From positions 1-36,656 of the forward strand of contig CAMCXP010000005.1 in assembly GCA_945883395.1 (NCBI GenBank): DNA of 36,656 nucleotides, given 5' to 3'. Made by a program: the position numbers and the translations under genes. The DNA is from Melioribacter roseus P3M-2 (GTDB lineage Bacteria; Bacteroidota; Ignavibacteria; Kapaibacteriales; Kapaibacteriaceae). Positions 1-36,656 of this stretch are shown in pieces. The notes beneath the pieces are model-generated. The model did not search any database, had not been told where the DNA came from, and saw only the letters and a list, made by a program, of their open reading frames with translations. Each line of letters starts with the position of its first letter. Positions within the stretch are counted from its first letter, which is position 1.

Positions 1-2
1 CA

Positions 3-3000
3 CGAAACCAGCCGATCACGTTGCGTTTGCGCAAGATTCTTCCACAGGCGACGGCAGTGCGGTTTGCACTTAGCGGAACAAGTGATCCAGACGCTGTCGT
101 CGAAAACATCATCACGCGCACAGCCGGACAGGACTCCGTTGAATGGACCACAGATGCGGGTGTGCTTCCTGTGAACGCAAAGGTGAGTGTATCGGCAGTC
201 ACGCCATATGTGCAAGATGATGGAGCTGAAGTCGTGCGCTCGATCAACACAGCGCCAGACACACTGTCGATGACGTCCGCGATACCGTTTGATGTTCTTC
301 GTCTTGACTGGAATGTTGATCCAACAACGCAACTGATTCGCGGAGTAAAGCCGTTCCAAAACACGCTCAGCTTCAGTCGCATTCCAGCACAGACGAGACA
401 GATCGAATTGCTCGTGCATGATGATCGCGACAACATCATTGACTCAATTGCGCTCGACGTTCCGTATCGATTGGGGTATGATCCTACGCTGCGTGTTGCA
501 TCACCGTTTGCGTTTAGTGCATTCAACATCGCAGCACTCGAAGTTCGCTACATATCAGACGGCGGACCTGTTGATGGGATCCGATATCGTCGTGCGATCA
601 CATCGCAGCAACAGCCGTTTAGTCTTACGCTAAAATCACTCGACGCTACGACAGCTCCGCCAACGTATGTGAACCGTCCACTTCGTCAGGGCTCATCAGA
701 TATTGCTGAACTCACGCTTCGTTGGACATCCGGTAAGGGGCTTGCACCCACTGTTGCTATTGATTCTATCGTCATGGATGTATTGGATTGTGCGGGGAAC
801 GTCATCGACCGCGAGATGCTTCCTGTGCCGGCACAGTTATCGTCCACAGGTATTGTCGCACAGGCACTGTATGCAGTGTCGAAGCTGCCGCTTTCAACTG
901 ATGCAGTGCGGATGACCGTGTACTCGGAGAGTATGACGCTGCCGAGGGCTGGCGTGGCCACAACAATCCCGTTGAAGCTTCGCACGAACCCATTGCTTCA
1001 TGTTCCGCTTGGTCTGTCGTATCCGACGTACCGCGTGAACGATACAACAAGCTTTGCGTTGCGCCAGCAAATGGTGGCGACGAACGTGAACGGCATCACC
1101 GAAATCGACTCGCTTCAAATCGTCGATGCTTCTTCGCGCGTTGTGACAACGTTTGCGGCTGCGCGTCCGAATGGTGACACGATTCGCTTTGCGGAGTACG
1201 ACTTCAACACATTGCGTCATGAGGATAGTCCGTTCTTCATTCGGGGCCTCATTCGGACATCGACGTGTGTGCAGTTGCCGGCAATTCTTGATACGCTCGC
1301 GCTGATCGAAGTGAAGCCGGTGATGGACGCGCCGCGTGAGCGCAACTGGGTATACTCGTCGAAGGGATGGGGTCCGTTCCAGCAGGGCAGAGCTCCGACA
1401 ACAACCATCGTTGCAAGTGTTTCGCCTTCGTGGTTTATCACATCGCGTGCTGAGGTAGCCGATAGTCTTGCCATCAGTGTTGTTGGCTGGAGCAAGGAGT
1501 TCGGCATCTTCACTGCAGACAATCCGCAGGGCTTTGTGTATGCCGCGCGCAGCCCACTCCCGGGATCTGTCCGTGTGCGTAGTGCTCTCAATCTAAATCC
1601 GTTCGACACCGCATCGGCTGTCGGCATTCGCGTTCAGCGATATGCTCGATCGCTCAGGGGAACAACAAAGGAATTCGAGCAGCTCTATACATTCCCTATT
1701 GCAATGCGTGAGTTCCCCGATCAACGCATTGTTGCTGATACGACAGGATTCGAGCAATCAGTGCTTGCCGGTACAAGCAGTGCGGACGTCATGAAGAGTA
1801 TCTACGACTTCCGTATGGAGCCGCAGTCGGCGGCAATCGACTCGCTGCGATTTGTGATGATGAGTAGCGACGAAACAGTGCTTGACGGACTCGCTGTTGG
1901 TGCGCAATCACGCAGTGTCGCTGATTCAACGTCAGTCTTCACGATGCAACGCAACGTTGCGTCATATCCGTGGCCGCACGTCGCACGTGATCGTGCGCGT
2001 GTGGCAATCAATGTTGGGTACCAGTTTGCTGGCGCGACGAAGCCAACGAAGATCCAGAAGACTGCGATTACGATTCTTCCACGCGCTGATTGGCTGAACG
2101 GTGCAGACGTATCGCTCAGTGGTGCAGCGACAGACAGTCTGATTGATCTCGCAGTTCGCATCCCAATGCCATTCTTTGCTGTCAGCGATGTCCTTCCATT
2201 GTTCGGCCGTGTCTCAAGCAAGCTTGTATCGAGTGATCCCAATGGATCTCTCAGTGTAGCGGCGCGTTACAACACGAAGTCACGAGGCTTTTCTATCCTT
2301 GATGCACCGCAAACGGAATCGTTTTGGAAGCCTACGATCAGTATCGCAGACGGCGGAAACTTCAACATCTCCAACACTGTCAATGATGGATCGACATTTG
2401 ATGAATTCACTGCGCTGTATCGCTTTGTTGATGCACCGTTAGCTGATAACTCGGCCATCGTTCCAAACAGAGAGCTTCGCGTGCGTCAACTGTATACGGC
2501 TGGAGGCGGTGGTCCTGTTGGTATGGTTCGTTGGATTAAGGAAATGGGCGGCATCATCAAGAAGCTCGCAAAGGCGACGTCGATTGTGAGCTTGACGCCA
2601 ACGTTTGTGCTGGATCTATCGGCGAGACAGGTGTCGACCGTGAATCTGGGAACTGAGGAAACTGGTACGCTCGTGCACCTGAGCGAAGAAGAGCCACCAA
2701 GCATTGAGACAGAGCCAAATGAGTTTCCTACAAGTCAGGGTATGTCGTGGATCATCACAGGTGGTGGTGGTATCGATGCAAGTCTGATGGGTGTGTTCGG
2801 TATCAACGCATCAATCACTCACAACATGGTCGTGGCCTACGGTAACACGTATTCGGGTGCCGTGAATAGTCGCAAGGAGCGATACTGGCCTGCGGGACGT
2901 ATTCACGAGAACTGGTTCAATCTAGAAATGTCGTTGTTCTTCGGCCTCATCAATATCGACTTGTTCCGAGGTCGCTTGAACAGTTGGTTGCAGGATGACG

Positions 3001-4727
3001 ATGCAATGCCATCGTACTTGGTGTTCAGTAGTTCATGGGAGTCGTTGTTTAAGCCAGGTATTCCTGAGCCTCCAGTTGAAATTCCGACGCGAGTGCAACC
3101 ACTTGCTGGATTGTCACAAGAGTTACCGTTTTACAATCCGGCACCGGCAATTGCATCCGATACGAGCAATCTTCTCGCAGTGCATATCGAGCAGGCGCTG
3201 CTCGACAACTCGGGTCGCCTTGTGTTGTCGACGCTGAACAACAGAACGCGCGGACTTGAATCGTCGGTAACCGTGATGCAGAATCGCAATGGCATGCATC
3301 ATGCAACGCTTGCTCTTGTAGGCAAGCAGGGGAATGCTGCTGTCGCATGGACGCAGAATGCGTTTGACTCACGGTACTATGGATCGTCGAATCTCAATGA
3401 TCTGCTGGGGTACGAAGAAGTACATGCTGCGATGTACGATGCAACGACAAACGCCGTACAGCAGCTTGGCCGCATTTCGGAGCCAGCGCAATTCACTGGT
3501 ACACCTCGCATTGCAGTTGCCAATGACTCATCGACTGCGATGGTTGTATGGCAGACAATTCGACTCACTGAATCTCCATTGCCTGGGCAGCCCCCTGTCT
3601 ATATGTCGGACATTCGTGTGCGTCCGATCATTCGTACTGCAAGGGGCTGGCAACTCGGCGAATCAAAGGTTGTGTGGTCGCGTCCGAACGCTCGCGATGT
3701 CAATATCACGTCACTCCCGAATGGACAGTATTTGATTGCGTGCATATATGACGAATCAAACGCGCAACAAGAGACAGTCTCGTATTGGGAAGTCTCGGCG
3801 ACGTCGACCAAGCCATGGGAGCGCATGGGCTCTGTAGATGAAGCTGCACTTGGCATCGTGAAGTCGGATATCGAACTGATGTCAAACGGCAACGACGTTG
3901 TGCTGATATACGGTCACGCACATTCGACAGACTCTGCGAGCTATGTGCGCTCGTTGAACTATCACCGCTATACCGATGGCGTGTGGAAGAGCATGGGATC
4001 GCCAAATCTCGGCGGGTCTACTGGACTATTCCGACATATCAAGGGCGATGTATCGAATGGTGGAACGCTCTTCACGCTGATTGATGCGTACGACTACGAA
4101 AAGACGGACAGCACGCGTCACAAGGTGATTGCAATTGTCGGATCAATTCACACATCACCAGACTCGTGGAAGGTCTTCAGCAATCACGAAGTATACTCTG
4201 AGGGTGATCGCTCGATATGGTCGGCAGATGCATCGGTGGGATACGACGATATCCTGTACGTAGCAACGCAAGAGCTCGACACGCTGCGTGGCAATCGTCA
4301 GCAGTATCGCAATGGCAAGCCCCTTGGCGCAAGTCGTCTCAATACCGTGCTTCGTGCTATGAAGCTCTCGAAGGATGGAAACCTTGTGGGCTCGTCGTTT
4401 GGAGGAAATCCTACATCGGTTGGTCAGGATCGCCATGAAGATCTCGAAGCATCATTGCGATATCGCGTTCGCTTGATGGATCCTGCACCCAATCCAACGC
4501 AAGGCACGTGCACAGTACCTGTTTCGGTTCTGCGTGCATGCACGATCACTGTGCGCCTTGTCGATGCAGTTGGACGCGCAATCGAAACTCTGTACGCTGG
4601 GGCTGTTGGTGAAGGTATTCAGGGAATCACGTTCAATGTGTCGGCAATCCCTGCCGGCGCATACCACGTGGTAATCTCCGACCACATCGGCGTTGCAGGC
4701 AGTGTTCCGTTGGTGGTGATGCCGTGA
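3..4727 (+). CDS. Giant secreted protein with C-terminal T9SS sorting domain (5' truncated by window edge)
   Basis: The frame is open to the left edge (codons from base 3 contain no stop), so the TTG at 21 is not a credible start and the N-terminus with its signal peptide is missing. More than 1570 residues are present. Most of it is Ser/Thr/Asp-rich, beta-type sequence with no family I can name. The second half contains recurring strands such as AVAWTQ and MVVWQT that recall beta-propeller blades. The last 80 or so residues (from DPAPNPTQG through RLVDAVGRAIETLY to IPAGAYHVVISD) have the layout of a type A T9SS C-terminal sorting domain, so the protein is probably exported across the outer membrane and attached to the surface or released. 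A palindrome that can act as a terminator follows two bases after the stop. Export by T9SS is inferred from the tail; the function is unknown. Confidence 0.85.
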   Translation, partial: RNQPITLRLRKILPQATAVRFALSGTSDPDAVVENIITRTAGQDSVEWTTDAGVLPVNAKVSVSAVTPYVQDDGAEVVRSINTAPDTLSMTSAIPFDVLRLDWNVDPTTQLIRGVKPFQNTLSFSRIPAQTRQIELLVHDDRDNIIDSIALDVPYRLGYDPTLRVASPFAFSAFNIAALEVRYISDGGPVDGIRYRRAITSQQQPFSLTLKSLDATTAPPTYVNRPLRQGSSDIAELTLRWTSGKGLAPTVAIDSIVMDVLDCAGNVIDREMLPVPAQLSSTGIVAQALYAVSKLPLSTDAVRMTVYSESMTLPRAGVATTIPLKLRTNPLLHVPLGLSYPTYRVNDTTSFALRQQMVATNVNGITEIDSLQIVDASSRVVTTFAAARPNGDTIRFAEYDFNTLRHEDSPFFIRGLIRTSTCVQLPAILDTLALIEVKPVMDAPRERNWVYSSKGWGPFQQGRAPTTTIVASVSPSWFITSRAEVADSLAISVVGWSKEFGIFTADNPQGFVYAARSPLPGSVRVRSALNLNPFDTASAVGIRVQRYARSLRGTTKEFEQLYTFPIAMREFPDQRIVADTTGFEQSVLAGTSSADVMKSIYDFRMEPQSAAIDSLRFVMMSSDETVLDGLAVGAQSRSVADSTSVFTMQRNVASYPWPHVARDRARVAINVGYQFAGATKPTKIQKTAITILPRADWLNGADVSLSGAATDSLIDLAVRIPMPFFAVSDVLPLFGRVSSKLVSSDPNGSLSVAARYNTKSRGFSILDAPQTESFWKPTISIADGGNFNISNTVNDGSTFDEFTALYRFVDAPLADNSAIVPNRELRVRQLYTAGGGGPVGMVRWIKEMGGIIKKLAKATSIVSLTPTFVLDLSARQVSTVNLGTEETGTLVHLSEEEPPSIETEPNEFPTSQGMSWIITGGGGIDASLMGVFGINASITHNMVVAYGNTYSGAVNSRKERYWPAGRIHENWFNLEMSLFFGLINIDLFRGRLNSWLQDDDAMPSYLVFSSSWESLFKPGIPEPPVEIPTRVQPLAGLSQELPFYNPAPAIASDTSNLLAVHIEQALLDNSGRLVLSTLNNRTRGLESSVTVMQNRNGMHHATLALVGKQGNAAVAWTQNAFDSRYYGSSNLNDLLGYEEVHAAMYDATTNAVQQLGRISEPAQFTGTPRIAVANDSSTAMVVWQTIRLTESPLPGQPPVYMSDIRVRPIIRTARGWQLGESKVVWSRPNARDVNITSLPNGQYLIACIYDESNAQQETVSYWEVSATSTKPWERMGSVDEAALGIVKSDIELMSNGNDVVLIYGHAHSTDSASYVRSLNYHRYTDGVWKSMGSPNLGGSTGLFRHIKGDVSNGGTLFTLIDAYDYEKTDSTRHKVIAIVGSIHTSPDSWKVFSNHEVYSEGDRSIWSADASVGYDDILYVATQELDTLRGNRQQYRNGKPLGASRLNTVLRAMKLSKDGNLVGSSFGGNPTSVGQDRHEDLEASLRYRVRLMDPAPNPTQGTCTVPVSVLRACTITVRLVDAVGRAIETLYAGAVGEGIQGITFNVSAIPAGAYHVVISDHIGVAGSVPLVVMP

Positions 4728-4729
4728 TT

Positions 4730-4763
4730 CCGTACGGACGACCACATAGGGTCGTCCGTGCGG
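4730..4763. terminator. Palindrome between convergent genes, probable bidirectional terminator (repeat copy A)
   Basis: CCGTACGGACGACC pairs with GGTCGTCCGTGCGG (one mismatch, 14-bp stem) around the loop ACATAG. It lies between the stop of the T9SS protein and the stop of the convergent FISUMP gene. No long T-tract follows on either side. Its core GACCACATAGGGTCG recurs near 6.2 kb, so it may also belong to a dispersed palindromic repeat family. Confidence 0.6.
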
Positions 4764-4783
4764 AGTTCGCTCGTTCGGCGTTG

Positions 4784-5437
4784 TTAGTCCTTTACACAGC
4801 GCACAGAAAAACCGTTGCCCATGTAGAATGCGCCGCGGTAACATTTCTGTGTGTTGCGTCCGAGGTAGCGCTTCCATGCAAGGTTGTTGTTGCTCACTGT
4901 TGAGCTCCACCAGTGTCCGAGTTCACCGTAGCTGTAGAACAGACCGTTGAAGTCGACGAAGCCGGAAGGCAAACCGAAAAAACCGCTGCTGTCATTGCCG
5001 TTGCCGTTATTAAGCCAGCCGCTCTTACTCTTCATATTTCCACCAGCGACGGCTGTACCGCCGAGGAAATCAACGAGCGTTGTCCACTCCTGATCCGTTG
5101 GCACATGATATCCTGCTGGCGCGAGTACGCGTGGATCTGTCACAGCATACCAGTTGTAAAGCTTGCCGTGTCGCGCACCATTCGCTGCATTGTTGTCGTA
5201 GTAACACCATGCAGGTGTTCCCTCGTTCGCAGCCTTCTCCCACAATTCATACGTCGATGCATGTGGGATTGAATCCCCATTTCGGAAGGTGCTCACATTC
5301 AGATTCGTTGTCATCCACACTTGCGTGCCGATGCGGATCTCGGATGTAGATGGAACCTCCGGTTCGATGACTGTTGATTCCGTGCACGACGACACGATCA
5401 ATGCAACGCATGCGCAGAGCGCAACAAACACCTTCAT
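4784..5437 (-). CDS. FISUMP-domain lipoprotein
   Basis: This is a 217-residue exported lipoprotein. A short hydrophobic signal ends in the lipobox VSSC, so it should be acylated and held in a membrane. The rest matches the Fibrobacter succinogenes major paralogous (FISUMP) domain: IGTQVWMTTNLNV near the start, then GKLYNWYAV, APAGYHVPTDQEW, WWSS and a terminal FSVRCVKD. The ORF track starts at 5440 with a double ATG; I chose the second ATG (5437) because AGGGGG then has a five-base spacer, but the first is possible. FISUMP domains are common in surface proteins of Fibrobacteres and Bacteroidota; their exact role is not established. It is convergent with the T9SS gene and divergent from the beta-barrel gene. 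Family call is firm, function unknown. Confidence 0.87.
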   Translation of the reverse strand: MKVFVALCACVALIVSSCTESTVIEPEVPSTSEIRIGTQVWMTTNLNVSTFRNGDSIPHASTYELWEKAANEGTPAWCYYDNNAANGARHGKLYNWYAVTDPRVLAPAGYHVPTDQEWTTLVDFLGGTAVAGGNMKSKSGWLNNGNGNDSSGFFGLPSGFVDFNGLFYSYGELGHWWSSTVSNNNLAWKRYLGRNTQKCYRGAFYMGNGFSVRCVKD

Positions 5438-5571
5438 CATAGCCCCCTATGTGCGCTCAGTCATAGAGCGCTGTTGAAGAATGCGGTAAAGATACAAATG
5501 CGTATCGTTGGTGTATCTTGTCGCGTGCAACGTGCACACAGCAGTTCATTGTTTTATCTATCGGGGGATGT

Positions 5572-6210
5572 ATGAAGCAGTTTGTGGCTACGATGATTGT
5601 AGCAATCATGATCGCCGGCACAGCATCGGCACAGATGGTGCCTTTCACGCCATCTGGGACATCGGCGGTGACGCCATTTGCGAGTCTTGCGTTGAAGGAT
5701 AATGCCAAGAGCGAATACGCGCTCGGTGCAATGTATATGGCCTCGTTCGGACTTGGCGTTCAGGCCGATTACTCTATGGGGAACGGCGGCTCAGACGGTC
5801 TTTCCTCCTCAACGTCAGACGTGTCGTTGAGCGTTGGCTATTTCCCTGTGTGGGCGGGTTCGACAGGGGGCTTTAATCTTGGCGTTGTTGCTGGGTACTC
5901 ATCAGGTAGGTTCGACAACGATAATGGTGGCCTCGTCAAGAACGATCGTGACTACTCACTCGGCCTGTCGACGTCCTATACTGGCGTCGTCTCCGACCGT
6001 GTATCGGTCATTCCATTCTTCACACTCGGCTGGGCAGTAGAAGAAGAGTCAAACGATGTTGTAAGCAATTGGGATCGTGGTTCATATAATGCGTATGGTA
6101 CACACATCCGCTACGGCATGGGCTCCAACGCATTGGTTTTCACAGTGCAGTCGAGTGGAGCTTCATGGGAACGCCTCGCACTCGGCGTGCGCTATGTGAT
6201 TGCGTTGTAA
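5572..6210 (+). CDS. Small outer-membrane beta-barrel protein
   Basis: A 212-residue protein starting at the ATG after CGGGGGATGT, which gives a normal signal peptide (MKQFVATMIVAIMIAGTASA) cut before QMVPF; the track start at 5518 adds 18 residues that spoil this signal. The mature part alternates polar and hydrophobic residues with Gly/Tyr turns (ALGAMYMASFGLGVQADYSM, VSLSVGYFPVW, FNLGVVAGYSSG, YSLGLSTSYTG) and ends in RYVIAL, typical of an 8- to 10-strand barrel inserted by BAM. No enzyme motif is visible. Likely role is structural or transport in the outer membrane, which is inference from the pattern. It is monocistronic; the two palindromic elements after the stop probably include its terminator. 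Confidence 0.78.
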   Translation: MKQFVATMIVAIMIAGTASAQMVPFTPSGTSAVTPFASLALKDNAKSEYALGAMYMASFGLGVQADYSMGNGGSDGLSSSTSDVSLSVGYFPVWAGSTGGFNLGVVAGYSSGRFDNDNGGLVKNDRDYSLGLSTSYTGVVSDRVSVIPFFTLGWAVEEESNDVVSNWDRGSYNAYGTHIRYGMGSNALVFTVQSSGASWERLALGVRYVIAL

Positions 6211-6226
6211 GATTCATTGATGCACT

Positions 6227-6245
6227 GGCGGCCACATAGGGTCGC
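6227..6245. repeat. Palindromic repeat fragment (copy B)
   Basis: GGCGGCCACATAGGGTCGC shares the core CCACATAGGGTCG with the palindrome at 4730-4763, but its left arm has diverged, so the pairing is poor. It sits 16 bases after the beta-barrel gene stop, just before copy C. Likely a decayed member of the same short repeat family. Confidence 0.5.
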
Positions 6246-6260
6246 AACGGGAAGAGCGAG

Positions 6261-6285
6261 GGGCGACCATACATGGTCGCCCTTT
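6261..6285 (+). terminator. Hairpin terminator / palindromic repeat copy C
   Basis: GGGCGACCA and TGGTCGCCC form a perfect 9-bp stem around TACA, followed by TTT. It follows the beta-barrel gene by about 50 bases and abuts the stop codon of the minus-strand chimeric ORF, so it could end transcription for the plus strand. It resembles the repeat cores at 4730 and 6227. Confidence 0.6.
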
Positions 6286-6289
6286 GCAT

Positions 6290-6714
6290 TTACAATGGCA
6301 CCGATTTCGGATTCGAAAACACGTTGTCGGGGTCGAGATGACGTTTCACCGCGCGGAGACGTTCGAGGTTGTTGCCGTAGTATGCTTCGAGGTAGTTCGT
6401 CTCGCGACGGTCGATGAAGTTGATGACGCTGTTCCGTGATGTATATGGCTCCATTGCAGCATGGAATGCATCGAGCCACGCAAAATTCGCAGCGAGATAC
6501 TTACTGTCTGGCGCTTGCCACTCAAGATCGATCGACGAGATCATCGTTGCGTTGCGGAATGGAAATGCCGTCGCATCATTCGGTACGTCCTTGATCCGTC
6601 CGCCCATGAGGAAGTACTTCCACATTGCATCAACTGAGGTGCCGGGCCACTCGCGCATGTAGCGGAAAATGGTGTCGCGGCCCTCGGCAGAGATCTTGTC
6701 GAAGGCGAATCGTG
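6290..6714 (-). pseudogene. C-terminal fragment of FAD-linked oxidase (berberine-bridge type)
   Basis: About 140 codons ending in AYYGNNLERLRAVKRHLDPDNVF, the hallmark of the BBE domain that closes flavin-dependent berberine-bridge/6-hydroxynicotine-oxidase-like enzymes. The preceding residues (TNYLEAYYG, INFIDRRE, WQAPDSKYLAANFAWLDAF) fit the same domain. The FAD-binding PP-loop domain, which supplies most of a roughly 450- to 500-residue enzyme, is absent. Instead the frame runs straight back into an IS3 transposase fragment, giving the 177-residue ORF 6290-6823. The fragment has no stop of its own, so the deletion or IS insertion is probably not ancient. Its original substrate cannot be told. 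I regard it as a broken gene, not a functional chimera. Confidence 0.8.
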
Positions 6715-6715
6715 T

Positions 6716-7018
6716 ACGCTTGGGTTGCTTTGATGGCACCTTCAGTCCTTCTTCGCGCCACACGCGGTAGACGAACTTGTGGTTTACCTTCCATCCCTCT
6801 GCCTGCATAAAAACCCATATCATTCGTTAGCCGTAGCGCCCATATTCCTTTGCCAAGGCAATGATGCGCATACGAGCGGCATCCTCTGCCTTGCACTTGA
6901 GTGCCTCATGACGCTGCGTTGAACGTATCTATCCCAGAGTCTTGCATGCCCGGCGCTGACTCACCGCTAAGACACCCATTACACAATGGACGGTCTCACG
7001 GCGCCTAGCCGGGCTCAA
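6716..7018 (-). pseudogene. IS3 transposase orfB, N-terminal remnant
   Basis: Translating from the TTG that overlaps the orfA stop gives SPARRRETVH, then VSQRRACKTLG, a TAG stop, IRSTQRH, then IIALAKEYGRYG, a TAA stop and EGWKVNHKFVYRVWREEGL. These are the conserved HTH_21 / N-terminal blocks of IS3-family OrfB, normally without stops. In active relatives OrfB is made by -1 frameshifting from orfA; here AACTTTTGAG sits at the junction, but I cannot confirm slippage. The sequence ends at KQPKR, after which BBE-domain codons begin in frame. No integrase core (rve, DDE) is left. Confidence 0.87.
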
Positions 7019-7293
7019 AAGTTTCCCCGGGCTACCTCTTTCAGGATCTGGTTGTCTACCGTCAGATCTGATACCGCTCGTCGCAGGCGTCGGTTCTCTG
7101 CCTCCACATCCTTGAGCTTCTTGACCTGCTCAAGGCCTACACCGCCGTAGATCTTACGCCATCGTTAGTACGTTGCTTCTGTGATCTTTTGATCTCTGCA
7201 AAAGGCGTCTATGGTACCACCTTTGGATACAACAACCTCGGCTGCTCGCAACATGCCGATGATCTGCTCTTCCGTGTGATGTTTCCGTCCCAT
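7015..7293 (-). pseudogene. IS3 transposase orfA with nonsense codon
   Basis: The 93-codon reading begins MGRKHHTEEQIIGMLRAAE, continues with IDAFCRDQKITEATY, hits TAA at 7165-7167, then resumes RWRKIYGGVGLEQVKKL, a leucine-rich stretch (AENRRLRRAVSDLTVDNQIL) and KEVARGNF before the natural TGA. This is the HTH_Tnp_1 protein of IS407-like elements: a helix-turn-helix for end binding plus a coiled coil for dimerisation. The TAA replaces the second aromatic residue of the usual TYYRW motif. AAAGGAG lies eight bases before the ATG, so translation signals are intact although the product would be cut short. Confidence 0.9.
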
Positions 7294-7343
7294 ACCGAGC
7301 TCCTTTCGACTACCAAACTATCATTTCTGTTGGTAGTATTTTT

Positions 7344-7356
7344 GGGGAGCAGGTCA
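7344..7356 (-). repeat. Terminal inverted repeat of the IS remnant
   Basis: On the minus strand the element begins TGACCTGCTCCCC, of the TGA..C.GCCCC type that opens IS3-family elements, about 60 bases before orfA. The partner repeat is not in the window because the distal half of the element is lost. No target duplication can be tested. Confidence 0.65.
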
Positions 7357-7925
7357 GCTCGGCTAGCTTTGATTCGTCGCTGAGCTACGACCGATCAAAG
7401 GTCGAGGAAACCGTGATCGTGGAACGTGTGAAAACCGGTGGTGCTGCTGATCGTGCAGGCATCAAGGTTGGCGACATCATCCGAACGCTGAACGGTGTAC
7501 TCGTCCGCACCAAGGACAACATCATGCAGTATATGGCAATGTTCCGTCCGGGGCAGCGCATCTCCGTCGGACTCGGTCGTAATGGCGATTCACTCTCCGT
7601 CGATGTGCAACTCGACACCATGGAACTCCCGTTCGAGCAGCGTGATCGCGTCGCCACACGGAAGCCGTTGTTTGGCGCAGAGATCGTCTCAACCGGTTCC
7701 ACATGTACGCTCAAGAATGTGAAGCGCTATGGCCCATGCTACCACGCTGGACTTCAGGATGGCGACCTCATCGTTTCAGTGAACGGTCGGCCCGTGACGT
7801 CGCGTGATGACCTAACGCGGACTATTGAGCCCCTCGTACCTGGCGCAGTTGCAGCAGTCGTTGCCGATCGTCGTGGCACGCGCATCACAAGTGACCTCGT
7901 CGTGGGCGCGACGCATAAGAAGTAG
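7357..7925 (+). pseudogene. Two-PDZ protein, N-terminus removed by IS (possibly the tail of an HtrA/DegP-like protease)
   Basis: The frame is open from the IS edge and reads like protein at once (SFDSSLSYDRSKVEETV), then carries a PDZ domain (VIVERVKTGGAADRAGIKVGDII) and a second PDZ (GPCYHAGLQDGDLIVSVNG) before stopping after THKK. A pair of C-terminal PDZ domains after a serine-protease domain is the HtrA/DegP layout; no catalytic Ser-Asp-His domain is present here, so the protease identity is inference. The ORF track begins at GTG 7413, which has GAGGA four bases upstream, so a 170-residue PDZ-only product could still be made. I call it a truncated gene because coding sequence clearly precedes that GTG and ends exactly where the IS begins. 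Confidence 0.75.
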
Positions 7926-7963
7926 CGTACGCTGTTCCGTCTGTTACGCAGATGTAACCTTGC

Positions 7964-7971
7964 TAACTTTG
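7964..7971 (+). promoter_or_regulatory. Putative -7 promoter box
   Basis: TAACTTTG is an exact match to the Bacteroidota -7 consensus TAnnTTTG, 49 bases upstream of the ATG of the SBBP/T9SS gene. I see no clear TTTG -33 partner at the usual 19-base spacing, so support is moderate. Confidence 0.4.
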
Positions 7972-8020
7972 CGGGATTCTTGCGCTTTCCACGAATTTCT
8001 GCACAGTTCGCACAGTACCT

Positions 8021-11000
8021 ATGAAGTTTGGTCGACACCTTATGGCGATCCTTGTGGTCGGCCTTGCTCTGGCTGCATCTGCCATGGCAACTCAAACACG
8101 CATGCCGCTGCGCGGCGTGGGCTTTATTGCAAATGCTGGACAGTGGCCGTCCCACGTGCTCTATGCCGTGCGCCAGCCAGGCGCAGTGGTGTGGATTACG
8201 ACCACAGGCGTAACTGTTCAGGACGCATCGGTCACCGAGCTCGACGTGCACGGTACGGTGTCGCAGCAGACGCTGCTGGTGAACGGACGTACTGTTCAAC
8301 TCCGACCGGTCAATGGTGCGGCCGTAGCGACGGCGACCTATTTCACGCCGGAGCACCCAGCGGGCATTACGGTTCCGGCATACGACCGCGTGGTGTTCCC
8401 AAACGTGGCACCGGGCGTGACAGTCCAGTTCGCTCTCACGGCCGATGGCCGTGTCGAGCGCACGATCGCGTCGATGTCGTCGGAAGCTCGTGCAGCACTG
8501 ACGATCGCAAGTGACCGCGGTGACGATACTCGCGCAATTCAGGCAACACCTCCAACATCGTTTGTGTACGGCGCCTACATCGGTGGATCCGAGTTCGATG
8601 TAGTGGCAGGTATCGAAATGCTCAATAATGGCGACGTTGTTGTTGCGGGCTCGACGCTTGGTCTGAGCTACCCGGAAACTCTCGGTACATACCGCAAGAC
8701 GAAGTATGGTCTGCTCGACGCATTTGTGATGCGTTGTGATGCGCAGCTCACGCGCGTTTTGGGCTACACATACTATGGTGGTAGTGGTGACGACCGTGTA
8801 CGCGCGATGTCGAAGGCCGATGCGAACGGCGTTGTGATCGTTGGTGAAACACGTTCGAATGATATCCCAACGACAACATCCGCGACAGGCAAGACGTATA
8901 AGGGTTCACTCGACGCATTTGTTGCTTCATTCGATTCGACACTGACAAAGCTTCGCACTGGATTCTATCACGGCGGAAACAACGACGACATCCCGCGCGG
9001 AGTGGACGTTGACCAGTATGGCACGATTGTGATCTGCGGCAGTACGCTGTCGACAACGGGGATGACAGTGACCGCGCCGGCGACATCGACGCTGACGTGG
9101 ACGTACCGTGACGGCAACCGCACGCGTACTGCAACAGTGAACTTGACGAGTGGGCGCACGCTTGCTGGACAGACCGATGGATTTGTCGCGACATTTAATG
9201 CGGCTGGTACAATTCAGCAGTCGCGTTACTACGGCAAAGCAGGAGTGGAATATTTCAACTCTGTGGGATTTGATGGCCTTGGTCGGATTATCCTAACGGG
9301 CACGACCAATGCCACAGACTTTGAAGCGGTACCTGCCTTTGCGACTACATGGGATGGACGTCTTCCATACGACAGAACGTACAACGGCGGCGCATCGGAT
9401 GCATTCGTCATTCGCTTCAATGCGTCGATGGCCTTTTCGCAGACAGATGATGACAGCTTCGCGACGCTGCTTGGTGGTAATAAGGACGATGAAGGTGTCT
9501 TCGTGAAGGTCGACGAAAAGGGGAAGATTCACATTATTGGTGCGACGACGTCGACGAACATGCCAACAGAAGGCTCGTTCTCTGCATCGAACCTCGGACG
9601 TAAGGATGCGTTCTACGCAGTGCTCGGTGTTGACGGCGGAAGTCTGAGTGGTTGTGCATACGTCGGTGGGTCTGGTGACGACACGCCGTATGCCGCGCGC
9701 TTGAGCGAAACAAGCTCGAGCGTTACGATTGCAGGTACCACGACATCGTTGGATTACCCAGTTGTCGGTGATGGCGCAAGCGACGCAGTGCAGGGTCCGA
9801 CGGATGGATTCGTAACAACAGTTAACCTTGGTTCGATTGTTAACTCCACGCGTGTTACTGGTCTGCTTGCCGATACCGTCGTTGGCGTTCAGCTCAACAA
9901 GTATGGCTATCCATTCTATGCCGCAAACACGACGTCAGCGGATCTGCGTACGCACGATTCAACATTCGGCAAGGCATCGTCCGGACCAAAGGGCTACATC
10001 GGGAAGATTGCCTACGGTACAATTGAGCTCACGCTGCCGGTTGAGGGCAACGTGCTCTGCATCGATAAGACATATCCTGTGACATGGGCCATCAATGGTG
10101 TGAATGATACTGTACGCTATCGCGTGCAGTTCGCGCCATTTGGCAAGGACACATGGACAGACCTTGCAAAGAGTGTTCTCGGACGCAACTACCAGTGGAA
10201 GATCCCGAAGATTGCGTTGGGTGAGTATGTGGTGCGCGTCACAACGATGCACGGTCATGAGACGAAGCTTCTTGCTCCGTTCGTTATCTCCGACAAGCCA
10301 ACAATCGTCCGTCAGCCAGTGAATGCTAGCGCGTGCGTCGGACAGCCCCTTGCGTTGTCGATCGAAGCGTCTGGTCCGGGCCTAACCTATCAATGGCGCA
10401 AGGCTGGAACAGCGATTGCTGGTGCTACGCAGCCAACGTTCTCCATCACAGCAGTCGATGCATCGTCGAGCGGTTCATACGACTGTATCGTTACCGGAAC
10501 ATGTGCGCCAGCGGTAACGTCAACAGCAGCAACTGTATCGGTAGCAACGCAGACGGCGATCACAACGCAGCCATCCAATGTGTCGGTCGAAGAGAAGAAG
10601 GGCTTCACACTCACAGTCGTAGCTTCGGGATCGAACCTCACCTATCAGTGGAAGAAGAACGGCGAAGCGATCACTGGTGCAACAGCTGCATCCTACGCAG
10701 TAGCATCAGCTGCGAAGTCTGATGAAGGGGCCTATGTCTGCGACGTCACTGGAGGCTGTGGTGCTATCACAACAGCTGTTGCACAAGTTGTGGTAACACC
10801 AACAACGAGCGTGTATGACGATGTAACTGTGACGGGCGCTCTGGCTTCGATTGTCGGACCTCAGCCTGCTGCCTCGTCGGTGTACATCAAGGTCAACCTT
10901 GGCGCAACGTCCGACGTTGTGATCACTGTGCTCGATCTACAAGGGCGTCGCGTCGCACAAACGCTCGCTGGTAGTCTTGTTACAGGTGTGCACATCCTAC

Positions 11001-11095
11001 CTGTCGATGTTGCCGCATGTGCATCTGGTGTGCATCGCCTCGAGATTGCAGCTGGTGCTCAGCGCATCACACTCCCAATCACAGTGGCGCGCTAA
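8021..11095 (+). CDS. SBBP-repeat, Ig-like, T9SS-exported surface protein
   Basis: A complete 1024-residue protein. Residues 1-23 are a signal peptide (MKFGRHLMAILVVGLALAASA). About 30-165 resemble the domain that precedes SBBP repeats (GFIANAGQWPSHVLYAVRQPG). About 175-650 hold repeated units of the form YIGGSEFDVVAGI, YYGGSGDDRVRAM, YHGGNNDDIPRGV, YVGGSGDDTPYAA, each followed by a DAFV strand: SBBP beta-propeller repeats. About 660-750 is another beta-domain, 755-840 and 842-925 are Ig-like domains (LTYQWRKAG...GSYDCIV; LTYQWKKNG...GAYVCDV), and the last 85 residues form a T9SS type A-like sorting domain (VITVLDLQGRRVAQTLAG). It should be exported through T9SS and displayed on the cell surface, perhaps in adhesion or polymer binding; that role is inference. 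A -7 box lies 49 bases upstream. Confidence 0.88.
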   Translation: MKFGRHLMAILVVGLALAASAMATQTRMPLRGVGFIANAGQWPSHVLYAVRQPGAVVWITTTGVTVQDASVTELDVHGTVSQQTLLVNGRTVQLRPVNGAAVATATYFTPEHPAGITVPAYDRVVFPNVAPGVTVQFALTADGRVERTIASMSSEARAALTIASDRGDDTRAIQATPPTSFVYGAYIGGSEFDVVAGIEMLNNGDVVVAGSTLGLSYPETLGTYRKTKYGLLDAFVMRCDAQLTRVLGYTYYGGSGDDRVRAMSKADANGVVIVGETRSNDIPTTTSATGKTYKGSLDAFVASFDSTLTKLRTGFYHGGNNDDIPRGVDVDQYGTIVICGSTLSTTGMTVTAPATSTLTWTYRDGNRTRTATVNLTSGRTLAGQTDGFVATFNAAGTIQQSRYYGKAGVEYFNSVGFDGLGRIILTGTTNATDFEAVPAFATTWDGRLPYDRTYNGGASDAFVIRFNASMAFSQTDDDSFATLLGGNKDDEGVFVKVDEKGKIHIIGATTSTNMPTEGSFSASNLGRKDAFYAVLGVDGGSLSGCAYVGGSGDDTPYAARLSETSSSVTIAGTTTSLDYPVVGDGASDAVQGPTDGFVTTVNLGSIVNSTRVTGLLADTVVGVQLNKYGYPFYAANTTSADLRTHDSTFGKASSGPKGYIGKIAYGTIELTLPVEGNVLCIDKTYPVTWAINGVNDTVRYRVQFAPFGKDTWTDLAKSVLGRNYQWKIPKIALGEYVVRVTTMHGHETKLLAPFVISDKPTIVRQPVNASACVGQPLALSIEASGPGLTYQWRKAGTAIAGATQPTFSITAVDASSSGSYDCIVTGTCAPAVTSTAATVSVATQTAITTQPSNVSVEEKKGFTLTVVASGSNLTYQWKKNGEAITGATAASYAVASAAKSDEGAYVCDVTGGCGAITTAVAQVVVTPTTSVYDDVTVTGALASIVGPQPAASSVYIKVNLGATSDVVITVLDLQGRRVAQTLAGSLVTGVHILPVDVAACASGVHRLEIAAGAQRITLPITVAR

Positions 11096-11099
11096 CGCG

Positions 11100-12281
11100 T
11101 TACTCGCTCCGTCGCATGCGTGCGACGAACAATCCATCTGTCGAATGATGCAACGGGTCGCACTGCAAGGTGTGGCCCGTTGTCTGTATCTGCACGTTCA
11201 TGCGCTCCATGATCGGTGCCAGATCATCGGGTGCGAACTCTGGATGCTCCGCAAGAAATGCTGCAACCACGTGCTCGTTCTCTGCGGGCAGGATGCTGCA
11301 TGTTGCGTAGATGAGTACTCCTCCCGGCGCAACGGCACCGGCGTATTGCGACAGGATGGCGCGTTGCTTTGCGCCGTGGCGTGCCGCGACGTCGGGCTGC
11401 AGACGCCACTTTACCATCGGCAAACGTCGTACTGTGCCCATGCCACTGCAGGGCGCATCGACTACGACCATGTCGAACTGGGGTCGGTCGAACGTTGCGT
11501 TGTGCTCGACGCGGATGGAACGTACGCCAGCACGAGCAGCACGTTTGGAAACCTCTTTCAGACGAGGCCATGCGATATCGTGTGCAACAAGCTTGCCGTG
11601 ATCATTCTGAAGATCTGCCAAGTGCAGCGTTTTACCTCCAGCACCAGCACACGCATCGAGGATGCGTATGTGCTCGTCGGGAGCTGCCGCATAACCAATG
11701 AGCTGACTTCCTTCGTCTTGTACCTCCACGATGCCACTGAGGTAGAGCGGGTGCTGCATAAGATTGACGCGCTGATGCACAACGATCGCAGCGGGGGAGA
11801 TTGCGCCGAGTGTACACTCGATGTTATCAGACTGGAGTTGCTTTAGCACGAGCTCGCGACTAGCCCGACGGAGATTGACACGCAGCACCATCGGTGCGCT
11901 GTCCATCATCGCACGCCATACCTGTGGAGCGTCGTCGCCCCAGCGCTCGCGTGTTGCATCGAGTAGCCATTCTTGCGTGCAGACCTGTTCGTGAATCGGG
12001 AGTTCGCTAATCCAGGAGAGATCAACGTTGTCGGGATTGTCGCGCAAGACGTACGCCCCATGTACTACATCGGCGAGCCCCAGACGCTCTGCGACACGTT
12101 CGGAAAGCACCAGCGTGCGAAGCGCATGAAACACCAGTCCCGAGATGAATCGACGATCTGTTGCGCCCAGGTATTTCTTGGAACGAAAGTACTCTGACGC
12201 GAGAGCATCGCCAGGCTGTGGACTCTTGCGAATAATGCGCACAAGTTCAGCGGCGTGTCCGAGAAGCGAGGTTAGTTGCAT
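11100..12281 (-). CDS. RsmB/NOP2/Sun-family RNA (cytosine-5-)-methyltransferase
   Basis: A 393-residue SAM-dependent enzyme that should methylate C5 of a cytosine in rRNA or tRNA. The SAM-binding motif I is DACAGAGGKTLHLADL (about residues 208-223); motif IV VVVDAPCSGMGTVRR carries the release cysteine, and motif VI LIYATCSILPAENE the nucleophilic cysteine that forms the covalent RNA adduct. The N-terminal 150 residues are helical and may be a reduced NusB-like domain as in RsmB, but they are short (RsmB has about 430 residues), so the exact target is open. Its ATG lies 10 bases inside the end of the oxidoreductase gene, suggesting coupled translation. The stop is only four bases from that of the convergent T9SS gene. 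Confidence 0.88.
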   Translation of the reverse strand: MQLTSLLGHAAELVRIIRKSPQPGDALASEYFRSKKYLGATDRRFISGLVFHALRTLVLSERVAERLGLADVVHGAYVLRDNPDNVDLSWISELPIHEQVCTQEWLLDATRERWGDDAPQVWRAMMDSAPMVLRVNLRRASRELVLKQLQSDNIECTLGAISPAAIVVHQRVNLMQHPLYLSGIVEVQDEGSQLIGYAAAPDEHIRILDACAGAGGKTLHLADLQNDHGKLVAHDIAWPRLKEVSKRAARAGVRSIRVEHNATFDRPQFDMVVVDAPCSGMGTVRRLPMVKWRLQPDVAARHGAKQRAILSQYAGAVAPGGVLIYATCSILPAENEHVVAAFLAEHPEFAPDDLAPIMERMNVQIQTTGHTLQCDPLHHSTDGLFVARMRRSE

Positions 12282-13255
12282 CGAAGAACGATCTTTCCGA
12301 ATTGCTCGGCCGCAATCATGCGGTCGAATGCGCGCTCAGCGTCTGCGAGAGGGAACACGGAATCCACCATCGGAACAATGCGCGCTGTTTCAACCAGCTG
12401 CGCCATGTCCTCGAAGTCTGCAGGTGTACCCATTGTTGATCCGATGAGGTGAATCTGTTTCCAGAACATCTTGCTCATGTTGAACGTCGGCACGTGTCCA
12501 AGCGTTGCGCCATAGACAACGATACGTCCACCCGGACGAATGATGCTGGTGAGATCGTTGATGGTGTCTCCGCCAACTGAATCAACAATGCAATCGATCG
12601 GACCCAGCGCTTGCACCTGTTTCGCCCAGCCGTCGCTGCGCACGTTGACGCCAGCAGTCGCACCAAGGTCCTTCGCACGCGCAAGCTTTGCGTCGCTCGT
12701 GCTTGTCACAATAACACGTGCGCCAAGTGCATGGGCAAAGGCGAGTGTTACACTCGCAACGCCACCACCAATGCCCGTGATGAGCACGGTTTGTCCGGGC
12801 TCCCAGAACCCCTGCGTAATAAGCGCGCGGTACCCTGTGAGTCCTGCTAATGGTAGTGCTGCCGCCTGTTCATCGGTCAGATGTTCGGGAACGGGGTAGA
12901 CGTTCTGTTCTGGCACAACGATCTCTTCGGCGAAGGTGCCTTGTGTGGGCATGCCAAGAACGCTAAAGTTCTGACCCTGCGCGCGATCATCCTCGCCCCA
13001 TTCAAGCGCAGGATTGATCATCATGCGTGTGCCAATCAGATGCGCGCTCGTCGGTGCTTCGATCACCGTGCCTACACCATCGCTGCCGAGGATTGCCGGC
13101 AGCTCGATCTTGGCGTACTTGCCCTCGCGAATAAACTGATCCCGGTGGTTGAGTGCTGCAGCATGAAGCCGCAGGCGAACGTAGCCCGGTGGACAGTGCG
13201 GAGAGGGGATGTCTCGCAGGTGGAGACCGTCGGAGTCGAGGATGATTGCGCGCAT
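12272..13255 (-). CDS. Zinc-independent MDR-family NADPH:quinone oxidoreductase-like protein
   Basis: 327 residues from the ATG at 13255 (MRAIILDSDGLHLRDI). The track start at 13534 adds 93 residues rich in Cys/His/Arg that belong to the antisense of the next gene. The GroES-like N-terminal domain holds ALNHRDQFIREGKY and the LGSDGVGTV element; the Rossmann domain has VLITGIGGGVASVTLAFAHALGA for NAD(P)H binding. The structural and catalytic zinc ligands of alcohol dehydrogenases are not evident, which points to the quinone oxidoreductase/enoyl reductase branch. The substrate cannot be predicted. It overlaps the start of the RNA methyltransferase by 10 bases and is divergent from the small His/Cys-rich gene, 54 bases away. 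Confidence 0.85.
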   Translation of the reverse strand: MRAIILDSDGLHLRDIPSPHCPPGYVRLRLHAAALNHRDQFIREGKYAKIELPAILGSDGVGTVIEAPTSAHLIGTRMMINPALEWGEDDRAQGQNFSVLGMPTQGTFAEEIVVPEQNVYPVPEHLTDEQAAALPLAGLTGYRALITQGFWEPGQTVLITGIGGGVASVTLAFAHALGARVIVTSTSDAKLARAKDLGATAGVNVRSDGWAKQVQALGPIDCIVDSVGGDTINDLTSIIRPGGRIVVYGATLGHVPTFNMSKMFWKQIHLIGSTMGTPADFEDMAQLVETARIVPMVDSVFPLADAERAFDRMIAAEQFGKIVLRCN

Positions 13256-13296
13256 GGGGCAAAATACGGAGCACGAGAATGTGGCGTTCTTTGTTC

Positions 13297-13304
13297 TATC
13301 TTTG
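13297..13304 (+). promoter_or_regulatory. Putative -7 promoter box directly before the ATG
   Basis: TATCTTTG matches TAnnTTTG and ends five bases before the ATG at 13310. A transcript starting the usual few bases after the box would have almost no leader. There is no clear TTTG -33 box. Confidence 0.45.
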
Positions 13305-13309
13305 CATCC

Positions 13310-13612
13310 ATGCTTCGCCCCTTGGCCACCATCGTGCTTCTTTGCTTCGTGCTCGTTCTGAGCGCTGGGGCAGTGCATGCACACGGTGGTGAGATCTTCA
13401 AGGCGGAGCACATTGAGCAATGCCACCACAACGATGCGCACGATGCGTGTGCGCTCTGCGACGTCACCAAGGACGTACACACAGCGATCGTGTTCGAGCA
13501 TCATGTCGTGATCGACATGGTTGGCACGGCGCATGAGCCGCTAATCGCCAACATGGTCAGCGATCGATGTCCGCTCCAACAACCCGGTAGAGCGCCCCCT
13601 ACAACCATCTAA
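13310..13612 (+). CDS. Small exported His/Cys-rich protein, possible metal-binding
   Basis: A 100-residue protein hidden in the longer track ORF 12881-13612. I start it at the ATG 13310, because only this gives a signal peptide (MLRPLATIVLLCFVLVLSAGAVHA) and because a -7 box stands just upstream. The mature part begins HGG and holds a CHHNDAHDACALC cluster, then EHH and AHE: ten His and five Cys in 100 residues. That composition suggests binding of a soft or borderline metal such as Zn, Cu or Ni in the periplasm. It is followed after 59 bases by a TonB-dependent receptor and its lipoprotein, both with His clusters. I do not recognise a named family; small periplasmic metal carriers of the DUF2946 type are a loose comparison only. 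Confidence 0.68.
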   Translation: MLRPLATIVLLCFVLVLSAGAVHAHGGEIFKAEHIEQCHHNDAHDACALCDVTKDVHTAIVFEHHVVIDMVGTAHEPLIANMVSDRCPLQQPGRAPPTTI

Positions 13613-13671
13613 CCACCCTCGGCATGCGCTGCTACGGCAGTGCATTTTGTCCATTCCTGGTGTGATGAGTT

Positions 13672-15996
13672 GTGATTGCTCTCTTGGCGCTCCTTGCGCT
13701 CTTTGATGTGCACGTGCATGGTGTTGTACGTGACACAGCCACGCGTGAACCCCTTCATGCTGCTACAATCCGTGTAATCGGTACAACACGTGGTACTGTG
13801 TCGGACCGCAATGGTGTGTTTCACCTACACGATGTTGCGGGCGATTCGGTGCTGTTGCAGTTCTCGCACGTTGGCTACACAACGAAGCGCATGATGCTTG
13901 CGCTAGGCGGACGTGATGATGTGCGCATCGAGGTGCTGCTTGTACCTTCGCAACGCCGATCCGAAGGCGCAGTGGTGGTCGAATCACGCACATCGCATGG
14001 GTCGAGCGCGCTGCCCACGCAACACGTTACCGAACTTTCTGCCACGCAGATTGATGAGCATCGTGGACAAACCTTTGCCGATGTTCTCACGCGTGTGCCG
14101 GGCGTTACGGTTGTGCAGACCGGACCAAGTATTAGCAAGCCCATGATCCACGGCATGATGGGGCAGCGCATCGTCCTGCGTAACCATGGCGTTGTGCAGG
14201 AGGGTCAACAATGGGGCGCCGAACACGCACCGGAAATCGATCCATTCACACCTGCGCGCATCGCTGTTGTCAAGGGGCCTGCATCGGTGATGTACGGACC
14301 CAACGCAATGGGCGGCGTGATCGATGTCTTGCCGCGCCCCCTCCCACACGATGACGTGATGCATGGCGAAGTTTCGGCAAACCTCTTCTCCAACTCCGGT
14401 CAAGGGGCTATCGGTGGCTTTCTCGAAGATCGCATCTCCGATAGTCTTTCGATTGGCTATCGGGTGCAAGGGGCCGTGCGACGTGCCGGTGATGCACGAA
14501 CACCAACATACGTGCTCGGCAATACCGGGTTCAGCGAGTGGAGCGTCGGAAGCACCGTAGGCATTGGAGATGACGATCTCGGCATGACCGTCATGGGATC
14601 GTTGTACGCTACAACGCTTGGTGTGTTCGCCGGATCGCATCTCGGCAACGCAGAAGACTTACGTCGCGCTATTGAGCGTGGACGACCATCAACCTCGCCG
14701 GCGTTCGGGTACGAAATCACGAGTCCGCGCCAGGAAATCTCCCACACGTTGCTCTCGATGCAGGGACATGCACGCGTGCACGACGATGCAGTGCTGCGCG
14801 TGACGTATGGATGGCAGCAGAACGATCGGATTGAATACGATGCACATAACACGCGCATCATCGGACCCGACTCTGCCGCACGACTGCAGCGTGCATTACA
14901 AACCCCAGCAATGAACTTGCTGCTCACCACATACACGCTCGATACAAAGCTCGAACATGATCTCGCGAAGAACATCCGCGGGACGGCGGGTATCAGTGCG
15001 CAGCGACAGGTGAATGATCGAAGCGGGACAGTCTTCCTTGTGCCAGACTACGTCGCATGGGGTGTAGGGGGTTTCGCCTACGAATCACTCATGCTTGACG
15101 ATCTTACGCTAAGCGCTGGCGTGCGGTACGATGTGCGCTGGCTCGACGTGTCGATTCAGCGACGTAACACCTCTGCTCGTGAAGAGCAGCAGCGCACCTT
15201 TGCATCGGTTACGGCAAGTGCTGGCGCACTGTATGCGTTGAGTGAGGAGCAGTCCATCGGACTCAATATTGCCCGCGCGTGGCGTCCGCCGCAAGTGAAC
15301 GAGCTCTACGCTAATGATGTGCACCACGGAAGCGCGCTCTACGAGATCGGCGACAGCACGTTGCACGAAGAGCGATCAGTCGGCTTCGATGCAACCTATG
15401 CGCTCTCGACACCGTCCGTCGAGGTCGAAGTTACGGCGTATGCCAACCTGTTTGATGGATACATCCTCGCACTCCCCGATCCATCACGTCCGACAATAAC
15501 CGTGCGTGGTACGTTCCCAACGTATCGCTTCACACAAGTGCCAGCGTTGCTCGCTGGTGGCGACGTCTCGCTGCGCGTACATGTCACGGGTGGTGTGCAG
15601 GCGTATGCAACATCCAGCATCGTGCGCGGCACCGATACCCGCGCAGACGAGCCGCTGTTCCTTATGCCGAGTGATCGTGCGCGACTTGGCATGCACATTC
15701 ACACGGAGGATGTGTGGCATGTGCACGATGCATTTGTTGATGTGAGCGTACTTGGTGTTCGTCGACAGGACCAGTATGTGGTCGGACAAGACTATGCTGC
15801 GCCTCCGGCAGATTATGCATTGCTTGATGCTTCCCTCGGTGGCATGATCGATCTCGCGCCATCGGTGCAGATGCGGATTACGATCTCCTGTACGAACATC
15901 CTCAACACGCAGTATCGCGACTATCTCAACCGCTATCGGTACTTCGCCGATGATCCCGGACGCAATATCATTCTTCGTTTTACCACCATTTTCTAA
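13672..15996 (+). CDS. TonB-dependent outer-membrane receptor, probably for a metal or metal complex
   Basis: 774 residues. The only usable start is a GTG at 13672, since an in-frame TGA lies at 13666-13668. The signal peptide is short and lacks an N-terminal positive charge (MIALLALLALFDVHVHG). Residues about 13-92 form a CarboxypepD_reg-like domain (GVVRDTATREPLHAATIRV). About 120-225 is the plug, with TFADVLTRVPGVTVVQTGPS, PMIHGMMGQRIVLRNHGV, EGQQWGAEHAPEIDPF and VVKGPASVMYGPNAMGG. The rest is the 22-strand barrel ending with FADDPGRNIILRFTTIF. The EGQQWGxEHAPEIDPF plug type is, to my recollection, a Bacteroidota group that travels with a small lipoprotein like the one next door. MHIHTEDVWHVHD is a His cluster in the barrel. 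It is energised by TonB-ExbBD, not encoded here. Substrate is inferred from neighbours. Confidence 0.87.
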   Translation: MIALLALLALFDVHVHGVVRDTATREPLHAATIRVIGTTRGTVSDRNGVFHLHDVAGDSVLLQFSHVGYTTKRMMLALGGRDDVRIEVLLVPSQRRSEGAVVVESRTSHGSSALPTQHVTELSATQIDEHRGQTFADVLTRVPGVTVVQTGPSISKPMIHGMMGQRIVLRNHGVVQEGQQWGAEHAPEIDPFTPARIAVVKGPASVMYGPNAMGGVIDVLPRPLPHDDVMHGEVSANLFSNSGQGAIGGFLEDRISDSLSIGYRVQGAVRRAGDARTPTYVLGNTGFSEWSVGSTVGIGDDDLGMTVMGSLYATTLGVFAGSHLGNAEDLRRAIERGRPSTSPAFGYEITSPRQEISHTLLSMQGHARVHDDAVLRVTYGWQQNDRIEYDAHNTRIIGPDSAARLQRALQTPAMNLLLTTYTLDTKLEHDLAKNIRGTAGISAQRQVNDRSGTVFLVPDYVAWGVGGFAYESLMLDDLTLSAGVRYDVRWLDVSIQRRNTSAREEQQRTFASVTASAGALYALSEEQSIGLNIARAWRPPQVNELYANDVHHGSALYEIGDSTLHEERSVGFDATYALSTPSVEVEVTAYANLFDGYILALPDPSRPTITVRGTFPTYRFTQVPALLAGGDVSLRVHVTGGVQAYATSSIVRGTDTRADEPLFLMPSDRARLGMHIHTEDVWHVHDAFVDVSVLGVRRQDQYVVGQDYAAPPADYALLDASLGGMIDLAPSVQMRITISCTNILNTQYRDYLNRYRYFADDPGRNIILRFTTIF

Positions 15997-16013
15997 CACA
16001 CTCAGAGGTTTCG

Positions 16014-16589
16014 ATGAACATTACCACATTCACCCAGCGATTTGCTCCGCTTGCTGCGATCGCGATTATGGCCCTCGGGCTCAGCGGGTGCTCGGAGCGC
16101 GTGCAGGACCCGCACGATCACGCAGATCACGACGTTGTGACAACGATCGAGATCGAGCTCACGGCATCCGATCCAACAGTTCCACGACAGATCGTGACGT
16201 GGGAAGATCTTGACGGTCCGGGCGGGGCAAACCCGAACCGTATCGACACTGTCGTGCTGGTACCTGGGATGACATACACCGGAAGACTGCGTGTCGCCAA
16301 TCGATCCGTGTCGCCTGCTGAGGATCTCACGCCGACGATCGAGGCCGAGCGGGATAACCACCAGTTCTTCTATCAGTTAAGCGATGGCCTTGGCGCGCTG
16401 ACGATCACTGACAAGGACAGCCGTCAGTTGCCTGTCGGATTGGCATTTGCGCTGAGCCAGAGTGGCTCTGCTCCTGCCGGTACAATGTCGGTACAGCTGT
16501 CGCACTTCGATGATGCGTCGACGAAAAACGGCACCACGCCGAGCGACGAGACCGACGTTTCGGTTGTATTCCCGGTAGTTGTGCGATAA
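16014..16589 (+). CDS. TonB-receptor-associated lipoprotein with His-rich N-terminus
   Basis: 191 residues. The signal ends in a lipobox (LGLSGC), followed by SERVQDPHDHADHD, a metal-binding-looking segment, and then one beta-rich domain: TIEIELTASD, IVTWEDLDGPGG, YTGRLRVANRSVSPAEDLT, NHQFFYQLSDG, ITDKDSRQLPVGL, and ETDVSVVFPVVV at the end. I recall this pattern as a conserved Bacteroidota lipoprotein encoded beside TonB-dependent receptors of the EGQQWG plug type. It begins 17 bases after the receptor stop with AGAGGT-like ribosome-site sequence, so the two are co-transcribed. A likely role is a surface or periplasmic partner that captures the ligand for the receptor. The hairpin at 16603 may end the transcript. 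Confidence 0.8.
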   Translation: MNITTFTQRFAPLAAIAIMALGLSGCSERVQDPHDHADHDVVTTIEIELTASDPTVPRQIVTWEDLDGPGGANPNRIDTVVLVPGMTYTGRLRVANRSVSPAEDLTPTIEAERDNHQFFYQLSDGLGALTITDKDSRQLPVGLAFALSQSGSAPAGTMSVQLSHFDDASTKNGTTPSDETDVSVVFPVVVR

Positions 16590-16602
16590 CGATGGGGGAA
16601 TG

Positions 16603-16634
16603 GAGCACGCCGCATACTATTTTGCGGCGTGCTC
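16603..16634 (+). promoter_or_regulatory. Perfect hairpin overlapping the start codon of the nuclease-fusion gene
   Basis: GAGCACGCCGCA and TGCGGCGTGCTC form a perfect 12-bp stem around TACTATTT. The right arm contains the GTG start at 16629. There is no T-tract after the stem, so it is a weak terminator for the lipoprotein gene, and it could instead hide the start codon and limit translation of the downstream operon. Confidence 0.5.
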
Positions 16635-18392
16635 ACGACCCCACTCGATCAAGTTCGGTTTGTCGTTGTTGACGTCGAAACCACCGGCGGCAAGGCTCAT
16701 GATCATCGCATGACCGAAATCGCGATGTGCGTGGTCGAGGACGACGATATCGTGCGTCGGTACGAGTCGCTGATGAATCCGCGGCAGCCGATCCCAGACT
16801 TCATTCAGTTGATGACCGGCATCACGGAAGACATGGTGCGTGATGCGCCAGACGAAGATGCCGTGCTTCCGACGATCGCGGCAGAGCTTGGCGCAGGTGA
16901 TCAGGTGGTAGTCTTCGTCGGACACAATGTCGGGTTTGATTGGAGTTTCGTCAGTCATGCCATCCAGCGCATGGGCGAGCCGGTGCCAGACGTCCCGCGC
17001 CTCTGCACCTGCCGTCTCTCGCGACGTCTCAGCACTGGTCTGGCAAAACATAATCTTGGCATTGTTGCAGAGCACTACGGTTGCACGATCACAGCCCGCC
17101 ACCGAGCGATGGGTGATACGGAAGCGACTGCAAAGGTGTTGATCAAACTGATTGAGCGCGCACGATCAGAGCACGATGCCGCGACGCTCGGCGACTTGAT
17201 CGAACTTCAGCACGCGCAACGTCAACTCCCACCGACGAAGTCCAATCAACGCGTCAAGCAACTCCTTGCACCGCGTCTTGCTGAAGTGCCTGATGAGCCC
17301 GGTGTGTACTACTTCCTGAACACCAAGAAGAACACGCTCTATATCGGTAAGGCAAAGTCGCTTCGCGACCGTGTGCGTCAGTATTTCCATGAAGGTCCGC
17401 TGCACGGCAAATCCGTGCAGAAGATGATTCGGTATATCCGGCACATCGAGTGGGAAGTAACAGGGACCGAACTTGGTGCGATGTTGCTCGAATCACGCGA
17501 GATCAAGACCAAGCGTCCGCTCCATAACCGAGCAAGCCTGGAGTATCATGCGCCCGCGTTCCTGAAGATCACATCGGAAGACTTTCCACGACTTGAGCTT
17601 GTGCACCGGATTGAGGACGACGGAGGCGAGTACTTTGGTCCGTTCCGGAGTCAGCGCATGGCCGAGCGCATCCGCGATATGGTTGTGCGGGAGCACCAAC
17701 TCCGCACGTGCAATGGGGCACTGTTCCCGCATGCCGACGTGAGGCCATGCTTCGACTACCACATCAAGCGCTGCCTAGGTCCGTGTGCACTTCACCAGAC
17801 AATTGACGACTACCGGCAGTCTATCGACGACGCACGCAGATTCCTGATGAACGTACAGACCGGAGCGATTGGACGCCTTTCGATGCAGATGGAGGAAGCT
17901 GCGCTCGATCTTGACTTCGAACGTGCGGCAATGCTGCGCGACGGAATCAAGGAAATCGAACGTGCTACTCTACATGGCACCGATCGTCCGCTCGCTATCA
18001 CCGACACCAATGTTATCATCATGATCCCGACCAGTGATCGGTATGCGACGGTGGAAGTCTATGCGCTGCGTGCAGGACGACTCATGTATCAGCGCGTGAT
18101 CGGCACGGCTGCTCCGCGCGAACCACTCATCGACATGCTCATGGACGTCTTCCAACGTCCAGCACCCCGTGGCGGGTTTACCGATCGCGAACTTGATGAG
18201 CTCCAGATTATCACATCGTGGTTGTATAGACGTCGTGAGCGCGCAACAACGATAGTTGTGCGCGACGTTGACCAACTCCCATCTGAACTCGATGTGACAT
18301 TGAATCAGTACCGTCGCGCTGATCCCGAGGACGTTGTTACTCAACGGTCCGAATACTCACAGCTACCGGAACACGATGACTACGGTGTTTGA
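16629..18392 (+). CDS. DEDDh 3'-5' exonuclease fused to GIY-YIG (UvrC/Cho-like) endonuclease
   Basis: A 587-residue two-nuclease fusion. Residues about 9-175 are a DnaQ-type exonuclease: FVVVDVETTG (Exo I Asp and Glu), GHNVGFDWSF (Exo II Asp) and HRAMGDTEAT (Exo III His and Asp). Residues about 217-295 are a GIY-YIG endonuclease in the UvrC form: DEPGVYYFLNTKKNTLYIGKAKSLRDR, with LLESREIKTKRPLHN. Then come the UvrC cysteine block CFDYHIKRCLGPC and a UVR motif (LDFERAAMLRDGI, about 425-440). The RNase H-like and HhH parts of full UvrC are missing. Similar fusions are known in actinobacteria and Bacteroidota as DEDD exonuclease/GIY-YIG proteins. A role in nucleotide-excision-type repair is likely but not shown. 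The GTG start is the only frame-consistent choice before the exonuclease motif. It overlaps selU by 17 bases. Confidence 0.9.
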   Translation: MLTTPLDQVRFVVVDVETTGGKAHDHRMTEIAMCVVEDDDIVRRYESLMNPRQPIPDFIQLMTGITEDMVRDAPDEDAVLPTIAAELGAGDQVVVFVGHNVGFDWSFVSHAIQRMGEPVPDVPRLCTCRLSRRLSTGLAKHNLGIVAEHYGCTITARHRAMGDTEATAKVLIKLIERARSEHDAATLGDLIELQHAQRQLPPTKSNQRVKQLLAPRLAEVPDEPGVYYFLNTKKNTLYIGKAKSLRDRVRQYFHEGPLHGKSVQKMIRYIRHIEWEVTGTELGAMLLESREIKTKRPLHNRASLEYHAPAFLKITSEDFPRLELVHRIEDDGGEYFGPFRSQRMAERIRDMVVREHQLRTCNGALFPHADVRPCFDYHIKRCLGPCALHQTIDDYRQSIDDARRFLMNVQTGAIGRLSMQMEEAALDLDFERAAMLRDGIKEIERATLHGTDRPLAITDTNVIIMIPTSDRYATVEVYALRAGRLMYQRVIGTAAPREPLIDMLMDVFQRPAPRGGFTDRELDELQIITSWLYRRRERATTIVVRDVDQLPSELDVTLNQYRRADPEDVVTQRSEYSQLPEHDDYGV

Positions 18393-19311
18393 CGATCTGC
18401 GAGATCCACAGTACGCCATCATCGATGTGCGTTCACCTGCTGAATACCAGCAGGGACACATTCCAAATGCAATCAACATCCCACTCTTCAGCAACGACGA
18501 GCGTGCGCATGTAGGCACGCTGTACGTGCAGCAGGGTGCAGCGATCGCCTTCGACGAAGGCTTGCGCTATGTCGGTTCGCGCATGCTTGAACTCGTCCAA
18601 CGTGCGCGTGCCCTCGACCGTCCACTCATCGTCTACTGCTGGCGTGGTGGCATGCGCAGCTCATCGGTCGCATGGCTCTATGCCGCTGCTGGATTGCAAA
18701 CACGCATCGTACCACGCGGGTACAAAGGCTTCAAGGCGTGGGCGCGAAATGTGATTGCACAGCCTTGGAAGTATCATGTGATCGGTGGAATGACCGGTGC
18801 CGGCAAGACTGATTACTTGCATGACCTAATAGGGCGTGGTGAACAGGCCCTCGATCTTGAAGCACTAGCTCATCATAAGGGATCAGTTTTCGGAGCAATG
18901 GGTCCTCAGCCGACAACCGAGCACGTACATAACATGATTGCAATGTCTCTAGCATCGTGCGACCCCTCGCGTGAGATCTTCATTGAAGATGAAAGCAGGC
19001 CCATAGGAACAGTGTATCTTCCTGAGGTGCTCTTCGATGCCATGCAGTCAGCTCGGATGACGACGCTTGACACGCCACGCGAAGAACGCATTGCTCGCTT
19101 AGTGCGCGACTACGGTGAAGTTTCTGCTGAGATGTTGCTCTCTGCATTCTCTCGCATAGAGCGCAAGCTCGGAGGAGAGCGATATGCACGTGCGTGCGAA
19201 GCTGTTGCAGCAGGCGACCTCGCTACTGCAGCAGACCTTGCATTGTCGTACTACGACGCGACCTATGCATACTACCACAAACGACGCATCACCAACACAA
19301 TAGTACCATGA
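18376..19311 (+). CDS. selU: tRNA 2-selenouridine synthase
   Basis: 311 residues (also called MnmH/YbbB). It uses selenophosphate to convert 5-substituted 2-thiouridine at the wobble position of Lys, Glu and Gln tRNAs to 2-selenouridine through a geranylated intermediate. The N-terminal rhodanese domain ([20 protein letters not shown]) carries the catalytic cysteine at about residue 88 in [12 protein letters not shown]. The C-terminal part holds a P-loop ([10 protein letters not shown], about 137-146) and the family block [17 protein letters not shown] start at the ATG 18376 (MTTVFDDL) because the 14 residues added by the track start precede the rhodanese domain without homology. The start lies inside the nuclease gene (17-base overlap) and the stop overlaps the selD ATG by four bases, so supply and use of selenophosphate are co-expressed. 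Confidence 0.93.
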
Positions 19312-20354
19312 CCGCATCTACCTATCGGCTAACGCAATACTCGCACGGCGCTGGCTGTGGATGTAAGATTTCTCCATCAGTGCTCGACACCATCTTGCAT
19401 TCGACGTTTGTTGCGCCGCATGATGCGCGGTTGCTCGTGGGCAATGCATCACGCGATGATGCAGCTGTGTACGACCTTGGTGATGGTACGGCGGTTGTGA
19501 GCACGACGGATTTCTTCATGCCCATCGTCGACGATCCTGTTGACTTTGGTCGGATCGCTAGTGTGAACGCAATCAGCGATGTCTATGCAATGGGCGGTAC
19601 GCCGATGATGGCTATTGCCGTGTTGGGTTGGCCCGTCAATACGGTGCCAGTCGAGGCTGCACGCTTAGTTCTGGAAGGGGCGCGCATGGCGTGCGCCGAG
19701 GCGGGTATTCCACTTGCAGGCGGACATAGCATCGACAGTCCGGAGCCGATCTTTGGTCTGGCTGTTACGGGGCGAGTAGCATTGGAGCATCTCAAAACAA
19801 ACACAGGCGCCGTGGAAGGCGACGTGTTGTTTCTCACCAAACCGCTTGGAGTAGGCATCCTCACCACGGCCGAGAAGAAAGGCGTGCTGCAACCCGAGCA
19901 CGCTACATGGGCGCGCGACGTGATGGTGAAACTCAATACGGCAGGTGCAGCGTTTGGCGCATTGCCATACGTGCATGCGATGACCGACGTCACGGGGTTT
20001 GGTTTGCTCGGACACTTAGTGGAGCTTGCCGATGGCGCATCGTGCACTGCGTTGCTCGACGCATCAGCGGTGCCACTCATCGATGATGCCGCGATTCGTT
20101 CCTACGTCGCACAAGGCTGCGTGCCTGGTGGTACCAATCGCAATTTCGCAGCGTATGGTCATCGCATCAGTGCGCTCACAGACGAGCAACGTGCGGTGCT
20201 ATGCGATCCGCAAACAAGCGGTGGACTGTTGGTGAGTGTCGATCCTGCGCATGTTGATGCATTCGTTGCGGTATGTGCGCAGAACAACACACTGTCAGCT
20301 GCTCCGATCGGCGTAATGTCAGCTCGAACAGAGGTCGCTGTTCAAGTAGGTTAA
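19308..20354 (+). CDS. selD: Selenophosphate synthase, cysteine form
   Basis: 348 residues. SelD makes selenophosphate from selenide and ATP, the selenium donor for SelU just upstream. The start at 19308 gives [15 protein letters not shown], with Cys17 and Lys20 in the same numbering as E. coli SelD; both active-site positions are ordinary codons (TGT and AAG), so it is not a selenoprotein itself. ATP-binding motifs follow: [64 protein letters not shown] and [11 protein letters not shown]. The track start at 19194 lies inside selU and is wrong. Neither selA, selB nor tRNA-Sec is seen in the window, so the visible selenium use is tRNA modification. The stop shares the TTAA sequence with the convergent gene. 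Confidence 0.95.
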
Positions 20355-21400
20355 TCAACCCACTCGGCAACAAACACGTTTGTGTCGCGCGTGCCTTGGT
20401 TATTGCGATTGCTCGACCATACGATGTACTTGCCATCGGGCGAGAACATCGGGAATGCATTGAAGATGCTCTCGCTCGTGATCTTCTCGAGCCCCGTTCC
20501 ATCCACATTGATCATGTACAACTGAAAGTCGTAGCCGCGTGGTGATGCGTGGTTCGATGAGAAGATGATCTTCTTCTGCGACGGATGGAAGAACGGCGCC
20601 CAGTTCGCTTTGCCAAGAGATGTGATGCGTCGCACGTTTGATCCGTCGACGTTGCAGACGTAGATCTCCATGTTTGTTGGTGCGACGAGGCCCTGCGCGA
20701 GAAGCTCCTTGTACTCGGCTTGTTCCTCGGGCGTCTTCGGTCGCGACGAGCGGTACACGAGCATCGTTCCATCAGGAGAGAAGAACGCGCCGCCATCATA
20801 GCCGAGCTCGTTCGTCACTTGTCGCACATCCGATCCGTCGATGTTCATCGTCCACAATTCGAGGTCGCCGCTGCGATCCGATGTGAAGACGATCTTGTCG
20901 CCCTTGGGTGAAACCGTTGCTTCGGCATCGTAGCCGTATCGATCGGTGAGCGTGTCGATCACGCTGCCGGATGGATCTGCTACGTAGATGTCGTACGTCG
21001 GGAGTACTTGCCACAGGTACTTGCGGTCGGCACGCTCTGGTGGTCCGGGCGGACATGTATCGTCGTGACGCTGTGTGCTGGCGTACAGCACATCGCGACT
21101 GTTCGGCATGAAGTACGAGCACGTGGTGCGCCCCTTTCCAGTGCTGATCATCGGCGGACGGTACGTTGAATCACCAGCTGCTGCAATCGTCAACGCGTGA
21201 ATCTGATCGCACGAATGGCCCCATCCCTTGAAGTTCGATTGGAAGGCGAGCTTCGTGCCGTCAGGACTCCAATATGCTTCTGCATTGTCGCCACCAAACG
21301 TGAGCTGCTTGATGTTGCGAAGGTGCTTCTCCTGCGCTTGCGTGATTGTTGCGAGTGTGCAGAACGATAGCACGATAACGAGCGTCGTACGGAGATTCAT
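20351..21400 (-). CDS. TolB-like WD40/PD40 beta-propeller exported protein
   Basis: 349 residues with a signal peptide ([22 protein letters not shown]). The body consists of PD40 repeats: [90 protein letters not shown], each with an MNIDGS-type linker. This is the TolB propeller fold, typically periplasmic, for protein or peptidoglycan-linked contacts; no peptidase domain is attached. [11 protein letters not shown] insertion with nearby cysteines breaks one blade. It overlaps the upstream beta-barrel gene by ATGA, so the two form an operon, and its TAA overlaps the selD stop in the palindrome TTAA. Specific function unknown. Confidence 0.85.
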
Positions 21401-22002
21401 AAGTGGTAGGCGATGCCAAAGAGAACGGAGAGTGTTTGAAGATCTTCGCGAAACATCTTCGTGTACCGAACACTTGATGTGATCGTGAGACGTGCGCTTG
21501 CAGCGTATCCAACACCAGCTGTTGCGCCGATCGTGAAGTATGCTTCGTTATTGATTTCTTCGGATGGACGTCGCGCGCCGATGTTGACCGTGATGAGTGT
21601 TGCACCGGCATGTGCCATCACGTAGGGGTGAAGATCCTGCGTGCCAAACACATACCCAATGCCGCCCATGATGGGTGTCGCATTGAGTGAGAGCTCCGAA
21701 AGGTCAATGGTTGCTGAATCTGTCGGGACATTTTTGCCAAGTTGGTAGAACGATGTGCCAACAGAAACCACGCCGACAACACGATCGTCAATGAAGCGCC
21801 AGAAGTTGAGATTCATGCCCCATGCAGTCGACAAGTCGAGACCGCGCTTGATGTCGCCCATCGGGAAGTAGAGTCCGCCATCGATGCCAAGGCGATCGGA
21901 AAACATTCCGGTGCGATAAGTTTTTGGTTGCGCAGTGCTTTGTGCGGAGAGCTGGCTCGCCAAGCACATCGCGCAGAAAAGCAAGGAAAGAAACTGCTTC
22001 AT
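21397..22002 (-). CDS. Outer-membrane beta-barrel protein
   Basis: 201 residues with a signal peptide (MKQFLSLLFCAMCLASQLSA) and an outer-membrane beta-barrel pattern: LGIDGGLYFPMGDI, WGMNLNFWRFIDDRVVGVVSVGTSFY, PIMGGIGYVFG, HPYVMAHAGATLITVNIG, YFTIGATAGVGYAASARLTITSSVRYT and a final LFGIAYHL. This resembles OmpW/OprF-type small barrels or the PorT-like OMP_b-brl families of Bacteroidota. Its TGA overlaps the ATG of the TolB-like gene by four bases. It is divergent from the malic enzyme gene with 39 bases between starts; TAGCTTCG just before its ATG is one mismatch from a -7 box. Confidence 0.78.
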   Translation of the reverse strand: MKQFLSLLFCAMCLASQLSAQSTAQPKTYRTGMFSDRLGIDGGLYFPMGDIKRGLDLSTAWGMNLNFWRFIDDRVVGVVSVGTSFYQLGKNVPTDSATIDLSELSLNATPIMGGIGYVFGTQDLHPYVMAHAGATLITVNIGARRPSEEINNEAYFTIGATAGVGYAASARLTITSSVRYTKMFREDLQTLSVLFGIAYHL

Positions 22003-22041
22003 AGTATTCGAAGCTACGAAGAGTCCGTATTTTAGCAGGCT

Positions 22042-23670
22042 ATGTCAATACATGATGAAACATCGAAGCGTGGCCTGGACATGCTCCGGGATCCGCGATA
22101 CAACAAGGGTACGGCATTCACACGCGAAGAGCGGCAGAAGTATGGGTTGAGCGGCTTGCTCCCCGACATCGTCTCGTCGCTTGACATGCAGCTTCAACGC
22201 ATTGAAGGTCATATCCGATCGCTGCCAACAGACCTCGATCGCTATGTGTACTTCAGCGATCTCCAAGAGCGCAACGAGAGTCTGTTCTACCACATCCTCA
22301 TGCGCGACCCAGTTGCGTACATGCCGGTGGTCTACACGCCGACCGTTGGTCTGGCATGTCAGACGTTTGGACGCATCTATCGTCGCCCGAAAGGACTCTT
22401 CATCAGCGCACGTCACCGCAGTCGTATGGTCGAGGTGATGCGGAACTGGCCAGAGTCGGACGTACGCTGGATCTGCGTTACTGATGGCGAGCGCATTCTT
22501 GGTCTCGGTGACCTTGGCGCACAGGGCATGGGCATCCCGATTGGTAAACTCGCGCTCTACACCGCATGCGCTGGTGTGCCGCCACATCTTACGCTGCCAA
22601 TCGTTCTCGACATCGGCACGAATAACGAAGAGCTCCTGAACGATCCGCTCTACATCGGCATTCGCCAAAAGCGTCTTGCTGGCGAAGAGTATGATGCATT
22701 CGTCGAAGAGTTCGTCACATCTATCGAAACGGTGTTTCCAACCTGCAGCATTCAGTGGGAAGACTTCGCCAATCCCAATGCGGGTCCGATCCTCGAGCGC
22801 TATCGCGATCGCATCTCGTCGTTCAACGACGACATTCAGGGTACTGCTGCTGTTGGCGTCGCGGGAATTCTTGCTGCTCTTCGGATGAAGGACGAGCATC
22901 TTTCGCAACAGACGTTCTTGTTCTTTGGTGCTGGCTCTGCCGGAACAGGCATTGCAGATCTCCTCTGCAATATCATGGTCGCAAAAGGCATCACGATCGA
23001 TGAAGCACGCAAGCGTTGCTGGCTTGTTGATAGTAAGGGGCTCGTCGTGTCTTCCCGCGAAGACCTTGCCGACACCAAGAAGCCATTCGCGCACGACGCA
23101 CCGCATGTGTCGACGTTGCTCGAGGCGGTAACGGTTACGAACGCCACAGCAATCATCGGCACGAGTACCATTCCGAAGAGCTTCACGCAGGATGTGATCG
23201 AACAGATGGCGCGCAATACGCCACGTCCTATGATATTTCCATTCTCAAATCCAACATCGCAGAGCGAATGCTCAGCCGAAGAAGCCTACACGTGGACAAA
23301 CGGTGCGGCAGTCTTTGCGAGTGGTTCGCCGTTCCTGCCCGTTGAGTTGAACGGCACGACGCACTATCCTGGCCAAGGCAACAACGTCTACATCTTCCCG
23401 GGTGTTGGTCTTGCGGTGTATGCAACGCAAGCATCGCGCATTCCAGATCAAGCCTTCGCTGTTGCAGCGCGCGCACTGGCGTCGATGGTCACCGATGAGC
23501 AGTTTGCAAAGGGGCTCATCTACCCGCCGATGTCAAACATCCGTGACGCAGCTGTTGTGGTAGCGAACGCAGTCACAGAGTACCTCTTCAACGAGGGCCT
23601 TGCCCGCGTTGAGCGTCCTGCCGATATCACAGCGTTTGTTCGCGAGCACATCTGGCAGCCTGAGTACTGA
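22042..23670 (+). CDS. Malic enzyme (malate dehydrogenase, oxaloacetate-decarboxylating)
   Basis: 542 residues, the length of large-type malic enzymes. It converts malate to pyruvate and CO2 with reduction of NAD or NADP. The N-terminal malic domain shows DLQERNESLFYHILMRD, VYTPTVGLACQ, and VTDGERILGLGDLGAQGMGI, a hallmark of this family. Metal and substrate residues lie in IQWEDFANPNA and RISSFNDDIQGTAAV. The NAD-binding domain has LFFGAGSAGTGIADLL. The remaining conserved blocks (FPFSNPTSQSECSAEEAY, NNVYIFPGVGLAV, IRDAAVVVANAV) run to the end. A switch between NAD and NADP cannot be read safely from the sequence, so I give no symbol (maeA-like). The adjacent genes do not suggest a pathway; it probably supplies pyruvate/NAD(P)H in central metabolism. 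Confidence 0.92.
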   Translation: MSIHDETSKRGLDMLRDPRYNKGTAFTREERQKYGLSGLLPDIVSSLDMQLQRIEGHIRSLPTDLDRYVYFSDLQERNESLFYHILMRDPVAYMPVVYTPTVGLACQTFGRIYRRPKGLFISARHRSRMVEVMRNWPESDVRWICVTDGERILGLGDLGAQGMGIPIGKLALYTACAGVPPHLTLPIVLDIGTNNEELLNDPLYIGIRQKRLAGEEYDAFVEEFVTSIETVFPTCSIQWEDFANPNAGPILERYRDRISSFNDDIQGTAAVGVAGILAALRMKDEHLSQQTFLFFGAGSAGTGIADLLCNIMVAKGITIDEARKRCWLVDSKGLVVSSREDLADTKKPFAHDAPHVSTLLEAVTVTNATAIIGTSTIPKSFTQDVIEQMARNTPRPMIFPFSNPTSQSECSAEEAYTWTNGAAVFASGSPFLPVELNGTTHYPGQGNNVYIFPGVGLAVYATQASRIPDQAFAVAARALASMVTDEQFAKGLIYPPMSNIRDAAVVVANAVTEYLFNEGLARVERPADITAFVREHIWQPEY

Positions 23671-23679
23671 GTTGCTGCG

Positions 23680-25020
23680 TTAGCGCAGTTCCCGCTCGTG
23701 CACGGTGCGCGTCCAAACGTCTGTGCCCTGCGCATCGACGATGCGGAGTGTTAGGCTGCGTTCGCCGCGATTGCCTTGCGCGGTGATCAGACCGAAGTTG
23801 TGTCCGATGTACTTGGTGCCTTCGACGTGACGTGAGTTTGTGCGATAGATCTCGCTGGAGTTTAGGCCCGACGACAACGGTGACGACGTGAGTTCGTAGA
23901 TCGGATACGTGTTTGGTCGATCCAACTTCGAGAGTTCGGCAAAGTGCACATCGCCAGAGATGAACATCACGCCGCTGATCTTGAGTCGTGTGATTGCAGC
24001 AATGAGGGTGTCGCGTTCCTCGGGCGACCAAGCAAAGCCCTCGCGCTTCATGTTATCGCTGAGCACTTGACCACCAATGGCAACAACCTTGAACGTGGCC
24101 TTACTTGACGCGAGAGCATCGATGAGCCACTGTAGTTGCTGTTCGCCGAGGATGCGTCGAGGAATATCCGTGCGTGCGTTCGGCGTGCGATACCACCGAT
24201 CGTCCATCAGGAATACTTGCACGTCTGCAACATCGAAGGTCGAGGTGATGCCGTGATGCGGTTCGATGCCAAACGACGGATTCGGCCAGTAGGCCATGAA
24301 TGCATCACGAGCATCATGCTTGAGTGCGTAGGTGTAGTCTGCATCGTTCGGACCGTAATCGTGGTCGTCCCAGATGGCGTAACTGGGGACAGTCGCAAAC
24401 AGTCGCTGTGATCCCGGCCACGCGCGTGTGTGCGCATAGCGCTTGAAGATCCCCGCGCGGGAGCCGAAGTCGCCCTCGCGTAGATACGTGTTATCGCCAA
24501 GCCAGATCATCGCATCGGGCTTGCGATCAGCGATCGCGTCGAAGATGCCCGTTGGTGTTCCATACCCACGCTCCTTGCCTGTTGAATCGAATCGCTCGAA
24601 GCCAGGCTCGTTGATATAGTGACAGCTCCCAAGTGCAATCGACACCGTGGGAATCGCGTTGCCACGGAAGCGCCAGATCGGACGTGTGGTAAAGGTCGTT
24701 GGAAGCGTTGTTGATACAGGAGCGCCGTCGAGAACCACATCGTAGGTGTACGTCCGCTGCGGCTCGACGCTATCGAGCACAACCGTTGCGCAGAATCCCG
24801 TGCGCTGGTCGGTGAGAACCTGCGCTGATGTGAACGTGCGTGGTGTACCTACCACGCGGTAACGCACCTGTAGGCGCGTAGCCGTTGATGTCTGCACCCA
24901 GATGGAGGCGCTGCGCATGTCGATATGGCCAAGCATCGGACCCGACACAAGGGTAGCTTGGCTCATCGCGGTGGCAGCCTGAAGGATGCAAATGAGAGCG
25001 ATGAGGAGTTTAGCGTTCAT
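23680..25020 (-). CDS. PhoD-like alkaline phosphatase/phosphodiesterase, exported
   Basis: 446 residues from the ATG 25020, which yields a signal peptide (MNAKLLIALICILQAATAMS); the 27 residues of the longer track ORF overlap the upstream gene. The N-terminal 90 residues are a fibronectin-like PhoD_N domain (GPMLGHIDMRSASIWVQTS). The metallophosphatase core shows SIALGSCHY, DAMIWLGDNTYL, YAIWDDHDYGPND, LMDDRWYR, AIGGQVLSDN and FISGDVHFAEL, whose Asp/His/Asn residues bind the Fe/Ca centre in PhoD. It should release phosphate from phosphomonoesters or diesters outside the cytoplasm. The start lies 11 bases inside the AMP nucleosidase gene, so the two are translated from one message. No Pho box was identified. 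Confidence 0.88.
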   Translation of the reverse strand: MNAKLLIALICILQAATAMSQATLVSGPMLGHIDMRSASIWVQTSTATRLQVRYRVVGTPRTFTSAQVLTDQRTGFCATVVLDSVEPQRTYTYDVVLDGAPVSTTLPTTFTTRPIWRFRGNAIPTVSIALGSCHYINEPGFERFDSTGKERGYGTPTGIFDAIADRKPDAMIWLGDNTYLREGDFGSRAGIFKRYAHTRAWPGSQRLFATVPSYAIWDDHDYGPNDADYTYALKHDARDAFMAYWPNPSFGIEPHHGITSTFDVADVQVFLMDDRWYRTPNARTDIPRRILGEQQLQWLIDALASSKATFKVVAIGGQVLSDNMKREGFAWSPEERDTLIAAITRLKISGVMFISGDVHFAELSKLDRPNTYPIYELTSSPLSSGLNSSEIYRTNSRHVEGTKYIGHNFGLITAQGNRGERSLTLRIVDAQGTDVWTRTVHERELR

Positions 25021-25786
25021 AGCGGAGGTGTTTGATTTCTTCGCCCTGCAGACCAATGTCGCGCATGGCTTCGATGCCGATCGTGAGATGAAGATCGACA
25101 AACGTCTCGGTTACCATCTTGTCGGACTCTTCGGTCTTGACGCCTTCGGGCATAACAGGTACGTCGCTCACGAGCAACAAGGCACCGCGTGGAATGCCAT
25201 TTTTATGTCCGACAATGAAGATCGTGGCAGTCTCCATGTCAATCGCGAGGCATGACAACTCTTGCAGACGTTGTTGGAATTGCTCGTCCCATTCCCAGAC
25301 GCGACGGTTCGTTGTGTAGACAACACCTGTGCGATAGTCTTGCTTGTGATCGAGGATGCGATCGGACACAAACTTGTGGAGCTTGAATGATGGAAGCGCT
25401 GGTACCTCGGGTGGGAAGTAGTCATCACTTGTACCATCGCCACGAATCGCTGCAATCGGCAGAATGAAGTGTCCGATCTCTGTGGATGCCTTAAGTCCGC
25501 CACACTTGCCAAGGAACAGCACGCCCTTCGGCATACGCGCAACCAGCAGGTCCATTATCAGCGCGGCGTTCGGCGAGCCGATTCCGTAGTTGATAATCGT
25601 AAGGTTGCCCGACGTTGCGGTCTGCATCGGACGGTCGGTGCCAAGCACTGGCACGTCGTGCCGCTTCGCAAATGATTCGACGTAACCACGAAAGTTCGTG
25701 AGCAAGATGTAGTCGCCAAACGCAGCGATCTCGGTGCCAGTATATCGTGGAAGCCAGTTCCGCGCAATGTCGAGCTTTGTATGCAT
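25010..25786 (-). CDS. amn: AMP nucleosidase
   Basis: 258 residues, matching the short Bacteroidota form rather than the roughly 480-residue E. coli enzyme. It hydrolyses AMP to adenine and ribose 5-phosphate, controlling adenylate pools. Phosphorylase-fold motifs are visible: IINYGIGSPNAALIMDLL for base and phosphate sites, VLFLGKCGGLK, CLAIDMETATIFIVG (the purine/ribose-binding Met-Glu), and LLLVSDVPVMPEGVKTEESD, which is typical of Amn. The ATG at 25786 is 60 bases from the divergent dihydroorotate-dehydrogenase-like gene; TAGTTTTT close to the ATG is a one-mismatch -7 box. The gene is first in an operon with phoD-like. The shared theme may be nucleotide and phosphate salvage, which is inference. 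Confidence 0.92.
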   Translation of the reverse strand: MHTKLDIARNWLPRYTGTEIAAFGDYILLTNFRGYVESFAKRHDVPVLGTDRPMQTATSGNLTIINYGIGSPNAALIMDLLVARMPKGVLFLGKCGGLKASTEIGHFILPIAAIRGDGTSDDYFPPEVPALPSFKLHKFVSDRILDHKQDYRTGVVYTTNRRVWEWDEQFQQRLQELSCLAIDMETATIFIVGHKNGIPRGALLLVSDVPVMPEGVKTEESDKMVTETFVDLHLTIGIEAMRDIGLQGEEIKHLRYER

Positions 25787-25846
25787 GATGAAAAACTACG
25801 GAGAGTTCGCCTTCGGCGCGCAGGCACAACGTTGTAATTTGCACAC

Positions 25847-26971
25847 ATGAGTGCTGTTGAACGCTTCGCATCGCTGGAGCACCGCTTGCGCGGTGTGGTC
25901 TCAGTGCTTCCTCCTGCCATGGCAGTGCGGCTGTTCTCAGCTGGTCGCACAGCGTTTGCGAAACGCTTCGCCACGGACGTTCCGCGGGAGATGTATGCGC
26001 CCCCTGCAGACATGGCAGTTGCGGCGATGGGCCTTACGTTTCGCATGCCACTCTGGAATGCAGCCGGCATGTTCAAGGGCGGTGAGGCGTATGACGTGGT
26101 TGCAGCGCAGGGCGCTGGCGCATACGTTTCAGGTACCACGACGTCGCGCGTGCGGGCAGGCAACGTGCGTGATGGCGTGCAGTGGCCAGCCGTGCCGTAT
26201 GCGAATTCACATGCATCATCGAATTGGATGGGCTTGCCGAATGCCGGACATCGTGCAGTTGCATCACGTCTTGCTACACTCACGCGCGTCGCTGGATGTC
26301 CGATCGGTGCGAGTGTGAGCGCCGAGCCTGGACTCGATGCTGACCTTGCGGTTCGTGAACTGATCGATGGTATGCAGATGTATGCCGATGCGGGCGTGGA
26401 CTACATCGAGCTCAATGAAAGCTGTCCGAACGTGCCAGGGCACGCACATCGCGAGGCACTTGATGCTGATCTCGTGCGACGTCTCGATATGATTGCGTCG
26501 CTCGTTCTGGCAAAGCGCACACGACATCTGCCGGTGGTCGTGAAGTTCTCCAACGACACGTCAGTAGAACAGCTTCCTGGTGTTGTGCAGGCGCTGCATG
26601 AGCGTGGGTTCAGTGGGATCGTCGTTGGGAATACATCCACACGATACGCTCAACACGCGGCGCTCATCGATCAGCGTGATCGTGCGCTGTATGACCACTT
26701 CACTGCAACGTATGGTGGGGGACTGAGTGGTGCTCCACTGCGAAGTGACTCGCTGGCGCTCTGTGGTGTTGCCATTGCTGCGCGTACTGCGTGCGGCGCA
26801 GGTGATGCATTCGAGGTGATTCGCTGCGGCGGTGTTGCAGGAGCCGACGACCTCGCAGCGTCAGCTGCGGTTGGTGTGCGACTCAATCAATGGTACGTGG
26901 GATATTTCGAAGCGTTCGGTCGTGCCGGACACCGCGTTTATCGGGACGTCGTATCGCGCATGCGTTCGTAG
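25847..26971 (+). CDS. Dihydroorotate dehydrogenase-like FMN enzyme
   Basis: 374 residues, a TIM-barrel flavoenzyme. FMN and substrate motifs can be matched to PyrD: PLWNAAGMFKGGEAY (the FMN lysine), ASSNWMGLPNAG, DYIELNESCPNVPG, VVVKFSND, VVGNTSTRY, GGLSGAPLRSDSLALC and IRCGGVAGADDLAASAAVG. NESCPN has the catalytic base position as Cys, as in class 1 enzymes, yet there is a 60-residue N-terminal extension reminiscent of class 2. The final FMN-phosphate segment is RLNQWYVGYFEAFG instead of the usual VQ.GT/YT, so it may have drifted from orotate synthesis. No other pyrimidine gene lies nearby. The ATG follows TTGTAATTTGC, a near -7 box. It overlaps the convergent lipoprotein gene by 34 bases. 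Confidence 0.8.
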   Translation: MSAVERFASLEHRLRGVVSVLPPAMAVRLFSAGRTAFAKRFATDVPREMYAPPADMAVAAMGLTFRMPLWNAAGMFKGGEAYDVVAAQGAGAYVSGTTTSRVRAGNVRDGVQWPAVPYANSHASSNWMGLPNAGHRAVASRLATLTRVAGCPIGASVSAEPGLDADLAVRELIDGMQMYADAGVDYIELNESCPNVPGHAHREALDADLVRRLDMIASLVLAKRTRHLPVVVKFSNDTSVEQLPGVVQALHERGFSGIVVGNTSTRYAQHAALIDQRDRALYDHFTATYGGGLSGAPLRSDSLALCGVAIAARTACGAGDAFEVIRCGGVAGADDLAASAAVGVRLNQWYVGYFEAFGRAGHRVYRDVVSRMRS

Positions 26972-27252
26972 CGCGCAGCTACTGAGTCGAACATCGCCTT
27001 GAACATCCGTGGACGTTGTCCCTCTTCGCGTACACGGTCGAAGAACTCGGTACTTGTAAAGCCATGATGCTGCAGAACAGAGTCGACGCGTTGTGCAATC
27101 ACAGTCGTATCCAAACTCGACTGCCGCACGATCATCACGTCGACATAGGCCGACACCAATCGCTCGTCCGGCACTTCGGCGTCATTGCACGATGTGCAGA
27201 GTGTACCGCATGCAAGCACGATTGTGAGAAGTATTGACATGCGTGTGATCAT
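26938..27252 (-). CDS. Small lipoprotein, DUF4296-like
   Basis: 104 residues from the ATG 27252 (MITRMSILLTIVLACGTLCTSC); the longer track ORF adds sequence antisense to the end of the Nudix gene. The signal ends in a lipobox TSC, so Cys22 is probably acylated. The rest (VPDERLVSAYVDVMIVRQSSLD, then VLQHHGFTSTEFFDRV) is helical and resembles DUF4296-type Bacteroidota lipoproteins, a weak match made by eye. Its ATG overlaps the Nudix stop (ATGA), so it is translationally coupled. The stop lies 34 bases inside the convergent dihydroorotate-dehydrogenase-like gene. Function unknown. Confidence 0.7.
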   Translation of the reverse strand: MITRMSILLTIVLACGTLCTSCNDAEVPDERLVSAYVDVMIVRQSSLDTTVIAQRVDSVLQHHGFTSTEFFDRVREEGQRPRMFKAMFDSVAARYERMRDTTSR

Positions 27253-27890
27253 TGGTGATGCTCCATTGCAAATTCGCGAGTAACGGCTACCAGTTCGCTC
27301 AGGATCATTGCAGTTGCACCCCAGAGAGGTATCTGCGGGTGAATGTCCCAGAACGGAACCTCCATCTGTCGCCGAAAGACGTCGCGCGTTGCCATCGACC
27401 GTGACGACGGATCCAGGAAATGCGACAGAGGTACTTCGATTACTTCCTGCACTTCTGCTTCGTTGATTGGCCAATGTGTCGCGCGATCAATCACAGCAAC
27501 AATAGGTGTTACCGCACTATTCGACGGTGGGATGTAGATCGGCGACAGCTCACCTAGGGTCTCTACGGCATTGGTTGGTATGCCAACCTCTTCGTTGAGC
27601 TCACGGATAGCCGCGGCGCGTGGATCCTCGTTCGGATCTAGACGTCCTCCCGGGAACGAGATCTGTCCTGTGTGATGTGTCATTTTCTCACTTCGCACTG
27701 TGAATAGTACCAGCGGCCAGATCGTATCAGTACGAATCAGCGGAACCAGGACAGCGCTCTTGCGTGCGTCAGCAGGTGGCTCGGCGATCCGTGAGATCGA
27801 TGCCATCTCATCGGGAAAGAACAATCGATGTGCAGTGATGCCTGGCAACGGCTGCCGTAGTCGATGTGCGAGAAAATCAAACAGTTCCAT
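27249..27890 (-). CDS. Nudix hydrolase, CoA pyrophosphatase (NudL-like)
   Basis: 213 residues. The Nudix box is complete: GGRLDPNEDPRAAAIRELNEEVGI fits GX5EX7REUXEEXGU, with the Mg2+ glutamates. Just before it, LVLFTVRSEKMTHHTGQISFPGG matches the UPF0035 signature found in NudL-type CoA and coenzyme-derivative pyrophosphatases. These enzymes cleave CoA to 4'-phosphopantetheine and 3',5'-ADP. The length is close to E. coli NudL (192 residues). The start ATG 27890 is 41 bases from the divergent murE. It is the first gene of a two-gene unit with the small lipoprotein. Confidence 0.9.
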   Translation of the reverse strand: MELFDFLAHRLRQPLPGITAHRLFFPDEMASISRIAEPPADARKSAVLVPLIRTDTIWPLVLFTVRSEKMTHHTGQISFPGGRLDPNEDPRAAAIRELNEEVGIPTNAVETLGELSPIYIPPSNSAVTPIVAVIDRATHWPINEAEVQEVIEVPLSHFLDPSSRSMATRDVFRRQMEVPFWDIHPQIPLWGATAMILSELVAVTREFAMEHHQ

Positions 27891-27931
27891 TGGTACAAAT
27901 CTGCAGAGAATCCCGTTGTAAATTCACCGCG

Positions 27932-29398
27932 ATGACACTTCACGATCTTCTCGCGCTCCCTGGTTGTATCGACGTTACCACCGACTCACGTTCGGTGCGT
28001 CCCGGTTGGATCTTTGTTGCAATCCAAGGTTCATCATTCGACGGACACTCCGTAATCACAACGGCGGTAGCTAACGGTGCACGTGCCGTGGTCGCTGAAC
28101 ATGCGCCCGACACCACATTGTCGGTGCCTATGGTGATCGTGCCTGATACTCGCCTAGCCTATGCGCAGCTTGTTCAGGAGATCTGCCGCTACCCTTCGCG
28201 AGGCATGCGTGTGTATGGCGTGACTGGGACGAATGGAAAGACAACCTGTGCCACACTGCTCGAACAGATGTTTCGAGGCGATCAACAACGCGTTGGTTTC
28301 ATCGGAACCACGGGGAATCGATACGGTGGCGTTCAGCACACAACCAACTACACAACGCCACATGCGCATGCGCTGGCAGACCTGTTTGCAGACATGCGCG
28401 ACCACGGGGTTGCAACGGTTGCTATGGAGGTTAGTTCTCATGCGCTCGATCAACATCGCGTGTGGGGGGTCGACTTCCGCGGAGCAATCTTTACGAATCT
28501 CACGCGCGATCATCTCGACTATCACAAGACGCTGGAGAACTACGCACGCGCGAAGAAGCGCCTCTTCGACATGCTGCCAACCGATGCGTCGGCAGTGTTC
28601 AATGCTGATAGCGAGTGGACACCGTACATGAAGCGTAGCTGCACGTCAGAGCGTGCCGTTACCGTCGGTGTTGGTGCTGATGCCGAAGTGCGCATTGTTG
28701 ATGTCGATCTTCACCTTCAAGGAGCTAGGTTTACGTTGCTCAGGCAGCGATCGGACCTCCCCATGCTCCCAGCGCGTGCGGTTCTCACGACGCAGCTCCT
28801 TGGTGGCTTCAACGTGATGAATGCAGCGTTGTGTGCCGTGCTGTGCATGCTTGATGGTATGCCTGCTGATCGCGTTGCGGCGCTCGCGTCTACCGTGATG
28901 GGTCCGGCCGGACGTATGGAGCGCTATCCACTGCGCACTGGCGCTGTTGGCGTTGTCGATTATGCGCATACACCTGATGCCTTGGAAAATGCGATCCGCG
29001 TCCTGCGTGATCTGTCACGCCAGCGCGACGCGCGCATACAGGTGGTGTTTGGCTGCGGTGGCGATCGTGATCGCGGCAAACGGCCCGAAATGGGGCGTAT
29101 CGCAGCAGAGCTGGCAGACGCAGTGGTGGTGACCAGCGACAATCCGCGATCGGAGCAGCCGACAGATATCATCCGGCATATACTCGGTGGCATCGAAGGC
29201 GCTTCCCTCGAACGTGTTACCGTTATTCAAGATCGCCGAACGGCTATTCGTACCGCACTCGATGCCGCAGGCGACGGCGATATCGTGCTGATCGCCGGTA
29301 AGGGGCATGAAGATTGTCAGATCATCGGTACCGATCGGCTGTCGTTTAGCGATGCGGAAGAGATCCTCGCATGGGACACCCTTGACGATTCGGTATGA
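27932..29398 (+). CDS. murE: UDP-MurNAc-L-Ala-D-Glu:meso-DAP ligase
   Basis: 488 residues from the ATG 27932 (MTLHDLLALPG); the track ORF starts 22 codons earlier inside the divergent spacer. MurE adds the third residue of the peptidoglycan stem peptide in the cytoplasm, using ATP. The N-terminal UDP-binding domain shows DVTTDSRSVRPGWIFVAIQG. The ATP loop is VYGVTGTNGKTTCATLLEQM (about residues 97-115). Later blocks are TTNYTTPHAHALADLF, VAMEVSSHALDQHRV, FTNLTRDHLDYH (with the carbamylated-lysine region), VVDYAHTPDALENAI, FGCGGDRDRGKRPEM and IAGKGHEDCQ. DNPRSEQP (about 403) is the meso-diaminopimelate selectivity motif. It is separated from other mur genes, so not in a dcw cluster here. A palindromic terminator follows. 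Confidence 0.95.
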   Translation: MTLHDLLALPGCIDVTTDSRSVRPGWIFVAIQGSSFDGHSVITTAVANGARAVVAEHAPDTTLSVPMVIVPDTRLAYAQLVQEICRYPSRGMRVYGVTGTNGKTTCATLLEQMFRGDQQRVGFIGTTGNRYGGVQHTTNYTTPHAHALADLFADMRDHGVATVAMEVSSHALDQHRVWGVDFRGAIFTNLTRDHLDYHKTLENYARAKKRLFDMLPTDASAVFNADSEWTPYMKRSCTSERAVTVGVGADAEVRIVDVDLHLQGARFTLLRQRSDLPMLPARAVLTTQLLGGFNVMNAALCAVLCMLDGMPADRVAALASTVMGPAGRMERYPLRTGAVGVVDYAHTPDALENAIRVLRDLSRQRDARIQVVFGCGGDRDRGKRPEMGRIAAELADAVVVTSDNPRSEQPTDIIRHILGGIEGASLERVTVIQDRRTAIRTALDAAGDGDIVLIAGKGHEDCQIIGTDRLSFSDAEEILAWDTLDDSV

Positions 29399-29404
29399 AA
29401 CACA

Positions 29405-29436
29405 AAAAGGCGCTTCGCAATTGCGAAGCACCTTTA
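29405..29436. terminator. Bidirectional terminator between murE and rpsU
   Basis: AAGGCGCTTCGCAA pairs with TTGCGAAGCACCTT (14 bp, one G-T mismatch, no loop; the core GCTTCGCAATTGCGAAGC is a perfect palindrome). AAAAA before it and CTTTAT after it supply T-tracts for either strand. It is placed between the convergent stops of murE and rpsU. Confidence 0.75.
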
Positions 29437-29454
29437 TCGGAATTGCTGCGAATC

Positions 29455-29649
29455 TTACTCTTGTTCCATTTGAGCGCGATGCTGACGGCGAGCCGCCTTC
29501 ATGCGAGACATGCGACGGTCAACACTCGGCTTGACGAAGAATGCGCGCTTCTTAAACTCACGCAGAACGCCGGAGCGCTCGTATTTCTTCTTAAAGCGGC
29601 GAAGTGCACGGTCGATCGACTCATTGCTCTGGATTGTAACTCCGATCAC
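29455..29649 (-). CDS. rpsU: 30S ribosomal protein S21
   Basis: 64 residues, a standard length for this protein. The sequence IGVTIQSNESIDRALRRFKKKYERSGVLREFKKR and the basic tail RRMSRMKAARRQHR match S21, which sits at the 3' end of 16S rRNA and helps mRNA engagement. The start is a GTG (29649-29647), preceded by AAAGGAT eight bases upstream, one of the clearer ribosome sites in this window. It lies 23 bases after the lysine-rich CarD/Tudor-like gene and is probably co-transcribed. Confidence 0.95.
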   Translation of the reverse strand: MIGVTIQSNESIDRALRRFKKKYERSGVLREFKKRAFFVKPSVDRRMSRMKAARRQHRAQMEQE

Positions 29650-29672
29650 GGGAGATCCTTTGAAAAAAGAGA

Positions 29673-30134
29673 TTACTTAAAGTTTTCGACGAGGCGTTTT
29701 TCTTTACTCTTCTCGAAATGGACAAGCAGTGATGCACGACCATTGGACATCACTTCCTTCGCGCGTACGATACCAACATCGTCCCACGACTTATGATAGA
29801 TCACGTCACCAACCTTGTACTCACTTTTCGGCGAATACTCTTTTGAGTCCTCACGTGCAAGCTTGATTTCGGTGACCTTCTTCTCGGCAGAAGCTGCAAG
29901 TGCGTCGAGATTTACAAGCTGTGAGTGATGGCTAACCGAACAGCGAGCCCATTGTTGACGGCCATTATCTGTTTCAACGGGTTCGCCAATAAGTTCGTGC
30001 TTGGTATCACGCATCAGGAACGGCGAGTACAAGACGATGTACTTCGCTTTGCGCTTGGTCTTCTTCGGTGCTTCGGCAGCGTCGCCTTTTGCTACCTTCA
30101 CTGCCTTCTTGACCGTTTTCTTTGCTGTAGCCAT
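29673..30134 (-). CDS. Lysine-rich small protein with CarD/Tudor-like C-terminal domain
   Basis: 153 residues. The first 35 residues are a basic, Ala/Lys-rich tail (ATAKKTVKKAVKVAKG, then KKTKRKAKYIVLY) like histone- or nucleoid-type extensions. The middle is a Trp/Cys-containing strand region (RQQWARCSVSHHSQLVNLDALA). The last 50 residues, YKVGDVIYHKSWDDVGIVRAKEVMSNGRASLLVHFEKSKEKRLVENF, have the small beta-barrel pattern of CarD-, DUF3553- or Tudor-like domains. I do not recognise a named gene. A nucleic-acid or RNA polymerase partner is a reasonable guess, supported by the basic tail and the link to rpsU. It starts at the ATG 30134 and is the first gene of the unit; an exact -7 box lies 25 bases upstream. 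Confidence 0.75.
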   Translation of the reverse strand: MATAKKTVKKAVKVAKGDAAEAPKKTKRKAKYIVLYSPFLMRDTKHELIGEPVETDNGRQQWARCSVSHHSQLVNLDALAASAEKKVTEIKLAREDSKEYSPKSEYKVGDVIYHKSWDDVGIVRAKEVMSNGRASLLVHFEKSKEKRLVENFK

Positions 30135-30159
30135 GGTTTACTCAAATATGAGTGGGCCG

Positions 30160-30167
30160 CAAAGATA
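30160..30167 (-). promoter_or_regulatory. Putative -7 promoter box of the CarD/Tudor-like-rpsU unit
   Basis: On the minus strand this reads TATCTTTG, an exact TAnnTTTG match, 25 bases upstream of the ATG at 30134. The nearest TTTG is 12 bases upstream, shorter than the usual spacer. Confidence 0.45.
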
Positions 30168-30193
30168 GCGAAAATCAGACAAAAAGTACGCTT

Positions 30194-30213
30194 CCGACAC
30201 GAATGAGTGTCGG
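30194..30213 (-). terminator. Terminator of the isomerase gene
   Basis: CCGACAC and GTGTCGG form a 7-bp stem with loop GAATGA, 30 bases after the isomerase stop on the minus strand. A TTTTT run follows about nine bases after the stem, and the next promoter begins just beyond. Confidence 0.5.
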
Positions 30214-30242
30214 GGCGACGTAACCTCATGCCGCGTAGAACG

Positions 30243-31331
30243 TTAGCGCGCCTTCGCGAGACGAGTCTTGAGTTGCTGAATAACCGGTACGGGTGTCGGG
30301 TTGGTCTTATTCAGCACAGCCAGGTGCCAGCTTACCCAATCGCCCAGGTAGATCAGCGAGAACATACGAGCAAGCAGGGTGCTTCCCTTGCCCTCGAGCG
30401 TTTGTACGTCGGCAACGCTTGTCTTGATGATGTCCTTGAGTGCATCGAAGCGGAGCTGCGTGCGCTTGTGGTCATCAGGATCGCGCAGCAAGACCACCGA
30501 AAAGGCCTTCGTCTTGCCCTTCGGGAACTGCCAACCGTTGATCTCGTTGTGATTCATTTCCGGGAGCGTGTTGCCAAAGGCTACCTGCTTCGCGTTCTCC
30601 TGGATCTGGCCACGCCAGCGGAGATTGACAGCGTCGAGGCGTTCTGAGGCGGAGTAAATCACAGGATACGTTCCGACGAGCTTTTTAGCGATCTGAAGTG
30701 CGGGGTTCTTTGCCGTCGTTGATGCATAGACGTCACGCATCTCCTCGGTGTGGGCGAGAATATCGCGGATACCTCTAGCATTTGCCCGACCGGCGCGTGC
30801 ATCGAACGCACCGTAGCGTGTCATCACGGTAAGCAGAGGGAAGAAGGCATAGGCGATTGCACAGCGTGGTTGCAGACCCGGCGGGATGTTGATGATCGGC
30901 ATGCCGTAGGTAACGGCGCGCTTGCCGAGCGACCCACCCGTAGTGATGCAGAGCATGCGCATTGTGCGCTTGCGTGCTTCGTCAAATGCGGAGAGTGTCT
31001 CCTCAGTTTCGCCCGAGTAGCTTGAGCAAATGACATTTGTATCGGGGTTGATCCATCCTGGAGCGGAATATCCCCGATGAACAGAGATGTCGAGATGGTC
31101 GGCTCCGACGGTCGCAGCTGCATAGCTCCGGAGCAGGTCTGCACCGATTGCCGAGCCTCCGAGACCGAAGAACGCATATCGGTGCGATGTTGCTTGCTGG
31201 CGCCACATGGGAGCGCTCTCACCAATGCTCACCGCCTCTTTAACCTGCTCGGGAAAGCGGTACAGGACGTCGAACATTGCCGATGTGTCGAGAGTAGATG
31301 CCGGATTCTTGGGCGTGAGCTTCTTGGCCAT
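30243..31331 (-). CDS. Bifunctional phosphoglucose/phosphomannose isomerase-like SIS protein
   Basis: 362 residues of the bifunctional PGI/PMI family, which interconverts glucose 6-phosphate and mannose 6-phosphate with fructose 6-phosphate in sugar and glycan metabolism. The first SIS domain shows YAFFGLGGSAIGADLLRSY, VICSSYSGETEETLSAFDEA and LCITTGGSLGKRA. The family block PPGLQPRCAIAYAFFPLL follows. The second SIS domain contains LPEMNHNEINGW, the diagnostic active-site motif with the catalytic Glu and His. An N-terminal 20-residue basic start (MAKKLTPKNPAS) is normal. The ATG at 31331 is preceded by AAAAAAAGGGGACCT, a good ribosome site for this window. It is separated from the neighbouring TerC gene by 77 bases and likely has its own promoter; a hairpin follows the stop. 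Confidence 0.9.
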   Translation of the reverse strand: MAKKLTPKNPASTLDTSAMFDVLYRFPEQVKEAVSIGESAPMWRQQATSHRYAFFGLGGSAIGADLLRSYAAATVGADHLDISVHRGYSAPGWINPDTNVICSSYSGETEETLSAFDEARKRTMRMLCITTGGSLGKRAVTYGMPIINIPPGLQPRCAIAYAFFPLLTVMTRYGAFDARAGRANARGIRDILAHTEEMRDVYASTTAKNPALQIAKKLVGTYPVIYSASERLDAVNLRWRGQIQENAKQVAFGNTLPEMNHNEINGWQFPKGKTKAFSVVLLRDPDDHKRTQLRFDALKDIIKTSVADVQTLEGKGSTLLARMFSLIYLGDWVSWHLAVLNKTNPTPVPVIQQLKTRLAKAR

Positions 31332-31408
31332 AGGTCCCCTTTTTTTGCCGTATGCAAAGTTCGACTATAATAGGTCACGGAAGTGACGCATAGCAAGAAA
31401 AAACGTTC

Positions 31409-32176
31409 TCAGCTCTGATATGGAGGCTGACGGAGCTCCACTGGTTGGTCCACTGCCCGACCACGAAGACGCATGTTGAGGAACTCAACTGCCATGGAGA
31501 AGGCCATTGAGAAGTAGACGTAGCCCTTCGGAACATGTACTTCGAAGCCTTCTGCCACAAGAAGCGTCCCGATCATGATGAGGAAGGCGAGGGCCAGAAC
31601 CTTAACTGTTGGGTGTCTGTGGATGAAGCGGGAAATGCCACCGGCACTCATTTGCATGACGGCAATTGAGATGACGACTGCCACGACCATTACCCAAAAA
31701 TGCTGGGTCAGGCCGATAGCGGTGATCACAGAGTCGATTGAGAATACTAAGTCGAGAGCAATGATCTGAGCGATCATCGCACCAAAAGAGACCGTTGCGC
31801 CCTGTTTAGCCGTTTGTTCGGAGCCCTCGAGCTTGGCGTGCAGCTCAGATGTTGCCTTGGCCAGCAGGAAGAGTCCGCCGGCTAGCATAATCAAATCGCG
31901 ACCGCTAAAACCCAGCGCAGGCGTAAGACCAGCGATGGATGGTATGGTCAAAAGATCAGAGGTGAGCTGGGCGATCCAGGTGGCTCCAAACAGGAACACG
32001 ATGCGCAGCACCAGTGCCAGTGATAACCCAATGGTGCGTGCTCGTGCCTGATCGCGCTCCGGGAGGCGTGCAACGAGGATGGAGATAAAGATGATGTTGT
32101 CGATGCCAAGCACGATCTCGAGCACGGTGAGCGTGATCAGCGAGACGATGATGTCGGGGGTAAACAGGACTTCCAT
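31409..32176 (-). CDS. TerC-family integral membrane protein
   Basis: 255 residues, hydrophobic throughout, with about seven predicted membrane segments. The family signature LTVLEIVLGIDNIIFISILVARLPE lies at about 15-40, and the second repeat ALDLVFSIDSVITAIGLTQ at about 140. These paired acidic blocks (IDN, IDS) in membrane helices are typical of TerC/YjbE/Alx proteins, which are tied to Mn2+ export and cotranslational metallation of exported enzymes, and to tellurite resistance in some plasmids. Physiological role here is unproven; no tellurite genes and no yybP-ykoY-type riboswitch were seen upstream. It is divergent from the aldehyde dehydrogenase gene, with 23 bases between starts. Confidence 0.9.
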   Translation of the reverse strand: MEVLFTPDIIVSLITLTVLEIVLGIDNIIFISILVARLPERDQARARTIGLSLALVLRIVFLFGATWIAQLTSDLLTIPSIAGLTPALGFSGRDLIMLAGGLFLLAKATSELHAKLEGSEQTAKQGATVSFGAMIAQIIALDLVFSIDSVITAIGLTQHFWVMVVAVVISIAVMQMSAGGISRFIHRHPTVKVLALAFLIMIGTLLVAEGFEVHVPKGYVYFSMAFSMAVEFLNMRLRGRAVDQPVELRQPPYQS

Positions 32177-32187
32177 AGGGGCAAGTG

Positions 32188-32195
32188 TAGCTTTG
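32188..32195 (+). promoter_or_regulatory. Putative -7 promoter box directly before the ATG
   Basis: TAGCTTTG is an exact TAnnTTTG match ending four bases before the ATG at 32200, between two divergent genes 23 bases apart. A transcript starting from it would be leaderless or nearly so. Confidence 0.45.
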
Positions 32196-32199
32196 TAGT

Positions 32200-33564
32200 A
32201 TGAAGTTTACGACCATTAATCCAGCCACGGGTGGCACGGTGGCCGTGTATGACGAAGATTCGTCTGAACACGTGCAAACTGTTCTTGCCACCGCGCACAT
32301 TGCAAGTTGCACATGGTCTACCACATCGCATGTATCACGCCGCGAAATTGTCGAGCGTAGTGCCGATATCCTTGATGCGCTGCGCGATGAAGTAGCGCAC
32401 ATGATGACGGTGGAGATGGGGAAGCCCCTTAGCCAAGCACATGCGGAAGTCGACAAGTGTTCCGCCGCATGCCGCTATCTGGCGTCGGTTGCGGCAACGA
32501 CCTTAGCCTCGGAGTGGATCGATGTCGATGGTGCGCGCGCGGAGCTGCGGTATGAGCCTATGGGTGTGGTGCTCGCCATTATGCCTTGGAACTTCCCGCT
32601 ATGGCAGTTCATTCGTTTTGCCGTGCCGGCCATTCTCGCAGGGAATGCGGTTGTGTTGAAGCATGCGCCGAATGTGATGGGGAGCGCGGAGCTGATGGTG
32701 AGCGCGCTTCATGGGGCTGGTGTGCCGATCGATCTCGTGCAGCAGCTACGTATCGATGAGGCTGCGGTTGCGAGGATTATCGCCGACCCGCTGATTCGCG
32801 CAGTGACATTTACGGGGTCGACGCGCGGCGGTTCGGCAGTGGCCGCATTGGCAGGAGTAGCGGTGAAGAAAACGATCTTGGAGCTGGGTGGTAACGATCC
32901 GTACATCATATTCGACGACGCTGATATCGCAGCTGCCGTTGAGGCCTGTGTGCGTGGGCGTATGGTAAACAGCGGACAGAGCTGTATCGCTGCGAAGCGA
33001 TTCTTGGTGCATGCCTCAGTCGTTGGTGTGTTCACGGAACGTCTTGCCGCAGCATTTGATGCGCTCCGCGTTGGTGATCCAATGGATACTGCAACAGAGA
33101 TCGGACCGATTGCACGACGCGATCTGCGTGATGGCCTACTCGATCAGGTTATGCGCTCCGTTGCACTAGGTGCGCGCATTGTTACACGTCGTACACAGGC
33201 TGATGTGCCAGCACATGGATGGTACGTTGTACCAATGCTCCTTACGGATGTAGCGCAGGAATCGCCACTCTTTCGTGAAGAGCTCTTCGGACCGGTAGCT
33301 GGTGTCTGGTCATTCACAACCGATGATGAAGCTGTTGTCATGGCAAATGATAGTCGCTACGGACTTGCTGCTGCGGTGTTTACGCAGGATTCCGAACGGG
33401 CATCACGTATTGCAGCACGATTGCACTGCGGAACTGTAGCTATCAACGACTTCGTGCGCAGCGATATGCGTCTGCCATTCGGCGGGGTTAAGGACAGTGG
33501 ATACGGACGTGAGCTGGGAGCAGTTGGACTACGTGAATTCACATCGATCAAGGTCATCCGCTGA
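32200..33564 (+). CDS. NAD(P)-dependent aldehyde dehydrogenase, succinate-semialdehyde type
   Basis: 454 residues, the length of the GabD/Sad branch. It should oxidise an aldehyde such as succinate semialdehyde to the acid. The cofactor part holds PMGVVLAIMPWNFPLWQ, VVLKHAPNVMGSAE and VTFTGSTRGGSAVA. The catalytic Glu lies in LELGGNDPYII and the nucleophilic Cys in MVNSGQSCIAAKRF. The C-terminal part shows EELFGPVAGVWSF, LAAAVFTQD, MRLPFGGVKDSGYGRELG and LREFTSIKVI. The start ATG 32200 immediately follows a -7 box. It is next to TerC and to a convergent CBS protein, which does not hint at a pathway. The substrate is inferred from overall similarity. Confidence 0.9.
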   Translation: MKFTTINPATGGTVAVYDEDSSEHVQTVLATAHIASCTWSTTSHVSRREIVERSADILDALRDEVAHMMTVEMGKPLSQAHAEVDKCSAACRYLASVAATTLASEWIDVDGARAELRYEPMGVVLAIMPWNFPLWQFIRFAVPAILAGNAVVLKHAPNVMGSAELMVSALHGAGVPIDLVQQLRIDEAAVARIIADPLIRAVTFTGSTRGGSAVAALAGVAVKKTILELGGNDPYIIFDDADIAAAVEACVRGRMVNSGQSCIAAKRFLVHASVVGVFTERLAAAFDALRVGDPMDTATEIGPIARRDLRDGLLDQVMRSVALGARIVTRRTQADVPAHGWYVVPMLLTDVAQESPLFREELFGPVAGVWSFTTDDEAVVMANDSRYGLAAAVFTQDSERASRIAARLHCGTVAINDFVRSDMRLPFGGVKDSGYGRELGAVGLREFTSIKVIR

Positions 33565-33576
33565 GTAGGCGGCGTA

Positions 33577-34629
33577 TCACGCCCCCTGAGCGTAACGCGC
33601 AATTCGAGCGTCGCGTCGTTGTTTAGCAAGCGCACGTAAGTCGACCACATGATCGGCTTCGTCGATGATCTCAGCGCCGAGCATTGTCTCGAGCACATCC
33701 TCCATTGTGATGAGTCCTTCGACGCCACCATATTCGTCCACGACCATGAACAGATGCTGACGCTTTTGCAGGAACTGCTCGAGGGCTTGATCCAGAGCGA
33801 TGTTCTCCGGAATAAATGCCACATCGCGTTTGAGCTTCGCAAGCTGGACGGAGTTACGTCCAGCAAGCGCGGCACGTAGGATGTCCTTTGTCATTACGTA
33901 GCCGACGACGTCATCAAGATCATCTCCGTCGTACACGGGCATGCGCGAGAACATCTGCAGCTCAGGAAGCTTGATGACATCCCCAACTGTGTGTTTGGCG
34001 TTCAGCGACGACACTACGGTGCGTGGAGTCATGACGTCGGATACTTCGATGCTACTAAGGCGCATAATGTTGGTCATGATGCGATACTCGCCTGCATCGA
34101 GCGCTCCTTCCTCCCGCGCAGTTTCCACGAGTGCTTCGAGTTCTTCCCGCGCTTCTTCTTCCTCTTCTTCGCGTGTGCGTGGTTTGGTGAGTGCAATCAG
34201 TGCGCGATGTGCCCAGATGAATGGTGTCGCCAGCAGGCTTGTGGTGAGGATGCCAACGCTAACGAACCGCAGCGCATGGTCGGCAGTGCGTTCTCCGAGA
34301 GCGCTTGCGCCCACCTTGATGATGACAAGTCCGATAGAAAGAGAGCTGATCTCCCATGCGAACTGTTCAACGACAAACACATTATTATCAAGGAGCAGTT
34401 TCAGCACAAGGATTGTACCAGCGAGGATGAGCACGAGTCCATCGATAATGGACAGGGCGAGGCGCGTCTCGTTTGGTTCGTCGAGTGCGCGTTTGAGGTT
34501 GACACCAGAAGAAGACCCCTCATCGGCAAGAGCAGACACCACCGAAAGAGGCATGTATGCGAGCGCTGCAGCGAGGTAGTCAAGGGTTCCGCTCAGGAGA
34601 ACGGCGAGGATGATAATGAGAGCTTCCAT
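33577..34629 (-). CDS. DUF21/CBS-domain membrane protein (CNNM/CorC-like)
   Basis: 350 residues. The N-terminal part to about 150 is a DUF21-like membrane domain with three to four segments (ALIIILAVLLSGTLDYLAAALAYMPL, SIIDGLVLILAGTILVLKLLL, LSIGLVIIKVGA). An acidic linker (EEEEEEAREELEALVE) follows. Two CBS domains occupy about 195-320 (VSDVMTPRTVVSSL, SRMPVYDGDDLDDVVGYVMTKDIL, HLFMVVDEYGGVEGLITMEDVLETMLG). The C-terminal CorC_HlyC domain of longer relatives is missing. Family members are tied to Mg2+/Co2+ transport; here that is inference. The start overlaps the preceding stop by one base (TAATG), so it is coupled to the LEA14-like lipoprotein. Confidence 0.87.
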   Translation of the reverse strand: MEALIIILAVLLSGTLDYLAAALAYMPLSVVSALADEGSSSGVNLKRALDEPNETRLALSIIDGLVLILAGTILVLKLLLDNNVFVVEQFAWEISSLSIGLVIIKVGASALGERTADHALRFVSVGILTTSLLATPFIWAHRALIALTKPRTREEEEEEAREELEALVETAREEGALDAGEYRIMTNIMRLSSIEVSDVMTPRTVVSSLNAKHTVGDVIKLPELQMFSRMPVYDGDDLDDVVGYVMTKDILRAALAGRNSVQLAKLKRDVAFIPENIALDQALEQFLQKRQHLFMVVDEYGGVEGLITMEDVLETMLGAEIIDEADHVVDLRALAKQRRDARIARYAQGA

Positions 34630-35303
34630 TACTTACCGCGGAACTCCGCATCTACAATCATAATGCGCTTGTCAGAGGAGAGTTTGCCAAGTGGTGAACG
34701 TACAGTTGGAAGTGCGTCGACGGCGACTGATGCCGTGCTTCCCTTTGCGCCGCCAAGTGCACATGCGAGGTTGACAAGGCTCTGGAGATCACGGTCACCG
34801 AAGGTCTTCATCAGATCCATCGACACGGTCAACGGAATCGATGTGGTGCCGTTGTTGCCTGCAATCTCGAGCGGACGGTCCAAGCCGCCGGTAATCGTCG
34901 GACGACTGTCGATCAGGAGGCGCCACTGGAGATCCTCAAGCGTCAGGGGTACGCTTTTGAGTCCGTTCGTGCCTGCGTTTGGATTCATGGCATCCACGGT
35001 AAGAACAAACGTGACGGGGAATGATTTCGCAGCGATCAGATCCTTGAGCGCTAATGCTTCGGGGATAGAGAAGCTGGTGATTGATGTCTTAGACGAGATG
35101 TCGATGCTGCCGACGCGCATGGCTGTGATGCTGCGAATCTTGAATTGGAGGGGCTTGACGTTCATCAGCGAGCTGCTGATGTTGGTCAACGAAGAACAAG
35201 AACCAAGAAACGTCGCACAAACGAGTGCGAGAGCGATGAGGATGCGTGGCAAGGTATGTCCGTGTGATGAGTGCAACATGGTACGAGAGACGTGGTGAAT
35301 CAT
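34629..35303 (-). CDS. LEA14/WHy-like lipoprotein
   Basis: 224 residues from the ATG that overlaps the crtI-like stop (ATGA); an internal ATG at 35279 would give a shorter, cleaner signal peptide (MLHSSHGHTLPRILIALALVCATFLGSC). The lipobox is LGSC. The rest is a beta-sandwich of the late-embryogenesis-abundant LEA_2 (WHy) type: VTFVLTVDAMNPNAG, LTLEDLQWRLLIDSRPTITGGLDRPLEI, TSIPLTVSMDLMKTFG. Such bacterial proteins bind hydrophobic or membrane surfaces and are linked to stress tolerance; function here is inferred. It stands between the desaturase gene and the CBS gene in one coupled operon. Confidence 0.8.
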   Translation of the reverse strand: MIHHVSRTMLHSSHGHTLPRILIALALVCATFLGSCSSLTNISSSLMNVKPLQFKIRSITAMRVGSIDISSKTSITSFSIPEALALKDLIAAKSFPVTFVLTVDAMNPNAGTNGLKSVPLTLEDLQWRLLIDSRPTITGGLDRPLEIAGNNGTTSIPLTVSMDLMKTFGDRDLQSLVNLACALGGAKGSTASVAVDALPTVRSPLGKLSSDKRIMIVDAEFRGK

Positions 35304-36656
35304 GATTGTCGAAGAATACAGTCAGCAGCAATCATTCCGCTTGTAGCGACAAGGGGAATGCCGCCGCCTGGATGTGCACTCCCTCCAACATACCAAAGAT
35401 TCTGGAGGTCGGTGGAGCGTTGGCGCGGACGCAAGAATGCGCTAAGCATGGAGTTTGACGACGCACCATAGAGTGCGCCTCGATATGACGACCATTCGCG
35501 CGCCATCGTGTCTGGCGTGCGCACAACCATCGATCGCACGACGGGGGCTTCCGTAAATACACCGATGCGATCAAGAACTTGCTGCGCACGATCCTGCTCG
35601 ATGCCGTGCCAAACAGACTGTTCATTGCCGTTGAGATCGGGTGCGACACCACGAGGTGGTGCGTTGACAAGCACAAACCAATTCTCATATCCATCAGGTG
35701 CACGTGTCGCGTCGGCATGGACAGATCGTGAGACGTACACGGTTGCGTGCTGATCGGGGAGTTTGCCGTGCTGCAGAGCGTTGAACTCCGCGCGATAGTT
35801 ATCGGCGAAGAGGACGTTGTGGTGTGCGAGCCCTCGGTCCCGACGCTCAACAGATGCAAGCAGGACGAGTCCGCTGGTTGACAGGTTACTCGGTTCGGAT
35901 TGCTTCATGCCAAGCAAGTGGTGGCGTGTTACGTGAACGTCGACATTCGATACCACGTGATCTGCGTCAACAACAGTTCCGTCGCGCAGCTCGACGCCTG
36001 TGACCTTGCCACGGCTGTGGTGGATGCGACGCACCGACGTTGACGTGTGAAGGTGTGCGCCGCACGCACGTGCGGCACCGCCGATGGCCTCAGCGATTGC
36101 ATACATGCCGCCGCGCGGATACCAGGACCCAAGCCCCATCTCCACCCATGGGATCACCATCAACGTGGCAGGCGCTCGATACGGCGACGAGCCGTTATAG
36201 GTTGCGAAGCGGTCGAAGAGTTGAATAACGCGAGGATCGCGAAAACGCTTGCGATGAACTTCGTGCAACGTGGATCCGAGCTGCAACTTGGGAAGGTGTC
36301 GCAGTAGCGATGCGTTGCGTGGTTTGATGAATTCGAGGAATCCATCAAACTGGGAAAAGATAAAGACGTCCTTGGTGAGGTCGTACAGCTCGCGTGCATC
36401 GTCGAGATACTTCCGCACAGCGGAGCCTTCGCCCGGCGCGAACTGATCGATTGCAGAAGGGATCGCGTCGAGATCGAATGGGAGGTCGAGCCGCGAACCA
36501 TCGCTCCAGCGATAGTGGCACGCTGGATCAACACGATCAAGCGTAAGAGTGTCGGACATCGACATGCCGATACAGGAGAAGAAGTTCTCGAGCACAACGG
36601 GCATGGTTACGAGGGTCGGACCTGTTTCGAAGGAACAGCCGTCGTGTTCAATGTGG
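35300..36656 (-). CDS. CrtI-family phytoene desaturase (carotenoid biosynthesis), 5' end beyond the window
   Basis: At least 450 codons are present. The frame stays open past the track start (36604) to the right edge, reading EHDGCSFETGPTLVTMP, a CrtI block, so the true start and the GxGxxG FAD loop lie outside. CrtI enzymes oxidise phytoene or later carotenoid intermediates using FAD. Supporting motifs are YPRGGMYAIAEAI and a C-terminal NLWYVGGSAHPGGGIPLVATSGMIAA, which is the FAD-contacting tail of the family (YVGGSTHPGxGVP). In the middle are RFATYNGSSPYRAPATL and VVSNVDVHVT. CrtI versus a ketolase/desaturase paralogue (CrtN, CrtO, CrtD) cannot be settled. Its TGA overlaps the start of the LEA14-like gene. 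Confidence 0.9.
   Translation of the reverse strand, partial: HIEHDGCSFETGPTLVTMPVVLENFFSCIGMSMSDTLTLDRVDPACHYRWSDGSRLDLPFDLDAIPSAIDQFAPGEGSAVRKYLDDARELYDLTKDVFIFSQFDGFLEFIKPRNASLLRHLPKLQLGSTLHEVHRKRFRDPRVIQLFDRFATYNGSSPYRAPATLMVIPWVEMGLGSWYPRGGMYAIAEAIGGAARACGAHLHTSTSVRRIHHSRGKVTGVELRDGTVVDADHVVSNVDVHVTRHHLLGMKQSEPSNLSTSGLVLLASVERRDRGLAHHNVLFADNYRAEFNALQHGKLPDQHATVYVSRSVHADATRAPDGYENWFVLVNAPPRGVAPDLNGNEQSVWHGIEQDRAQQVLDRIGVFTEAPVVRSMVVRTPDTMAREWSSYRGALYGASSNSMLSAFLRPRQRSTDLQNLWYVGGSAHPGGGIPLVATSGMIAADCILRQS

Follow-up and report, generated by a model that had tools for sequence, protein, structure and literature searches.

A putative zinc-responsive arrest-peptide leader precedes a ZnuD-like receptor in Bacteroidota

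The window, a stretch of 36,656 nucleotides of DNA from Melioribacter roseus P3M-2, carries what is probably an operon for zinc acquisition, under the control of an arrest-peptide leader that senses metal. Leaders of this kind stand before ZnuD-like receptors across the phylum Bacteroidota, where they alternate with a putative zinc-repressor DNA site. Judged from the sequence comparisons, the small protein encoded first in the operon is most likely a leader of the CruR/DUF2946 type and acts as a switch rather than as a metal carrier.

Gene order and the first ORF

The preliminary description had listed three adjacent exported proteins, and all of them were found on the forward strand: a small protein of 100 amino acids with an ATG start (13310-13612), a ZnuD-like TonB-dependent receptor of 774 amino acids with a GTG start and an N-terminal carboxypeptidase-regulatory-like domain (13672..15996), and a partner lipoprotein of 191 amino acids with its lipobox cysteine at position 26 (16014..16589). 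The small protein has a signal peptide, an HxH and a CxxC motif and a C-terminal GRAPP, features of a candidate CruR/CutF-like arrest-peptide upstream ORF. The GRAPP had been passed over in the preliminary description; it decides how the protein is interpreted. The ORF is nested within a mechanical ORF of 243 amino acids. When it was compared with L003 and L004, dS/dN was 0.108/0.013 and 1.04/0.21, respectively, and a profile search of its own genome found exactly one copy, at the present locus. We conclude from these results that the leader is a real gene.

The gene upstream of the leader is divergent, and 59 nt separate the leader from the receptor. TAnnTTTG is the -7 promoter element of Bacteroidota. 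It is matched by the sequence TATCTTTG (13297..13304, forward strand), and since only 5 nt lie between this element and the leader ATG, the mRNA, with an inferred transcription start, is probably almost leaderless and has the leader as its first ORF. In a set of 99 leaders, TAnnTTTG occurred within 110 nt upstream of 45, compared with 7 of 99 shuffled sequences, and its start position was most often -10 to -20.

Conservation of the leader peptide

The leader was aligned with 29 order-level relatives. The mean column identity was 21%, and only H23, H25, C47, C50, P96 and P97 were invariant, whereas the body between the motifs showed no conservation. M1 and R94 were conserved to more than 90%, and all aligned leaders had a hydrophobic N-terminus. 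On the forward strand of the window, H23-A-H25 is encoded where the signal peptide ends (13376..13384), C47-A-L-C50 further on (13448..13459) and R94-A-P-P97 three residues before the stop (13589..13600); the last of these is the motif at which the ribosome is predicted to arrest.

A leader was present at 103 of 166 receptor loci, a count to which a search requiring an RxPP-like motif contributed. The C-terminal motif was RAPP in 53 of these 103 leaders, RGPP in 44 and RSPP, LAPP or KGPP in 2 each, and R[AGS]PP-type motifs were mostly positioned 2-7 residues before the stop. All 74 leaders with a CxxC had it 40-48 residues before RxPP (median 43, and 43 in the window). For a control, R[AG]PP was searched for in the last 25 residues of other ORFs and was found in 0.11% of 5324, and in none of the 430 that had a CxxC. 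Conversely, when ORFs were picked by CxxC, His and hydrophobicity alone, 72 of 74 ended with RxPP. Codon choice varied between leaders at each of the four positions of the RAPP, which suggests that selection acts on the peptide. Many leaders of Chitinophagaceae, Hymenobacter and Pontibacter have a single-cysteine HxHC-like site in place of the CxxC. The Pfam family DUF2946 (PF11162), to which CruR belongs, was matched at E <= 1 by 15 of the 29 relatives (best 2.4e-8), and the window leader itself scored 12.2 bits (E 0.31) against a cut-off of 23.7.

The preliminary description had suggested that the locus captures and transfers a metal and that the small protein could deliver it from the periplasm, which would make this protein a secreted metal binder. 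Its proposal that the protein belongs to a metal-uptake locus was borne out, as the protein is conserved beside the receptor in relatives, its HxH and CxxC residues are invariant in the 29 relatives and the receptor groups with ZnuD. The delivery role was not, although it has the signal peptide, both metal motifs and the operon position in its favour, and the earliest conjecture on CutF, too, was that of a copper chaperone (PMC9426467). A chaperone needs neither an invariant R[AG]PP 2-7 residues from the stop, nor a fixed spacing of 43 residues, nor alternation with an operator, and the stretch between the motifs is not conserved; moreover, CutF is quickly broken down once exported, and CruR is presumed to have a short lifetime. 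We therefore consider this explanation very improbable, and metal delivery as the main role was rejected on account of the RAPP, the spacing and the operator alternation. The leader may still bind metal after secretion as an additional role. The regulatory reading is preferred because the only conserved parts are a metal site of four ligands and a C-terminal R[AG]PP at fixed spacing, the ORF comes first after a likely promoter, and the leader alternates with a Zur-type operator.

The receptor and its zinc-type site

The receptor matched the Pfam families Plug (3.6e-17), TonB_dep_Rec_b-barrel (1.4e-21) and CarbopepD_reg_2 (3e-14). Its best solved relative was ZnuD, both by profile (1.2e-39) and by fold (8.4e-36); accordingly it does not fall with carbohydrate or siderophore receptors. 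In ZnuD, zinc is bound by D99, H100 and H499 (PMC4557270). These residues align with E184, H185 and H551 of the window receptor, while E340 of ZnuD lies outside the alignment. In an alignment of 165 receptors, made with MAFFT at faster settings, H185 and H551 were kept in all 165, and position 184 was always E or D. With the NCBIfam ZnuD model NF038289 the receptor scored 86 bits, below the cut-off of 950, and we therefore call it ZnuD-like and not a ZnuD orthologue.

Three histidine clusters had been pointed out in the preliminary description. All are present, but only that of the small protein is conserved: the receptor cluster MHIHTEDVWHVHD (H675, H677) varies widely across the family, and in the lipoprotein DPHDHADHD is not conserved and H116 is the only invariant residue. 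The lipoprotein model was confident (pLDDT 86) and beta-rich, and a comparison with the PDB gave no match below E = 0.001.

The copper site of OprC is CxxxM-HxM (PMC8610252). It is absent from the window receptor, which has C740 as its sole cysteine and no CxxxM in the plug. A plasmid collection used for proteobacterial comparison gave 17 weak receptor matches and was uninformative.

A Zur-type box alternates with the leader

Just upstream of receptor orthologues that have no leader, we found the box TTGCAACNNNGTTGCAA. It recurs in front of ZigA (9.2e-169), AztD (5.8e-34), MerC and a gene of the Fur family; at one box site (L139) the neighbour was SCO1-like. In an order relative, TTGCAAATCATTTGCAA is located in front of a Zur-like gene adjoining MerC, and the same box stands upstream of the leader in others.

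Among the 166 receptor loci, none of the 103 with a leader had the box adjacent to the receptor, whereas 44 of the 63 without a leader did (Fisher p 1.8e-25). On the receptor tree, 22 changes are needed to explain the leader, and in 7-8 independent pairs the box was always opposite to the leader (p about 0.008). A box-like site was found upstream of the leader itself in 18 cases. No Zur-type box of the form searched for was found at the window locus, so that direct Zur control there was rejected, and TTGCAANNNNNTTGCAA does not occur in the window's genome. The single Fur-family gene of this genome adjoins topA and speA. In the window's own family, both leader and box are missing at five receptors.

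Zn, Cu or Ni had been offered as the metal in the preliminary description, and zinc is now the best supported of these, from the ZnuD-type site of the receptor and the regulon of its orthologues. As the window's genome has no such box and one Fur-family gene only, zinc is assigned to the window copy by orthology and by the receptor's own site. An ordinary CruR, with a copper-sensing leader in charge of a copper receptor as in Bordetella, would explain both motifs and their spacing; the CxxC of the described relatives binds copper, OprC-type copper receptors are often preceded by CruR homologues, and one box neighbour is the SCO1-like protein. However, the receptor has one cysteine and no CxxxM, the ZnuD ligands align and stay conserved, and orthologous receptors sit in a ZigA/AztD/Fur-type regulon. 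In addition, Roy et al. name CxxC and RAPP only, and not the HxH that is invariant in the present leaders, and the CxxC is replaced by the single-cysteine site in many leaders of the three groups named above. Copper sensing by the leader is therefore unlikely, and a copper receptor was rejected in view of the missing OprC site and the zinc regulon of the orthologues.

A predicted mRNA fold covers the receptor start

The region from the leader end to the receptor start (13590..13687, forward strand) is predicted to fold with a minimum free energy of -50.8 kcal/mol (z -4.68), and none of 200 shuffles was as stable. One arm of the fold consists of the RAPP codons and the leader end (13590-13615) and the other of the region around the receptor start (13658-13681), with an inner hairpin between them (13621-13651), and the start codon (13672-13674) pairs with 13600-13602. 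In the free RNA, the start codon is unpaired with a probability of 0-0.11, compared with 0.66-0.76 when a ribosome is stalled on the RAPP. In the window, a stalled ribosome is thus predicted to free the receptor start codon. The inner hairpin of L004 had a change on both sides, yet also broken pairs. An Rfam search of the interval between leader and receptor found no known RNA family up to E = 1.

Over 99 loci, contacts between leader end and receptor start were predicted in 46%, against 19% in shuffles that moved two-base blocks and are rougher than dinucleotide-preserving ones. The predicted release of the start codon was small on average. Start-codon sequestration as a feature common to all relatives was therefore rejected, being weak on average but clear in the window. 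Other species may use Rho or another output route.

Proposed mechanism and known arrest leaders

In the mechanism that we propose, the 100-residue ORF would be the first to be translated, and its product would be directed to export. Under zinc shortage, the growing peptide would stall its own ribosome at the C-terminal RAPP, Pro96 being in the P-site and Pro97 in the A-site. This ribosome would sit on the 5' arm of the stem that otherwise locks the GTG start of the receptor, and with the stem opened, the ZnuD-like receptor and its lipoprotein partner would be made. When zinc is sufficient, HxH and CxxC would bind the metal; since the CxxC precedes the RAPP by 43 residues, it should then have only just left the ribosome or be inside the translocon. 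Metal binding would release the arrest by force or by a change of fold, followed by termination at the adjacent stop. The stem would re-form, or Rho would end transcription, and the receptor would be shut off. In related bacteria, a Zur operator would control the same receptor, replacing or joining the leader.

Arrest-peptide control of such receptors is already known for copper. CruR (bp2923) of Bordetella pertussis is a copper-responsive DUF2946 upstream ORF before the TonB receptor BfrG; its CxxC and RAPP are 45 residues apart and both are needed for control of the receptor (PMC9426467). Its arrest was shown in vitro, Pro3 occupying the P-site and Pro4 the A-site (PMC12992588). The window leader shares with CruR the short exported ORF in first position, the CxxC and the C-terminal RAPP about 45 residues apart and the place directly before a TonB receptor. 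It differs by the invariant HxH added to the CxxC, by a ZnuD-like receptor with a zinc-type site instead of an OprC-like one, by the Zur-type box of the orthologous operons, by a lipoprotein as the third gene and by a gap of 59 nt and a stem that covers the start of the receptor, in contrast to 162 nt and Rho. The leader thus probably works like CruR with a different metal, as far as its class can be read from the motifs.

CutF of Rhodobacter capsulatus lies upstream of the multicopper oxidase CutO, and the paper describing it, in which zinc is not mentioned, already counts many CutF-like proteins of Bacteroidota, as well as TonB-like neighbours (PMC9973294). It resembles the window leader in its export, its metal motif, its proline-rich stalling motif and the stem-loop before the next gene that a stalled ribosome opens, but it has a CxxxC and activates in response to copper, whereas the window has CxxC with HxH, a RAPP and an importer downstream. 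The switch could have the opposite sign, so that metal binding prolongs stalling and turns the downstream genes on, as CutF does with its stem-loop over the next ribosome-binding site; the short gap and the stem of the window are indeed nearer to CutF than to the 162 nt of CruR. However, a high-affinity zinc importer that is on under plentiful zinc makes little sense, and the orthologues carry a repressor-type box, so we give this sign hardly any credence, slightly less than the secreted binder.

RAPP/RGPP upstream ORFs before TonB receptors are said to occur throughout Gram-negative bacteria (EMBO J 2025, PMC12992588). They share with the window leader the signal peptide, the C-terminal motif and the receptor downstream; the main text of this survey names neither zinc nor Zur and reports no operator alternation. 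The zinc link and the alternation with Zur were absent from the arrest-peptide literature searched, and Roy et al. note that neither copper nor zinc has a known riboswitch. The ZnuD of Neisseria (4rdr; PMC4557270) is the best structural and profile relative of the receptor, and three of its four zinc ligands align. However, identity over the fold match is 16-17%, and the window receptor has the extra N-terminal domain, a lipoprotein partner and an arrest leader.

Taken together, we lean towards an arrest peptide that senses zinc as a nascent chain, is widespread in Bacteroidota, controls a ZnuD-like zinc receptor and has repeatedly replaced Zur or been layered over by it. Its sensor site would vary, as HxH with CxxC or as an HxHC-like site with one cysteine, while R[AG]PP and the spacing are kept. 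The operon would depend on it as its principal zinc control in the window's lineage, which has no Zur-type box at the locus and one Fur-family gene only. If this is true, zinc gains a co-translational sensor, the known metal-responsive arrest leaders having been described for copper, and zinc uptake control without Zur at this operon would be explained in many Bacteroidota. One transporter would have undergone repeated evolutionary exchange of a repressor site and an arrest leader, and a family of small hypothetical proteins would have to be re-annotated from putative chaperone to regulator.

The leader gene and its motifs

Three exported proteins had been placed side by side in the preliminary description. 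The genes are real and all run in the same direction: an exported protein of 100 residues (the leader, 13310-13612), a TonB-dependent receptor (13672-15996) and a lipoprotein (16014-16589). The gene to the left of the leader is divergent. The leader is under purifying selection, with dS/dN values of 0.108/0.013 against the related locus L003 and 1.04/0.21 against L004.

The decisive feature, unmentioned in the preliminary description, is the C-terminus of the leader, ...QQPGRAPPTTI; in published work, RAPP close to the C-terminus is a ribosome-arrest motif. The leaders of relatives were collected by a receptor search followed by inspection of the corresponding place. In 29 order-level relatives the mean column identity was 21%. 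The Cys and His residues, on which the proposed metal binding depended, were conserved: H23, H25, C47 and C50 were invariant, as were P96 and P97 and nothing else, and M1 and R94 were more than 90% conserved. The four motif residues differ widely in codon use, and therefore the peptide is conserved, not the DNA. CxxC and the motif were 40-48 residues apart in 74/74 CxxC-bearing leaders (43 in most order relatives). For a control, R[AG]PP was sought within the last 25 residues of other ORFs and was found in 0.11% of 5324, and in none of 430 with a CxxC. A motif-blind search returned 74 leader-like ORFs, of which 72 terminated in the motif.

A profile search found a single leader copy in each of 15 genomes. 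The expected neighbourhood held in 14 of them, where the leader precedes the receptor, but not in the fifteenth, where it precedes a His-rich lipoprotein. L266 (G030:C27:4000-9500) has such a leader, with HxH, CxxC and RGPP, before a His-rich lipoprotein (CSEDHTHAPGEHFEAEG), and a receptor of the present type was not found in the genome carrying this locus.

Resemblance to copper-responsive leaders

The plan is shared by CruR of Bordetella pertussis, an exported DUF2946 uORF with CxxC, RAPP and a TonB receptor downstream, where the CxxC-RAPP interval is 45 residues. In CruR, copper at CxxC relieves the RAPP arrest and Rho then ends transcription (PMC9426467). The arrest was later demonstrated in vitro, with Pro3 in the P-site (PMC12992588). 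CutF of Rhodobacter is a similar exported leader, followed by a stem-loop that covers the ribosome-binding site of the next gene (PMC9973294). Among the 29 order-level relatives, 15 leaders matched DUF2946 at E <= 1 (best 2.4e-8); the window's leader matched weakly. Earlier work has counted both CutF-like proteins of Bacteroidota and RAPP uORFs preceding TonB receptors, and therefore this kind of leader is already known.

HxH and CxxC together would offer four potential ligands, a common zinc arrangement. An earlier tie of DUF2946 to zinc comes from a Caulobacter zur mutant, in which two changed operons were headed by DUF2946 genes (PMC4176598). Phylum-wide, CxxC at the usual spacing was missing from 29/103 leaders, many of which have a single-Cys HxHC-like site, a putative alternative sensor before the same receptor family. 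In nine leaders (L066, L067, L072, L078, L108, L110, L111, L117 and L180) CxxC is swapped for this site, with little change in the distance to RGPP.

The receptor and the lipoprotein

The receptor clustered with ZnuD and not with siderophore or carbohydrate receptors, in line with the metal uptake proposed earlier. ZnuD was its best solved relative by profile (1.2e-39), and also by predicted fold, with the top four matches. The zinc ligands of ZnuD are D99, H100, E340 and H499 (PMC4557270). In the HMMER alignment, where the chain numbering is offset by 14, D99, H100 and H499 appear as D113, H114 and H513 and align with E184, H185 and H551 of the receptor. His185 and His551 were kept in 165/165 receptors, with the leader present or absent, and position 184 was acidic in all. 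The His cluster highlighted in the preliminary description fared worse, as the His pair in MHIHTEDVWHVHD varies. A copper site of the OprC type, CxxxM-HxM (PMC8610252), is absent; the sole Cys of the receptor is at position 740.

By a strict criterion, at least 75 of the 158 loci having room for the lipoprotein carry it after the receptor. Cys26, Asp65, His116, Asp133, Asp135 and Asp181 were invariant in 19 sequences. The structure model is confident and beta-rich and had no significant PDB match. The lipoprotein is probably the outer-membrane partner of the receptor.

Exchange of the leader with a Zur-type box

Many leaderless receptors have the palindrome TTGCAACNNNGTTGCAA just upstream, at an almost constant position. 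In eight genomes with leaderless receptors, its core gave 32 matches (both strands counted) and a reversed control pattern 1. Other neighbours of the box included the zinc metallochaperone GTPase ZigA (9.2e-169), the zinc metallochaperone AztD (5.8e-34), a Fur-family regulator, MerC and a lipoprotein resembling that of the window. An order-level relative has a second Fur-family gene beside a MerC-like gene, preceded by TTGCAAATCATTTGCAA; L022, L032 and L034 carry this box ahead of the leader. Because of these neighbours and the box-preceded Fur-family gene, we interpret the palindrome as a Zur box, the metal of its regulator being deduced from the regulon. In Cytophagales-type genomes (L139-L168), the TTGCAACNNNGTTGCAA regulon comprises a Fur-family gene, ZigA, AztD, MerC, His-rich lipoproteins, further TonB receptors and an exported protein of 147-149 residues with a MAQCFFCG motif (L155, L166). 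It looks like a Zur regulon, for which we found no published description. At L140 (around 1500), a relative of the window's lipoprotein has its own Zur-type box.

The 166 loci fell into four groups, namely leader only (85), leader preceded by a box-like site (18), box only (44) and neither of the two (19); some loci overlap between collections (e.g. L012, L043), identical receptors being removed for the tree only. A box adjoining the receptor was absent from all leader-bearing loci (Fisher p 1.8e-25), at a cut-off of 11/14 matches that was our own choice and may misjudge weak sites. Mapped on a tree of 161 receptors, the presence of the leader requires 22 changes. In 20 independent leader-discordant pairs, the box changed oppositely in about 8 and in the same direction in none (p about 0.008). 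Within a single receptor family, then, leader and box replace each other, and this speaks against two types of receptor for different metals.

The window's genome, an assembly of 168 contigs with a completeness of 88.7% (the window is contig 5), has one Fur-family gene, adjoining topA and speA and orthologous across the order. Zur-type sites were among those that the preliminary description proposed to look for; TTGCAANNNNNTTGCAA is absent from this genome, and the only control found at the operon was the leader. Five receptors of the window's own family (L005, L010, L013, L015, L016) have neither leader nor Zur-type box.

Predicted output of the leader

The window's RAPP codons and leader end are predicted to pair with the receptor start region (-50.8 kcal/mol, z -4.68, beating 200/200 shuffles). 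With a stalled ribosome modelled as covering 13582-13612, the predicted unpaired probability of the GTG start codon was 0.66-0.76, compared with 0-0.11 in free RNA. The start-codon pairs are kept in L003 and L004; an inner hairpin has a both-side change, and other pairs are broken. Over 99 loci, the frequency of contacts joining the end of the leader to the start of the receptor was 46%, versus 19% in shuffles, and the mean shift in start-codon exposure was near zero. Given the clear fold in the window and this near-zero mean, a translational route is our best guess for the window's operon and no general law. In other species, Rho may be the output route.

Other genes of the window

By reading, a protein of 587 residues (16629-18392) seems to be a fusion of a DnaQ-like exonuclease domain and a UvrC-like GIY-YIG part. 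Adjoining genes at 18334-20354 resemble tRNA 2-selenouridine synthase and selenophosphate synthetase, which suggests selenium use. A secreted protein of 1024 residues (8021-11095) reads as having repeats, Ig-like stretches and possibly a sorting domain at its C-terminus.

Significance of the locus

Control by a CruR-type leader is already known for copper. The word zinc occurs 0 times in PMC12992588, PMC10987492 and PMC9973294, and Zn is named once, in the discussion, in PMC9426467; none of these arrest-peptide papers mentions the zinc link or an exchange with Zur. Judged from its sequence, the locus is an operon for a ZnuD-like, probable zinc receptor, with a predicted arrest-peptide leader of the CruR type as its first gene.
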